Assembly (NCBI GenBank): GCA_002069605.1
Contig: MWBQ01000218.1
Coordinates: 1-56,938, forward strand
Direction: 5' to 3'
DNA: 56,938 nt
Source: Candidatus Atribacteria bacterium ADurb.Bin276
GTDB taxonomy: Bacteria; Atribacterota; Atribacteria; Atribacterales; Atribacteraceae
The translations under genes and the position numbers were made by a program. Below the pieces are notes generated by a model. That model had not been told where the DNA came from and did not search any database. It saw only the letters and a program-made list of their open reading frames with translations. This document shows, one piece after another, positions 1 through 56,938 of this stretch; position 1 is the stretch's first letter; each line of letters begins with the position of its first letter.

Positions 1-209
1 TTATCCCCTCATTCTTACCTTATTCCACAATCGAATACTGGAAATCCCGGTTGTTCTAAAAAATGGATTCTTTTTTTTATAAATATTAAAAATTCTTCTT
101 CCAGCAAACTCTGGATAGGTATTATATTGGACTGATGTATATCCGTCAAATAATCCACCGTTCAAAAAAAGCCCGGTAATAGAGTCTCCAAAAAAGATAT
201 TACCAATCC
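1..209. other. Gene-poor edge downstream of fumarase beta
   Basis: No supported gene. The minus strand stays open for about 75 codons between stops near 231 and 1-3, but it has no ATG near its upstream end, no ribosome binding site and no recognisable motif. It could be the decayed 3' end of a gene or chance in AT-rich DNA. Confidence 0.4.
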
Positions 210-785
210 TTATTCTATAAGGTTGATTCTACGATGATGAATTTTTCCTGATTCAAAAAGATCCCCACCATAACAATCATAGGCAACTAATAATGGGAAG
301 TCCCGAACCCAAAGTCGAATTAAAGCTTGAGCTCCTAAATCTTCATATCCTAACAAATCGGAACGAACAACAAAACTGGATAAATAGGCCGCTGCTCCAC
401 CACAAGTAATAAAATACACTGAACTATATTTTTCAAAAAGTTTTTTTATCTCTGGGCTTCGTTCACCCTTACCGATAGTCGCCCTTAAACCCATTTGAAG
501 AAAATATTCCAAAAATTGGTCCATGCGGCTTGATGTCGTTGGCCCAACCGAACCAATAATTTTGCCTGGTGGTGCTGGACTCGGACCAGCATAGTAAAAA
601 GTTGAATTCATTAAAGGAAAAGGGACCTCTAATTCCGATTTGATATCAGCAATCATTCTACGATGTGTCGCATCACGAGCGCAATACACTTCTCCATTCA
701 ATAACACCTTATCACCACTATGTAAGATTAAAACATCATCAATAGTCAAAGGAGTTTTTAAAATATATTCATTAATAGGTTTCAT
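210..785 (-). CDS. Class I fumarate hydratase, beta subunit
   Basis: C-terminal half of the two-subunit, 4Fe-4S class I fumarase/tartrate dehydratase family, which interconverts malate and fumarate in the cytoplasm. The family signature GPTTSSRMD is present near residue 85, followed by the conserved GKG. I start at the ATG at 785 (MKPINEY): it lies 5 bases after the stop of the alpha subunit gene, whereas the longer open frame would run back into that gene. Length of about 191 residues is normal for the separate beta subunit. It is the third gene of an operon with malic enzyme and the alpha subunit. L-tartrate dehydratase beta is the main alternative, but the malic enzyme neighbour favours fumarase. 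Confidence 0.88.
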   Translation of the reverse strand: MKPINEYILKTPLTIDDVLILHSGDKVLLNGEVYCARDATHRRMIADIKSELEVPFPLMNSTFYYAGPSPAPPGKIIGSVGPTTSSRMDQFLEYFLQMGLRATIGKGERSPEIKKLFEKYSSVYFITCGGAAAYLSSFVVRSDLLGYEDLGAQALIRLWVRDFPLLVAYDCYGGDLFESGKIHHRRINLIE

Positions 786-790
786 TCTGA

Positions 791-1636
791 TCACCAAGAT
801 AACTTCTTTTGACGAAAAACATGACAGGAACAAACCATACCAACCGGAAGGCTGGCTATATGGGTTGGGTAACTCTCAATACGAACCTCTAAACAAGTCA
901 CCTTGCCTCCTACCCCTTGAGGACCTATCCCCAGTTGGTTAATTTCATTTTTCCACTGTTCTTCCCATTGACGGTACTCTTTACAATGATTAGGGGTCCC
1001 TAAGGGACGCCCGAGGGCACGGGAAGCAAGATACAAAGCATAAGCAGCGTTTCCTCCGATTCCAACACCAACAATTAGTGGTGGACAGGCTCGGCTGGCG
1101 TTTTTATCCAGCTCCTGCAAGATAAATTTTTTTATTTCATCAGGGGCGATTCCTGGGGTCATCATTTTTAAGGCACTAATATTATCGCACCCACCACCCT
1201 TAACTAGAAGATTGACCTGAAGCTCGTCACCATGAGTTTGTTGAATAAATACAATCCCAGGAGTATTATCCCCAGTGTTCTTTCCGATTAAGGGGTCCGT
1301 TAAAACTGACTTTCGGAAATAGCTTTTTTGATAGGCTCGACGTATAGCTTCATCCAAAGCCTCTTGGAAGGTTCCCCCCGTCAAGGCAACTTCAATACCC
1401 ATTGAAACTTCTGCCATAACCATGCCGGTATCCTGGCAAAGAGGGAGGCACTCTTCTTGAGCAATCACGTAGTTTTCCAATATCTCGGAAAGCATTTCAC
1501 GAGCGGCATCGCTTTTTTCCTTAGTTAGGGCTTCTATCATACAATTTTGTAATTTTTCTGAACATTTTGTATTCATCTCAACTAAAGAGCTTTCCAATCG
1601 TGAAATCAGATCCTCGAGCGAAATAAATTTCATCAT
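791..1636 (-). CDS. Class I fumarate hydratase, alpha subunit
   Basis: Catalytic iron-sulfur half of class I fumarase. Motifs visible are PLCQDTG (residues 65-71), TGDNTPG (121-127), CPPLIVGVGIGG (184-195) and a C-terminal CSCH (269-272). By family knowledge C67, C184 and C271 or C269 would hold the oxygen-sensitive 4Fe-4S cluster. An extra Cys replaces the usual Ser in KGGGCDN. The start codon overlaps the malic enzyme stop as ATGA, so translation is probably coupled. Length (281 residues) matches the family. Together with the beta subunit it would hydrate fumarate to malate, the substrate of the upstream gene. Confidence 0.92.
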   Translation of the reverse strand: MMKFISLEDLISRLESSLVEMNTKCSEKLQNCMIEALTKEKSDAAREMLSEILENYVIAQEECLPLCQDTGMVMAEVSMGIEVALTGGTFQEALDEAIRRAYQKSYFRKSVLTDPLIGKNTGDNTPGIVFIQQTHGDELQVNLLVKGGGCDNISALKMMTPGIAPDEIKKFILQELDKNASRACPPLIVGVGIGGNAAYALYLASRALGRPLGTPNHCKEYRQWEEQWKNEINQLGIGPQGVGGKVTCLEVRIESYPTHIASLPVGMVCSCHVFRQKKLSW

Positions 1637-2967
1637 TGCTTCTCCAGAGGAAGAGGAATATATCCAAATTTTACCAAATCTTTCACCATACCCTGGGCTC
1701 GTAGGATAACTCCTTCAACTTCTTTTCGCAGTTCTTCTAAATCTCTTTTTTTCCGAGCAAGATTTTGTTCAATAGCAACCTGAGCAACCGCTAAAGCCTC
1801 TTCAATGAATAATTGCCATTCTTCCATACTGGGAATTATGTAATCGGTATGAAGCCCTCTTTTCTGCGCAAATCGATAAATAGCTCGGGAAGCTGCTATA
1901 CACATATCATCATTAATACAGGCTGATTGAACCGAAAGAATACCCCGAAATAATCCTGGGAATCCCAACGAATTATTCACCTGATTTGGGAAATCCGATC
2001 GTCCAGTCGCAACAATTTTAGCACCGGCTTCTTTCGCCTCCCAGGGCCATATTTCCGGATTGGGATTGGCACAAGCAAATACAATAGCATCTTTATTCAT
2101 AGTTTGAATCCACTCAGGTTTAATTACACCCGGACCCGGTGTCGACAAGGCTATGAGCAAGTCTCGATTGGCAATTGCTTCAGCTTTTCCACCTTTTAAA
2201 TTATCGCCGTTGGTTATTTGGCACAATTCCCATTTCCAGGGATGATTTTCTTCTAAGTCCTTTCTTTCTCGATGAAGTGTTCCGCTTCGATCGCAGAGGA
2301 CGATGTTTTCAGCAAGAACTCCAGCTTTTATAAGCAAATGAGCTATCCGAATATTCGATGCACCCGCTCCTATCAATGCAACTCGAATTTTATCTAAGGA
2401 TTTTTGTACGACTTCAACTGCTCCCAATACCCCCGCTACCGTTACTAAGGCTGTTCCCTGTTGGTCATCATGCCAAACCGGTATATTCAAACTTTTTTGT
2501 AAAGTCTCTAAAACGGTAAAACATTCCGGTTGTGAAATATCCTCAAGATTAATCCCTCCAAAACTCGGTTCAAGGGATTGGACAATTTGGATTAGTTCTG
2601 TGGTGTTTTGAGTTTTCAAACAAAGAGGCCAAGAATCTACTCCACCCAAATAACGAAATAAAAGCGCTTTTCCTTCCATAACCGGCATTGCAGCTTCTGG
2701 TCCAATATTCCCCAAACCCAAAACTCTTGTTCCGTTTGAAACCACCGCCACCGTGTTCCATCGATTGGTAAACTCATAAGAAAGCATAGAATCACGAACT
2801 ATTGCCTTACAAACTTCGGCAACTCCTGGAGTATACCATATAGCAAAATCTTGGTATGACCTTACCGGGCATTTTAAATTCATTTCTATCTTTCCTTGGT
2901 AAAACTCATGAAGCTTCATCGCTTCTATTAACGGTTGATTCAATTCCTTCTCGGTTTTCTTTTGCAT
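1633..2967 (-). CDS. Malic enzyme (malate to pyruvate)
   Basis: NAD(P)-dependent oxidative decarboxylation of malate to pyruvate and CO2. The short bacterial malic enzyme form (444 residues) is seen: YTPGVAEVCKAI near residue 47, the substrate-binding WHDDQQGTA segment near 165 and the Rossmann motif GAGASN near 201. Cofactor preference cannot be read. An AAGGAG ribosome binding site sits 6 bases upstream of the ATG. First gene of a three-gene operon with both fumarase subunits (4-base overlap), so fumarate, malate and pyruvate are linked in one transcript. Confidence 0.93.
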   Translation of the reverse strand: MQKKTEKELNQPLIEAMKLHEFYQGKIEMNLKCPVRSYQDFAIWYTPGVAEVCKAIVRDSMLSYEFTNRWNTVAVVSNGTRVLGLGNIGPEAAMPVMEGKALLFRYLGGVDSWPLCLKTQNTTELIQIVQSLEPSFGGINLEDISQPECFTVLETLQKSLNIPVWHDDQQGTALVTVAGVLGAVEVVQKSLDKIRVALIGAGASNIRIAHLLIKAGVLAENIVLCDRSGTLHRERKDLEENHPWKWELCQITNGDNLKGGKAEAIANRDLLIALSTPGPGVIKPEWIQTMNKDAIVFACANPNPEIWPWEAKEAGAKIVATGRSDFPNQVNNSLGFPGLFRGILSVQSACINDDMCIAASRAIYRFAQKRGLHTDYIIPSMEEWQLFIEEALAVAQVAIEQNLARKKRDLEELRKEVEGVILRAQGMVKDLVKFGYIPLPLEKQ

Positions 2968-3380
2968 TATAAATCTCCTTAGGTAAAAAACTATTCTTTA
3001 AAGACGGTAATGAATAAAAAAACATCCTGAGCGGTGCTTTCCCGCATGAGGATCTCATCTGACGCTACAGGCGTCATCCTGAGGCTTCGTTTTTCGAAGC
3101 CGTGAGGATCTATCTGGTGACATTATAAGCATTAAACACCACTGATTTTTTAACGGTTTTCCCAAATTTTTAAACAACTCATTTGTAAATTTCATTGTCA
3201 TAATAATAGGCAGTGGTCAACACATTCGCAAGAGTTCTTCATCGATAAATTCTATCATCAATTTATATTTTTTATATTCTGTTATGAGTTTACCATTAAT
3301 TGAAGTAGGTTTTCATCCTCAGTGAAATCTGATAGTATTAAAAGAACTTTAAAAAAATTGGTATTAGGAGGCGGTATGGT
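2968..3380. repeat. Intergenic region with composite hairpin repeat
   Basis: 413-base gap between divergent genes. Positions 3024-3109 hold three consecutive hairpins: 3024-3053 (ATCCTGAGCGG pairing with CCGCATGAGGAT), 3061-3075 (GACGC loop GCGTC) and 3076-3109 (a stem through GGCTTCG and CGAAGCC). This style of ATCCTGAG...GAGGAT palindrome is typical of dispersed REP-like intergenic repeats. The rest is AT-rich; an AGGAG at 3366-3370 serves the next gene. Confidence 0.6.
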
Positions 3381-3818
3381 ATGCCAGAAGCAACTGAATA
3401 TCATCAGCAAGGATTTAATTGCTGTGAGTCAACATTAATGGGGTTGTGTGACCATTTAGGAAAAACTTGTCATTTCTTCCCTCGGTTGGCAACCGGTTTT
3501 GGGGGTGGCTTAGGCCACACCGGTGACGTTTGTGGAGCCATTACTGGTTCAATAATGGCTTTGGGCTTAGAATTTGGACGCGACCAGGCTCAGGATAAAA
3601 AAACCCGGGACGATCTCTATTTATTAGTAGAACATTTTATTAACGATGTAAAAAAAGAATTAGGAACCATAGATTGTATTGATTTAATTGGAGTTCCTAT
3701 GAATACTGTAGAAGGATTAAGTGAGTACCGAAAAAATAATATGCACTTAAAATGCCGAGAATTCATTAAAACAATATCCCAAATAGCCAAAGAATATCTC
3801 GACCAAATTCGTCATTAA
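3381..3818 (+). CDS. C_GCAxxG_C_C family redox-type protein
   Basis: A 145-residue protein with the family pattern of conserved cysteines: NCCES near residue 14, GDVCGAITG near 48, a Cys in TIDCIDLIG near 94 and another in HLKCREF near 115. The glycine-rich FGGGLGHTG precedes the CGA motif. Members are found in anaerobes, sometimes as selenoproteins; here all positions are Cys. Function is unproven, presumed redox or metal related. AGGAG lies 10 bases before this ATG; the ATG at 3376 is out of frame. The next gene starts 11 bases downstream. Confidence 0.8.
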   Translation: MPEATEYHQQGFNCCESTLMGLCDHLGKTCHFFPRLATGFGGGLGHTGDVCGAITGSIMALGLEFGRDQAQDKKTRDDLYLLVEHFINDVKKELGTIDCIDLIGVPMNTVEGLSEYRKNNMHLKCREFIKTISQIAKEYLDQIRH

Positions 3819-3829
3819 CCAGACCCTAT

Positions 3830-5037
3830 ATGGAAAAATATCCAGTATTCGTCTATTACCCCGCTGGAAATAAAAATAGCTTGAACGTACTAATAGGAGC
3901 GCTACAAAACCATCCCTTATGGAACCAGCTTCAGTTTTTTTTTGTTCAAAAGAGACTGACCTGTTGTCTGCTATCGCTCATCACCGATCTGGTTTAATAC
4001 TTATATCAGTTATGACCCCCGATTGTGAACAGGTTCGGTCTCTTCTAATGAAGTGTAAATCAATTAATCCACAAGTTATAATTTGTCTTGGTGGTCCTCA
4101 CATCTCGGCAACTCCAGAAACCTTTCAAGGTCTTGCTAATTGGTTGGTGAGGGGAGAAGCTGAAGACCTCATCCAAGAGATCATTTCATACGCTAAAAAT
4201 GATTTACCCGCTTTAGACTCGGTGATTCTAAAATCAAATCATCGGGTTCGTCTTGACCTCTATTCACCTTCCCCTATCAAACTGGGAAAATATGGCTTCA
4301 TCGAGATTACCCGTGGATGCCCCTATGGATGTTATTTCTGTCAGACAAGTTCGCTATTTGGAACCGATGTTCGACATCGCAGTCTTGAAGCTATATTTGA
4401 GTATTGCCGAGAAATGAAGAAAAAAAACTTGACAGATATCCGTTTTATCACACCGAATGCTTTAGCCTATGATTCAATTGATGGACGATCTTTAAATTTG
4501 AATTCTATTTTTTCACTCTTAGAAGGGATTAAAAAAATCATTGGCAAATCGGGTCGAATTTTTTTTGGATCCTTTCCATCTGAAATCCGTCCTGAGTTTA
4601 TTACTCTTGAATCAATTTCAATCTTAAAAAAATTTTCTGATAGTAAAACTTTGGTTTTTGGCGGACAAACTGGAAGTAATCGATTATTAAAAACCCTTCA
4701 TCGAGGTCATTCCCGAGAACAGGTTTTTTCGGCAGTAGACCTGGCCATTCAAAATGGCTTCCAGGTTGCCGTAGATTTTATTTTTGGCCTCCCGGGAGAA
4801 AATGAAGATGATGAAAAAGAAACCGCTCAATTCATGAAGAAGCTTATAATGCGAGGAGCAAAAATCCATGCTCATTCTTTTCTTCCTCTTCCTGGAACTC
4901 ATTTCCATGATGCGCAACCTGCAATCATATCGCCATTCTTACGACATTTTTTGGGGAAGATAGCCCGAGATGGTTTTCTCTTCGGACAGTGGCAAACCCA
5001 GGAAATACTTGCTCATACTATCAAAAAAGATTGCTAA
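3830..5037 (+). CDS. B12-binding-like/radical SAM protein, frameshifted at a T9 tract
   Basis: Radical SAM enzyme with a CxxxCxxC cluster motif (TRGCPYGCYFC) typical of archaeal and anaerobe B12-binding-domain/radical SAM proteins (TIGR04013-like). The open frame holding this motif begins at 3919, but the natural N-terminus (MEKYPVFVYYPAG...) is in another frame from the ATG at 3830. The two frames meet at nine T residues, 3935-3943; one extra T would join them into a protein of about 402 residues. This is either an indel, a sequencing error, or slippage on the tract. Substrate is unknown. A hairpin follows the stop. Confidence 0.75.
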
Positions 5038-5047
5038 CCAGAAAATC

Positions 5048-5090
5048 GTCCTCCTCCCGATAGCGGAACTTTTTTGTTCAGGAGGAGGAC
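5048..5090. terminator. Hairpin between convergent genes
   Basis: Perfect 10-base arms GTCCTCCTCC and GGAGGAGGAC enclose a 23-base loop that contains T6 and a small GAAC/GTTC inner stem. It lies exactly between the converging radical SAM and DUF951 genes. No clear T-run follows either arm, so it may be a weak terminator or an RNA-protecting hairpin. Confidence 0.55.
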
Positions 5091-5091
5091 A

Positions 5092-5322
5092 TTATTCAAC
5101 TTCAATAACAGCATCTATTGGCTTTAAAGTGTGACCTTCCCGGTTTATTTCCCGAATAGTTTTTTCCAGTTTCTGTCTGGGAATCATAACAAAATGACCA
5201 CATTTAATACATTTCATTCCAATATCAGTGCCAATGCGTATCACTTTCCATTGCCGACAACCGCAAGGATGACTCTTTTTGAGAGTTAAAATATCCTCAA
5301 CTTCAATTTTGATGATTCCCAT
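5092..5322 (-). CDS. DUF951 small zinc-ribbon-like protein
   Basis: A 76-residue protein with four cysteines at residues 20, 22, 38 and 41 (HPCGC and KCIKCGH), consistent with a zinc knuckle, followed by MIPRQKLEK, the typical DUF951 tail. DUF951 proteins are small, widely conserved in Firmicutes and related bacteria, possibly nucleic-acid binding; function is not established. It follows the nitroreductase gene by 8 bases with a GGAG ribosome binding site, so the two are probably co-transcribed. Confidence 0.82.
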   Translation of the reverse strand: MGIIKIEVEDILTLKKSHPCGCRQWKVIRIGTDIGMKCIKCGHFVMIPRQKLEKTIREINREGHTLKPIDAVIEVE

Positions 5323-5330
5323 TCTTCTCC

Positions 5331-5846
5331 TTATTCAGAAAAACTTTCCTGACAAATAATCCTTTCTACAGGCCTTCTTGAAGTCGGCGGAACAGTCTTT
5401 ACTGGATAACCGAGTGGCGTAATCGCTGCAACTCTGACTGAAGGTGGAATGTTACATATTTCCCGAATCTTATCTTCATCAAAATCTCCTATCCAACAGG
5501 TACCCAGTCCTTTATTCCAAGCCGATAATATTAAATGGGTCACGGCAATTGCTAAATCTACTGGCCAACTTTCCATATATTTTCCAATATACCCACCCCT
5601 ACCTACTGCGCAGGCAACTACAATGATAGGAGCTTCTCCAATAAATTCTTGACCAGAACAAGCTTGAGCTATTAAACGTTTCTTTTTATCATTTCGAATT
5701 AAAATAAATTTCCATGGTTGGAGATTGTTAGCCGAAGGTGCCAATTGTACGGCTTCAAAAACCTCGTTTAAATCTGGTTGAGGTATTTCATCAGAACGAT
5801 ATTTTCGGATACTTCTTCGATTCCTTATGATTTCCATAAGGTCCAT
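5331..5846 (-). CDS. Nitroreductase family flavoprotein
   Basis: FMN-dependent oxidoreductase of the nitroreductase fold. The N-terminal FMN phosphate-binding RNRRSIRKY (residues 8-16), PSANNLQPWKF (37-47) and GTCWIGDF near 114 are classic. At 171 residues it is a short single-domain member. Physiological substrate cannot be deduced; these enzymes reduce quinones, nitro compounds or enones with NAD(P)H. GGGAGG precedes the ATG. Likely co-transcribed with DUF951. Confidence 0.9.
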   Translation of the reverse strand: MDLMEIIRNRRSIRKYRSDEIPQPDLNEVFEAVQLAPSANNLQPWKFILIRNDKKKRLIAQACSGQEFIGEAPIIVVACAVGRGGYIGKYMESWPVDLAIAVTHLILSAWNKGLGTCWIGDFDEDKIREICNIPPSVRVAAITPLGYPVKTVPPTSRRPVERIICQESFSE

Positions 5847-5885
5847 AAAATCAAGCCTCCCTTATAGCTATTACACTTGTTTTGA

Positions 5886-8858
5886 TTACTTCAACATGCT
5901 GATGCGGGGTATTTTTATTTCTGTATAGGGCTTTAAATTATAAGGGCTATCAATGATATCAGAATTCGCTTCAAGGATTTTCTCCCATTTGGTTCCATCA
6001 CGATAGTATCTTCGTGCAATATTCCAAAGGTTATCCCAGGGAAGAATAACATAGGAAGTGTATTTTTTTGACTCATCTAATTGTGCAGAAAGTTCTTGGA
6101 TTTTTTTCTGGAGAAATTCAATTTGACTTAACTTATTTTCAACATCACTGGTTAAACTTTGTACTTCTTTTTCTACTCGCTCTTTTTCTTCCTCCAGTTT
6201 TTTAATATTTTCTGCTGACTGTTTTTCTTCCTTTAAGATAACCAATTCTTTATCTATTCGACTCAACTCTTCCTGCTTTGTCTTCAAATCCTCTTCAAGG
6301 TCAAACCTTTCATGACTTAATCTTTCAATTTCAACCCGCAAATCATCCTTTTCCTGATTCATGCTTTGCAGTGATTGTTGGGTTTCTTCTATATATTTTT
6401 GCCCATCCAGAGTTTCAAATAACAAATCAACCCTATCTTCGATGGTTTGTTTTTCCTGTTTTAAATCATTAATAGCTTCCTTAATGGTTTCTACTTCTGG
6501 GATACTTATTCCATACTCCTGAACTATAGAATCAATTTTTTCTTCTACTGCTGATATTTTTCCTTCAATAGCATCGACCCGGGCAAATATTTCTTTTTTA
6601 TTTACTTCTTGGTTAAACTGCTCAAGAGTTCCAACCCGGTTTAAAACTTGATTCATTGAATTATTGAAAGTATCCAGAGAGGTTTTTAATTTTTCATCAT
6701 CAATTTTCTTGGATATATCATTCTGGATCTTCTGATATTCATCTTTCACTTCTGCAACAAACTGCTTTACATCAGCAGTATTTTTTTCCAAAAGAGTATT
6801 CATTTCATCCCACTTATTTCCCCAGTCCTTAGTAGCCGACTCCAATGATTGAAGCTGTGCGTCAGTTTTAACCAATCGATCCTCTAATTCATCTTTTAAG
6901 TTCTGAAGGGATTGGATCTTTCCCTCAATAATAACCATAGCCTCATCGCCTGACGACTGTTGGCTTCGAATATTTTCTAAGTTTTCTTGTAATAATGCAA
7001 TATTTTTTTCATTCCCCTCAATTTCAGCAAGAAGCATGGCTTTTTCATTTTGAATTAAATCAATTTTTTGTTTTAACGATTCTTCATTCGCTACTAACTC
7101 ACTTATTTTTGATTTCATTTCTTCTAATGATTCAATATTTGGGAGAGTGATTCCAATCGCTTCAACTTGATCTTGGAGCTCCAGTAAAGTTTTTTCCTGA
7201 CCAACAGAAATCTCATTTTTAATTTGGTCAAATTGTTCATTGATTTTTTCTGATAAGCTAACCATTTGACTTTTGGTTGTTTCTAAGGATTGATTAAATC
7301 CATTGACTAAAATTTCTAATTGATCAGAACGAGATGTAATAGTCTTTTGGGTCTCCTCCATTTGATTTAGATTGGATTCCAAAACATTCGTTTTGGAATC
7401 CAAATTGGTTAACTGAGAATTAATCAATGAACTGAGGTTGGTCAGTTCTTCAACATAAGATTGCTGAGAGGTTTCTATTCCCTGGAGTGAACTGGAAAAA
7501 CTTTTAATTTGTTCACGAATCAATTGTACTTCACTTTCCACCGTCGTCTTCATGGCGTCCATTTCACTTCGCAGGTCCTCAACGGTTTTAACAGAATCAT
7601 CTAATTGCATTTCTAATTGTTTTTTCCAAATTTCAAAATTATTTTGAGAAACAAATTGACTGGTTGTCTCAGTTAAAGTATTTTTGATAGTATCTAAGTT
7701 AGCATTGAGGGTTTCATATTTAGGAAGAACTGAAGAAAGTTCAATGAATTGAGTAGATTGATTCTTAAGATTGGTCAGTTCTTCAACATAAGATTGCTGA
7801 GAGGTTTCTATTCCCTGGAGTGAGCTGGAAAAACTTTTAATTTGTTCACGAATCAATTGTACTTCACTTTCCACCGTCGTCTTCATGGCGTCCATCTTTT
7901 CTTCAATATCTTTCACTAAATTATCAAAATTAACTACCTTAGTTTCTAATTCCTGAACCCGAAGGAACTTATTATCCAGAGACGTAATATTCTGTGCAAG
8001 TTGTGCAAACGATTCTTTCATCTGATCTATTTCAGCAATCCGGGTTTGGATAAAGTTCTGCTGGGTATTAAATTCGTCTTGAAGGGCGGTTAAAACCGTC
8101 TGGTTCTCATTTCTTAATTTCCCCAGTTCTTCTTTCCAATTATTTTGGAAAGATACAAGTTCTTGTTTTTGTTTTTCGACATTTTCTTGGAAAGAATCCA
8201 GTTTATCAATAAAAGCAAGTCTTTCGGATTCATTCTTTTGCCAGCTTGATTTAAATTCTATTTTTAAAGATTCTATCTGATCTTGTAAGTTGTTTTTCTG
8301 AGTTTCAATTATTTCTGCGGTGTCAACAAATCTTTGATCAACATTTAAAGAGAGAAGCTGGTCTTTTATGGCTGGAATCTCGGTACTTATGATTTCCAGT
8401 TGACTTAATTTTGTAGTTAGTTCAGAGAGTTGGGTGTCTTTATTTCCGCTTAGATGTCGTAATTCAATAAAAGCCTTTTCTAACCCTTCGATCCGGCTGA
8501 CAGAATCATTTATGGTTTGATCAAGCATATTTATCTGGGTACCAAAACTCTCGAAGTTTTTTAATTTTTGAGTCAGTTGTTCACTTTGTTCACTAATTTT
8601 ATTTAATCTATCTCCAACATCTGCTATACTTTTTTCATAAGAGGAGAAATCTGGTAAAGCAGAAATTTTCTCGGTGACTTCGGAAAGTGAAGTACTTTGA
8701 TTTTTTATGCTCTCCTCTAATACCTTTATTTTTTCTGTTGTTCCAGTAAGTAAACCTTTAACTGGGAATAAAAGTGAAAACATCACTAAAGACAGAATAA
8801 TCGCAATAATAGCCAATACAAGTGATGGCCAACTTTTCAAAAAATCACCCCCAACCAA
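5886..8858 (-). CDS. Membrane-anchored giant coiled-coil protein with C-terminal LysM
   Basis: A 990-residue protein: an N-terminal transmembrane helix (about residues 11-33), then about 890 residues of nearly unbroken heptad-rich, Glu/Gln/Lys/Ser-rich sequence, and a LysM-like module in the last 55 residues (SYVILPWDNLWNIARRYY, then KWEKILEAN and LKPYTEIKIP). The topology suggests an inner-membrane anchor with a long periplasmic rod that ends at peptidoglycan. A 42-residue segment is duplicated with 1 base change in 125. It lies downstream of two other single-pass membrane proteins in the same direction. Role is not known; a structural tether is inferred. Confidence 0.85.
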   Translation of the reverse strand: MVGGDFLKSWPSLVLAIIAIILSLVMFSLLFPVKGLLTGTTEKIKVLEESIKNQSTSLSEVTEKISALPDFSSYEKSIADVGDRLNKISEQSEQLTQKLKNFESFGTQINMLDQTINDSVSRIEGLEKAFIELRHLSGNKDTQLSELTTKLSQLEIISTEIPAIKDQLLSLNVDQRFVDTAEIIETQKNNLQDQIESLKIEFKSSWQKNESERLAFIDKLDSFQENVEKQKQELVSFQNNWKEELGKLRNENQTVLTALQDEFNTQQNFIQTRIAEIDQMKESFAQLAQNITSLDNKFLRVQELETKVVNFDNLVKDIEEKMDAMKTTVESEVQLIREQIKSFSSSLQGIETSQQSYVEELTNLKNQSTQFIELSSVLPKYETLNANLDTIKNTLTETTSQFVSQNNFEIWKKQLEMQLDDSVKTVEDLRSEMDAMKTTVESEVQLIREQIKSFSSSLQGIETSQQSYVEELTNLSSLINSQLTNLDSKTNVLESNLNQMEETQKTITSRSDQLEILVNGFNQSLETTKSQMVSLSEKINEQFDQIKNEISVGQEKTLLELQDQVEAIGITLPNIESLEEMKSKISELVANEESLKQKIDLIQNEKAMLLAEIEGNEKNIALLQENLENIRSQQSSGDEAMVIIEGKIQSLQNLKDELEDRLVKTDAQLQSLESATKDWGNKWDEMNTLLEKNTADVKQFVAEVKDEYQKIQNDISKKIDDEKLKTSLDTFNNSMNQVLNRVGTLEQFNQEVNKKEIFARVDAIEGKISAVEEKIDSIVQEYGISIPEVETIKEAINDLKQEKQTIEDRVDLLFETLDGQKYIEETQQSLQSMNQEKDDLRVEIERLSHERFDLEEDLKTKQEELSRIDKELVILKEEKQSAENIKKLEEEKERVEKEVQSLTSDVENKLSQIEFLQKKIQELSAQLDESKKYTSYVILPWDNLWNIARRYYRDGTKWEKILEANSDIIDSPYNLKPYTEIKIPRISMLK
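7438..7562 (-). repeat. Direct repeat copy 1 in coiled-coil gene
   Basis: 125 bases almost identical to 7771-7895 (one A/G difference seen), offset 333 bases or 111 codons, so the reading frame is kept. It encodes the segment from DAMKTTVESEV to QQSYVEELTNL. Recent in-frame duplication of part of the rod. Confidence 0.93.
7771..7895 (-). repeat. Direct repeat copy 2 in coiled-coil gene
   Basis: Second copy of the 125-base in-frame repeat; this is the N-terminal copy in the protein. Sequence outside the repeat between the copies differs, so the duplicated unit is not simply tandem. Confidence 0.93.
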
Positions 8859-8899
8859 ATCTTATCTGTGATTTCTTACCGTATCACAAGTAGAATAAT

Positions 8900-9109
8900 T
8901 TATTTTGGTAATAATAATATACTCTTCACTCTCTCGAAAACTTGATAATCGTCTACCGAAGAAGGATAGAAATATATCCCCAATAAAAGGACCACCAAAA
9001 AAAGGAAAAATATGGTTATAACGAGTACCCAATTCCGGTCGCAAACTCTTTTTTGACCGAGGTCAACATTTTGAATCCAAGTTGGTAACGCTTTTTTCCT
9101 TTTAAACAT
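8900..9109 (-). CDS. Small single-pass membrane protein, unknown
   Basis: About 69 residues starting at MFKRKK: a basic N-terminus, a hydrophobic helix (VLVITIFFLFLVVLLLGIYF) and a short polar tail. The ATG at 9109 has GGAAAG about 7 bases upstream; a longer frame to 9139 lacks a ribosome binding site. It fits in the 290-base gap between two membrane-protein genes of the same direction, which supports it. Not recognised; could be a small partner of its neighbours. Confidence 0.55.
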   Translation of the reverse strand: MFKRKKALPTWIQNVDLGQKRVCDRNWVLVITIFFLFLVVLLLGIYFYPSSVDDYQVFERVKSILLLPK

Positions 9110-9144
9110 GCTCTGTCTTTCCAAAAACATCAATAGCATTTTGG

Positions 9145-10095
9145 CTAGACATTTTCTTCGTCTGAACCCTCAACTATTTGAGCATAAACTGCTCGGGCAA
9201 AATCTTTTTTGGTTGAACGATCTACAAACTTCACCGCCTTAAGTAAATTGTACTCCTCCCCGGAAAGAGCACCATTTCTCAACAAGCGATCTAAATCTGG
9301 TATGATAAAATGTGACAAATAAAGAGATGCAACTAAAAACTCCCTTCCTTCTCTCGACCTGAGACGAGCTTCTAATTTTTCAACGACCGATACATCACCA
9401 GAACGATACATTTCAATCACATCTTCACCCGACAAACCAGGGATGCCCTTAAAAACTGTATGGATAACAATATCTCCTAGTGGTTCTCCCGATTGAACTT
9501 TTTCTTTTACATCCCACAACAAGGGAGAAAAATCAATGGTTTCTTCGTTTAAATTGACTTTTAAGTTTTTGGCGTCTAAACTAAATTCTTGTAATTTCTT
9601 CAATCCACGTTCAATAATTGCCTGTCGGGGTTCCTGTGGTTTTTTCTGATCAACAAGGGGTATTTTTGGAATAACCTTCTCAGTTTCCGGCTCAACATAC
9701 CGTTCCTCGGTTTCAAAATGTTTCATTTCTTGGTTTTCTAAACCCATTTTTGGTTCAGGAGGAACTACAAAATCTTTTTTTAACTTCACTTCTTCTTGGG
9801 ATAACTCTTTTTCCCGAGGAATTCTTTGCCATTGACGTTTTTCCTCGATTTCTTTTAAATCATTTTCCACAGTCGGAGGAGTTGTCCTTGTCTTAATTGG
9901 AAAGTTAATCTTTTTTTCTGTAAAAAGCCGCTTTTTTATCTTTGGTTCCTCTTCAAAATCCTCATTCTCTTCTTTCCAAAGCTTTCTTTCCCGAGCACTT
10001 TCTCGCAGAATAAGAATAATACTGATTAATATAGCAACAATTAATATCGCTAAAATCAAACCAATTATATCTTGAATTCTTAACATACCCTGCAT
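9145..10095 (-). CDS. Membrane protein with charged linker and helical C-terminal domain
   Basis: About 316 residues. N-terminal transmembrane helix (IIGLILAILIVAILISIILI), a long Glu/Lys/Pro-rich linker (about residues 30-160), then a predicted helical C-terminal domain. Not recognised. The ATG at 10095 is chosen because AGAGGTGGG lies just upstream; the longer frame begins with TTG at 10122 inside the DUF2148 gene. Probably co-transcribed with the DUF2148 gene before it and the small membrane and LysM proteins after it. Orientation would place the bulk of it in the cytoplasm or periplasm; the charged sequence after the helix (RESARERKLWKEE) favours cytoplasm by the positive-inside tendency. 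Confidence 0.7.
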   Translation of the reverse strand: MQGMLRIQDIIGLILAILIVAILISIILILRESARERKLWKEENEDFEEEPKIKKRLFTEKKINFPIKTRTTPPTVENDLKEIEEKRQWQRIPREKELSQEEVKLKKDFVVPPEPKMGLENQEMKHFETEERYVEPETEKVIPKIPLVDQKKPQEPRQAIIERGLKKLQEFSLDAKNLKVNLNEETIDFSPLLWDVKEKVQSGEPLGDIVIHTVFKGIPGLSGEDVIEMYRSGDVSVVEKLEARLRSREGREFLVASLYLSHFIIPDLDRLLRNGALSGEEYNLLKAVKFVDRSTKKDFARAVYAQIVEGSDEENV

Positions 10096-10105
10096 AGGCC
10101 CACCT

Positions 10106-10627
10106 CTAACCCTTTCGATCAAAATATATGTTTTTCCCTTGGGCAGAAAGAGGGATTCCCATTACTACATCATCTTGTGTATAACCCATTTTTCTTGCTA
10201 AAGCCCCCACTCTATACATAATTCGATTATCAACGTTTAATAGTGAGGCAGTTTTTACCGCTGACCCAAGAGCAATACCCAAATCAAGTAAACGAAACAT
10301 ACACTGAGGCCCTTTAAACTCGTTTTTCTCAATCGGCTGCAACTCTTGACAGGTATCAAGCCCACAAGCTCCACAATTTAAATTCATAACAGCTGCGTCT
10401 TTAATCCCTATTAATACTAAAACGTCAGAAGCAATCACATTTTTCCCATCACGAATAAAACCTGGAATGTTTTTTTCTTCGCCGTACCGAATCATCCCTT
10501 CTCCAATTTTTTGGACATCATTTCCTTTTATCACGTGAACATGAACAAAATCACTTCCACCTGATTTAGGAGCCGTTCGGGCTGCAATTGCCATTAATTC
10601 ACCAACTTGCTCTAACACTTCTCTCAT
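10106..10627 (-). CDS. DUF2148 ferredoxin-like domain protein
   Basis: A 173-residue protein with AARTAPKSGGSDF near residue 15 and a cysteine cluster NCGACGLDTCQEL near 84-96, plus one more Cys (GPQCMF), the DUF2148 pattern thought to bind an iron-sulfur cluster. Found mainly in anaerobes and archaea; function unknown. ATG preceded by GAGGTGATAG. It overlaps the frame of the next membrane-protein gene region by a few bases, so the genes are likely coupled. Confidence 0.85.
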   Translation of the reverse strand: MREVLEQVGELMAIAARTAPKSGGSDFVHVHVIKGNDVQKIGEGMIRYGEEKNIPGFIRDGKNVIASDVLVLIGIKDAAVMNLNCGACGLDTCQELQPIEKNEFKGPQCMFRLLDLGIALGSAVKTASLLNVDNRIMYRVGALARKMGYTQDDVVMGIPLSAQGKNIYFDRKG

Positions 10628-10726
10628 TCTATCACCTCTCGGTTGAAACGCCTCTCACTTCCTTCTATCATAACTGAAAAACCTTTCCAGGTCTACCTCA
10701 TTATCAACGATCCTTTTTAAAAGCAA

Positions 10727-11875
10727 TTACCATGATGACTTGAGTAATTCAACCATATCTGATGGTTGGAAAGGTCTTGGATTTTCAGTGATATTTTTAC
10801 CGATATTATTAACACTTAAAACCGATATTAATTCATCAATAGAAACATTAAATTCTTTAAATCTTTTCCGTAAATGTATTTGGTCAAGAAAATTTTCAAA
10901 AGCCATAGCTAATTCCTCTGTTGGGTCGTTCTTTCCAACTTCTTTTATGCCGACTTGGTTAATAATTTGAGAGTATTTTTTAGAAAATACTTCTCGATTA
11001 AAACGTATAACTTGGGGCATCAGAACTGCACAAGTTTCTCCATGGGAGATAGAAAATCTTGGTCCAATAAGATGAGAAAATCCATGAGCAGCCCCGGATG
11101 ATGAATTCGCAAACGCCATTGCACTCAACATACTTCCTTTGGCCACATACTCACGGTTTAATAGGCTTGCTCCATCTTGAACCGCTTTGGGGAGATATTT
11201 CCAAAGGAGTTCAATAGCTTCTAACACCAGTGCATCACTAACCGGATTAGAATGAGGACTCGTATAGGCTTCAATTGCCTGAATTAAAGCATCTACTCCA
11301 GTAACAGCTGTGAGATAAGGACTCATTGATAAAGTAAAATTGGGATCAATAATAACTAACCGAGCAATAAAAAAAGGGCTACGAACGCTTTTTTTAATCC
11401 CGGTATCAATATTGGTTAAAACCGAATTACTGGTCATTTCCGAACCGGTTCCTGCTGTAGTTGGAAGCGCAATCCAAGGAACACCGGCTTTGATTATGGG
11501 TGATCCTTCAAAAAAAGGCCGTATGCTTTCTCCACTCCCTATCAATCCCGCAATAACTTTCCCACAATCAAGAACGCTTCCTCCACCCAGCGAAACAACC
11601 ATATCACAATTAAAATCAGTTGCCAGTTTTAATCCTCTATCTACCGTGTCCAAAGAAGGTTCGGGTTCAACCTGGCCAAATATTGAAAACATTAGCCCGT
11701 TCCGGTCAAGAGATTGGGTAATTTTTTCCAGAGCACCAGTTTCCTTAACCGATTTTCGGCCGACTACAATGACTATTCTTCTCCCCATATTTACTAAAAT
11801 TTTACCAATATCGTTCCCTTGATTGGTTCCAAAAAATATTTCTCTTGGTAACCGAAAAACAAATGTATCTCCCAT
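10727..11875 (-). CDS. Iron-containing alcohol dehydrogenase
   Basis: Group III NAD(P)-dependent alcohol dehydrogenase (382 residues). GGGSVLDCGK near residue 96 is the dinucleotide-binding loop (GGGS plus D), TTAGTGSE near 138 is typical, and metal ligands sit in D near 195 (GVDALIQAIEAY), AHGFSHLIG near 262 and the downstream HGE near 278. Probably interconverts aldehydes and alcohols during fermentation; butanol, 1,3-propanediol or lactaldehyde activity cannot be distinguished. Appears monocistronic. Confidence 0.92.
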   Translation of the reverse strand: MGDTFVFRLPREIFFGTNQGNDIGKILVNMGRRIVIVVGRKSVKETGALEKITQSLDRNGLMFSIFGQVEPEPSLDTVDRGLKLATDFNCDMVVSLGGGSVLDCGKVIAGLIGSGESIRPFFEGSPIIKAGVPWIALPTTAGTGSEMTSNSVLTNIDTGIKKSVRSPFFIARLVIIDPNFTLSMSPYLTAVTGVDALIQAIEAYTSPHSNPVSDALVLEAIELLWKYLPKAVQDGASLLNREYVAKGSMLSAMAFANSSSGAAHGFSHLIGPRFSISHGETCAVLMPQVIRFNREVFSKKYSQIINQVGIKEVGKNDPTEELAMAFENFLDQIHLRKRFKEFNVSIDELISVLSVNNIGKNITENPRPFQPSDMVELLKSSW

Positions 11876-12000
11876 TATTACTACCTTTCCTTTTCTTTTT
11901 TATTGAATACTATAACCATTAATAAGTTTTATTTTATTCTTATCCTTGCTTATTCTATCAACAAAAAAACCGAATTCCTCTTATTTCTGTCTTGAAAATC

Positions 12001-12150
12001 TAGGGGCATGATAAATCAAGCCCCTACCAAAGATTATAAAATGTAGGGGCACAATGTATTGTGCCCGATTAATGTAGCGACCTGCCATGGCATGTCGAAT
12101 CTTGGTTTTCATCCTCAACCGGTGACAACAAGTAACATGAATATCCATCC
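12001..12150 (+). repeat. Composite palindromic repeat, copy A
   Basis: Three palindromic modules in a row: TAGGGGC...GCCCCTA (12001-12026), GGGCACAATGTATTGTGCCC (12047-12066) and a 20-base near-palindrome centred on CCATGG (12078-12097), followed by a less structured tail with CTTGG and CATCCTC. The same modules occur in reverse order and orientation at 13900-14046. MITE- or REP-like; no coding capacity. Confidence 0.8.
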
Positions 12151-12185
12151 TGTCAAGCTGATGATGCAGCTTTCATCTTGACGCT

Positions 12186-12236
12186 TTTCCCTCTCAAATT
12201 CTCCTATATTTCCTTTGGGGGAATTTGAGAGGGAAA
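12186..12236. repeat. Strong inverted repeat next to repeat copy A
   Basis: Perfect 16-base arms around a 19-base spacer. A similar CT-rich hairpin (CCTCTCTCAT arms) lies at 42115-42154, also beside REP-like sequence. It could terminate transcription downstream of the gene at 12330-12560, although no T-run follows. Confidence 0.7.
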
Positions 12237-12329
12237 CCTTTAAATATTATAATATCCCTAAATATCCTATTCTACGGATTTTCAATATTCTGGTTAATAG
12301 GCTTCAACATAATGAAGATTTTTGAAATA

Positions 12330-12560
12330 TTAAATGATTGGACAGGTTAAAGTAGATTTTACTTCACGCATTCTTTGAATTTCTTTAAGAAGTCTTTCCC
12401 CAATTTCTTGGTTATCCTCGACTTCAACCAAAAGAATAAGATCAAAAGGACCCATCACTCGGTCTATTCGAATGACCCATGGATATAAAGCTAACTCTTT
12501 TTTCACATTCTGTGCTTTCCCCACCTGAACTTGGAGAAGTAGGTACGCCTGAACTACCAT
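12330..12560 (-). CDS. Stand-alone Lrp/AsnC ligand-binding (RAM) domain protein
   Basis: A 76-residue protein matching only the C-terminal effector-binding domain of Lrp/AsnC regulators: AYLLLQVQVGKAQNV, the central GPFDLILLVEVED and a final KSTLTCPII. No helix-turn-helix is present, and the frame upstream is not coding. The ATG at 12560 has GAGGAG 6 bases ahead, preferred over a TTG at 12584. Such proteins assemble as rings and may sense amino acids or modulate full-length Lrp proteins. Alone between two copies of an inverted repeat element, with the aldo/keto reductase gene divergent. Confidence 0.82.
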   Translation of the reverse strand: MVVQAYLLLQVQVGKAQNVKKELALYPWVIRIDRVMGPFDLILLVEVEDNQEIGERLLKEIQRMREVKSTLTCPII

Positions 12561-12886
12561 ATTTTTCTCCTCGATGCTTGACAATCTATCTAAATAAACT
12601 TTAAATAGAAGCTTTTTTATAAAATAATAAAATTCGAATCAACAAATGGATTTTTGTCATTAATTTTTAATAACCAATTTCCCTTTATTTATTCATTAAA
12701 GATATCAACTTTTGAATTTTTTTATTATAGCATGTAACTCAATTTTTGAGATATTAATTTTAATGAGATTAAGATGGTCAATGAATATTTAAATTCACTG
12801 ATTAAAAGTGCTACAATAACTCTTGTTTTAGATTTAGCCAGCAGAAAAACATAAAAGCTGAATACCCGGGAAAGGATGATGAAGAC

Positions 12887-13837
12887 ATGAAAATAAATAG
12901 GATGGGAAAGCTGGATCTACTGGTTACTGAATTTTGTATTGGTGCTCTTCCCATGGGACCTCTCCAAGCAAATATTCCAATAGATCACGGAGCTCACTTA
13001 ATTCGTAAAGCCTGGGATAATGGAGTTAACTTTTTTGATACTGCCGAAATTTATCAAACCTACCCATACCTTCAAAAAGCTCTGGCTGATCGTCCAGAGG
13101 CCATCATAGCTACCAAGTCTACCGTATCGACCTATGAAGAAATGGAAAAAAGCATCAATAAAGCCCAACAGGAGTTAGGCCGATCTGTGATCAATATATT
13201 TCATTTACATGCAGCGCGGTCAACACCTGCTGTTTTCGAAGAAAGAAAAGGTGCGCTGGAGTGCCTAAAAGATTATAAAAAGAAGGGAATTATTCAAGCA
13301 ATTGGAATATCAACCCATGCCGTTGACGTTGTTGAAAAAGCAGCCGAAGAACCGAATATTGATGTTATCTTTCCGATCATCAATATCGATGGAATGGGTA
13401 TCATCCGGGGAAATACTACAACAATGATTAAAACTATTCAAAAAGCTTCCATGAGGGGAAAAGGAATTTATGCAATGAAAGTCCTTGCCGGTGGCCATTG
13501 TATCGATCGGATATTTGATGCCATCGAATTCGTACGCAACATCCGAGAAATTAGCTCAATTGCCATAGGTGTTGTCAGGGAAGTTGAATTAGATTTTCAT
13601 CTCCTTCACTTTAATCAACAACCAATTCCTAAAGAATTATTAAATCAGTGCTTAGATCGAAAGCAGAAAAAACCGGTTATACTTAATAATTGTCGAAAAT
13701 GCCGATTATGCTCGGAAACCTGTCCCTCCGGGGCAATTACCATGGGATCTGATCGACCTTCAATCAACATGGAAAAATGTTTAGCTTGTGGATATTGTTT
13801 ACCTGTTTGTCCTGAATTCAATATCCGTTTTGCCTAA
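12887..13837 (+). CDS. Aldo/keto reductase with C-terminal 4Fe-4S ferredoxin domain
   Basis: Residues 1-245 form an aldo/keto reductase barrel; the catalytic tetrad can be read as D in FFDTAEIY, Y of the same segment, K in ATKST and H in FHLHAAR. Residues 265-316 carry two ferredoxin-type clusters, CRKCRLCSETCP and CLACGYCLPVCP. This fused form is common in anaerobes, where electrons may flow between NAD(P)H and ferredoxin-like partners. Substrate unknown. AAAGGATG precedes the ATG. Flanked on the 3' side by the inverted repeat copy B. Confidence 0.9.
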   Translation: MKINRMGKLDLLVTEFCIGALPMGPLQANIPIDHGAHLIRKAWDNGVNFFDTAEIYQTYPYLQKALADRPEAIIATKSTVSTYEEMEKSINKAQQELGRSVINIFHLHAARSTPAVFEERKGALECLKDYKKKGIIQAIGISTHAVDVVEKAAEEPNIDVIFPIINIDGMGIIRGNTTTMIKTIQKASMRGKGIYAMKVLAGGHCIDRIFDAIEFVRNIREISSIAIGVVREVELDFHLLHFNQQPIPKELLNQCLDRKQKKPVILNNCRKCRLCSETCPSGAITMGSDRPSINMEKCLACGYCLPVCPEFNIRFA

Positions 13838-13899
13838 TTATTTCTTTATTTATTACTCTCGGTGGCTTATTAATCCTGAATAGCTAACCGTGCATTTAG

Positions 13900-14046
13900 G
13901 ATAGACTTTCATGCTGCCTAGTAGCACCAGATGAGGATGGATACCCAAGATTCGACCTGCCATGGCTGGTCGATCCAATAATCGGGCGCAATAAATTGCG
14001 CCCTTACAAATATATATTTTTTGTAGGAGCTTGATTTATCAAGTCC
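13900..14046 (-). repeat. Composite palindromic repeat, copy B
   Basis: Inverted counterpart of copy A: the CCATGG-centred palindrome CGACCTGCCATGGCTGGTCG (13953-13972), GGGCGCAATAAATTGCGCCC (13984-14003) and GGAGCTTGA...TCAAGTCC (14026-14046). The outer tail also matches in reverse complement (AGATTCG, GAGGATGG). It lies between the convergent aldo/keto reductase and decarboxylase genes. Confidence 0.8.
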
Positions 14047-14055
14047 GTGGATTTT

Positions 14056-15204
14056 TCAGGCTAAAACGACTTTAGGCTTTTCAAAACCATTAAATGTTGT
14101 CGCTGAGGCCCATGAATAGGCACCAATGCTGGGAACGATCACCAAATCATCCAGCTGCATCTCGGGCATCATGACTCCATCGGCAATAACATCGACAGAA
14201 TCGCAAGTTGGTCCTGCTAAGATACAGGGATATTTTTTCTCATCATCTTTCAACGTATAAAATTCAAAAACCGATTTATCAAAAGGAATAGCTGTAAATG
14301 TCCCATAATATCCATCGTCTAAATAATACCAATTTTTACCCGAGCGTTTAGCTCTTCCAATTACTTTTGAAATCAATAATCCAGCGCTTCCCACTAAACT
14401 CCTTCCTGGTTCAGCAACAAAAGTACATTCTCTGCCAAAATATTCCAACAATAAGGGAGTGAGTATTTTACCCATGGATTCAACACTCACCTCATTATTT
14501 TGAGTCTGGTAAACCTGTAGTGGGAAACCACCTCCGATATCAATAGTAGTAAGGTGTATCCCCTTGGCTGCTGCTTGTTCGAAAATTTTTACCACCAATT
14601 TAAGAGAAGCAATATAATTTTCCACATTCGTGCAGGGTGAACCGACATGAAAGCTGATACCAATTGGATTTAACCCAGCATCTTGCGCATTGAGCAACAA
14701 ATCCAAGGCTTCATCGGGTTCAGCGCCAAACTTATAGGAAAGATTGATCCGGCTGCCAACTGACGGCGTCTTAACCCTTAAGATAACCGATGCCTCTTGA
14801 AAAACCCGGGCTATTTTACCCACTTCATCAAAATTGTCGTAAGTTAAGCGGTTAACACCGTTTTCTTTGGCAAAACGAATACCTTTTTTTCTTTTAATCG
14901 TATTTGCTAATATCATGCGCTGTGGAGGAATACCGTGGCTTAAAACCAGTTGAATTTCTTGAAGGGATGCTACGTCAAATGACGAGCCGATCTCACCTAA
15001 AACTTGGATAATATAAGGATGAGGATTGGCTTTTAAGGCATAATAAACCTCAACCCCTGGGAAAAAAGACCGAAAAGCCTGATAATTATCTATTAACTTC
15101 TCTCGAATTATGATAAAAAGTGGAGTATCATGCTGTTCAATTAAACAATCAATTTGATCATAGCTTAAACCGAACATACTGGTTGAAAGGTTATTTTTCT
15201 CCAA
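14056..15204 (-). CDS. Ornithine/lysine-type PLP decarboxylase (fold III)
   Basis: Group IV alanine-racemase-fold decarboxylase. YALKANP near residue 55 supplies the PLP lysine; SFHVGSPC near 198, IGGGFP near 236, EPGRSL near 275, GPTCDSVDV near 328 (catalytic Cys and Asp) and the C-terminal FNGF complete the ornithine decarboxylase signature. It probably makes putrescine (or cadaverine) for polyamines; meso-diaminopimelate decarboxylase is less likely because of GPTCDSVD. Start is a TTG with GGGAG upstream. It follows the nucleoside-importer operon by about 250 bases on the same strand but with a hairpin between. Confidence 0.88.
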   Translation of the reverse strand: MEKNNLSTSMFGLSYDQIDCLIEQHDTPLFIIIREKLIDNYQAFRSFFPGVEVYYALKANPHPYIIQVLGEIGSSFDVASLQEIQLVLSHGIPPQRMILANTIKRKKGIRFAKENGVNRLTYDNFDEVGKIARVFQEASVILRVKTPSVGSRINLSYKFGAEPDEALDLLLNAQDAGLNPIGISFHVGSPCTNVENYIASLKLVVKIFEQAAAKGIHLTTIDIGGGFPLQVYQTQNNEVSVESMGKILTPLLLEYFGRECTFVAEPGRSLVGSAGLLISKVIGRAKRSGKNWYYLDDGYYGTFTAIPFDKSVFEFYTLKDDEKKYPCILAGPTCDSVDVIADGVMMPEMQLDDLVIVPSIGAYSWASATTFNGFEKPKVVLA

Positions 15205-15370
15205 AAATAATCAACTCCCGCTTTTAAAATATGGAAATCATAAATATCAAAATTGGAGCAAAAAAGAACGATCATCCTTAGGAGGAAAAAATTTGAATCA
15301 ATGCTTAAGAAGTCCTTATTCTGACAATTGTGAAGTATAACCTTTCATTATCGGATTTTCAATAGTTTAA

Positions 15371-15420
15371 AGCCATCGAGCCAACAAAATTTTTTGGTTT
15401 AAGATGCTGGCCCGATGGTT
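15371..15420 (-). terminator. Hairpin downstream of BMP-family binding protein
   Basis: Arms AGCCATCGAGCCA and TGGCCCGATGGTT pair over 12 of 13 positions counting G-U, with a 24-base loop. It lies just after the stop of the binding-protein gene on the minus strand. The T-run is weak. Confidence 0.5.
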
Positions 15421-15450
15421 GATTAAAGTATCCTTTAATTTTCAGCGTTA

Positions 15451-16539
15451 TTACTGGCTTACCGGAATTTCTCCTTCTACTCCTTCGACAAACCACGAGA
15501 AGGATAAGATATCTTGATCGGACATTTTCTGTCCTTCAGCTACTTTCTCATTTCCATTTTGGTCTTTTATTGGACCCCAAAAAACATCCCAGGTTCCATT
15601 GATTATTTTTTCCTGTTCTTCTTGAACCAAGGCTCTCACTTCACCTGGTACATCTTGGCTAAAGGACGTGAGTTTTACTATACCAGTTTCCATCCCCCAC
15701 CAACTATTCTCGGGTTTCCAGGTTCCTTCTACAACCTTTTTTACAATATCAATATAGGTTGTTGACCAGTCCCAAACTGAGGAGGTAAGACATTTCGTCG
15801 GAGCATAGCTGGACATATCATTATTATAACCAATAACATATACCCCTGATTCTTCAGCAGTCTGAGGAGTTGATCCAGAATCGGCATGCATACCAATCAC
15901 GTCAGCTCCCGCATCTATAAGTGCTTTCGTAGCTTCTTTTTCTTTTCCTGGATCAAACCAAGAATAAAGCCAAACAACCTTAACCTTCGCATCGGGATTC
16001 GCTTTACGAGCTCCTAAGGTAAAAGCATTAATCATACGGATTACTTCAGGAATCGGATGAGCTGCCGGAAAACCGATAATATTGCTTTTTGTCATACTTC
16101 CCGCCACCAACCCCGATAGATATCTCGCTTGATACATTCTTCCAAAATAGAGACCGACATTGTCGGCCATTTTATATCCCGAACAATGCATGAATATAAC
16201 ATCCGGATATTTTTTGGCCACTTCAATGACTTGGTCCATATACCCAAATGAAGTAGCAAAAACCAACTTCGCTCCATTTCGAACAAATTGCTCCATAACT
16301 CGCGCACAATCGGGCCCCTCAGGAACCGATTCAGCATACATCGTCGTTACCCCAGGGAAAGCTTTTTCAATAGCTTGACGTCCTTGATCGTGCATATAGC
16401 TCCATCCACCATCACCAACCGGACCCACAAAGACAAAGCCAATCTTGAGGTGATCCGCAGGAATCGGATCAAAAGCCAGAGCAGCCGATCCCAAGGTGAA
16501 AAAAACCACCAAAACCAATAACCATGCCCATTTGTTCAT
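15451..16539 (-). CDS. BMP family ABC transporter substrate-binding protein
   Basis: Periplasmic binding protein of the basic membrane protein/PnrA family, usually for purine nucleosides. The start at 16539 gives a good signal peptide (MNKWAWLLVLVVFFTLGSAALA) followed by KIGFVFVGPVGDGGWSYMHDQG, the typical BMP opening; the upstream extension of the open frame overlaps the permease gene and is not real. 362 residues. No lipobox Cys is seen, so the protein is probably soluble in the periplasm. Last gene of the ATPase-permease-permease-SBP operon. Ligand is inferred; a xanthosine, guanosine or similar nucleoside is possible. Confidence 0.9.
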   Translation of the reverse strand: MNKWAWLLVLVVFFTLGSAALAFDPIPADHLKIGFVFVGPVGDGGWSYMHDQGRQAIEKAFPGVTTMYAESVPEGPDCARVMEQFVRNGAKLVFATSFGYMDQVIEVAKKYPDVIFMHCSGYKMADNVGLYFGRMYQARYLSGLVAGSMTKSNIIGFPAAHPIPEVIRMINAFTLGARKANPDAKVKVVWLYSWFDPGKEKEATKALIDAGADVIGMHADSGSTPQTAEESGVYVIGYNNDMSSYAPTKCLTSSVWDWSTTYIDIVKKVVEGTWKPENSWWGMETGIVKLTSFSQDVPGEVRALVQEEQEKIINGTWDVFWGPIKDQNGNEKVAEGQKMSDQDILSFSWFVEGVEGEIPVSQ

Positions 16540-16609
16540 TTCCTTATGACACTCCCTTTCCTTATTTATTAAATTAATGGTAAAGAAATTATACTTGATA
16601 TTCGTTCGC

Positions 16610-17539
16610 TTAATCACTTTCTTCACGAAAATAGGGTTGACCCAAAGAAGCTGGAGCTCCAAATAGGATCCCCTTGCCTTTCCCAATTGAAATAAAAATT
16701 AGAACACTAACCGTAAGAAGATAGGGAAGCATCAGAAGTAAGGGCGTTGGAATACTCGTACCTGTTGCTTGAAGCCTTAATTGAAAAGCTTCTACCCCTC
16801 CAAAAAGATAAGCTCCTAAAGCAGCACGGGTTGGATTCCAAATGGCAAATATTACCAGCGCTACTGCAATCCAACCTCTTCCCGCAGTCATTGATTCGGT
16901 CCACATTTTATTATAAGCTACCGAAAGATAAGCTCCACCCAAAGCAACGATACCGCCGCCAATTAACACTGCTAAATAACGAATCCGATTGACATTTAAT
17001 CCCAACGCATCAGCAGCTCTGGGACTATCACCTACTGCTCGTAAATTTAAACCTATCCGAGTCGAGATTAAAAACCAGGAAAGGAAAACTACCAGGAAAA
17101 AGGAAAAATACACCATCAGGTCATGATTAAAAAAAACCGGACCAATAAAAGGAATGCGGTTTAAGACTGGAAAAGGGGTTTTTAATAAACCTGGAATTGT
17201 CTTACCAATGAATGCTTTTCCTATGAGGGAACTGACTCCGGTCCCAAAAATTGTCATTGCCAAGCCACTCACTACTTGATTGCCTTTTAAGGTAATAGAA
17301 ATAAAACCATGGATGAGGGTTATAAAAGCTCCTAAAATAAAGGCTGCTATTATTCCCAGCCAAGGATTACCACTGGCTAAACTTACCGAAAAACCAGTGA
17401 GTGCCCCAATCAGCATTATTCCTTCTAATCCTAAGTTTAAAATCCCCGATTTTTCAATGATAATTTCTCCCAAAGTTGCAAATAAAATAGGAGTGCCACT
17501 TCGAACTGCTGCAGCCAGAATGGAAATAACCATCTCCAT
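16610..17539 (-). CDS. BMP-type ABC transporter permease 2
   Basis: Inner-membrane permease of the BPD_transp_2 family (309 residues) with about eight hydrophobic helices and the usual GLNLRAVGDSPRAADALG cytoplasmic coupling loop near residue 168. Equivalent to NupQ/YufQ of nucleoside importers. Its ATG abuts the stop of the first permease (TAAATGG), so translation is coupled. The N-terminal ILAAAVRSGTPILFATLGEI is characteristic of this subgroup. Confidence 0.92.
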   Translation of the reverse strand: MEMVISILAAAVRSGTPILFATLGEIIIEKSGILNLGLEGIMLIGALTGFSVSLASGNPWLGIIAAFILGAFITLIHGFISITLKGNQVVSGLAMTIFGTGVSSLIGKAFIGKTIPGLLKTPFPVLNRIPFIGPVFFNHDLMVYFSFFLVVFLSWFLISTRIGLNLRAVGDSPRAADALGLNVNRIRYLAVLIGGGIVALGGAYLSVAYNKMWTESMTAGRGWIAVALVIFAIWNPTRAALGAYLFGGVEAFQLRLQATGTSIPTPLLLMLPYLLTVSVLIFISIGKGKGILFGAPASLGQPYFREESD

Positions 17540-18613
17540 TTAGCGTTCATCTCCTCTGATAAACCGGATTCGATAATTTCTAAAAAATTCTCCCCCTAAA
17601 ACAAAAAATAGTATCAATCCCTGTAACACCAAGGTGCTAGCAATGGGTAATCGCATTACAATTTGCAGGCTTTCACCTCCTACCTGGAGGGCACCAATAA
17701 GAAAAGAAACCAACATAACCGAAATGGGATTCAAGCGAGCTAACCAAGCGACTATAATCGCAGTAAATCCGAATTCTGCAGTAAATCCATGTTGTAAGCG
17801 TCCCTGTAAACCTGAAACTTCCCCCATACCGGCAATACCAGCTATAGCTCCAGATATAAACATGATCAAGACAATATATCTTAAATAATAAATACCGGCA
17901 TATTGAGCGGCTTTTGGATTTTCACCAATAACTCGTATTTCATAACCCCAACGAGTATAACGGAAAATAAACCAAAATAAAATTGCAAAAATGATTGCAA
18001 TAAATAACCCGTAATGGATTCTGGTTCCGGCAAATTGTGGAAGCCGAGCTGCTTCTGGGAAAGGAGCAGTCATGGGAAAACCTAAGCTATCCGGATCTTT
18101 CCACGGTCCATAAATAAAATAATCAGCCAGGTGGATGGCGATATAGTTTAACATTAAGGTAGTTATGGTTTCGTTTACATTCCAACGGGCTTTTAAATAT
18201 CCTGCTATAGCAGCCCAACCCCCACCAGCAATGCCAGCAAATAGAAACATAATAACCAACATTATCCCGCGATTATCTACATAAAAATATCGAACTGCTG
18301 CAGTCGTTGCTAAAGCCCCTAAAAAAATTTGGCCGGCAGCACCGATATTCCAAACGGTAGCCTTAAAAGCCAGAGTGACTGCAATACCTGATAAAATTAA
18401 GGGAATGGCTTTTACAATGGTTTCACTTATTCCATACCAATCACCGAATGCAGTCTGAAACATTCCACGATAAGCTTGAACTGGGGATACCTTGAGAAAT
18501 GATAAGAAAATTGACCCACCAATCAAGGCCAACAACACTGATATGAAAGGTAGAAAAACACTTAATAACCAGGAAGAAGAAGTTCGTTTATTAATTCGAA
18601 AATAAATACTCAT
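17540..18613 (-). CDS. BMP-type ABC transporter permease 1
   Basis: Inner-membrane permease (357 residues), BPD_transp_2 family, equivalent to NupP/YufP. GAAGQIFLGALA near residue 91, WNVNETITTLMLNYIA near 144 and the coupling loop RVIGENPKAAQYAGI near 228 are recognised. Start overlaps the ATPase stop by 4 bases. Forms a heterodimeric channel with the next permease. Confidence 0.92.
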   Translation of the reverse strand: MSIYFRINKRTSSSWLLSVFLPFISVLLALIGGSIFLSFLKVSPVQAYRGMFQTAFGDWYGISETIVKAIPLILSGIAVTLAFKATVWNIGAAGQIFLGALATTAAVRYFYVDNRGIMLVIMFLFAGIAGGGWAAIAGYLKARWNVNETITTLMLNYIAIHLADYFIYGPWKDPDSLGFPMTAPFPEAARLPQFAGTRIHYGLFIAIIFAILFWFIFRYTRWGYEIRVIGENPKAAQYAGIYYLRYIVLIMFISGAIAGIAGMGEVSGLQGRLQHGFTAEFGFTAIIVAWLARLNPISVMLVSFLIGALQVGGESLQIVMRLPIASTLVLQGLILFFVLGGEFFRNYRIRFIRGDER

Positions 18614-20142
18614 GCAGAAACCTTCTGGATATTTTTTAGTGGTGTTCCTGCCATCATTAATCCTAAAACCTCAGGGGTTACTTCCTGTGGTTTGTCAATT
18701 ACCCCCATGATTTCTCCCTTACATATAACAGCTAATCGGTCACTTAAAGCGATTAATTCTTCTATATCTTCTGAAATTAAAAGAACTGAAGCTCCTCGGT
18801 CTCTTTCTTTTAGAATTTGTTCCCGAACAAATTTGGTCGCTGCAACATCTAAGCCCCAAGTAGGGTGCATAGCGATGATAACTTGAGGTGAATCACTGAG
18901 TTCTCGCCCCAACATCAATTTTTGCAGATTACCCCCGGAAAGATTTTTTACCGGATAGCGAACATGAGGAACAGCGATGTAGTATTTACGAATTAAATGA
19001 TGGGCATAGCGAGCAACTTCACGCCAATTTATCAATGATCTCTTGGCTATAGGGTTTTTCCAATATTTCTTTAATATTGCATTTTCATCAACCATCATAT
19101 TCGGAATTAGACCAACACCACGTCGGTCAGCTGGAATATAGCGAAGTCCTTTTTTTATAAAATGTCGGGGCGGTCGATTGGTGAGTTCTTGCTGATTTAT
19201 TTTTATTTTTCCTGACTCAATCCTTCGTAATCCTGATAATGCTTCACATAATTCCTGTTGACCATTTCCTGCTACACCAGCCAACCCCAACAATTCTCCT
19301 TGATGGATCTGTAAGGAAAGGTCTTGAATGACGTGAAATCCACGATCTCCACGAACTCGAAGATTTTCAACATCGAAAACTAAAGGTCCAGCTGACTTTG
19401 GCTGCTTTTGAATCGAGAAAACAAATTTCTGACCCATCATCATCTCCGCCAATTTTTCCTTGGAGGTTTCACCGGTTAGAACCGATCCCACTTTTTCTCC
19501 TTTTCGAAGAATGGTTACCCGATGGGATAAACTCATCACTTCATCTAATTTGTGCGAAATAAAAATTATTCCATATCCTTCCGATGCCATATAAGTGAGC
19601 ATTTTAAATAAATTCTGGCTTTCTTGAGGGGTTAATACTGCTGTTGGCTCATCAAGAATAAGTAGTTTTGCCTTCCGATAGAGCATCTGTAAAATAGCTA
19701 CCCTTTGTTGCTCCCCAATCGACAATTGCCAAACAAACGACATCGGATCTATTTGAAGACAATATTTTCCCGATAATTCCAGTATTTGCCTTTTTATTTC
19801 TGATTTGGGAAGAACTTGTGGAATATTATTTAAACCTAAAATCATGTTCTCCCAGACGGTTTGTTCAGGAATAAGCATAAAGTGCTGATGAACCATCCCA
19901 ATACCGGCACGGATTGCATCAAAGGGGGAACGAAAATCACATTTTTGACCATTAATATAAATGTTACCGGAGTCGGGGTGGTAAAGACCATATAGGATAT
20001 TCATTAATGTTGATTTACCAGCGCCATTTTCTCCTAATAGAGCATGTATTTCTCCATATTTTAAATCAAAATTAATTTTTTGATTGGCTATTACACTACC
20101 AAAGGTCTTGGTAATTCCTTTCATTTCAACGCCATTCATCAA
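18610..20142 (-). CDS. BMP-type ABC transporter ATP-binding protein (double NBD)
   Basis: A 510-residue protein with two nucleotide-binding domains, as in sugar and nucleoside importers. First domain: Walker A GENGAGKST near residue 38, signature LSIGEQQRV, Walker B LLILDEPTAVL. Second domain: degenerate Walker A GVAGNGQQE near 289, signature LSGGNLQKLMLGREL near 406, followed by IIAMHPTWGLDV. Such asymmetric pairs are normal for this family. First gene of a four-gene operon driven by the promoter at 20184-20212. Confidence 0.93.
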   Translation of the reverse strand: MMNGVEMKGITKTFGSVIANQKINFDLKYGEIHALLGENGAGKSTLMNILYGLYHPDSGNIYINGQKCDFRSPFDAIRAGIGMVHQHFMLIPEQTVWENMILGLNNIPQVLPKSEIKRQILELSGKYCLQIDPMSFVWQLSIGEQQRVAILQMLYRKAKLLILDEPTAVLTPQESQNLFKMLTYMASEGYGIIFISHKLDEVMSLSHRVTILRKGEKVGSVLTGETSKEKLAEMMMGQKFVFSIQKQPKSAGPLVFDVENLRVRGDRGFHVIQDLSLQIHQGELLGLAGVAGNGQQELCEALSGLRRIESGKIKINQQELTNRPPRHFIKKGLRYIPADRRGVGLIPNMMVDENAILKKYWKNPIAKRSLINWREVARYAHHLIRKYYIAVPHVRYPVKNLSGGNLQKLMLGRELSDSPQVIIAMHPTWGLDVAATKFVREQILKERDRGASVLLISEDIEELIALSDRLAVICKGEIMGVIDKPQEVTPEVLGLMMAGTPLKNIQKVSA

Positions 20143-20183
20143 TTAATCCTCCAAATAAACGAACAGGCACTTTAGAAATAATT

Positions 20184-20212
20184 ATTCTACTCTCTGAATT
20201 GAATTAAAGCAA
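20184..20212 (-). promoter_or_regulatory. Sigma70-like promoter of the BMP importer operon
   Basis: On the minus strand TTGCTT (20207-20212), a 17-base spacer and TAGAAT (20184-20189) lie about 40 bases upstream of the ATPase start. No purine-riboswitch core is apparent in the leader. Confidence 0.5.
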
Positions 20213-20332
20213 AAGAAAAATCACAATATTTAGCATACAAAGAAAACTGGTTTTTTAAACTGAGCAGGCTAAATCTAATCCTCTTGAGGAAACAAAACAT
20301 ACTCATTAGCGAATTATATCAAATATTACCGG

Positions 20333-20361
20333 TTGAAAAAAAGCTTTATATTTATTAATAT
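20333..20361 (+). promoter_or_regulatory. Sigma70-like promoter of the isocitrate dehydrogenase-family operon
   Basis: TTGAAA (20333-20338), 17 bases, TAATAT (20356-20361). It points toward the gene at 20461 and sits in the 318-base divergent gap, which otherwise holds the opposing promoter at 20184-20212 and no gene. Confidence 0.5.
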
Positions 20362-20460
20362 TGCACAAGTGTTATTCTTTAATAGCTGCCTTTCGAAATA
20401 TTTTTAAAATGAGCAAAATTTTTTTATCGAAATAATTATTAAGAAGGAGAGCGATAGATC

Positions 20461-21543
20461 ATGAAGCACACCATAACTCTCATACCGGGAGATGGCACTG
20501 GTCCGGAGATCACCGAAACGGTAGTTCGTGTTCTGGAAGCAACTGGTCTTAAAATTGAATGGGACGTCCAGGAAGCTGGATCAGATGTTCTTGAAAAATA
20601 TGGTACCCCGCTTCCTAATCAGGTACTTGAGTCAATAAAAAGAAACAAAGTAGCCCTCAAGGGGCCAATTACAACCCCGGTGGGAACCGGCTTTCGTAGT
20701 GTTAATGTCGCTCTTCGAAAGGAACTGGATCTTTTTGCTTGTTTACGTCCTTGTAAAACCTATCCAGGGGTTCGTTCACGCTATGAAAATATCGACTTAG
20801 TGATCATCCGGGAAAATACCGAAGACCTCTATGCTGGTATTGAGTTTGAAGTAAACCAAGAAGCAACGACTCGTTTAATCCAAAACATAAAAGAATTAAG
20901 TGGTCATTCAATACGCACCGATACCGGTTTAAGCATTAAACCAATATCGATATTTGGTTCAAAGCGGATTGTTACTTTCGCATTTGAATATGCCCGTCAG
21001 AATAATCGACACAAGGTTACCGCTGTCCACAAAGCAAACATTATGAAATATTCTGATGGCCTTTTCCTTCAAGTTGCCCGCCAAGTGGCATCGAACTATC
21101 CCGATATAGAATTTGAAGATCGTATTGTTGATAATATGTGTATGCAATTGGTTCAAAAACCAGAGCTTTATGATGTATTGGTCCTCCCCAATCTTTATGG
21201 TGATATTCTATCCGACTTAGGCGCCGGTTTGGTTGGGGGATTAGGAGTTGCTCCCGGGGCAAATATCGGTACTGATTATGCCGTATTTGAACCAACTCAT
21301 GGAAGTGCTCCCAAATATAAAAACCAAAACAAAGTAAATCCTATGGCCATGATTCTTTCGGGAATGATGATGCTTCAGTATATTGGTGAAAAAGAAAAAG
21401 CCCAGAAATTGGAAAAAGCTGTAGCCAAGGTCATCCAAGAAAATCGCTTTGTTACCTATGATATGAAGCCTATTTCAAACCAGGACCAAGCAGCTAAAAC
21501 CAATGAAGTTGGAGAAGCCATTATCCGAGCTCTTACCAAATAA
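20461..21543 (+). CDS. Isocitrate/isopropylmalate dehydrogenase family enzyme
   Basis: A 360-residue beta-decarboxylating dehydrogenase. [10 protein letters not shown] at the N-terminus, [19 protein letters not shown] near 83 (substrate arginines), [11 protein letters not shown] near 119, [12 protein letters not shown] near 192, [15 protein letters not shown] near 243 and EPTHGSAP near 279 are all present. The [12 protein letters not shown] region and ENTEDLY favour NAD-dependent isocitrate dehydrogenase over 3-isopropylmalate dehydrogenase; homoisocitrate or tartrate dehydrogenase are alternatives. Good ribosome binding site AAGGAG. First gene of an operon with a FAH-family enzyme and an AEC transporter, so a role in organic-acid use is possible. 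Confidence 0.88.
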
Positions 21544-21576
21544 TTCAATAAAATTGATTAAAAGGAGTGACCTTTC

Positions 21577-22344
21577 TTGAAATATTTGCGGTTTCAGAAA
21601 CCCGATACCAATCAGTGGAGCTGGGGTATTATCGAAAATGGAACAATGATTGAAGAATTTTCCAATTCTTATTTTAATTCATTAGGAAAAAATGGACTTT
21701 CTCATCAACTCACTCAAGTAAAATTAGGGTCACCTACTCTCCCAACCAAAATTGTGGCCGTCGGTTTAAATTATCATGATCACATTCAAGAATTCGGTCA
21801 TGAAGTTCCCGATCATCCTATTCTGTTTATCAAGCCATCAACCGCAGTTCTTGAACCGGGAGGAACCATTCTACTCCCCCCTCAATCAAACCAAGTGGAT
21901 TTTGAAGGCGAGCTTGCCGTTGTAATAAAACAAACTGCCTACCAGATAACCGTCCAAGCAGCCCCAAATTACATTCTTGGTTATACCTGTTTTAACGATG
22001 TCACCGCACGTGATTTACAGAGAATCGATGGACAATGGACCCGAGCCAAATCTTTTGATACTTTCGCCCCGATCGGTCCATGGATAACCCCCGAGTTAAA
22101 CCCTGATAGTTTGCAAATCATCACCCGGGTGAACGGGACAATTCGACAACAATCAAACACCAAGCACTTAGTTTTCCCAATATATGAATTAGTTTCATTT
22201 ATATCTCATATTATGACCTTACTTCCTGGAGACATCATTGCTACCGGCACTCCTTCAGGTGTTGGACCCTTAAAACCAGGAGACCGTGTAGATATAGAAA
22301 TTGAGGGAATTGGAATTTTAACGAATCTCGTCAGGAAAGCATAG
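21577..22344 (+). CDS. Fumarylacetoacetate hydrolase family protein
   Basis: A 255-residue FAH-fold enzyme. AVGLNYHDHIQEFG near residue 61, FIKPSTAV near 86, the metal-binding DFEGELAVVI near 109 and GYTCFNDVTARDLQ near 138 are characteristic, as is the C-terminal IATGTPSGVGPLKPGD. Related enzymes hydrolyse or isomerise acylpyruvates or act as oxaloacetate tautomerase; the substrate is not resolved. It starts with TTG after AAGGAGTG, 33 bases behind the dehydrogenase gene. Confidence 0.9.
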   Translation: MKYLRFQKPDTNQWSWGIIENGTMIEEFSNSYFNSLGKNGLSHQLTQVKLGSPTLPTKIVAVGLNYHDHIQEFGHEVPDHPILFIKPSTAVLEPGGTILLPPQSNQVDFEGELAVVIKQTAYQITVQAAPNYILGYTCFNDVTARDLQRIDGQWTRAKSFDTFAPIGPWITPELNPDSLQIITRVNGTIRQQSNTKHLVFPIYELVSFISHIMTLLPGDIIATGTPSGVGPLKPGDRVDIEIEGIGILTNLVRKA

Positions 22345-22347
22345 AAT

Positions 22348-23253
22348 ATGTACCAGGTTCTATTGGTAATGCTGATCCTGATAGGTTTGGGAATCATTCT
22401 TCAAATTTTTAAAATATTCCCGCCGGTCACTGCCTCTCTATTGAATAAATTTGTACTGTATATTTCTTTTCCCTGCTTGGTTTTTCGGTTCTTACAACCA
22501 GCAATTATTGAAGCTTCGTATTGGAAAATCCCACCGCTGGCTTTTTCCATCATTACCATTATTTTTCTGCTTGCTTATGGTTGGGGAAAGTACGGATTGA
22601 GATTCTCCCCGGCAAGTAGTGCAAGCTTTGCTATGGGGGCTGCTTTTGGCAACACAGCTTTTCTTGGCTACCCCTTTGTAATGGCTTTGCTGGGAGAAAA
22701 TGCACTTCCTCCGGCTATTTTTTTTGATCAAATGGGTAACTTTTTAGTAGTCTATACCGTAGGAGTGGCCATTTGTGTATATAGCAAGGACCAGAAATTT
22801 TCTCTTTACAGCTTCAAAGAAATTTTAAAATTACCGCCCTTTTTAGCTTTTGTTGTCGCTTTGTTCCTGAATGGGGTTCCAATACCAGCGGTTTTTATGG
22901 ATACCATAAACCGCTTAGCCGATACCACCGTTCCGGTTATTATGATTGCCATTGGCTTGTCACTCTCAATAAAACAAGTGTCTCGCCGTTTAGTTCCAAT
23001 ACTTTATGCCACCGGTATTAAGTTAGTCCTTCTGCCAATATTATTTCTTATTTTGACTCGTTTCATTCATTTTGAACCGGTAACCCGACAAGTCATGGTT
23101 CTGCAATCCGCTACTCCCACACTCATGAGTTCTTTTGCTTTGGCTTCGCTTTATTCACTTGACACAGAACTATGTTCCAGTATTATTTTCACTACAACGA
23201 TTTTATCCTTTGCTACTTTTCCGCTATGGAATTTAATCCTTCATAATTTCTAA
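22348..23253 (+). CDS. AEC family transporter (auxin efflux carrier/malonate type)
   Basis: An integral membrane protein (301 residues, about ten hydrophobic helices) of the AEC family. FPCLVFRFL in helix 2, AFGNTAFLGYPF near residue 94 and the C-terminal QSATPTLMSSFALASLY are typical. Bacterial members carry dicarboxylates such as malonate or malate. It starts 3 bases after the FAH-family stop, and its 3' end overlaps the convergent DUF3084 gene by 21 bases. Confidence 0.88.
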   Translation: MYQVLLVMLILIGLGIILQIFKIFPPVTASLLNKFVLYISFPCLVFRFLQPAIIEASYWKIPPLAFSIITIIFLLAYGWGKYGLRFSPASSASFAMGAAFGNTAFLGYPFVMALLGENALPPAIFFDQMGNFLVVYTVGVAICVYSKDQKFSLYSFKEILKLPPFLAFVVALFLNGVPIPAVFMDTINRLADTTVPVIMIAIGLSLSIKQVSRRLVPILYATGIKLVLLPILFLILTRFIHFEPVTRQVMVLQSATPTLMSSFALASLYSLDTELCSSIIFTTTILSFATFPLWNLILHNF

Positions 23254-24357
23254 GCGAACTCGCAATGGTCCAATGGTATAGATATCGTTTTCGGCTATGG
23301 CATTAATTAAAACTCGAGCGCTTAATTGAGAGAGCTGGCGACTTACATCGGTTAGATTCAGAGCGGAAACCGAACCGATTCTCCCTCTTTGCGGTATAAT
23401 CCCTTGTTTTACACCAAGGGTATTTAATTCACTTAAGATTTCAGAAAGGATTTGTTCAACATTGCTATGATCTGGATCCACATTGACTTCCTTTTGATAA
23501 ATCAACTGATCTGCACTAAAGATTTTTTTATTATCATCTAATATAAACCGAGTAATAACCGGTTCTTCCTTCAGAGTATTAAGTGCTGACACCAGCCGAA
23601 TAACGGTCTGATTTTTTGACATGACTAATTTTTCTAAAGCTTGATCAAAATTATCACCCATCACAAAAACTGCTCTCTGGCTGGAAATATCTTGTCCAGC
23701 TCCCCTTCTTAATGCTAATTCATCAGCCCTTTGTAACAAGGTAATCAAATAATTTTCAGCGTCTTCTCGAGTCAATCCAGCCGGAGCAAGGCCCCTGAGC
23801 ATCTCTTCGTCTTCTTGAAATACAATCTCACCTTGACGAATAGCAACAATGGTCTCTTGAGTCCGTCTCAGTTCTAATTGTAGAGACTGAATTTCCTCAT
23901 TGAGATTGTCTCTTTGTTCAACCAGGTCATGGATGTTTCCATTTAAAATTTCAACCTGACTTTCTAGTTGAGTCCGTGACAGAATTAAATCTTTTTCCTT
24001 TTGTTCCAACTCAGCAATTCTCTTTTGAAAATTTTCTGCTTCCTTTCTCATGACATCTAATTCTGTGTTTCTTTGTTTCACCTCAAAATTTAAAGAATCA
24101 AGCTTTTCTCTTAACTCTCTCATGCCAAACAATGCAGTTCTTACATCCTCTGATGCAATGGTTAATATTGCCAGAGTAATGGTTGCTATGATAACCCCAG
24201 TGATAATACTCATTAAAATCGCGGTATAACGAGGACGAAGTTTTAATACTGATAAGCGTTGTTTACCTATGCGTCTCCCCAAAACATCTCCTAAATAAGC
24301 TACAACTCCACTGATAACAATGATAGAAATAATAAGTAGGAAACCGGAAAAGTCCAA
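23233..24357 (-). CDS. DUF3084 membrane protein with coiled coil
   Basis: A 374-residue protein: two N-terminal transmembrane helices (about 4-22 and 45-67) with RRIGKQRLSVLKLRPRYTA between, a coiled coil of about residues 80-180, and a C-terminal globular domain. The inter-helix sequence is the DUF3084 hallmark. The family is known from cyanobacteria and other diderms, with no fixed function. Here it is the last gene of the Lpt operon, so an envelope role is inferred. Confidence 0.8.
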   Translation of the reverse strand: MDFSGFLLIISIIVISGVVAYLGDVLGRRIGKQRLSVLKLRPRYTAILMSIITGVIIATITLAILTIASEDVRTALFGMRELREKLDSLNFEVKQRNTELDVMRKEAENFQKRIAELEQKEKDLILSRTQLESQVEILNGNIHDLVEQRDNLNEEIQSLQLELRRTQETIVAIRQGEIVFQEDEEMLRGLAPAGLTREDAENYLITLLQRADELALRRGAGQDISSQRAVFVMGDNFDQALEKLVMSKNQTVIRLVSALNTLKEEPVITRFILDDNKKIFSADQLIYQKEVNVDPDHSNVEQILSEILSELNTLGVKQGIIPQRGRIGSVSALNLTDVSRQLSQLSARVLINAIAENDIYTIGPLRVRLEIMKD

Positions 24358-24374
24358 ATGTGATTCTCCTTTGT

Positions 24375-25460
24375 TTAATATTTCTCTTTAAACTGTATCA
24401 GACCGACACCAAGAATACCAGTGATAATATTACTCAACCACGCTCCTAAAAATGGAGACATACCGCCGCCCTCAGCAACTGTCCCACTAACCGAAAATAA
24501 TACATAATAACCGAATACCATTAAAATACTCATCCCTATCCCCATTACTTTACCTGAACGAGGTGATGCTATTCCAAGCGGAACTCCTACTAAGACAAAA
24601 AAGATGGCTGCAAAAGGAATAGCGGTTTTTTGCCAAAGCATAAGCTGAAGTCGGTATTTTTGTTCTGGGTTTTCATGTTCCTGGGCAATATATTCTTGTA
24701 GTTCTTTATAACTCATTTCTTGGGGATTTTTCTGACTTTTTAACACATCTTCCATGCTTTGCTGGGTATACATTTCCTCTTTTTCAAAACGCACTACCCT
24801 CTCCACTTCACCCCGTGAACCAACCTCATACATGACTCCCTTAATAAATACCCATTTCCCATTATCTAAAAATGCTTGATCAGCATTTAAAATCCGCTTT
24901 AACCCATTGTGATCATATTCCTGAACAATAACTCCTGACAAAAGAGGTTGATCCCGATCAATTTTTTTTACATAAAAAATTCTTTCTTGGGATTCATCAA
25001 CCCGATCGCGGAAAAAAGTATTTTCTTGAAATAACCAACTGGTTACCGAAGTTCCACCAATCAAACTCTGTAATTTTTGAGAAGAAGTCGGTAGTATTCT
25101 TTCCTGGATATAGATGGTGAATATACAAGACCAAATTCCTAATAAAAGGAAAGGAATAACCAAGCGTTTCACACTGATACCTGATGCCTTGAAAGCAATA
25201 ACTTCACTATCGGCAGCCATTCGATTCATGGTAAGAAGAACTGATAAAAGAACCGACATAGGAAATACGTATACTAAAAAAGAAGGAAGGCTGTATAAAA
25301 AAACCTGGGCGATGGTTATAAATGGCACTTTGGACTGAAGCCACAACCGGGTAAGCCGGAATAAGAGATCTCCTGCAGTGAGGATGGTTAAAAAGAGTGC
25401 TACCCCAAGAAAAAAATTGCGAAGCGCTTGTTTGAGGAGATACCAATCAAATACCTTCAT
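24375..25460 (-). CDS. LptF/LptG family lipopolysaccharide export permease
   Basis: YjgP/YjgQ family permease (361 residues) with the typical layout: three helices at the N-terminus (residues 10-120), a periplasmic beta-jellyroll region (about 125-260) and three C-terminal helices. The N-terminal FDWYLLKQALRNFFLGVALF and PSFLVYVFPMSVLLSVLLTMNRM are characteristic. Only one such gene lies here, so it may act as a homodimer or a second copy is elsewhere. It follows LptB by 5 bases. Confidence 0.9.
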   Translation of the reverse strand: MKVFDWYLLKQALRNFFLGVALFLTILTAGDLLFRLTRLWLQSKVPFITIAQVFLYSLPSFLVYVFPMSVLLSVLLTMNRMAADSEVIAFKASGISVKRLVIPFLLLGIWSCIFTIYIQERILPTSSQKLQSLIGGTSVTSWLFQENTFFRDRVDESQERIFYVKKIDRDQPLLSGVIVQEYDHNGLKRILNADQAFLDNGKWVFIKGVMYEVGSRGEVERVVRFEKEEMYTQQSMEDVLKSQKNPQEMSYKELQEYIAQEHENPEQKYRLQLMLWQKTAIPFAAIFFVLVGVPLGIASPRSGKVMGIGMSILMVFGYYVLFSVSGTVAEGGGMSPFLGAWLSNIITGILGVGLIQFKEKY

Positions 25461-25465
25461 GCTCT

Positions 25466-26206
25466 CTACATATTAAATCTTTCGCCCAAGTAATATTTTC
25501 GGCTTACTTCAGAAGATATTATCTCTTCCGATGTTCCGGAAATTAAAATTTTTCCGTCAAACATTATATAAGCTCGGTCGGTTATAGCCAAAGTCTCTCG
25601 AACCGCATGATCAGTAATCAGGACACCAATATTTTTCTGGGCTAGATATTTGATAATACCTTGAATCTCCTCAACTGCAATCGGATCTATCCCTGTAAAA
25701 GGTTCATCCAATAAGACAAAAGAAGGGGTCGTTGCTAAAGAGCGTGCAATTTCCAGTCGTCTTCTTTCGCCTCCAGAAAGAAGGTTGGCTGATGTCTTCG
25801 ATAGATGGCTTATTCCAAATTCCTCTAATAATTCCTCTCGTCTTTTTACTATTTCCTTTCTTTTTAAGCCTTGCATTTCAAGGACCAAATCAATATTTTC
25901 CCAAACTTTAAGCTTACGAAATACCGACGGCTCCTGGGCCAAATATCCAATTCCTAGCCGAGCCCGCAAATACATCGGTAAATGATTTAGTTCTTGGGAA
26001 TCGAGAAAAACTTTACCTCCGCTGGGACGAATTAAACCAACAATAATATAAAAAGTGGTGGTTTTCCCTGCTCCATTTGGTCCCAGTAAACCAACAATTT
26101 CTCCCCGAGAAACCTGAATACTCACTTCCTGAACGACTCTTTTTTTGGAATATTCTTTGGCTAACCCTTCACCCCTTAATGATTGCCAGCCTCTTTCCTG
26201 AATCAA
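25466..26206 (-). CDS. lptB: LptB, lipopolysaccharide export ATPase
   Basis: ABC ATPase (246 residues) of the LptB type. Walker A GPNGAGKTT near residue 40, signature LLSGGERRRLEIARSL near 144, Walker B FVLLDEPFTGIDPIAV near 166 and the H-loop ITDHAVRETL near 198. The GIDPIAV and DHNVRETL-like segments separate LptB from branched amino acid ATPases. Start appears to be TTG (26206) overlapping the LptA stop, with AAGGAG upstream. Confidence 0.93.
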   Translation of the reverse strand: MIQERGWQSLRGEGLAKEYSKKRVVQEVSIQVSRGEIVGLLGPNGAGKTTTFYIIVGLIRPSGGKVFLDSQELNHLPMYLRARLGIGYLAQEPSVFRKLKVWENIDLVLEMQGLKRKEIVKRREELLEEFGISHLSKTSANLLSGGERRRLEIARSLATTPSFVLLDEPFTGIDPIAVEEIQGIIKYLAQKNIGVLITDHAVRETLAITDRAYIMFDGKILISGTSEEIISSEVSRKYYLGERFNM

Positions 26207-26925
26207 TTGGTTTCTTCTCCTTCAATCGCCATAATATTTATTTCAACATTTCCTTCCACTTTCACTTTTCCAGTTTCAGTATCAATAAGAATTTTCTCTC
26301 CGCGTAATTGATTCCCGTCCTTTTCAACGGTTGCATTCCCCTCTAATACAATAAAATCTGATCCTTCTTGATAATAGGCACTTTTTGACTGACCAGACCA
26401 CCCTTCCTTCACAATCACTACCGAAGAAGCCAACCATTTTTTTTCATTTAAGCTATAATCAACCTGTTGAGGTCTTATTTGAAAACTATTTATCATTAAA
26501 ATAGGATTACCGGTTAGAAGGATCTTCCCAGGAGATAGAAAAAAGTCCATCTTTTTGGTCTGAAAACTAAAATCCTTTCCTTTGCCTTGGATATCAGTCA
26601 TAACTACCCTTTTATCCTTACCATAAAAAAACAAAGCCTGGGAAAAAATGGTTTTATCTTCCCATACAACCTGGATTTCGCCTTCACTTTTTGCTTCTTG
26701 TTTGACGGTATCGACTTCAAGATATGGGCAGATCATGGTAACGCCCTGCCATTGTATCGTAGATTGTCCCTTGGCGTAAATAATACCGGTTTTTTCATCA
26801 AATTCAGCAGATGAAGTTTTTAAGGTTACATCGGATGAGCTTTGAACTGCTGCTATCCCTTCCCTTCCCCAAAAAAATAGAAAAAAAACCAAAATTAAAG
26901 TAGGCCAAATGCTTTTTTTTCTCAT
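26203..26925 (-). CDS. LptA/OstA-like periplasmic protein
   Basis: A 240-residue protein with signal peptide (MRKKSIWPTLILVFFLFFWGREGIAA) and repeated beta-strand units typical of the OstA fold: SSAEFDEKTGIIYAKGQ, GVTMICPYLEVD, GNPILMINSFQIRPQQVDYSL and GNQLRGEKILIDTETGKVKVEGNVE. It would form the periplasmic bridge carrying lipopolysaccharide. I start at 26925, where AGGGGAA precedes the ATG and the codon overlaps the LptC stop as ATGA; the longer frame to 27000 lies inside LptC. Confidence 0.85.
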   Translation of the reverse strand: MRKKSIWPTLILVFFLFFWGREGIAAVQSSSDVTLKTSSAEFDEKTGIIYAKGQSTIQWQGVTMICPYLEVDTVKQEAKSEGEIQVVWEDKTIFSQALFFYGKDKRVVMTDIQGKGKDFSFQTKKMDFFLSPGKILLTGNPILMINSFQIRPQQVDYSLNEKKWLASSVVIVKEGWSGQSKSAYYQEGSDFIVLEGNATVEKDGNQLRGEKILIDTETGKVKVEGNVEINIMAIEGEETN

Positions 26926-27506
26926 AAATTCCCCTCGCTCTTCAAAGTAATAATCACCTCTTCGGGAAAAGCCAGTATTCCTCGAGATAAGTCGTACCAA
27001 AGATTCTTTGACTCAATCAGTACATTTTTTCTCTCAACCAAAACATTTTCTATTCTCATAAATTGTTCGTTACTAAGCCACGTCAAGGACTCACCAACGA
27101 TGGAACCACCTCCATCAATCTTAATGAGGTTGATATCCTCAAGTCGTGCATCAGAATTTTCAATATCCACTTGTCCCTTTTTCGCTTGAACCTGATACTG
27201 TGGTTGATTCCCTTGATATAAAAAACCTTGAACACCATTTAAATAAATATTCTCTCCATCTTTGCTGAGATCGTCAGTATGGATTTCCCATTCCTTTCCT
27301 GAATCGGATACTCTACTAATTTCAGCCTTTTCCAACTGAATAACCAGAGAACCTTGGTTAATAGGGGAAGGAGAAACTAGCGCTGTTTGAAAAGTTTTTG
27401 ATCCTTCCGGTGCTTTAATCCAGAAAATTAGTATCAAAACTACCAACAAGCTCAAAGAAAGGTAAAACCATAAAAGAGTTTCCCAATCATTACTCATTCT
27501 CAACAT
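26922..27506 (-). CDS. LptC-like protein
   Basis: A 194-residue bitopic protein: one N-terminal helix (LLWFYLSLSLLVVLILIFWI) then a periplasmic beta-rich domain (AEISRVSDSGKEWEIHTDDLS, later WLSNEQFMRIENVLVERKNVLIE). Matches LptC/YrbK-type proteins, which recruit lipopolysaccharide from the permease to LptA. Divergent in sequence, so the call leans on position between TlpA-like and LptA genes. Two ATGs are possible, 27506 and 27497; both overlap the previous gene. Confidence 0.8.
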   Translation of the reverse strand: MLRMSNDWETLLWFYLSLSLLVVLILIFWIKAPEGSKTFQTALVSPSPINQGSLVIQLEKAEISRVSDSGKEWEIHTDDLSKDGENIYLNGVQGFLYQGNQPQYQVQAKKGQVDIENSDARLEDINLIKIDGGGSIVGESLTWLSNEQFMRIENVLVERKNVLIESKNLWYDLSRGILAFPEEVIITLKSEGNL

Positions 27507-28257
27507 TTAATTGATAATAGACTTTTTGATACCCATTGAGTGCCATCTGTTGGCAAATCTCACGACTATTTTTATTATTACCGGAAAAAACCAAATAGGT
27601 CAAATTCTTATCAAGAGTATCTAACGCTTGGCTTATATCAGTTATTGCTTGATAACTAACATTGAGTTTATCAGAATAAGGATTTTCATATTCTAAACGG
27701 AAATCAAGCAAATGAATTTGGGGAGAAATTTTTATAAGATTCTCAACTTCTATCGGCTGCAATCCACGATACCACATTATCCGACCTAACTTATTCATGA
27801 TATTTTCGCGATTGGTAGCTCCAATAATAATATCAACAGCATTTCCCAAGGGATCGATAAAGTATGCGGTTGGAACTCCAAATATCTGATAAGTTCCGGC
27901 TAATTGGGTTTCTTGATCAAGTAAAGTCAAATAATCATAAGGAATTTTATCCAACATCTTTTGAACGGCTTCTTGGCTTTCACCGAGATTGATTGCTATA
28001 ACTTGGAGACCGGCTTTATCCTTATAAGTATGATAAATTTCATTTAATAAAGGAAGCTCTTCGGCACAAAACCCACATTTGGTGGTAAAAAAGCTTATTA
28101 TAATTGGCCTTCCTGAAAAATCATTTAATGAATACATTTTACCATCAAGATCAGGGAGTTGAAATTGGGGCGCCGGTTTCCCAACGGCAAATATTGAGTA
28201 GAATAATACAATCACAAAAATGAATATTGTCAAAAAGAAAAGTCTCTTGGTTTTCAT
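27490..28257 (-). CDS. TlpA/ResA-like thioredoxin fused to degenerate rhodanese
   Basis: Residues 1-25 are a signal anchor (FFLTIFIFVIVLFYSIFAVG). Residues 28-165 are a redoxin domain with CGFC active site (TTKCGFCAEELPLL) and the cis-Pro segment VPTAYFIDP. Residues 170-255 look like a rhodanese domain (IHLLDFRLEYENPY, then LVFSGNNKNSREICQQM), in which the usual catalytic Cys before GxxxS is Ser, so sulfurtransferase activity is unlikely. First gene of the Lpt operon (LptC start lies inside its 3' end). A link between disulfide chemistry and Lpt assembly is known in E. coli LptD, but here it is only a suggestion. Confidence 0.8.
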   Translation of the reverse strand: MKTKRLFFLTIFIFVIVLFYSIFAVGKPAPQFQLPDLDGKMYSLNDFSGRPIIISFFTTKCGFCAEELPLLNEIYHTYKDKAGLQVIAINLGESQEAVQKMLDKIPYDYLTLLDQETQLAGTYQIFGVPTAYFIDPLGNAVDIIIGATNRENIMNKLGRIMWYRGLQPIEVENLIKISPQIHLLDFRLEYENPYSDKLNVSYQAITDISQALDTLDKNLTYLVFSGNNKNSREICQQMALNGYQKVYYQLNVENE

Positions 28258-28543
28258 TGGACATTAAACCCCCTATTTTAAGTCATTGTTGTATATCTTT
28301 ATTGAGTAGCAAACGTTCAATAATCTAGATATATTCCTTGTCTTACTCAATTTTTTCTTCAAATTTTTTTCTCAAAGACAAATTTAAAAAATTAAATAGG
28401 TATCGAATTCAATAGGGGGAACAAAAATAGAAAAAAATTTTGTTTTGAACCGAAGCATTGAATTTAGTAGTATAAAAAAAGCTAATTGCAGAAATCAAAA
28501 ATTAATCCACAACCAAAAAATCAATCTCTCTACTTGAAAAAGT

Positions 28544-28855
28544 TCAATCACCGCTTGAAATATCACTTAATAAATCAGCAGCTTCCCGACCCATTAATTT
28601 TTCTACAATATCGAGACCGTGAATATTGTAAGTTCCACACTGAATTTTATTTTTTAAATCCTGAACAAGGTTTTCACGAATACTTGGTATTTCACGATAC
28701 TTAGCATGGTATTTTTTCAAATCAACTGAAACCAGAACCAGGGAAGGATTATTATATAAGCCATTTTTATTCGCCAACGTTTCAGGATTTTTCTTCATTT
28801 TTTTTTCTTCGTATATCCGTATAACATTTTGTATTTGCGCTTCCGAAATTTTCAT
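28544..28855 (-). CDS. FlgM-like (anti-sigma-28) protein
   Basis: A 103-residue protein from MKISEAQIQ. The C-terminal half reads RENLVQDLKNKIQCGTYNIHGLDIVEKLM, closely resembling the FlgM pattern (VxxLKxxIxxGTYxVDxxxIAEKLL); the N-terminal ISEAQIQNVIRIYEEKK also fits. In flagellated bacteria FlgM holds sigma-28. No flagellar genes are visible in the window, so this may be an orphan or regulate another sigma factor. AGAGG is 7 bases before the ATG at 28855. Confidence 0.55.
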   Translation of the reverse strand: MKISEAQIQNVIRIYEEKKMKKNPETLANKNGLYNNPSLVLVSVDLKKYHAKYREIPSIRENLVQDLKNKIQCGTYNIHGLDIVEKLMGREAADLLSDISSGD

Positions 28856-29010
28856 TTTGGCGCCTCTCATTTTCTTTTCTAATCTAATATATCGGTAGGA
28901 AGTTAAAAAAGTTTAATAGTATTTCGGTGACTTTTTGGAAAGATTGGAAAATTTTCCTTTTGGGAAAACTTCAGCTGTTTCTTGGTGTAAATCATTTTTT
29001 TATGAGCCTA

Positions 29011-29046
29011 TTTCACTCATTTTATCAGAAATGGAAATGAGTGAAA
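29011..29046. terminator. Inverted repeat downstream of cyclase gene
   Basis: Perfect 12-base arms TTTCACTCATTT and AAATGAGTGAAA with a 12-base loop, located 40 bases after the stop of the minus-strand cyclase gene. It lacks a long T-run, so terminator or operator are both possible. Confidence 0.5.
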
Positions 29047-29084
29047 AGAAATATCAATATTATTTAGTGAAATAATTTTAGGTT

Positions 29085-29753
29085 TTAACGATCTTTTACT
29101 TGAGCTACGGCACGAATCGGAGAACCAGTACAATTATTGAATTTTAGCGGGAAGGCATAAAAAAAGGCTTCTTTTTTCAAAAGATGCTCAAGATTGGTTA
29201 AAAATTCATATATAATAACTCCGGCGGGTAAAAACACGCGATGACCATCAAAAGGTGCATGATCAATGCTCGGTGCATCGATTCCAACCCCTTTTATTTT
29301 CTGCTCAACTAAGTACTGAGCAGCTTCCCCAGATAAACCTGCATAATGCTTAAAATAATCTTCATGACCATATCGAATGCTGTCCTTAGTATAAAATAAA
29401 ACAATATCATTTGGGAAAACCGTAATTCCCTGCTCGTTGATTGTTCTCTGCAGTTCTTCTTTTGACAGACTCTCCCCCGGTTTAAAATGACTTATATCAA
29501 TTATCAGGCACCTTCCACAAAATCGATCAACCGGTATTTTTTCGACCGACAGCCCATTTTTAACAAAATGAGATGGAACATCAAGATGAGTACCAGTATG
29601 TTCAACCATAAAAAAAGCCGTTGTAGCATTGGGGTGAAGATCAAGGGTGGTCCAGGAAAAAAAAGTAGGTGATGGTTGCCCAGGAAAAACCGGTGATCCA
29701 TTGTAGACTGGTAGGGTTAAATCAATCCAGGTGGTATTTTTATTTGATAACAT
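29085..29753 (-). CDS. Cyclase family protein (kynurenine formamidase-like)
   Basis: A 222-residue metal-dependent hydrolase. The family signature HTGTHLDVPSHF is at about residue 51, with D at LDLTLPVY-like start (WIDLTLPVYNGSPVFPGQP), and GVGIDAPSID near 155. Such enzymes hydrolyse N-formylkynurenine, isatin or other amides and lactones. Physiological substrate is unknown. 28 bases downstream of the AlkA-like gene, possibly same transcript. Confidence 0.9.
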   Translation of the reverse strand: MLSNKNTTWIDLTLPVYNGSPVFPGQPSPTFFSWTTLDLHPNATTAFFMVEHTGTHLDVPSHFVKNGLSVEKIPVDRFCGRCLIIDISHFKPGESLSKEELQRTINEQGITVFPNDIVLFYTKDSIRYGHEDYFKHYAGLSGEAAQYLVEQKIKGVGIDAPSIDHAPFDGHRVFLPAGVIIYEFLTNLEHLLKKEAFFYAFPLKFNNCTGSPIRAVAQVKDR

Positions 29754-29781
29754 TCGTTCCCTCCCTAATTATTATTTTATC

Positions 29782-30687
29782 TTAAATTGATGTAACATAT
29801 TTTTTTCCATTTTCAATGTGATCCATTAATAAATAATAACCAACCATATGCCTCCAGGGTATAAATCGTTTAAAAAAATCTTGACTTTCATCATCAGAAA
29901 CCGGCTGACCTTTTTTATAATAATGACTGATGGCTTTACGCAATCCCAAGTCACCGTGAGCAACTATATCATTCCAAGCTAAACCCATAGTTAGAATATA
30001 TTGAGCGCTCCACAGACCTATTCCTTTCAGAGTCATAATCTTTTTTATGCTTAATTGCTTCGATTGGGGGAATAGGGATTGTACTTGAAAGCTTCCCTCA
30101 ACTAAGCATTGAGCCAAATTGTGTATTGCTTTCGCTTTGTTCATCGAAATCCCGACCAAGCGAATATCATCGATTGATAATTCAAACAAATCATGAGCAG
30201 TTGGAAAAGCTCGAAAAACCATCCCATCATATTGAATTGGACCACGGCCAAAATGATTCACAAAACGTTCACGAATTTTGGTTGCTGCTTTAACTGATAT
30301 TTGTTGTTCTAAAATCGCGATTACTGCACTTTCAAAAAAACTGCGGTTGTGAAATATTCTGGTTCCATAATACTGATTCACGATTCGATTCATTACCGGA
30401 TCAGTTTGAACCGACTGATAAAAGCTTTTCAGATCATCTCGAAAAGAAAACAAGTGCGAAAAATTGGGAATGGAATCAAATTCTGAAGGAGTAGTTATCA
30501 GGAGAATGGGTTGATCTGATGTTCCCAGTTCCTCAATCTTCGTTAGGATTGGAACATCATTTATGTTTACAAAAACCATATAGAGAGCGTCATTCATCCA
30601 CAAACATGAAGAATCGCTTCGAGAGGCACAGACTCTTTTTAAGTGTTTGAGGGTAAAGGGTGCAGGTGGTTCAAGAGTAAATTGCAT
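29782..30687 (-). CDS. AlkA-family DNA-3-methyladenine glycosylase
   Basis: A 301-residue base-excision repair enzyme with a helix-hairpin-helix GPD domain: AVIAILEQQISVKAATKI near residue 127, the hairpin LKGIGLWSAQYILTMGL near 224 and the catalytic Asp in AHGDLGLRKAI near 250. The N-terminal 110 residues give the AlkA-type accessory domain. It would remove alkylated purines. Start ATG at 30687 lies 32 bases downstream of DUF6485. Confidence 0.88.
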   Translation of the reverse strand: MQFTLEPPAPFTLKHLKRVCASRSDSSCLWMNDALYMVFVNINDVPILTKIEELGTSDQPILLITTPSEFDSIPNFSHLFSFRDDLKSFYQSVQTDPVMNRIVNQYYGTRIFHNRSFFESAVIAILEQQISVKAATKIRERFVNHFGRGPIQYDGMVFRAFPTAHDLFELSIDDIRLVGISMNKAKAIHNLAQCLVEGSFQVQSLFPQSKQLSIKKIMTLKGIGLWSAQYILTMGLAWNDIVAHGDLGLRKAISHYYKKGQPVSDDESQDFFKRFIPWRHMVGYYLLMDHIENGKKYVTSI

Positions 30688-30719
30688 AATAGTTTCTGAT
30701 GCTAAAACCCCCCTTTTAA

Positions 30720-30923
30720 TTATGAGCCATTTTTATAAATGGATAAAAATTTCTGAAGCGATCGGTCGTAGGTTTTTTCTACATCAGACGGAAAAAAACA
30801 CGCTGGTAATTCATGATGAGACCAGTGATATTGGATACATTCACAACAAACGCCTTTTCGGGGACATGGTTCATAAGTGCAGGAACAGGCCGAAGTATTT
30901 TTTTGAATTTTACACTCGCGCAT
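30720..30923 (-). CDS. DUF6485 small Cys-rich protein
   Basis: 67 residues starting at MRECKIQKN. Seven Cys: C4, then [17 protein letters not shown] and PACFF, with the tail DVEKTYDRS. This is the DUF6485 pattern common in anaerobes; likely binds zinc or iron-sulfur, function unknown. AAAGGA lies 8 bases before the ATG, which overlaps the end of the glycosyltransferase gene by 14 bases, suggesting coupling. Confidence 0.82.
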
Positions 30924-31635
30924 ACTTTTCATCCTTTTTTTCTGAAGATTTATCGGGAACAACGATTTCTTTAATTTTTATCCTGCTTTCATAGAGCAAG
31001 TAGGCGTAAATAATTTCGAAATACATCTTGATACGGTGATAAAAACCTAAGAAAGGACCATATTTTTCTTCTTTATGGTAGTGAGAAATACCCCAAAGTG
31101 GCACCATTTCCACCTGACCTCCAAAATCACGGGCAAAATGAGTGAGAAACACTTCAACACCAAACCGAGACCAAGAAAAATCTTTAACTCTTCGTATCCA
31201 TGTTCCCCGAACCGCTCGCTGGCCGTTTAAAATTGGACAAACTTTCTGGGCTAAGTCAGTTGATCCTCTCCCCCCTTTGAATACCCCAATCGTCATTACA
31301 ATCGATGAATCTTTAATGATGGGTTTAACTAATTCGTAAAGATGCTTTTCGTTTAGATGAATCAGGTCAGCATCAAGAAATAAATAAACATCACTCTCAC
31401 TTTTATTCCTAATTCCACTAACCAGCGCAGCACCCTTCCCTTTGTTTTTATTATGCCTTAATACGTCCACGGCCATACTGGAAGGGACTTGAGCGGTTCC
31501 ATCTCGAGAACCATCGTCAATCACCAGGACATCATCAATGAATTGAACGTTTTTTAACACTTTTAATACCTGTGAAAGCCTTGGTTCTTCATTATAAGCC
31601 GGTACTATCGCAGTTATTGTTTGATTCTCTAACAT
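30910..31635 (-). CDS. Family 2 glycosyltransferase
   Basis: A 241-residue GT-A fold transferase. [10 protein letters not shown] at residue 11, [10 protein letters not shown] near 38, [10 protein letters not shown] near 65 and the metal-binding LDADLIHL near 87. No clear membrane helix, so cytoplasmic, perhaps membrane-associated. Resembles prenyl-phosphate or glucosyl-3-phosphoglycerate type synthases, but substrate cannot be called. Divergent from the AI-2E family transporter. Confidence 0.88.
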
Positions 31636-31721
31636 ATTAAATTCCTTATTATACCTCTTTTATTTGTATTCAATAACACGTAAAATATTATACACAAATA
31701 ATCTGGAAGGAAAAGGCAAAA

Positions 31722-32759
31722 TTGACTTCAGATAAAATTCTTATTAATCTTTATCGTCTTCTAATCGCAATTATTATCCTTGTTGTTGTTTATATTCTCA
31801 GAAATATCCTCATCCCATTTGCCCTGGGAGGAATTTTAGCCTATGCTCTAACTCCAGCAGCTCGCTATTTAAATAACCGTGGTTTTTCTTGGAAAACATC
31901 AGTATTGATTATATTTTTAGCCCTTCTCATTTTTTTTATTTTACTTTTTTTTCTAATTATACCTGAAGCCGTTTCTCAGTTTCGATCCCTCACATCCAAT
32001 CTCCCTGAGTATACTTCAAAAATTATTGACATAGCCAAAACTATTGATGAACGATATCCAGCATTAGGCATATCAGAAGCCATTGAAGAATTTATGATCA
32101 ATCTCAGCTCGAATTTACAATCATATCTTGCCACCATCCTGAGCAATATTGTTAATCTTTTCTCACTCATCATGAGTATTATTTTTATGGGATTTGTACT
32201 AACTCCATTTATTCTTTATTACTTTATGGCTGATGCAGTTAAAATTCGTCGCGCCTTAATCCGCTTATTTCCTTCCCAAAAGAGAAAAGAGTTTGTCAAC
32301 CTCATACGTTTGACGGATAAAATAGTTGGGAATTTTATCCGTGGTCGATTATTAGTTTCTCTATTTGTTGGAGTATGCGTTACGATAGGCCTTTTTCTGA
32401 TGAACATTGAGTTTTCTTTAGTAATCGGTGTCATTGCTGGTATTCTTGACATTATCCCCTATCTTGGTCCCATTGTTGGAGCCATTCCGGCTTTAATTTT
32501 TGCTGGAACAAAATCCATTTGGCTGGTATTGGCTGTAGCATTGCTTTTTGGAGGTATTAATCTCATCGAAGGAATCTTCATCGCTCCCAAATTTATGGGC
32601 AAAGAAGTTGGATTGCATCCAGTAACCGTTCTTTTTGCCTTATTAGTAGGAGGTGAATTGTTCGGAGCGTTAGGGGTCATTGTATCTATCCCAGTAGCTG
32701 GCGTTTTGAAAGCCCTTTATCTCCACAACCGAAAACGTATTCAAAACGATATCACCTAA
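31722..32759 (+). CDS. AI-2E family transporter (PerM-like)
   Basis: An eight-helix inner-membrane protein (345 residues) of the AI-2E/PerM family. FALGGILAYALTPAARYL near residue 33, VGNFIRGRLLVSLFVGV near 205 and the C-terminal GILDIIPYLGPIVGAIPA are characteristic. Members export the autoinducer AI-2 or act as Na+/H+ antiporters; which applies is unknown. Start is TTG with AGGAAAAGG upstream. Ends 4 bases into the convergent sirtuin gene. Confidence 0.9.
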   Translation: MTSDKILINLYRLLIAIIILVVVYILRNILIPFALGGILAYALTPAARYLNNRGFSWKTSVLIIFLALLIFFILLFFLIIPEAVSQFRSLTSNLPEYTSKIIDIAKTIDERYPALGISEAIEEFMINLSSNLQSYLATILSNIVNLFSLIMSIIFMGFVLTPFILYYFMADAVKIRRALIRLFPSQKRKEFVNLIRLTDKIVGNFIRGRLLVSLFVGVCVTIGLFLMNIEFSLVIGVIAGILDIIPYLGPIVGAIPALIFAGTKSIWLVLAVALLFGGINLIEGIFIAPKFMGKEVGLHPVTVLFALLVGGELFGALGVIVSIPVAGVLKALYLHNRKRIQNDIT

Positions 32760-33511
32760 GCCTTTTCTTCTAATTTTTTTATTTCTTCGTCAAGAAAATG
32801 CAGCATGGTACTTGCTTTCCCATTGAGCACAAAAGCTGCTTTTTTATCGAATGGAGTTTCTTCTAAATTAATAATCATTAGTTTTTCTGCCAAAGAAGGA
32901 ATCAAGTTCGCTGGCGACACTTGGAGGCTGGAACCTATCACTAACAAAGGAAATTTCTGAACTAATTTTGTTGCTTGCTCAAAACTGGATGGAAGCATAT
33001 CACCAAATAAAACTACATCTGGTCGTAAAATACCACCGCACCGACAACGAGGAGGAATTTGTACATCTCTTACAAAGGATTCAAGCTTCTCGATAGAAAT
33101 TGTTCTCAGGCATTTCATGCAATGAGCCGTTCGTAAGTGACCGTGGATTTCCAACACCCTTTTTGAACCAGCCTCGATATGGAGGCTATCAATATTTTGG
33201 GTTATAACACCTTTCACTATACCTCGGCTTTCCCAACCAGCTAAAATACCATGGGCAAGATTTGGACGGGCTTGTTTAAATTGCATAAGAACCGGAAACC
33301 CAATTTTATAAAATAATTCAGGTTGGTTGAAAAGAACCTCGGTAGAAAGGATTTCCATCGGATCATATTGATTCCATAATCCGGTTTGAGGACTACGAAA
33401 ATCAGGGATTCCACTTTCAGTTGAAATGCCTGCACCGGTAAGAATAACCCAAGGTCGATTAAGCCATAAATGTTCAGCTGCTTTTTTTTGTATCTCATTA
33501 TGTAGACTCAT
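32756..33511 (-). CDS. NAD-dependent protein deacylase (sirtuin)
   Basis: Sir2-family enzyme (251 residues). GAGISTESGIPDFR near residue 27, TQNIDSLHIEAGS near 109, the catalytic His in LEIHGHL near 124, a zinc ribbon with CMKC and CRCGG, and VVLFGDMLP near 165. It removes acetyl or longer acyl groups from lysine using NAD. Single gene, 40 bases downstream of the DUF362 gene on the same strand. Confidence 0.93.
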   Translation of the reverse strand: MSLHNEIQKKAAEHLWLNRPWVILTGAGISTESGIPDFRSPQTGLWNQYDPMEILSTEVLFNQPELFYKIGFPVLMQFKQARPNLAHGILAGWESRGIVKGVITQNIDSLHIEAGSKRVLEIHGHLRTAHCMKCLRTISIEKLESFVRDVQIPPRCRCGGILRPDVVLFGDMLPSSFEQATKLVQKFPLLVIGSSLQVSPANLIPSLAEKLMIINLEETPFDKKAAFVLNGKASTMLHFLDEEIKKLEEKA

Positions 33512-33552
33512 TGAAATATTATTCCTCCTAATCTTTCAATAAAAATATTTGA

Positions 33553-34686
33553 TCATCTTCTCAATATTTTTCCAACTGAAGATGCTTTAATTTGAATAGC
33601 GTTATGTGGACACAATTCCTGGCAACAATAGCAACGGATGCAATACTTATAGTTATGTTGAGGAATATGTTGTTTTTCTTTCCAAAGTAAAGCTTTGGGT
33701 TGAGCCGGACAGATATCGATACAAATCCCACAAGCTTTACATTTTGAATAATCGATAATTGGTTTTGATAAAAGTAGATTCCGAAAAGACCTTAAAAAAC
33801 CTTCTTTTTTATAAGAAACCATCGGTTCTCTTTGAACATCAAAATCCGCCTTATAAAAATGAGAAAAATCATCTCCGACTAATTCAATAGCATTGTCCTG
33901 CCAGTATCCCAACCCTCCTTTCTCTCCTTCAAGACAAGTGATGACTTTTCGTGGATCTAATCTAATCAGACGACTTAAAGTGGCATCGAGAGCAATTGGA
34001 TCCCGGGAAAAAGCCAATAATCCCATTGATAGAGGCCGACCATTTCGCGGCCCATTCCCTTCCATAGCAATGATAGCGTCCATCACATAAAAATCAGGCT
34101 TGAGAAGAAGGTTTAAATCGACTAACATTCGAGAAAAATGAATCACATCAGGAAGTTTAAAATGAAATTCACCTTTAAGCAGACCAGGAATACATCCATA
34201 TTGATTTTTCACTGCGCCGGTAATCCTGGTTAAGCCATGGGTTTTCCACTTAGGAAGACTTAAAAGGGCATCGTAATTGAACAAACCTTTGGCAATAGTA
34301 AATTGCCGATTTTGTAATGCTTTTGCATAGCTTACTTCCTTCTTTCCAACAAAATCTACCACTTCAATTTTGAGATTTTTTAATGGAGTATAAATTCCGG
34401 CTTTTTTTGCAACAGTTTCCAGAGAACCAAATCCAGGCGAATCGCCATATCCACAAAAAAAGTCATTTTCAAGGAGAATCTCTGTAATTCCCTGCAATAG
34501 TGAAGGATGAGTAGTGACAGCCTTTTCAATTTTTTCACCAGTTAGCAAATTTGGCTTCAAGAGTATTCGTTTTTTATTTTGAAAGATATTTTTAACTCCA
34601 CCAAAATAAGAAAAACCTCTCATAAGAGCTGTTTTTACTTGGTTTAATTCATAATTCGGACAACCAATAAGAGCTACCTTACTCAT
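33553..34686 (-). CDS. DUF362 protein with two ferredoxin-type clusters
   Basis: A 377-residue protein. Residues 1-290 match DUF362 (ILLKPNLLTGEK near 42, SLPKWKTHGLTRITGAVKN near 142); the C-terminus has two 4Fe-4S motifs, CKACGICIDICP near 318 and CIRCYCCQELCP near 347. Likely cytoplasmic electron-transfer or iron-sulfur protein of anaerobes; function unknown. It may share a transcript with the sirtuin gene. Confidence 0.88.
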   Translation of the reverse strand: MSKVALIGCPNYELNQVKTALMRGFSYFGGVKNIFQNKKRILLKPNLLTGEKIEKAVTTHPSLLQGITEILLENDFFCGYGDSPGFGSLETVAKKAGIYTPLKNLKIEVVDFVGKKEVSYAKALQNRQFTIAKGLFNYDALLSLPKWKTHGLTRITGAVKNQYGCIPGLLKGEFHFKLPDVIHFSRMLVDLNLLLKPDFYVMDAIIAMEGNGPRNGRPLSMGLLAFSRDPIALDATLSRLIRLDPRKVITCLEGEKGGLGYWQDNAIELVGDDFSHFYKADFDVQREPMVSYKKEGFLRSFRNLLLSKPIIDYSKCKACGICIDICPAQPKALLWKEKQHIPQHNYKYCIRCYCCQELCPHNAIQIKASSVGKILRR

Positions 34687-34739
34687 TTATTCCCTTTCTT
34701 TTGAAAAAGTGAGTTTTTTTAAAAATATACTTCATTCTC

Positions 34740-34769
34740 TTGCCTAATCAAAATATGAATCGTTATAAT
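34740..34769 (+). promoter_or_regulatory. Sigma70-like promoter of folT-type gene
   Basis: TTGCCT (34740-34745), 18-base spacer and consensus TATAAT (34764-34769), 66 bases before the start of the transporter gene. No tetrahydrofolate riboswitch motif is apparent in the leader. Confidence 0.6.
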
Positions 34770-34835
34770 GATTAGCAGCTAAAGATATTTAAAAAACTAA
34801 AAAAGTATATATTAAAGGGATTTTGGATATTCATA

Positions 34836-35393
34836 ATGAAGGTAACTTCTAAAGAACTGGTATTAATCGGTCTATTTATTGCTATTGGAGTTATCCTAAC
34901 CCGTTTTGCCAGCCTCAGAATTCCTTTAGGAGGAATCGAGGGAATACGGATTGGTGTTGGACCATTATCGATTATTTTAGCCGGTATTCTTTTTGGGCCA
35001 TTTTATGGCTCATTTACTGGTGCAATGGTTGATATCATTGGTTATATATTAAGCCCCATTGGACCTTATATGCCTCACTTCACTTTAACCTCAGCTTTAT
35101 ATGGTCTTATCCCGGGTATTATGAGCTTTTCAATCATTTCTCAATATCATGATGTAAAAAATTTACCCAAGTTTCTTATTTGGGGAACTATTGCAATGAC
35201 ACAAATTCTGGTTGGATTTATTCTCACTCCTATTTTTCTTCATTTTATTTTCAATATTCCTTGGAAGCTCCTTATCATTCCGAGACTGATTAGCACCCCT
35301 ATTCAAGTACTCCTTTTCGGATTTATCCTTCAACTCCTTTATAAAGCTCCCTCTTTTTCATCTTTGTTTTTTTCTACTCACCAATCACGTTGA
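34836..35393 (+). CDS. Folate-type ECF transporter S component
   Basis: A 185-residue membrane protein with five to six helices. The opening LVLIGLFIAIGVILTRFASLRIP and the following GGIEGIRIGVGPLSIILAGILFGP are typical of FolT-type energy-coupling-factor S components. It would bind folate and needs shared EcfAA'T subunits, which are not in this window. Convergent with the ferritin-like gene, only 2 bases apart. Confidence 0.85.
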   Translation: MKVTSKELVLIGLFIAIGVILTRFASLRIPLGGIEGIRIGVGPLSIILAGILFGPFYGSFTGAMVDIIGYILSPIGPYMPHFTLTSALYGLIPGIMSFSIISQYHDVKNLPKFLIWGTIAMTQILVGFILTPIFLHFIFNIPWKLLIIPRLISTPIQVLLFGFILQLLYKAPSFSSLFFSTHQSR

Positions 35394-35395
35394 TC

Positions 35396-35905
35396 TCAAT
35401 CTTGAGAACACTGGGGAAAAAGTTCTTGTAAACCGTTTAAATACTCCCTGGTATTAAAAAGTAAATTGAAGTGACGGTACTCTTCACCGGCTAAAAAAGA
35501 CAAAAAATCTTTAATTTTTTGATCATCAATTTCTTTTTCAATAGTAACAAAAAATCGATGAATACTGGTTTCCAATGCCATAGCTTGATCGATAATTTCA
35601 ATTTCGGTTAACAGGAGCGATGAAGATTGGGTTTGATCTTGAACTATTTCAGAGAAGATCGAATCAAAACACTCTCGAGAAGATTTCCGTAAACCTTCTC
35701 GAGAACCATTGGTAAATAATTCTCCCTTTTTGATTTGTTCATACCCTTCTTGAATCCTTTGTAAGTGAAAAGATTCATCTTCAATTATTTTCTTAAAAAT
35801 TTCTTTACTCAACAAATTCAGAAGCTGATTTGATTTCTCAAGATAAAATTTATAAATGTCATTTTTATTTTGAAGTGCTAACTCAAAAACGGTTAAATCA
35901 GTCAA
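35396..35905 (-). CDS. Ferritin-like/rubrerythrin-type four-helix protein
   Basis: A 169-residue helical protein with carboxylate/His motifs of the ferritin-like di-iron family: ALQNKNDIYKFYLEKS near residue 10, EDESFHLQRI near 42, ALETSIHRFF near 109 and AGEEYRHFNLL near 140. These give two ExxH-type pairs. No rubredoxin domain is present. Possible peroxide or iron handling. Start TTG with GGGGA upstream. Confidence 0.8.
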   Translation of the reverse strand: MTDLTVFELALQNKNDIYKFYLEKSNQLLNLLSKEIFKKIIEDESFHLQRIQEGYEQIKKGELFTNGSREGLRKSSRECFDSIFSEIVQDQTQSSSLLLTEIEIIDQAMALETSIHRFFVTIEKEIDDQKIKDFLSFLAGEEYRHFNLLFNTREYLNGLQELFPQCSQD

Positions 35906-36166
35906 TTTATAAATCCCCTTTCAAAAACAATCTCACGCCCAAGTTATTATAAAATGTCGTTTATTATTTATAATATACCAAACCATTTAAAATTATAACC
36001 AACAATCTCTTCAAAAAAGAGGTAAAATAATCATATAACCTTAAATAGTGATCAGGTTCATATCGGAAGAAACTATAAATAAGATTCAACCACTTTTAAA
36101 AAACTTGTACTCTTCTTCATCACTTGATAGAATACCCAAAAATGATTTTGGTTTCAGGAGGAAAAA

Positions 36167-36469
36167 ATGCAAGAGCTTCCTTTAAGATGTAAAAGTTGCA
36201 AAACACCGATAAATACTGAAGATATAACTGAGATTGGGATTTACAAAATTCCTGCTTATCGAGGTTCTGCATATATTCGATATATCTGCTCTTATTGTCG
36301 AGAGTTCGGAGAAGCAACCTTTAGTTTAGAAAAAATGGAGGATGTCGCTCGAATTTCTCGAAAAAAGAAAAAAGATAAACCGAAGGGGCAAATTACTATA
36401 GATGAAGTCATTGAATTCCATAAAGACTTGGAAAATTTGAAAAATGCTGATTTTTTAAAAGACTCATGA
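36167..36469 (+). CDS. Zinc-ribbon-like protein, unknown
   Basis: A 100-residue protein with CKSCKTPI near residue 8 and CSYCREFGE near 44, suggesting a four-Cys zinc site, then a Lys-rich stretch (RKKKKDKPKG) and a helical tail. Not recognised. AGGAGG just ahead of the ATG. It lies 10 bases upstream of an ECF sigma factor gene, so it is probably the first gene of that operon and may act in the same response. Confidence 0.75.
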   Translation: MQELPLRCKSCKTPINTEDITEIGIYKIPAYRGSAYIRYICSYCREFGEATFSLEKMEDVARISRKKKKDKPKGQITIDEVIEFHKDLENLKNADFLKDS

Positions 36470-36479
36470 AAGTAGGATT

Positions 36480-37079
36480 ATGTTGATGGATAAAACCAAA
36501 GATCAACAAAAAAAGCTTTTTCAAGAGCTTTTAATGCCAGAATTAGGCGCTTTGTTTCGAACTGCCTTAAGGATGACCAGGAATCGTGAAGATGCCGAAG
36601 ATTTAGTTCAAGAAACAACCACTAAAGCTTTTTCAGCAATCGATCGATTCGAAAAAGGAACAAATTTCCGAGCCTGGATATTTAAAATCCTCACCAATAC
36701 TTTTATTAATAACTATTATCGGGTTCGAGAGCGTGATAAACTTCCATCGTTAGATGAGATGGAAGAAGAATCGGCGTTTCAACCAGTTTTTGAAGGAATA
36801 AGCCCTGAACAAGCATTGTTAAATACATTAACAAAAGAAGATATTCAAAAGGCGATCGATGTTATTCCCATAGATTTTAAATCAGTCGTCATTCTAAATT
36901 TGGTTGAAGGGTTCTCTTATAAAGAGACTGCTGAAATTTTGGACATACCAATTGGCACCGTTATGTCCCGTTTGCATCGCGGGAGAAAAATTTTGCAAAA
37001 ACTACTCTGGGAATATTCCTCGTCAAAAAATAGCTCTGAAAAGGGGACAAAAGAAGAATGGACTGCAAAGAAGCAGTAG
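36480..37079 (+). CDS. ECF-type RNA polymerase sigma factor
   Basis: A 199-residue sigma-70 family factor with region 2 (LRMTRNREDAEDLVQETTTKAF, then FRAWIFKILTNTFINNYYR) and region 4 (ALNLVEG-like VILNLVEGFSYKETAEIL, then GTVMSRLHRGRKIL). The sequence groups with SigR/RpoE-type factors that pair with zinc anti-sigma proteins. The anti-sigma gene overlaps its 3' end by 22 bases, a usual arrangement. Starts ATG TTG ATG; either ATG is possible. Confidence 0.92.
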   Translation: MLMDKTKDQQKKLFQELLMPELGALFRTALRMTRNREDAEDLVQETTTKAFSAIDRFEKGTNFRAWIFKILTNTFINNYYRVRERDKLPSLDEMEEESAFQPVFEGISPEQALLNTLTKEDIQKAIDVIPIDFKSVVILNLVEGFSYKETAEILDIPIGTVMSRLHRGRKILQKLLWEYSSSKNSSEKGTKEEWTAKKQ

Positions 37080-37285
37080 AAAAACTATATCTTTACCTTG
37101 ATGGAGAGATTCTCACCCCTCAAGAACGTAAAGATTTTGAAGATCACCTAAAAATTTGTCGAAAATGTTGTGAAAAGTTTGATTTTGAAAAAAACCTTTG
37201 GAATTTAATAAAATCGAAATGTCTTGATACACCTCTTCCGGCAACTTTAGTGAATAAAGTTCTTACTGTTATTAATAGCTTTTGA
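37058..37285 (+). CDS. Zinc anti-sigma factor (zf-HC2, RsrA-like)
   Basis: A 75-residue anti-sigma factor domain. It contains MDCKEAVEKLYLYLDGEL-like opening, EDHLKICRKCCEKF with the HxxxCxxC zinc motif (H near residue 29, C33, C36) and a further Cys (C37, C53). In RsrA-type proteins oxidation of these cysteines releases zinc and frees the sigma factor. No transmembrane helix, so it is cytoplasmic, supporting an internal redox sensor. Confidence 0.9.
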   Translation: MDCKEAVEKLYLYLDGEILTPQERKDFEDHLKICRKCCEKFDFEKNLWNLIKSKCLDTPLPATLVNKVLTVINSF

Positions 37286-37294
37286 GGAGTATAT

Positions 37295-38221
37295 ATGGAG
37301 ATCGAGAAAAAAGAAAAAAAGATTGCCATTGGTGATTTGGCAAAAACTTTTGTCGAAAGCTATAAAAAAACCAACTTAATAACCAACATAGAAAAAAAGC
37401 AATTCCCTTCACGAATTAATGTTATTCGTATAACTGAGGAATTACGTGAAATTCTTTTCCCAGGTTACATTGGTCGAACCAGTTTAAATTGGTTAAATGT
37501 TGAGTATTACGTTGGAGGAAAGTTGGATCGTCTTTTCGATGAATTGCAGTCAGAAATCGCTAAAGCTTACGGTGAAGAATACTCAAACGAATCCCTTTCA
37601 AAAGCCGAATGTATTCAGCTTTCTTGTGATCAGACACTAACTTTTTTTCAAAAAATACCCCAGATTCGAGAAATGCTTGAGGACGATGTCCAAGCGGCTT
37701 TTGATGGTGACCCAGCAGCAAAAAATACTGATGAAATTGTTTTTAGCTATCCAGGTGTGGTCGCTATCTCAATTTATAGGATGGCTCATGAATTATTGGT
37801 ACAAGGGGTACCCCTGATTCCCCGGATGATGACCGAATATGCTCATAGCCTAACTGGCATCGACATTCATCCCGGTGCCAAAATCGGAAGAAGTTTTTTT
37901 ATCGACCATGGCACTGGGGTAGTTATCGGCGAAACTACTGTGATTGGAGATCAGGTTAAGATTTATCAAGGAGTTACTTTGGGAGCACTTTCCTTCCCCA
38001 AAGATGAGCGGGGTAAAATTATCCGCGGCACCAAAAGACATCCCAGTTTAGAAAACAATGCAACTGTCTATGCAGGAGCCACCATCCTCGGTGGTGAAAC
38101 AACTATTGGAAAAGGAAGTGTAATTGGTGGAAATGTATGGCTCACTCATTCCATTCCCTCCAATACCAAAGTAATCATTGAGGAGCCTCGGCTAAAATTT
38201 TTTGAAAATAAAAAAGCATGA
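37295..38221 (+). CDS. cysE: Serine O-acetyltransferase
   Basis: A 308-residue acetyltransferase of the EpsC/CysE long form. The N-terminal helical region (about 1-185) is followed by left-handed beta-helix hexapeptide repeats: [22 protein letters not shown] begins near residue 187, [24 protein letters not shown] near 208 and later [19 protein letters not shown]. Catalytic His ([11 protein letters not shown]) is present. It makes O-acetylserine for cysteine synthesis. In the same transcript as the sigma/anti-sigma pair, which fits control by thiol stress. Confidence 0.92.
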
Positions 38222-38982
38222 CCTGGCATTGGCATTTGCTGTTTTTTATAGGCTGGATCTCGGTTGGGATAATCAGTAGCTCTTTCCCCACTTTAAATAT
38301 TTCTTTTCTCTTCTTTCCACTCATTCCAATTTTTTGGGTTAGTGTCCCGATTTTTTTTGCTGGAAAAGCTTTTGTTTATTCTTCTCATCATGGATCCTCT
38401 CTTTTTTCTGCCTTCATCAATGCCATTATTGGGTTTTCCCACTACCCGAAATTTCTTTGGTCTCGAAGATTAACTTTAAAGTTACCATCGAACGATATTC
38501 AAACTATTCTAAAAGAATCAGTCAATATCACCAAAGTTTCTGCGCCCGATTCGCTCTTTTGTCCCTTCTGTAACATTGAAATCCCTCAAGCGCTTCGTTT
38601 GGTATCTGGAGAAAATATAACCACCACCAAGAGGCCGATACAATGCCCACGCTGTGGATTACGTTTTGATTGTTGTCGCTATTGCCAAAACTACGAGGTG
38701 AGCGGAGGCCAAGGCTGGATGCATGAAAATTCTCGTGGCAAGTGTAAAGTTATTAAAGAAGTACAAAATATCGATACCCTTTGCGATCCTTCCATGGCCA
38801 ATCGGCTTCGTGATATGGGATGGGATAGCTTATATACTGGGCTTTCAATACCTGATAATTTTACCCCGCCGGATCGCTGCCGACAGTTCATGCTTGATGG
38901 AGAAAAAGCCAAAATTGATCATATCCCTGGAATGGGAAAAATTCGGATTCTTTTAATGAAGCTTCAAAACAAATTGGACTAA
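38218..38982 (+). CDS. Cys-rich membrane protein, unknown
   Basis: A 254-residue protein. Residues 5-50 hold two hydrophobic helices; residues 115-185 hold paired cysteines (CPFC near 116, CPRC near 142, CC and C near 149, C near 176, C near 188) that suggest one or two zinc sites; the tail has [16 protein letters not shown]. Not recognised. It overlaps the cysE stop by 4 bases, so it shares that transcript. Confidence 0.75.
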
Positions 38983-39065
38983 CCATCAAAAAATAATCAA
39001 AGCACCATAGTGATTATTCAATTTTTGATCTCTTAAAGCGGCATTCTGTCTTTAAAGGATTGGGT

Positions 39066-39467
39066 TTATTCCCAAACCTCCTCCTCATCGTCATCATCAC
39101 GATGCATAACCGATAATGCAAAATCAAATCCAATGAGCGAAGTAATTTCAGAATTTAAAGCCTGGGTTAGTTGAAATAAACTTTTCTCTGCCTCTAAATA
39201 GGAATGAATGAGCTGGTTATTTTTTGATTTTTCATGTAAATTATTAAGCTCGGTAAAGTCGCTTTCTTCTATATCACGTTCTAAGGATATTTCCAACAAT
39301 CGTTCTTGTTCATCCCTTAATAAATCCATAATTGAAGAGGCAACTTCATTTCCAAGAATCGCTGAATGGGTAATCTGGAATTGTTTATAAACGGTTGTTT
39401 GCATTATCTCTTCTGCAAATTTCCTTGATGCATTTCTTAAATCTTCGCTCAAAAGTTTTGAACTCAT
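39066..39467 (-). CDS. YlbF/YmcA family protein
   Basis: A 133-residue all-helical protein of the YlbF/YmcA (DUF964) family. EEIMQTTVYKQFQITHSAI and SYLEAEKSLFQLTQALNSEI are typical. In Bacillus these act with RNase Y in mRNA processing. The acidic tail HRDDDDEEEVWE is unusual. GGGAGG lies before the ATG. Stands alone, convergent with the Cys-rich protein gene. Confidence 0.82.
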   Translation of the reverse strand: MSSKLLSEDLRNASRKFAEEIMQTTVYKQFQITHSAILGNEVASSIMDLLRDEQERLLEISLERDIEESDFTELNNLHEKSKNNQLIHSYLEAEKSLFQLTQALNSEITSLIGFDFALSVMHRDDDDEEEVWE

Positions 39468-39574
39468 TTTTTAGCCTCCCTGAATAGGTTATAAAATCAC
39501 AAAATGAAAGGAAAACAATAGATGTTGGGCTATTGTAACACATTGAACCAAAGAATTTTTTTAAAAAAGAAAGG

Positions 39575-40597
39575 TTATTGGATACAACCACATGATTTTC
39601 GAATAATAATTTCTGGTTTTAAAACTACTATCCTTTTTTCTCTTATCTTTTCTCCAGAAATTCTTTGAAGCAGGAATTCTGTAGCCATACTTCCCATGGT
39701 GTAAGCCGGTTGTTTAGCAACTGTTAGAAAAGGACAGGTATAGGAAGCCATCTCAAGATCGTCAAAAGTAACTAAAGACAAATCTCCAGGAATTTCAATA
39801 TCCATCTCTCGTGCGGCGCGAATAATTCCTATAGCAATAAAATTATTACCGGCAAAAACAGCGGTAGGTTTTATATCAGAATATTGTAAAAACTTTAATG
39901 CTATCTGATAACCAAAATTCTCTTTAAATTCTCCAGAAATAATCCACTCAGGATTTTCTTTAATATTATAATCTCGAAGAGCTCGAAGATATCCCCTTAC
40001 CCGATCTTGGCTCGTTGATAAAACCGGTGGCCCTGAAATAATTGCTATTTTTTGGTGATGATGAACTTCAATAAGATGTTTGGTTAAAAGAAAAGCCCCT
40101 TCCTCGCTATCTCCAACAACACTATCCCACCCATTATTTCCAGGAAAGGCACGATCAACAAGAACCAAAGGGAGATTACGATTTCTAATATCACCCAAAT
40201 TATTTCCTGAACCACAGCTGGCAATGATAATCCCATCTACTCGTCGCTGGAGCATAAGATTGACATATTGCTTTTCTTTTTCAATATTTTCATCAGTATT
40301 ACAAAATATTGTATTAAAACCTTTCTGAGAAGCAGTATCTTCAACTCCCCTCGCCACAGTAGTAAAAAAAGGATTCGTGATATCAGAAATGATAAGAGCT
40401 ATAGTGTTGGTTTGTTTTTTAACCAGGCTTCTGGCTAAAAAATTGGGAGAATAATTCATTTCTTCGGCAATTTTATGAATCTTTTTTCGGGTTTCTTCTT
40501 TCACTAAATTTTGATTATTAAGCGCCCGAGAAACCGTTGCCGGGGAAACTCCTGCTCTTTTGGCTATATCGTATATAGTCGACAATGAAATCACCAC
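39575..40597 (-). CDS. LacI family transcriptional regulator 1
   Basis: A 340-residue repressor: helix-turn-helix TIYDIAKRAGVSPATVSRALNN at the N-terminus, hinge helix NFLARSLVKKQTN, and a ribose-binding-protein-like effector domain (ALIISDITNPFFTTV through LVTFDDLEMASY). The start is non-ATG (GTG at 40597 or a nearby TTG at 40585). It follows the UroD-family gene and the SBP-permease set, so it is a good candidate to control the operators near 45500 and 45721. The C-terminus ends with CGC. Confidence 0.92.
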   Translation of the reverse strand: MVISLSTIYDIAKRAGVSPATVSRALNNQNLVKEETRKKIHKIAEEMNYSPNFLARSLVKKQTNTIALIISDITNPFFTTVARGVEDTASQKGFNTIFCNTDENIEKEKQYVNLMLQRRVDGIIIASCGSGNNLGDIRNRNLPLVLVDRAFPGNNGWDSVVGDSEEGAFLLTKHLIEVHHHQKIAIISGPPVLSTSQDRVRGYLRALRDYNIKENPEWIISGEFKENFGYQIALKFLQYSDIKPTAVFAGNNFIAIGIIRAAREMDIEIPGDLSLVTFDDLEMASYTCPFLTVAKQPAYTMGSMATEFLLQRISGEKIREKRIVVLKPEIIIRKSCGCIQ

Positions 40598-40608
40598 AAC
40601 ATTCCAGT

Positions 40609-40635
40609 AGAATATTTAACAAATTGAAATATTCT
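40609..40635. promoter_or_regulatory. Inverted repeat upstream of LacI regulator 1
   Basis: Arms AGAATATTT and AAATATTCT, 9-base spacer, about 12 bases ahead of the regulator start. It could be an autoregulatory operator, but it lacks the usual central CG. Confidence 0.35.
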
Positions 40636-40690
40636 TTAATTTTAAGGATTATAGCAATTTTACATTCTGATTTTTGTTCTTCGCTCATTA

Positions 40691-41812
40691 TTATTTAATG
40701 GGATAAGTCCCTTTTTGTTTGAGCAAGTTAATCATTCGATCATACCATCGGGGGTTCACGTTTCCTGCTACTGAATGATCTGAGGCCGGCAAATATCCTC
40801 CACCTTTGGCCGCATTTAATTTATAAAGAACTTCCTTCTCAATATCCTCCCAATTGCCTTCTCCAAGTAACCGAGTATCCAACCCACCATAAAAGGCAAT
40901 TCTGTCTCCATATTTTTGTTTCAGCTCAACTGGATCCATTCCTGCCTTCGCTTCTAAAGGATTATAAACATCAACCCCGGTTTCAATCAAATCTTCAAAA
41001 ATAGCCAGGCTTTTCCCACAACCATGATATACTGTTATAACCCCTTGAGAATGGATATAATCGCATAATCTTTTAACACAGGGAAAAAATATTTCCCTCC
41101 AAAGAGAAGGGGAAATGAACATCCCTTTATCGTAAGCAACATCACCCCATATAAACATTCCTTGAGGGCGTGTCAACTCAATTTGACGTTCGGCAATTCC
41201 TAACATAAAATCGGTGCAACGATTGGCAAATTCTTTAACTTTTTCCGGAAACAAGGCAAGATCCATCAGTAATCCTTCGGTTCCCCTAATACGCCACATC
41301 GTTTCGTAGGGCTCACAAATGGAGCCAAATAAACAGAATTCATTCCAATTCGCTTCGACTGCTTCCATATAACTATTCAATTGACCAAACGAGTCACCAC
41401 AATTGATAATGTCACAGCGTTTTTCAAAATAACGTCTTTCATCTCTCGGATCCTCAAAAACATACTTAGCAAAATCTTGAACGTTTTTCACTTCAAAATC
41501 TATAAACATTGGCATGGGATAATTAAATACTTTTTTAACCACACATCCAAAACCACTTTTAAAAAGAACGTATTCAGAGTTTTGCTCAATAACTTTACAA
41601 CTCTCTACCTTCGGATCCATATTTGGAGAGATGACTTTTAGATCTAAATCGTAATATTTATAAATATCGGTATCAGGTGGTAAATCAAATTCTTGGAGCC
41701 AATTTTGGTAAAAGCTCGACCAGTAAAAATCACACAATGGGACCCGATCGGGTTCTTCTCTTAATTTTAATGCAGTCACAACCCTCTTTATTTTCTCCTC
41801 AGCCTTCTTCAT
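40691..41812 (-). CDS. Uroporphyrinogen decarboxylase family protein (MtaA/CmuA type)
   Basis: A 373-residue (beta/alpha)8 protein. YHGCGKS near residue 264 (HxCG zinc motif as in cobalamin methyltransferases) and the following GVDVYNPLEAKAGMDPVELKQKYG and FYGGLDTRLL are typical of the non-haem branch of the UroD family. No haem pathway genes or corrinoid protein lie nearby; the neighbours are a sugar importer and LacI regulator. It may act on a methylated or sugar-linked compound, but this is unknown. AGGAGG before ATG. Confidence 0.88.
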   Translation of the reverse strand: MKKAEEKIKRVVTALKLREEPDRVPLCDFYWSSFYQNWLQEFDLPPDTDIYKYYDLDLKVISPNMDPKVESCKVIEQNSEYVLFKSGFGCVVKKVFNYPMPMFIDFEVKNVQDFAKYVFEDPRDERRYFEKRCDIINCGDSFGQLNSYMEAVEANWNEFCLFGSICEPYETMWRIRGTEGLLMDLALFPEKVKEFANRCTDFMLGIAERQIELTRPQGMFIWGDVAYDKGMFISPSLWREIFFPCVKRLCDYIHSQGVITVYHGCGKSLAIFEDLIETGVDVYNPLEAKAGMDPVELKQKYGDRIAFYGGLDTRLLGEGNWEDIEKEVLYKLNAAKGGGYLPASDHSVAGNVNPRWYDRMINLLKQKGTYPIK

Positions 41813-42209
41813 TTTTTGTCCTCCTTAAAATTTTCTTTCCTATTAAGGCAGTAATGAGAAATTTTCGCCCTCATCTTTACCTTTTCCCAACAAGGGAGTA
41901 GGAACTTTGAGTCGTCCTTTCAAGAAGCTCAACGATAGATATGGTGCCTTAATGACGTAATATTATCCAACGGCTCAACTTTTTGAGACGGTAAAAGCCT
42001 CACCTGGCACCAAAGGTGTCTCCTGAGTGATGATTTCCCTGTAGGAAGGTCTCATCTTTTTGGTCTTCATTATTTTGTCTGCTCTCTAGTTCGCCTTATT
42101 GCCTATTTGTTATTAACCTCTCTCATCCGCAAGAGAAGAAGAATGAGAGAGGTTTAAGATGAGGGGGAATGCGCAAACAATCCCGAATAAACAAAAAAAG
42201 TTTGACCTA
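41813..42209. repeat. Intergenic region with REP-like repeat and hairpin
   Basis: Positions 41995-42060 carry short palindromes like GGCACCAAAGGTGTC followed by TCCTGAG, related in layout to the repeats at 3024-3109. A perfect 12-base inverted repeat, AACCTCTCTCAT and ATGAGAGAGGTT, lies at 42115-42154. No gene is supported. The region separates the permease pair from the UroD-family gene, so the latter may have its own promoter. Confidence 0.6.
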
Positions 42210-43094
42210 TTATTTAATTGCTCCAAAAGTTAATCCTTTGATGAGTTGTTTCTGGGTAAGCAATACAAAAAAGATGGCTGGGATCAGCATAATCACCGAC
42301 ATGGCACACATTCCTCTCCAATCAATGGTAAACTCCTGAGTAAAATCATATAAGCCAACTGGAAAAGTTTTAGAGAGTGGTGTTCGGGTAATAACACTGG
42401 CAATTTGGAATTCATTCCAGGAAGTTAAAAAAGCAAATATTCCACTGGCGGCCAGTCCAGGAAGAGCAAGAGGAAGGTCAATACGCAGGAAGGCTTGCCA
42501 ACGAGAACATCCATCTATCTGCGCTGCTTCATCGAGCGTGGAAGGAATATCTTTAAAAAATCCCTGCATCAACCAAGTTGTAAAAGGAATGGTCATGGCT
42601 GTATAAACAAGAATAAGGCCTGAAATTCGATCCAACAAACCCGTACGAGCAAAAATTACAAACAAAGGTAAGCTCACCGAAATACCTGGTATTGAGCGGG
42701 CTAACATCATACCTATAAAAAGTTGATTCCCACCCTTAAATCGAAAACGAGCAAAACTATACCCAGCAAAAGTTCCTGTTACCAAGGCTAAAAACGTGCT
42801 AAAAATTGAAGTCAAGAGAGAGTTTTTGAGATAACTATAAAAGGGAATTGACTTTTCAGTATGACTTGCCCCTAATAACTGAGCAAAAGTCTCAATACTT
42901 AAACGAGAAGGAATATAGACCGGTGGCCGAGCATTCACCTCAACTTCAGGTCGCATAGCAGTCATAATAATCCATAATACCGGAAGAAAAAAAATCAATA
43001 CGAGAAAATATACTAAAAGATTATAAAATTCCTGCTTTATTTTCCTTTGTCTTTTTGAAACTGGACGAATATTGATTCCTTGGCGATCCAACAT
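42210..43094 (-). CDS. Carbohydrate ABC transporter permease (MalG type)
   Basis: A 294-residue permease of the sugar family CUT1 with six helices. The EAA coupling loop reads TLDEAAQIDGCSRWQAFLRIDLPLALPGL near residue 185. Its ATG overlaps the stop of the first permease (TAATG). Acts with the MalF-like permease and the binding protein; no ATPase gene is in the cluster, so a shared MsmX-type ATPase is expected elsewhere. Confidence 0.93.
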   Translation of the reverse strand: MLDRQGINIRPVSKRQRKIKQEFYNLLVYFLVLIFFLPVLWIIMTAMRPEVEVNARPPVYIPSRLSIETFAQLLGASHTEKSIPFYSYLKNSLLTSIFSTFLALVTGTFAGYSFARFRFKGGNQLFIGMMLARSIPGISVSLPLFVIFARTGLLDRISGLILVYTAMTIPFTTWLMQGFFKDIPSTLDEAAQIDGCSRWQAFLRIDLPLALPGLAASGIFAFLTSWNEFQIASVITRTPLSKTFPVGLYDFTQEFTIDWRGMCAMSVIMLIPAIFFVLLTQKQLIKGLTFGAIK

Positions 43095-44023
43095 TAATAG
43101 ACCTCCTGAAGGCTTTTTGATAATTGTCTGAATAAGTAGATAACGAAAGCAAACGAAACAGCTACCGTAATAAAAGACATCGCAGTTCCCATTCCAAATC
43201 TATTGTTGGTTATGGCTAAACGATGGGTATAGGTCCAAATCATTTCCGATCGATTGGCTGGTCCACCTCCGGTCATAATTCGGACCAAATCATAAGCCCT
43301 CCCAAGATCGAGGGAGCGAATAACCATGGCAATATAGATAAATGGGCTTATCAAAGGAAGGGTTATATAGCGGAACTGCTGCCAACCACTTGCTCCATCT
43401 ACCGAAGCCGCCTCGAAAGGCTCAGTTGGTAAGCTCACTAATCCAGCTAGAAAAATAATAACCATAAATGGGGTGCTCATCCAAATTTCAGCAATGAGAA
43501 TAGCCAACAGATTCATTGGATAATGAATGAGCCAGGGAATAATTTGATAGTCTCCAGTCAGTGAATACAAAAGATTATTGACTAAACCTACTTGATCATT
43601 AAAAAACCACTTAAATTGAAATCCGACCAAAACTGGGGCAAACATCATGGGAGCCATAATAGCAGTACGAATGACTCCTTGTCCCCGGGTTACTTTAAAC
43701 ATCAGTTGAGCAATAAAAAGTCCCAAAATAAATTCAACATTAACCGCTAAAGTCATGAATAGAATAGTATTCCAAAAAGCTCGCCAAAATATTTCGTCCT
43801 GAAAAAGTCGGATATAGTTTCGAAAACCAATAAACTGAGTCGACGCTGGTTTTAATAAATTCATATTGGTTAAACTTAAAGAAAAGGAATATATCATGGG
43901 GACAACAATTAACACAGCAACAACGGCAAGAGCTGGAATTATCATAAACCAAGATAAATAACGGTCGTTTTTTGATGATTTTTTTAAATCTTTTTTTAAC
44001 CTAAGGTTCATTTCCTGATTCAT
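43094..44023 (-). CDS. Carbohydrate ABC transporter permease (MalF type)
   Basis: A 309-residue permease with six helices and the EAA loop FEAASVDGASGWQQFRYITLPLISP near residue 204. CUT1 family. It follows the binding protein gene after a terminator-like GC hairpin that would reduce its expression relative to the binding protein. Confidence 0.93.
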   Translation of the reverse strand: MNQEMNLRLKKDLKKSSKNDRYLSWFMIIPALAVVAVLIVVPMIYSFSLSLTNMNLLKPASTQFIGFRNYIRLFQDEIFWRAFWNTILFMTLAVNVEFILGLFIAQLMFKVTRGQGVIRTAIMAPMMFAPVLVGFQFKWFFNDQVGLVNNLLYSLTGDYQIIPWLIHYPMNLLAILIAEIWMSTPFMVIIFLAGLVSLPTEPFEAASVDGASGWQQFRYITLPLISPFIYIAMVIRSLDLGRAYDLVRIMTGGGPANRSEMIWTYTHRLAITNNRFGMGTAMSFITVAVSFAFVIYLFRQLSKSLQEVY

Positions 44024-44050
44024 TAAAGCCGGACACCCCCTTTAAAAACT

Positions 44051-44078
44051 AAAAACGGGGGGTACCCCCCCCGTTTTT
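44051..44078 (-). terminator. GC hairpin with flanking A/T runs between SBP and permeases
   Basis: AAAAACGGGGGG, TA, then CCCCCCCCGTTTTT: a near-perfect stem with a T-run on the minus strand, 6 bases after the binding-protein stop. Acts as an intrinsic terminator or partial attenuator inside the operon. Confidence 0.8.
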
Positions 44079-44083
44079 ATAAA

Positions 44084-45406
44084 TTAGTCATAGTAGCCGG
44101 CTTCTTCCATAATCAATTCAACTTCTTTTGCAGCTTGATTAAGACCCTCTTCAACTTCTACATCACCCAACATAATGGCTTGGAGCTTGGGATATAAGAC
44201 ATTTGAGATGGGAATCCATTCAGCAACAATCGGAGGAGGTGTGAAGTCTTCGTTAATCTGAATCTGCATTATCTCAAAACGTTTCTTAATGAGTGGATCG
44301 GTTGATTTTTCTGCTTCTTGAATAAGAGTTTCAAAAACTGAGTTTCGAACTGGAATATATCCAATCTGGGCTTCGAATAACTGTGGTTCATAACTGGTGA
44401 TAAACTTTATAAAGGCAACCGCTGCCTCTTTGTTTTTACTTGATTTAGTTACTGAAAAGCAATGGGCTCCTGCCCAACCACCGTGGATACCAGCATCACC
44501 TTTCGGTTGACGACTAATATCGAACTTCCCTGCCACCTTAGAAGCTTCGGGATTTTGAAAATAAGAATACCAGCCATACCATTCAGTGTACATAGCGATA
44601 TTTCCATTGGCAAATGTACCAGCAACATCATCCCACAAAAAGTTAACCATACCAGGCGGCATGGCTCCCGCTTGATAAAGATCTCGAAGCATGGTTGCAA
44701 CTTTGATACCTTCTGGGCTATTAAAAGCAGGTTTATAATTTTCATCGATAATCTTCCCGCCATGAGACATTAAAATATCCCAAAAGCGACCGGATAAAGC
44801 CTCTTCCTTCCCGGCAAACTGAGTCCCATAGATTTCAGGAGGTTTGGAGAGGAAGAGTGCAATTTCTTTGAATTCATCCCAAGTTTCGGGGACTTTTAAT
44901 TCTTTGCCATATTTTTCTTGAAATGCTTTCTTATTTTCCGGATCGTTTAACAAATCCGTCCGGTAATGAAGGGTACTAACATCACCATGTCGCGGAATTT
45001 GCCAGATGTGTCCATCTTTTTGGCAGTATTGGAGGACTTTCTGAGAAAAATCGCTGAGTTCTTCTTGGGTAAAGTAGCCCTCTAAAGGTTCCAAGAAATC
45101 CAGGTATTGTGAAAAGAAGCTGGTATGATCCCAGCAAACGTCATAGTCAACAGTACCAGCGGCAAAATCAATTTTCATCTTTTTATCAATGTCAAAACCG
45201 TTCCCTTTATAGACAATTTCAACTTTGGCGCCGGTTAATTCTTCAAACTCAGGGATAAATTTCTCGTAAATTTTTTCGTAGTCTCCCCCACCAATAAAAC
45301 AAGCCTTAATCGTCGTCCCATCAAATCGTCCTAATTCAAAACCGAATACTGTACTGGTCGACAAAACCAAAAGTAAAACCATCCCCACAAAAAGTAACCT
45401 CTTCAA
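44084..45406 (-). CDS. Extracellular carbohydrate-binding protein (CUT1 type)
   Basis: A 440-residue solute-binding protein with signal peptide (KRLLFVGMVLLLVLSTSTVFG), no lipobox, and family 1 features: IPEFEELTGAKVEIVYKG near residue 49, GTVDYDVCWDHTSFFSQYLDFLEPLEGY and the WYGWY aromatic cluster near 260. Ligand unknown. Start is TTG at 45406 with GGGAGG seven bases ahead. First gene of the importer operon, driven by the promoter and LacI-type operator at 45500-45542. Confidence 0.92.
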   Translation of the reverse strand: MKRLLFVGMVLLLVLSTSTVFGFELGRFDGTTIKACFIGGGDYEKIYEKFIPEFEELTGAKVEIVYKGNGFDIDKKMKIDFAAGTVDYDVCWDHTSFFSQYLDFLEPLEGYFTQEELSDFSQKVLQYCQKDGHIWQIPRHGDVSTLHYRTDLLNDPENKKAFQEKYGKELKVPETWDEFKEIALFLSKPPEIYGTQFAGKEEALSGRFWDILMSHGGKIIDENYKPAFNSPEGIKVATMLRDLYQAGAMPPGMVNFLWDDVAGTFANGNIAMYTEWYGWYSYFQNPEASKVAGKFDISRQPKGDAGIHGGWAGAHCFSVTKSSKNKEAAVAFIKFITSYEPQLFEAQIGYIPVRNSVFETLIQEAEKSTDPLIKKRFEIMQIQINEDFTPPPIVAEWIPISNVLYPKLQAIMLGDVEVEEGLNQAAKEVELIMEEAGYYD

Positions 45407-45499
45407 GGTTTTTCCCTCCCTTATACAAATTATAAATCTTTCCTAACCTTTTAAAGACCAATCTCTGAATAAAACTCCTATCACCACCTTTCTAAAAAT

Positions 45500-45513
45500 T
45501 GTAACCGATTTCA
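45500..45513. promoter_or_regulatory. LacI-type operator at the binding-protein promoter
   Basis: Minus strand TGAAATCGGTTACA with central CG, abutting the -10 box, so a bound repressor would block initiation. The same core recurs at 45721-45734 beside the opposing promoter. Confidence 0.65.
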
Positions 45514-45542
45514 TCTTATCATTGCCCTGCATTAATTGTCAA
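45513..45542 (-). promoter_or_regulatory. Promoter of the binding-protein operon
   Basis: Minus strand TTGACA (45537-45542), 18-base spacer and TAAGAT (45513-45518), followed at once by an operator-like sequence at 45500-45513. Confidence 0.75.
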
Positions 45543-45687
45543 CAAGTCCAAAACGCCTTCTAAACCGTGGTTCAATTATATATATATCATTTAAAAATAT
45601 TTGAGATTTAACTCTTTAAAAAAGGCATTTTAACCTTGTGATAGAGAATTTTATTAAAAACCTTTTTTTATTATAAGAGTTTGAAAT

Positions 45688-45717
45688 TTGACATTTAGGA
45701 GGTAAAAGCGATAATAT
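45688..45717 (+). promoter_or_regulatory. Promoter of the isomerase-like gene
   Basis: TTGACA (45688-45693), 18-base spacer, TAATAT (45712-45717). Same spacing as the opposing promoter. It overlaps the first codons of the longest open frame, so the gene must begin downstream at 45765. Confidence 0.75.
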
Positions 45718-45720
45718 TGA

Positions 45721-45734
45721 TGAAATCGGTTGCT
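45721..45734. promoter_or_regulatory. LacI-type operator at the isomerase promoter
   Basis: TGAAATCGGTTGCT, 12 of 14 positions equal to the site at 45500-45513 read on the other strand. It begins 3 bases after the -10 box, the same relative place as in the divergent operon. Confidence 0.65.
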
Positions 45735-45764
45735 TTTTACATCTTGAATAAAGGAGGAATAGTT

Positions 45765-47180
45765 ATGAGTAAAATTGGTGTCATTACTTTTTCCGATGGT
45801 CGCCCTCATGTTCACCAGGAATTATTAGCAATGAATTTAAAATTCCAGGAGAACTTGGTAAAAAAACTTCAACAAGAAGGCCATGAAGTCATTATTGCCG
45901 ATGAGCCTCCTTGGACCAATCAGCTGGCAGTTTCAGCCGGGAAAAAAATGCAGCTTGCTGGAGTTGATTGTACAATTTTTAATTATGCCATTTGGGCTTG
46001 GCCTCATTTTACCGTTTTAGCAGCTCAGTTTGCTCCTGGTCCCTTTCTCTGCCTATCAAATATTAATCCTGGATATCCAGGTTTAGTCGGTATGATGGCC
46101 AGCTCTGGTGCATTGGACAATGTTGGCATTCCTTATACCCGGGTTTCAGGTGATTTAAACCAGGAATCAACCTTTAAAAAGGTAAACTGTTTTATTAAAG
46201 CTGCTACCTGTTTAAAACAAATTCGTGGTGAAACCTTTGGGTGTTTTGGAGGACGTCCAATGGGAATGTATACTGCTACCTCCGGAACCGATTCTTGGAT
46301 GAAAGTATTCGGAATTGATACCGAACATATCGATCAATGGGAAATAGTTCGGCGTTCAGAATTCTTGCTGGCTCAAAACCCGAAAAAAATTGAACAAGCC
46401 TTCCAATGGTGTGAAAAAAATATCGGCTCGATTCAATATGATGGGAAACAATTAACCCCAGAAATTTTAAAAAAGCAAATCGCTTCCTATTATGCAGTTA
46501 AAGAATTATGTCAAGAAATGCATTTAGATTTTTGTGGAATCAAGGGTCAACCTGAGCTCACTAATAATTTTTGTACTATGGATGTCGCTGAAGCTTTTAT
46601 GAATGACCCCTATGATTTCGATGGACCCAAAGAACCTATAGTATGCTCTACCGAAGCAGATATGGACGCAGCTTTAACCATGGAGATCTTTAAAAAATTG
46701 GCCAAAACCCCGGTTCTATTTGCCGATGTTCGTCATTGGCATGATGATTATAAAATTCTGGACTTGTGTAACTCTGGTGAGCACGCCACCTACTTTGCTG
46801 GAGCCAGCTTCGATTATCGCGATAATCTTCCTCGAGTTTCATTGCTTCCTGAAAGTTTCTATTTCCAAGCTGGTGGTGCTGCGGTTCACCATCTTGCCCA
46901 TCCAGGAAAAGTCACCCTGGCTCGATTAGGAAGAAAAAATGGAAATTACTGGATGGCCATTTTAACTGGGGAGTTTCTCCAGTTTGATAAAAAAACCAAC
47001 CAAGAAATCATGGCTCGAACTCAAGCTGAATGGCCTCATGCATTTTGTAAACTTGATACGAGTATTGAGCGTTTTATTGAAAAGTTTCCCTGCAACCACA
47101 TCCATGGAGTATATGGTCATTATGTTGAAGAGCTCAAAATGGTTTGTGAGTTTCTTGGTATTCAATGGGAAATCATTTAG
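45765..47180 (+). CDS. L-fucose/L-arabinose isomerase-like protein
   Basis: A 471-residue protein of the fucose/arabinose isomerase fold. FSDGRPHVH near residue 8, NINPGYPGLVGMMASSGALDNVG near 105, an N-terminal Rossmann-like part and later DVRHWHDDY and AAVHHLAHPGKVTLARLGR, which resembles the C-terminal substrate region. Likely interconverts an aldose and ketose; exact sugar unknown. The start at 45765 has AAAGGAGG ahead; the longer frame begins inside the promoter. Divergent from a sugar importer and sharing its operator. Confidence 0.85.
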   Translation: MSKIGVITFSDGRPHVHQELLAMNLKFQENLVKKLQQEGHEVIIADEPPWTNQLAVSAGKKMQLAGVDCTIFNYAIWAWPHFTVLAAQFAPGPFLCLSNINPGYPGLVGMMASSGALDNVGIPYTRVSGDLNQESTFKKVNCFIKAATCLKQIRGETFGCFGGRPMGMYTATSGTDSWMKVFGIDTEHIDQWEIVRRSEFLLAQNPKKIEQAFQWCEKNIGSIQYDGKQLTPEILKKQIASYYAVKELCQEMHLDFCGIKGQPELTNNFCTMDVAEAFMNDPYDFDGPKEPIVCSTEADMDAALTMEIFKKLAKTPVLFADVRHWHDDYKILDLCNSGEHATYFAGASFDYRDNLPRVSLLPESFYFQAGGAAVHHLAHPGKVTLARLGRKNGNYWMAILTGEFLQFDKKTNQEIMARTQAEWPHAFCKLDTSIERFIEKFPCNHIHGVYGHYVEELKMVCEFLGIQWEII

Positions 47181-47198
47181 CTCAAATCTATATTTTTT

Positions 47199-47237
47199 AA
47201 AAAAGAGCGGGTTCAATAAAAAATCCCGCTCTTTTTT
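47199..47237. terminator. Bidirectional intrinsic terminator
   Basis: Perfect stem AAAAAAGAGCGGG and CCCGCTCTTTTTT with a 13-base loop. T-runs on both strands. Lies between the convergent isomerase-like and phosphomannose-isomerase-like genes. Confidence 0.9.
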
Positions 47238-47254
47238 AAAAATTGATACCAACC

Positions 47255-48457
47255 TTACAATTCCGGCCCAAAGTGTTTTAGTATTACCAGCATACCATTT
47301 TCACTTTGATTGGTAATGGTTATTCCTTCCCGGGCAGCCTTTTGGGTTACAAACAATTCGTCGCTGGTCATTTCTCCAAAACGAATTAAGCTTGGAGCAT
47401 CGATAGATAACGATCCAAACTGACCATGACCCTCAATAGTAATTAAACCATAAGCCCCTTCATCTTTGATGGTAACCGTTTTTCCGGGAAACACTCTTAA
47501 CTCTTTAGCTGAGAAATCGCTGGATTTATAAGATATCCAATATTCCTCATAACCTTCAGATTTCATTTCTTCCACTGGTTTGACTAGCTTGGGTTCGGCA
47601 AATCGGTTTTGATAAAAATCTGGATCAACATTCAAATCCCAATTTATCAAGCTAACGATATAATCAAGATCATTCTTATGCTCTTCGGGAACATTTTTTG
47701 TCAATAACTCCCAGGGTGTTGGAACGTCCCATACCAATGATTGGAACATAGCAAAAACATCCGAACTTCTCTGGGGTTCATAGGTTAACAAAGAGCCAGG
47801 CGCATGAAGAACACCAGGGGGGACATCCCACCCAGTTCCAGGTTTAAGTTTATATGCCCGAGACAAATACAAAATTCCATTATCACCTTTATTCCAATTT
47901 TCTAAACATTTCCTTATATCATCTTTAGTGGTTCCAGGATTAAGACCGAAAAAAGTATAAGGGAACCAGCCACCGTGGTTATTCAGCTGGGCTGGAAAAT
48001 AGTATGACTCTGGTTTCCCCATCGCTCCAACATTAGCGGCTGCCTCATCATCATGATGAAGATGATGAGGGAGGGGTTCCATATTATCAAAAAACTTACT
48101 AAACATTAACCAGCCACCATATTTCTTCATAACATCGGTCCCTAAGATATCATTCCCCATGATATCAATTGCTTCTTTAAGAAGAACTTTTTCTTCTTTA
48201 CGTCCATCTTTAAAATAAATATAGCTTAAACCCTCATCCGGAAGCGTTTCTGGTCCATTATCTGCTTTGGTTGTCGAAGCAAACCAACGTTCGTCAATAC
48301 CGCCTCGATGAGCTCCAAAAGCATAGTAATCATCAGGGTGAAGTTTTAAACGCTTACCTGGAATACAAAATGAGCGAGGAACCCAATTGGGAAATAATCG
48401 AAAGATTCCCTTCCCTTGCTCCAAAGCTTTTTCTACAACTTTTGATGAATTCGTCAT
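47255..48457 (-). CDS. Mannose-6-phosphate isomerase-like cupin protein
   Basis: A 400-residue double-cupin protein. LPHHLHHDDEAA near residue 129 resembles the zinc-binding segment of type I phosphomannose isomerases, and VPPGVLHAPGSLLTYEPQ near 216 the second cupin. Function as a sugar or sugar-phosphate isomerase is inferred. GAGGGAA before the ATG. Last gene downstream of LacI regulator 2 and the RbsABC set, so it probably serves the same sugar pathway. Confidence 0.82.
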   Translation of the reverse strand: MTNSSKVVEKALEQGKGIFRLFPNWVPRSFCIPGKRLKLHPDDYYAFGAHRGGIDERWFASTTKADNGPETLPDEGLSYIYFKDGRKEEKVLLKEAIDIMGNDILGTDVMKKYGGWLMFSKFFDNMEPLPHHLHHDDEAAANVGAMGKPESYYFPAQLNNHGGWFPYTFFGLNPGTTKDDIRKCLENWNKGDNGILYLSRAYKLKPGTGWDVPPGVLHAPGSLLTYEPQRSSDVFAMFQSLVWDVPTPWELLTKNVPEEHKNDLDYIVSLINWDLNVDPDFYQNRFAEPKLVKPVEEMKSEGYEEYWISYKSSDFSAKELRVFPGKTVTIKDEGAYGLITIEGHGQFGSLSIDAPSLIRFGEMTSDELFVTQKAAREGITITNQSENGMLVILKHFGPEL

Positions 48458-48596
48458 AACATTCCCTCTTTTCTATGGTTTCCTTTTTTTGATTATCATC
48501 AAAATATTTACCATAAAATCATATCCTTATTCCATGGGGATAATCATTTTTCCCCAATTTAATCCTCATTAACTGATCGCAGCCCACCTATTATAA

Positions 48597-49598
48597 TTAT
48601 TTGAAAGGACGAGTTGATTCACGGATTATTAAGCTTGGTTCCAAAACAATCCGATTGAGAGTAATTTCTTTCTTGTGTATATGATTCAAGATAATTTGAA
48701 CTGCCCTTTGACACATTTCCTGAAATGGTTGGATAATGGTGGTTAGCGATGGAGTAACCATTTCCGAAGAGCTGATATTATCCATCCCAATTAAGGAAAT
48801 ATCTTCAGGTACACGGATGTGATTTTGGTTGAGCTCTTTGAGGGCTCCAATTGCCATCATATCATTTTGTGCCCAAATTGCCGTAACTTTAATATCATCA
48901 TTTAAAAATTTCTTAATAGCGTAAATCCCCGATTCAAATTTGAAGTCCCCTTCATAGATAAAATCCGGGGGTAAAAGAACTCCATTTTCAGAAAGAATAG
49001 TTTTAAAGCCTTTTAATCGCTCTCGACAAAGAGCAATATTTAATGGACCAGTAATACAAGCAATTTTTTTATGGTTTAAACTGATCAAATGAGAACCAGC
49101 CAAAATCCCGGCTTGATAGTTATTCAGAACAATACTGGGAATATCTTCCTTTTCTAAAAAACGATCAACAACCACAACCGGAATATTGGTTTTCTCAAGA
49201 ATATTAAAAACCCGGCTCTGATCAGAAACTCGAGAAAAAATAATTCCATCGACATTTCTTCGAATCAAACTATCAATAAACCGCTCTTCTTTTTCTGGAT
49301 CTTCTTGAGTATTTCCTAAAATCAAATCGAATCCGTGATCAACAATTTGTTCCTCTACATAATGAATAAAATTGACAAAAGTTTGATGGATAATTTCAGG
49401 AACGACCAAACCAATGATACCTCCACTCCGCATACGAAGACCCTTAGCAAGAAGGTTTGGTTTGTAGTGGAGCTTGCGAATCGCCTTTTCCACTCTCAAG
49501 CGAGTTTCATTGTTTACCGGAATGCTTTTATTAATAACCCTGGAAACAGTTGAAACCGAAACTCCAGCAATTTTTGCTACATCTTTCATCGATGACAT
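48597..49598 (-). CDS. LacI family transcriptional regulator 2
   Basis: A 333-residue repressor with MKDVAKIAGVSVSTVSRVINK as DNA-binding helix-turn-helix, hinge NLLAKGLRMRSGG, and an effector domain from IGLVVPEIIHQTF to LIGMDNISSSEMV. It follows the ribose-type binding protein gene (after a hairpin) and precedes the phosphomannose-isomerase-like gene, so it probably regulates the RbsABC importer; the operator at 53360-53377 is a natural target. Confidence 0.93.
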   Translation of the reverse strand: MSSMKDVAKIAGVSVSTVSRVINKSIPVNNETRLRVEKAIRKLHYKPNLLAKGLRMRSGGIIGLVVPEIIHQTFVNFIHYVEEQIVDHGFDLILGNTQEDPEKEERFIDSLIRRNVDGIIFSRVSDQSRVFNILEKTNIPVVVVDRFLEKEDIPSIVLNNYQAGILAGSHLISLNHKKIACITGPLNIALCRERLKGFKTILSENGVLLPPDFIYEGDFKFESGIYAIKKFLNDDIKVTAIWAQNDMMAIGALKELNQNHIRVPEDISLIGMDNISSSEMVTPSLTTIIQPFQEMCQRAVQIILNHIHKKEITLNRIVLEPSLIIRESTRPFK

Positions 49599-49673
49599 AG
49601 AAGATGACCTAATTTTTGACTTTCTTATTAGAAATTGGTTTTACATTTCAATTATTTAATTATATAAACCCTC

Positions 49674-49717
49674 TCCTCATAGGGGAGGCCATAAGTTTTA
49701 CAGCTCCCCTATGAGGA
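49674..49717 (-). terminator. Hairpin downstream of ribose-type binding protein
   Basis: Arms TCCTCATAGGGGAG and CTCCCCTATGAGGA (14 bases, perfect) with a 16-base loop, 11 bases after the binding-protein stop. No strong T-run; may stabilise the upstream mRNA or reduce read-through to the regulator. Confidence 0.6.
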
Positions 49718-49727
49718 AATGCTTCAT

Positions 49728-50687
49728 CTAAAAGCTTTTTTCTGCTTGATCAAGATTATCTTTAGTGATTACGGCTGGTTCAATTAAAATAACCGAATCT
49801 TCCGGGGTTTTACCATCTTTTACGAAATTATAAAGAATTTCAAAACCGGTTGCCGCTTGTTTCCCAGGAAATTGCTCAATGGTTGCATCAAGAATTCCAT
49901 CACTAATAGATTTCAGTGCATCGGTTAGTGCGTCGAATCCAATCGTAACCACTTCTTGGACGTTGAATTTGGCACTGGCTTGTAAAGCTTCAAGAGCGCC
50001 GAGAATCATTTCATCGTTTGCTCCAAATACTGCATCAATTTCCGGACTGCTCATAATAAAATCTTCCATAACTTGCATGCCATCATCTCGACGGAAATTA
50101 GCAGTTTGAGTCTTTACTGTTATATTTGGATATTGCTTCATAACATCCTGGAATCCAGAACTACGATCAATTGCCGGACCAGCACCTGGAGTACCATAAA
50201 GCTCAATCACGGTTCCTTTGGATTCGCCAAATTTTTTATTCAATTCGGCAACAATAAATTCGGCGGCTTTCTTTCCACCAGTATAGTTGTCTGCGCCCAC
50301 ATGGGCAAGAACCTGTACAGGAACTCCCTCTTTCAATCTGCGATCCACGGTCACCACGGGAATATTAGCTTTATTGAGTGCTTCAACACCAGGAACAACT
50401 GCTTCGACTTCGATTGGAACCAATAATACTCCATTCACTTTTTTAATAACCATATCTTCAATGATTGATATTTGTTTTGAAACTTCATCGTTGGCTTCCA
50501 ATGATACAACATTCACTCCCAATTGGCTGGCCTTATCTTTCACTGCTTGCTCGAGAAAAGCAAACCAGGCAAAGGAAAGAGATGGGAATGAAAGCCCGAT
50601 GGTATATTCTTGAGCAAAAGCTAAAGTTCCAAACAAACAACTAAAAGCCAAGATTGCTACAATGAACAATAATCCAATTTTTTTCAT
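49728..50687 (-). CDS. Ribose/sugar ABC transporter binding protein (RbsB type)
   Basis: A 319-residue periplasmic protein. The start at 50687 gives a clear signal peptide (MKKIGLLFIVAILAF through GTLAFAQE) with GAGGAGG ahead; the longer frame has no ribosome binding site. Type 1 periplasmic fold: IGLSFPSLSFAWFAFLEQAVKDKA, GADNYTGGKKAAEFIV near 138, and GANDEMILGALEAL near 224. Ligand not resolved (ribose, xylose, autoinducer-2 and others share this fold). Third gene of RbsA-RbsC-RbsB order. Confidence 0.93.
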   Translation of the reverse strand: MKKIGLLFIVAILAFSCLFGTLAFAQEYTIGLSFPSLSFAWFAFLEQAVKDKASQLGVNVVSLEANDEVSKQISIIEDMVIKKVNGVLLVPIEVEAVVPGVEALNKANIPVVTVDRRLKEGVPVQVLAHVGADNYTGGKKAAEFIVAELNKKFGESKGTVIELYGTPGAGPAIDRSSGFQDVMKQYPNITVKTQTANFRRDDGMQVMEDFIMSSPEIDAVFGANDEMILGALEALQASAKFNVQEVVTIGFDALTDALKSISDGILDATIEQFPGKQAATGFEILYNFVKDGKTPEDSVILIEPAVITKDNLDQAEKSF

Positions 50688-50832
50688 TTTTATCCTCCTC
50701 TTAGTTTTTTTAAAAAATAAAAAACCTAACTTTTCTTTTTTTATCACCCCCACTTAATTACTAAACTGGTACCGAAAATTTATCTCCTTTCATAGTTGTT
50801 AAAAAAGTGCATCGGTTTTGAAAGTTTATTGA

Positions 50833-51813
50833 TTAAACAGTCCGGAAACGGCGTTTCATTCTATCCATAAGGACCGCAAGAATAATAATTGTTCCCTTGA
50901 CCATCATCTGCCAATAGGGTTGGACTCCTAATAAGTTTAAACCGTTAGAAATAACTCCAATGAGCAATGCTCCAATTAGGGTACCATAAACTCCCCCTTC
51001 GCCACCCATCATACTCGTTCCACCGATAACCACTGAGGCAATAACATCTAATTCATAACCCTGCCCTGCTACCAGTTCTCCAGAATTGAGCCTCGACGTG
51101 AGGATAAGCGCACTTAACCCTGAGAGGGTGCCAAGAATGGTATAGGTGAGAATTTTTACTCGATCAACCATAATACCCGAAAGCAAAGCTGCCTCTTGAT
51201 TCCCTCCGATTGCGTAAATATAACGGCCGAAAACCGTTCTCTTAAGCATAATGCCAAAAATGATAACACATCCTAAAAAAAGAATGACCGGGAAAGGAAT
51301 AGGACCAATCATCCCAGCTCCAATAAAACGGAAAGCGGGACTCATCCCAGAAATTGGTTTCCCCTGAGCGATGAGTAGTGTTGCCCCACGGAAAATACTC
51401 ATTGACCCCAAAGTAACAATAAAGGGATGTATTCCACCTTTAGTGGAAACATATCCATTAAAATACCCAATACCAGCTCCTACAAGTAAAGGAATAACTA
51501 AGCTAAGAAATAAACTTCCGCCCCATTTTACTTGAAAGCCGGCAGCAATAATCCCGGCAAAAGCAACAATAGAACCCACCGATAGATCAATGAGGCCCAA
51601 TAAAATAACTAATGTCATGCCAACTGCCATAACACCGATGATTGAAACCTGTCGAATAACATTGATGATATTGAGGGGATTAAAAAACACTGGATTAAGA
51701 ATTCCAAAAATTACACAGACCACAATAAACACTAAGAGGATCCCAATCTTATCCCAAAAAATAAAAAAACGTTCAACTAATCCCTGATTTTTATCTTCAG
51801 TCAGAGCGTCCAT
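50833..51813 (-). CDS. Sugar ABC transporter permease (RbsC type)
   Basis: A 326-residue CUT2 permease with about ten helices; NVIRQVSIIGVMAVGMTLVILLGLIDLSVGS near residue 51 and the GGNQEAALLSGI loop near 205 are characteristic. AGGAGGGG precedes the ATG, which lies inside the end of the ATPase gene (17-base overlap). Confidence 0.94.
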   Translation of the reverse strand: MDALTEDKNQGLVERFFIFWDKIGILLVFIVVCVIFGILNPVFFNPLNIINVIRQVSIIGVMAVGMTLVILLGLIDLSVGSIVAFAGIIAAGFQVKWGGSLFLSLVIPLLVGAGIGYFNGYVSTKGGIHPFIVTLGSMSIFRGATLLIAQGKPISGMSPAFRFIGAGMIGPIPFPVILFLGCVIIFGIMLKRTVFGRYIYAIGGNQEAALLSGIMVDRVKILTYTILGTLSGLSALILTSRLNSGELVAGQGYELDVIASVVIGGTSMMGGEGGVYGTLIGALLIGVISNGLNLLGVQPYWQMMVKGTIIILAVLMDRMKRRFRTV

Positions 51814-53326
51814 TTAAATGCCCCCCTCCTATTGCCAGTTTTAAAACTTCTTCTTGGTTCGCATTTTGGCGGGTTAAAGTCCCAGTGACCTTCCCTTCTT
51901 TCATAACCAATACCTGATCGCTCATCCCTAAAATTTCTGGTAATTCTGAAGAAACCATCAAGATTGCAGCCCCTCGTTCAATAAGTTTGTTCATTAAGTG
52001 ATAAATTTCAATCTTAGCTCCAACATCAATACCCCGGGTTGGTTCATCAAATAGGTAAATATCGCATTCCCGAGCAAACCATTTACCCAATACCACTTTT
52101 TGTTGATTCCCCCCGGAAAGAAACATGGTTTTTTGATGAAAGGAAGGAGTTTTAATATTCATCATTTGTACCATTTCAGAAGTGATATGATTGAGCTTCG
52201 TATCATCAATAAAACCGCGATTGGATATCTTGGTTAAAGAAGGCAATCCAATGTTATCCGTGACCGATAATAACAATACCAAACCTTGGGTTTTTCTTTC
52301 TTCAGGAAGAAGTGCAATACCCAAATTAATGGCATCATAGGGAGACTGAATGTTAACTTCATCTCCTTTCACAAAAATCTTTCCACCATCTAAAGGATCT
52401 AAGCCATATATGGCACGCAAGAGTTCAGTCCGGCCCGAACCAACCATTCCAGCAATTCCTACGATTTGTCCTTTTTTGAGGGAAAAATTAATATTGTGCA
52501 ACACTCCTTTTCGTTTTAAATTCTCTACTCGTAAAACCTCATCCTTAGCCTGATGATCCATATGGGGGAATTGTTCAACTAACTTCCGGCCCACCATCAT
52601 TTTTATCAAATCATCAATCGTTAACGTAGCAGTATTATTGGTTGCAACATGCTTTCCATCTCTTAAAACTGTCACTCGATCGGAGATAGCAAATATTTCG
52701 TCGAGATGGTGGGAAATATAAATTATGGTTACTCCCTTCGATTTCAGGAACTTGATAATGCGAAATAGTGTTTCAATTTCTTTTTTAGCCAATGCTGCCG
52801 TTGGCTCATCCATTATTAATATTTGAGCGTTGAGAGAAAGTGCTTTTGCAATCTCAACCACCTGTTTTTTAGCCACACCTAAAGTTCCAACTTTAGCATC
52901 AATCTCAACATCCACTTCAAGAAAATCAATGAGCTTTTGGGCTTCTTCTCTCATCTTTTTCCAATCAATAAATCCTCGCTCGTTGCGAATGTGGTGACCC
53001 ATAAAGATGTTCTCAGCGACCGTCAAGGCAGGTATTAAATTCAATTCTTGATAAATAGCTGCAATTCCATTTCGAAGTGCTTCATGAGGATTTTGGTAAT
53101 CAATTAGTTTCCCCTGAAAAAGAATACTTCCGGATGTTTTTTGGTAAACACCGGTAACAATTTTTATTAAAGTTGACTTCCCCGCCCCATTTTCTCCAAC
53201 TAAAGCATGAACTTCTCCCTTTAATACATCGAAACTAACACTGTCAAGAGCCAATACACCTGGAAAGCGTTTAGTTACATTTTCAAACTGTAAAATACTG
53301 TCGCCATTATTGATTGTCTTATCCAT
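51797..53326 (-). CDS. Sugar ABC transporter ATPase (RbsA type, double NBD)
   Basis: A 509-residue protein with two nucleotide-binding domains. First: Walker A GENGAGKST near residue 47, LGVAKKQVVEIAKAL signature, Walker B ILIMDEPTAAL. Second: GMVGSGRTE near 295, LSGGNQQKVVLGKWF near 404 and YLFDEPTRGIDVGA. First gene of the RbsA-RbsC-RbsB set; GGAGAAAG before the ATG. Confidence 0.95.
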   Translation of the reverse strand: MDKTINNGDSILQFENVTKRFPGVLALDSVSFDVLKGEVHALVGENGAGKSTLIKIVTGVYQKTSGSILFQGKLIDYQNPHEALRNGIAAIYQELNLIPALTVAENIFMGHHIRNERGFIDWKKMREEAQKLIDFLEVDVEIDAKVGTLGVAKKQVVEIAKALSLNAQILIMDEPTAALAKKEIETLFRIIKFLKSKGVTIIYISHHLDEIFAISDRVTVLRDGKHVATNNTATLTIDDLIKMMVGRKLVEQFPHMDHQAKDEVLRVENLKRKGVLHNINFSLKKGQIVGIAGMVGSGRTELLRAIYGLDPLDGGKIFVKGDEVNIQSPYDAINLGIALLPEERKTQGLVLLLSVTDNIGLPSLTKISNRGFIDDTKLNHITSEMVQMMNIKTPSFHQKTMFLSGGNQQKVVLGKWFARECDIYLFDEPTRGIDVGAKIEIYHLMNKLIERGAAILMVSSELPEILGMSDQVLVMKEGKVTGTLTRQNANQEEVLKLAIGGGHLNGRSD

Positions 53327-53359
53327 ATTCTTTCTCCACTATAAATACTCCTTTAAGTT

Positions 53360-53377
53360 TTTGAAATCGTTTTCAAA
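53360..53377. promoter_or_regulatory. LacI-type operator in RbsABC leader
   Basis: TTTGAAATCGTTTTCAAA, a CG-centred palindrome with one mismatch, about 22-40 bases after the likely start site. Shares the half site TGAAATCG with the operators at 45500 and 45721. Confidence 0.7.
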
Positions 53378-53405
53378 GTAAAATCAAAAAAATATTCTTT
53401 TTACT

Positions 53406-53434
53406 ATTCTATATTCTCTTCTTATTTTTATCAA
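53406..53434 (-). promoter_or_regulatory. Promoter of the RbsABC-type operon
   Basis: Minus strand TTGATA (53429-53434), 17-base spacer, TAGAAT (53406-53411). Lies about 80 bases upstream of the ATPase start, with a LacI-type operator downstream. Confidence 0.6.
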
Positions 53435-53507
53435 TTTCATTTTGACTTTTACTTTCAAATAAAATAAATTGGATTGTTTCTCAAATTTTTATCATCTTTT
53501 TCAGTTC

Positions 53508-53536
53508 TTGACAAGGCTTATGAAATACGCTATTTT
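53508..53536 (+). promoter_or_regulatory. Promoter of the tRNA pair
   Basis: Consensus TTGACA (53508-53513), 17-base spacer and TATTTT (53531-53536), ending 14 bases before the first tRNA. Confidence 0.65.
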
Positions 53537-53550
53537 ATATTTTGCCCTTC

Positions 53551-53639
53551 GCCGAAGTGGCGGAACTTGGCAGACGCGCTGGATTCAGGTTCCAGTGAGT
53601 TTAACGCTCGTGGGGGTTCAAATCCCCCCTTCGGCACCA
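53551..53639 (+). tRNA. tRNA-Leu (anticodon CAG)
   Basis: Class II tRNA. Acceptor GCCGAAG pairs with CTTCGGC, the anticodon loop TTCAGGT holds CAG inside a CTGGA/TCCAG stem, a long variable arm follows, and the T arm is GGGGGTTCAAATCCCCC. The 3' ACCA is encoded. Confidence 0.96.
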
Positions 53640-53642
53640 GAT

Positions 53643-53717
53643 GCGCGATTAACTCAGCGGTAGAGTGCCATCCTCACACGGTGGAAGTCGCTGGTTCGAA
53701 CCCAGCATCGCGCACCA
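53643..53717 (+). tRNA. tRNA-Val (anticodon CAC)
   Basis: Acceptor GCGCGAT pairs with ATCGCGC, discriminator A and encoded CCA. Anticodon loop CTCACAC in a CCATC/GGTGG stem; T arm CTGGTTCGAACCCAG. Three bases separate it from tRNA-Leu, so the two are co-transcribed. A T8 run follows the CCA. Confidence 0.96.
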
Positions 53718-53888
53718 TTTTTTTTAAAGTAAAATCCTCGGTTTGATTTATTTTAAAATAAGTCTTTTCTTTCAATTAACTTATTTGTTGCCGGCCATTC
53801 AGTTCAATTTCTAAAAATTAAGAAGTTATTGGATAATTTTACATTCGTTTGAATTATCATTAGTCTTATTTCCTAATATACCTTTAAG

Positions 53889-54269
53889 ATGGAATTCAGG
53901 ATGAAAAAAAATAGAAGCGATTTGGAAATTCAAATAAGCTCGACTCTTGTCCAGTTTGAAAAAGAATACATGGGAAGAGGTCCGGTTGATATAAAGACCT
54001 ATCTTTTTGATGATATCGTTTTTATACGTTTGAAAGGTGTGCTCACCAAAGCTGAAACACAATTAGCTTCGGGCGGGAGTAAGGACAACCGCGATTTAAT
54101 AAAACGGGTCCGCATTGAGCTTTTAGAAAAAGGGAGACCACTTTTGGAAGCTATTATTGAAAATATCCTGAATCGAAAAGTAGTGAGCTTACATACCGAT
54201 ATTAGCACCCGTACTGGTGAGCGGTTGATAATCTTTACCTTAAATGAACCACTGAATGATCTGTTTTAA
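53889..54269 (+). CDS. DUF2294 (MpsC-like) protein
   Basis: A 126-residue protein matching DUF2294: LVQFEKEYMGRGPVDIKTYLFDDIVFIRLKGVLTKAE in the middle and VSLHTDISTRTGERLIIFTL at the C-terminus. The family has been linked to membrane-potential or bicarbonate-related transport in Firmicutes, but function is not settled. The ribosome binding site is weak; either 53889 or the ATG at 53901 could be used. Confidence 0.8.
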   Translation: MEFRMKKNRSDLEIQISSTLVQFEKEYMGRGPVDIKTYLFDDIVFIRLKGVLTKAETQLASGGSKDNRDLIKRVRIELLEKGRPLLEAIIENILNRKVVSLHTDISTRTGERLIIFTLNEPLNDLF

Positions 54270-54415
54270 AATTAACTTGGTGAATTTATATCTCCTCCTG
54301 TAAATCCCCACAACCTGAGTCTAATTTTTTACCAATTCAACTTTTCCCTTTTTCAAGAAAATTAAAAATATTAATTTTTGCACCTCCTCGTTATTTTCCT
54401 TTTTTTTCATAAACA
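54270..54415. other. Gap before the leader promoter
   Basis: AT-rich sequence after the DUF2294 gene with no gene or clear hairpin seen; it ends at the TTGACA box at 54416. Confidence 0.5.
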
Positions 54416-54444
54416 TTGACAGTCATTATCAGAATGAGTAAAAT
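54416..54444 (+). promoter_or_regulatory. Consensus promoter of the structured leader
   Basis: TTGACA (54416-54421), 17-base spacer, TAAAAT (54439-54444). Predicted start near 54451. Confidence 0.75.
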
Positions 54445-54450
54445 AACCAC

Positions 54451-54535
54451 TTAAATCGGTGGAACATTAAGAGTATTGGTGTTTCACATAAAGAATGATA
54501 CAGCCGGAAGCCAAAGAGTATTAATGACGATTTGG
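54451..54535 (+). promoter_or_regulatory. Candidate riboswitch/attenuator leader
   Basis: About 85 nt between promoter and terminator. The 5' end AAATCG (54453-54458) can pair with CGATTT (54528-54533), a P1-like closing stem. CCAAA (54511-54515) can instead pair with TTTGG (54531-54535), and CAGCC (54501-54505) with GGCTG in the terminator 5' arm (54540-54544), giving alternative folds. A motif AAGAGTATT occurs twice. I do not recognise a known riboswitch class. Confidence 0.5.
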
Positions 54536-54582
54536 AAAGGGCTGGGGTTAAGCTATAACTCCAGTCCTTTTTTATTTTAAAA
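54536..54582 (+). terminator. Strong intrinsic terminator ahead of the P-loop gene
   Basis: 15-base stem (AAAGGGCTGGGGTTA with TAACTCCAGTCCTTT, G-U pairs allowed), 5-base loop and T-rich tail. It lies inside the leader, 15 bases before the ATG of the next gene, so read-through must be controlled. Confidence 0.85.
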
Positions 54583-54596
54583 AAAGGAGCAGTAAA

Positions 54597-56366
54597 ATGA
54601 AAAGCTTCACCCTTAGGAAGAAAGAAGTGATCATCCATACTGAAGGAGAAATTTGTGGAAACATCCAAGAATTAACTAATAGCCCGATTTTCGAAAGAAT
54701 AGTTCACGCCTTCATGGACCATCTAAAAAAGCACAATTCCTTGTTGAGTGATTCTTTGTTTCCTCCAGAAGCTGAGCTTTCCTATCGTTCAAAAATACTA
54801 TCCCTACTGCGTATTTTAACTACATCATCTCTCGAAGAGGTGGTTAAAATACTTCCTGATTATAGTTACTTTTTAGATAAGAAAAATTTACTCCATGAAT
54901 TTGTGGAAAAGCTCTATAATTTCTGGCGACGCTATGAAAGATATATGATTTGTCATTCTGAATCGGGAATCTATTCCCATGACCAAAAGCCATATCGAAC
55001 TTTTAACATGACAGTTGAACGTCTTTCCCACTTAGTTCGTGCTGGATATCGTGATATATGTGAGAACATCACTGGTACTCATCCACGAGTTTATCGTCAA
55101 GTTGACGCCGGCTGCCAAGCCGGAATTATTGCGGTCCCAAAAATTTGGAATCCTCCTTCCGAAGAATACAGGGAACTCCTTTCGATCCCTTTTATTCGGC
55201 AACTAATGATACAACCTCCCTTGCTCCTCGATCCCCCAATGAATAAGCGAACCGGGCATTTCCAAAAAGTTACTCAAAACCTGTTATCCAATATTATGAT
55301 CGATGAAAAAAAATGGCTTTGTTACCCGGCTCAAGTTGGGAAATTGGTTATCTTTATCTATTTTGAAGAAGGTTTTATGGGTTTGGGTTGCTCTTTGGCC
55401 AATCTTTTTGAACTAGCCGATGACGACCAAATCAAAGAAGGACCAGATGCCATTTACCTATACGGGGTTGATCCTGCAATGTTCCCTACTGATATCAATT
55501 CTGAAACAGTCTTTTTTGATGATGAACCGAATCAGATTCTGATCGGCTTCGTTCCTGGAAATGACCAATACGGGTATTTTGGCTATCTTAAAAAGATGGT
55601 TCTTACCCTCCATAATGTTGTCATGATGAAAAAAGGAATCTTGCCTTTCCATGGTGCGGCTTTCCGTATCACCAATTTGGATAAATCGGTCTTTACAATT
55701 GCTATTATTGGAGATACGGCTACGGGTAAATCAGAAACCCTGGAAGCTCTCCGAATCATGGGTAATGGATATATTGCTGATCTAAAAATTATTGCTGATG
55801 ATATGGGATCATTTGAGATTGACGAAACAAATCATCAAATTCTTTGTTATGGGACCGAGATTGGTGCCTTTGTTCGACTTGATGACTTAGAAAAAGGCTA
55901 TGCGTTTGAGCAAATTGATCGGGCTATCATCATGAGTCCTCAAAAAACCAACGCCCGAGTTATTTTACCAGTAACAACTGTAGATTGTATTTTAAAGGGA
56001 TTCCCAATCGATTATATTTTCTATGCGAATAACCACGAAGAAATTGATGAGTTTCATCCAGTTATAGAACGCTTTCCAGACATTGAAAAAGCTTTGGAAG
56101 TATTCCAGGAAGGGAAGGCAATGTCAAAAGGAACCACCACTTCAGTAGGAATTGTGAATTCTTATTTCGCAAATATTTTTGGGCCTATACAATATTTTGA
56201 TCTCCATGAAAAAATTGCCCAACGTTATTTTTCTGAATTTTTTAAAGCCAATATCTTCATCGGCCAAATTCGAACCCGATTAGGAATTCCCGGTCAAGAA
56301 ATGAATGGACCTCAAACCGCTTCCACTGCTCTTATTGAATTAGTTGGTTTAAAAAGTAAGAAATAA
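54597..56366 (+). CDS. PEP carboxykinase-like P-loop protein, unknown
   Basis: A 589-residue protein. Residues 1-330 show no familiar motif. Residues 345-560 resemble the PEPCK/HPr-kinase P-loop fold: HGAAFRI near 350, Walker A GDTATGKSE near 372, an IADDMG segment near 400 (compare IGDDE of PEPCK) and later KAMSKGTTTSVG. Typical PEPCK residues are only partly kept, so activity is uncertain; a nucleotide-dependent kinase or carboxykinase is possible. AAAGGAGC lies just before the ATG, directly after the terminator, so expression appears to depend on antitermination. Confidence 0.7.
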   Translation: MKSFTLRKKEVIIHTEGEICGNIQELTNSPIFERIVHAFMDHLKKHNSLLSDSLFPPEAELSYRSKILSLLRILTTSSLEEVVKILPDYSYFLDKKNLLHEFVEKLYNFWRRYERYMICHSESGIYSHDQKPYRTFNMTVERLSHLVRAGYRDICENITGTHPRVYRQVDAGCQAGIIAVPKIWNPPSEEYRELLSIPFIRQLMIQPPLLLDPPMNKRTGHFQKVTQNLLSNIMIDEKKWLCYPAQVGKLVIFIYFEEGFMGLGCSLANLFELADDDQIKEGPDAIYLYGVDPAMFPTDINSETVFFDDEPNQILIGFVPGNDQYGYFGYLKKMVLTLHNVVMMKKGILPFHGAAFRITNLDKSVFTIAIIGDTATGKSETLEALRIMGNGYIADLKIIADDMGSFEIDETNHQILCYGTEIGAFVRLDDLEKGYAFEQIDRAIIMSPQKTNARVILPVTTVDCILKGFPIDYIFYANNHEEIDEFHPVIERFPDIEKALEVFQEGKAMSKGTTTSVGIVNSYFANIFGPIQYFDLHEKIAQRYFSEFFKANIFIGQIRTRLGIPGQEMNGPQTASTALIELVGLKSKK

Positions 56367-56377
56367 ATTAAGAGAAA

Positions 56378-56638
56378 TTATTCGGTTTTGATGTATAAAA
56401 ACTCAAAAACATTGGGTGAAATTTTTTTAGGATTGGTAGTTTGAACAGTCGGATTAAAACGTGCAACTGGCTGAGGTTTATCGGTTTGGTTTAAGAATTG
56501 TAGGCGTTCGGCTAATGATTCTTTGAGAAGAACTTTTATTTCTTCTATAGTTTTTGATCGAACCTCGACTTCAACAATATCAGGGAAAAAAGCCCAAAAT
56601 CCATTCTCTCTTTTTTCTACCACCGCCCAATATCCCAT
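56378..56638 (-). CDS. HicB-like protein without HicA
   Basis: An 86-residue protein with the HicB N-terminal fold: YWAVVEKRENGFWAFFPDI, then VEVRSKTIEEIKVLLKESLAERLQFL. A short C-terminal extension replaces the usual DNA-binding domain. No HicA toxin gene was seen on either side. GGAGGGG before the ATG. May be a solitary antitoxin-like protein. Confidence 0.75.
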   Translation of the reverse strand: MGYWAVVEKRENGFWAFFPDIVEVEVRSKTIEEIKVLLKESLAERLQFLNQTDKPQPVARFNPTVQTTNPKKISPNVFEFLYIKTE

Positions 56639-56881
56639 TTTTCATCCCCTCCAATAAATAAAAAAGGTAACTTTTACCAATGAAATTTTTCCACTGGTTA
56701 ATGATAGATCACTTTCCTGGTAAATTCATGGTTCTATTTATTATACAAAAATTTAATCTTGGTAATGAAGCTCCTTTAATTTTTGGTATCAATAGCTTAC
56801 ATTTATTCCCTAATTCTTTTATATTTAATGGTACAATAATTAAAAAATGTCCTTGATGCGGCTAAAGGAGGTTGCTTTACA

Positions 56882-56938
56882 ATGTTCAAATTTGGTGTTG
56901 ATACCTTTATCTGGAGTGAAGCTTTCTCAGAAAAAGAC
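56882..56938 (+). CDS. Sugar phosphate isomerase/epimerase, 5' fragment
   Basis: Only the first 19 codons are in the window (MFKFGVDTFIWSEAFSEKD). This opening matches the xylose-isomerase-like TIM-barrel family (for example tagatose 3-epimerase types). AAAGGAGG lies 11 bases ahead. Confidence 0.6.
   Translation, partial: MFKFGVDTFIWSEAFSEKD

Follow-up and report, generated by a model that had tools for sequence, protein, structure and literature searches.

A conserved leader as a candidate transcription attenuator of a PEPCK-like gene in one genus of Atribacterota

Introduction

Does the short structured region between a promoter and a PEPCK-like gene in Atribacterota control the gene that follows it, or does it serve some other end? 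The region lies in a 56,938-nt stretch of DNA (the window, meaning the whole stretch that was analysed) from a 2.5-Mb Atribacterota genome. An earlier note, made from the letters alone, had proposed an attenuator at this place, and a conserved leader, mutually exclusive pairings in three genomes and the absence of another strong promoter for the gene point the same way. We consider it probable (roughly 0.6) that the leader is a cis-acting, genus-restricted transcription attenuator of the PEPCK-like gene. Our literature search returned no description of this leader and no cis-regulatory RNA described in the phylum Atribacterota. The leader would offer an attenuator open to experiment in a phylum of which few members, among them Atribacter laminatus RT761 (PMC7736352), are in culture. 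Identifying its signal would open a route to the role of the PEPCK-like protein.

Layout of the locus

All elements of the unit lie on the forward strand. A sigma-70-type promoter, TTGACA-17-TAAAAT (54416–54444), agrees with the consensus at 11 of 12 positions, and its hexamers and spacing are kept in the related genomes G004 and G003 as well as in G007, which belongs to another genus. It is followed by a leader of about 84 nt and then by an intrinsic terminator (54535–54577) with a 16-bp stem (54535–54550 with 54556–54571), a 5-nt loop and a U-tract, which is kept in G004 and G003. The sequence continues with a Shine-Dalgarno motif AGGAG (54585–54589) and the ATG at 54597 of the predicted regulated gene (54597–56366), whose open reading frame, weak PEPCK_ATP profile match and fold matches indicate a 589-aa PEPCK-like P-loop protein. 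The promoter, ribosome binding site and start codon are as the earlier note had described them, and so is the terminator except for its stem, which had been counted as 15 bp. The layout expected of an attenuator, namely promoter, leader and intrinsic terminator 5′ of the start codon, is therefore present.

A scan of positions 53000–56938 found no terminator-like site besides 54535–54577. No further strong promoter for the PEPCK-like gene was seen, and there is no space for one 3′ of the terminator. A weak promoter-like match found by eye within the terminator, TTGGAA-16-TATAAC (54532–54559), could in principle serve as a start for transcription of the gene in the window, but G004 and G003 do not keep the spacing of this match. 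The presumed start site of the leader is surrounded by CCAC-TTAAATCG-GTGG (54447–54462), and in G003 this CCAC-N8-GTGG is replaced by CTAC-N8-GTAG, a change from C-G to T-A in which both arms remain matched. It could be a DNA operator, a candidate with arms of merely 4 bp.

Alternative structures of the leader

In the minimum free energy (MFE) fold the two ends of the leader pair as P1, in which UAAAUCG (54452–54458) is joined to CGAUUUG (54528–54534). The core pairing AAATCG with CGATTT (54453–54458 with 54528–54533), already pointed out in the earlier note, is present and is extended to 7 bp by a flanking U-G pair; the 5′ strand is invariant in the three genomes that carry the leader. Next to it stands the hairpin P2 (54459–54487; 54459–54470 with 54476–54487), which folds in all three. 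The competing state consists of CAGCC (54501–54505), which as the antiterminator 5′ strand captures GGCUG (54540–54544) in the 5′ arm of the terminator, and of an invariant inner hairpin (54511–54535) in which CCAAA (54511–54515) pairs with TTTGG (54531–54535). The inner hairpin uses the 3′ strand of P1, as seen in both MFE and prefix folding, and is thus mutually exclusive with P1.

Folding of growing transcripts, which computes equilibrium states and is a mere proxy for kinetics, gave an identical order of states in the three genomes. P1 and P2 are present until the 5′ arm of the terminator appears; P2 then stands together with the antiterminator, CAGCC:GGCUG around CCAAA:UUUGG; once the 3′ arm is out, the terminator forms and P1 is restored. 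The two alternative pairings that had been suggested earlier therefore make up the MFE state before the 3′ arm of the terminator exists. Energies in the window are −30.5 kcal/mol for the antiterminator state and −42.1 kcal/mol for the state with the completed terminator. The latter is favoured by about 12 kcal/mol, so that any switch would have to be kinetic or assisted.

Could these pairings have arisen by chance around a constitutive terminator, which would damp the leader promoter and end read-through from the upstream gene mpsC with no regulation at all? In favour of this, it is the sole terminator-like site from mpsC to the gene, and the antiterminator is just moderately above shuffles: its gain was equalled by 13 of 600 column shuffles, which do not preserve dinucleotides, so that it beats about 98% of them, and in single genomes P ranged from 0.01 to 0.08. 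On the other hand the consensus fold of the alignment reached −17.3 kcal/mol, where the column shuffles averaged −7.5 ± 2.5 kcal/mol and none of the 600 equalled it, and conservation of the whole leader far exceeds that of its flanks, as described below. We regard a constitutive terminator as decidedly unlikely. Compared with dinucleotide shuffles, the whole element including the terminator has a fold z-score of −5.5, and the leader without the terminator has −2.2, −1.9 and −2.4 in the three genomes.

Conservation and covariation

Between the window and G004 the leader is 92% identical and the terminator 85%, while the upstream intergenic DNA reaches 60% and third codon positions 69%; the difference between the leader and the flanking intergenic DNA is significant (Fisher P ~2e-7). 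The pair G004 and G003 shows the reverse, with 77% identity in the leader against 90% in its flanks and mostly 90–96% in the neighbourhood, the leader being more divergent than coding DNA as well. The differences between these two leaders fall in P2, in the loops and in P3, and P1, CCAAA:UUUGG and CAGCC:GGCUG are all retained. A mutually exclusive antiterminator is thus conserved across homologues, in three genomes of one genus, and CAGCC:GGCUG appears once with a U-G pair.

The comparison of related genomes that had been recommended earlier thus revealed conservation upstream of orthologues, but the covariation is thin. P2 shows one compensatory change from G-C to A-U, three one-sided changes with pairing kept and one lost pair. 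Hardly any changes fall in P1, the antiterminator or the inner hairpin, which are therefore uninformative on covariation, and covariation measures were no higher than in shuffles, where three sequences of one genus could hardly allow more. A further candidate stem, P3 (GAUAC:GUAUU), was rejected as it is not conserved and is broken in G003.

Distribution among genomes

The leader is found upstream of the orthologous gene in three genomes of one genus, namely the genome of the window, G004 and G003, and in no other of 50 genomes of the phylum. Of the 25 genomes of the order, 12 carry an orthologue of the gene itself, fragments included; in G002 the contig begins within the gene and so does not contain the leader region. 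Two covariance models, one built on the entire element and the other on just the leader, gave no convincing extra copy in the 50 phylum and 25 order genomes, and the weak matches among those printed aligned chiefly through the terminator hairpin. DNA, pattern and both covariance-model searches identified no paralogous copy in the window's own genome or in the phylum, the phage, plasmid and viral collections held no match to the leader, and a scan of genome contigs added no further species. By eye, the distant orthologues in G016, G017 and G024 have no such leader.

In G007, mpsC is followed by a promoter TTGACA/TAGAAT (10 of 12, 17-nt spacer) and the gene begins about 40 nt further on, with neither leader nor terminator between them. 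Because this homologous promoter sits directly on the gene, the promoter in the window is taken to belong to the PEPCK-like gene. Leader and terminator would accordingly represent a device inserted into, or lost from, the 5′ UTR of the gene. The leaderless orthologue of G007 (L006 1501–3264) apparently begins at a TTG after AAGGA, and has ATC at the position of the ATG.

The same comparison bears on the idea of a free-standing small RNA of about 122 nt, made of promoter, structured body and terminator, that would act in trans and leave the gene to live on leaky read-through. Such a unit would be self-contained, and the strong conservation would suit it; yet its U-tract stops about 8 nt short of the gene's Shine-Dalgarno motif, in G007 the homologous promoter immediately precedes the gene, and the conserved antiterminator pairing would be purposeless in a plain sRNA. 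We think an sRNA unlikely.

A model for attenuation

The computed pairings and their conservation suggest how an attenuator of this kind would be transcribed and would switch in response to a signal. RNA polymerase would start about 7–9 nt past the −10 box, and P2 and P1 would form. As the 5′ arm of the terminator emerges, the leader could rearrange, and capture of GGCUG by CAGCC and of UUUGG by CCAAA would permit read-through; in the alternative state, P1 and the terminator would stop transcription at about 54572–54577. A signal stabilising either state would then set the expression of the PEPCK-like gene.

Translation of a short leader ORF could also block the terminator. The candidate is MTIW(K/R)GLGL, an ORF that extends across the 5′ arm of the terminator and has an ATG and nine codons in all three genomes, with AAAGAG upstream. 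Ribosome-mediated attenuation of this type seems very unlikely, as the ORF is without a run of regulatory codons, the overlapping pairings conserve the region anyway, the sole substitution among its first nine codons alters the amino acid, and the end of the ORF differs in the window. A second leader ORF, MIQPEAKEY, was discarded, its ATG being absent in the other two genomes. For the attenuator, an RNA-bound signal (a small molecule or a protein) is likelier than leader-peptide translation.

Comparison with known leaders

The earlier note had matched the leader to no known riboswitch class by eye, and the Rfam search likewise gave no family at gathering score and none that was meaningful at E up to 5. 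In common with terminating riboswitches in general, it has exclusive antiterminator and terminator states, a P1 strand shared with the antiterminator and a gene close by, but it is without a known aptamer and is confined to one genus. The Rfam L20_leader (RF00558), itself a leader with a terminator, gave a weak sub-threshold match of 22.4 bits, far under the gathering score of 58.7 and resting on the terminator hairpin; the gene downstream here does not encode a ribosomal protein. A UAAUGAC near the P1 3′ strand resembles, by eye, the motif of the fluoride riboswitch (crcB), but there was no crcB match at E up to 5 and no loop pseudoknot was seen. It is possible that the leader is a riboswitch; that it combines an aptamer and an expression platform of an undescribed genus-restricted class, with a ligand tied to the substrate of the PEPCK-like protein, appears rather doubtful.

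The PEPCK-like gene and its surroundings

The motifs GDT-x2-GKSET, PFHGA and IIADDMGS are invariant in six orthologues of the gene, five of which gave sub-threshold matches to the PEPCK_ATP profile, and a fold search with a low-confidence model (pLDDT 55) returned PEPCKs as all of its best fifty matches. The fold therefore bears out the name PEPCK-like given earlier, but the genome has a canonical ATP-PEPCK at a separate locus (G000:C85, 721 bits), so that the 589-aa protein is unlikely to be the metabolic PEPCK. The family (54597–56366) is strongly conserved in Atribacterota. Downstream of it, an 86-aa ORF on the minus strand (56378–56638) has no match in Pfam and looks HicB-type-like by eye. 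On the other side, 5′ of the leader, mpsC encodes an MpsC domain protein (53904–54269), and directly upstream of mpsC is a pair of tRNA genes, tRNA-Leu(cag) and tRNA-Val(cac) (53551–53717).
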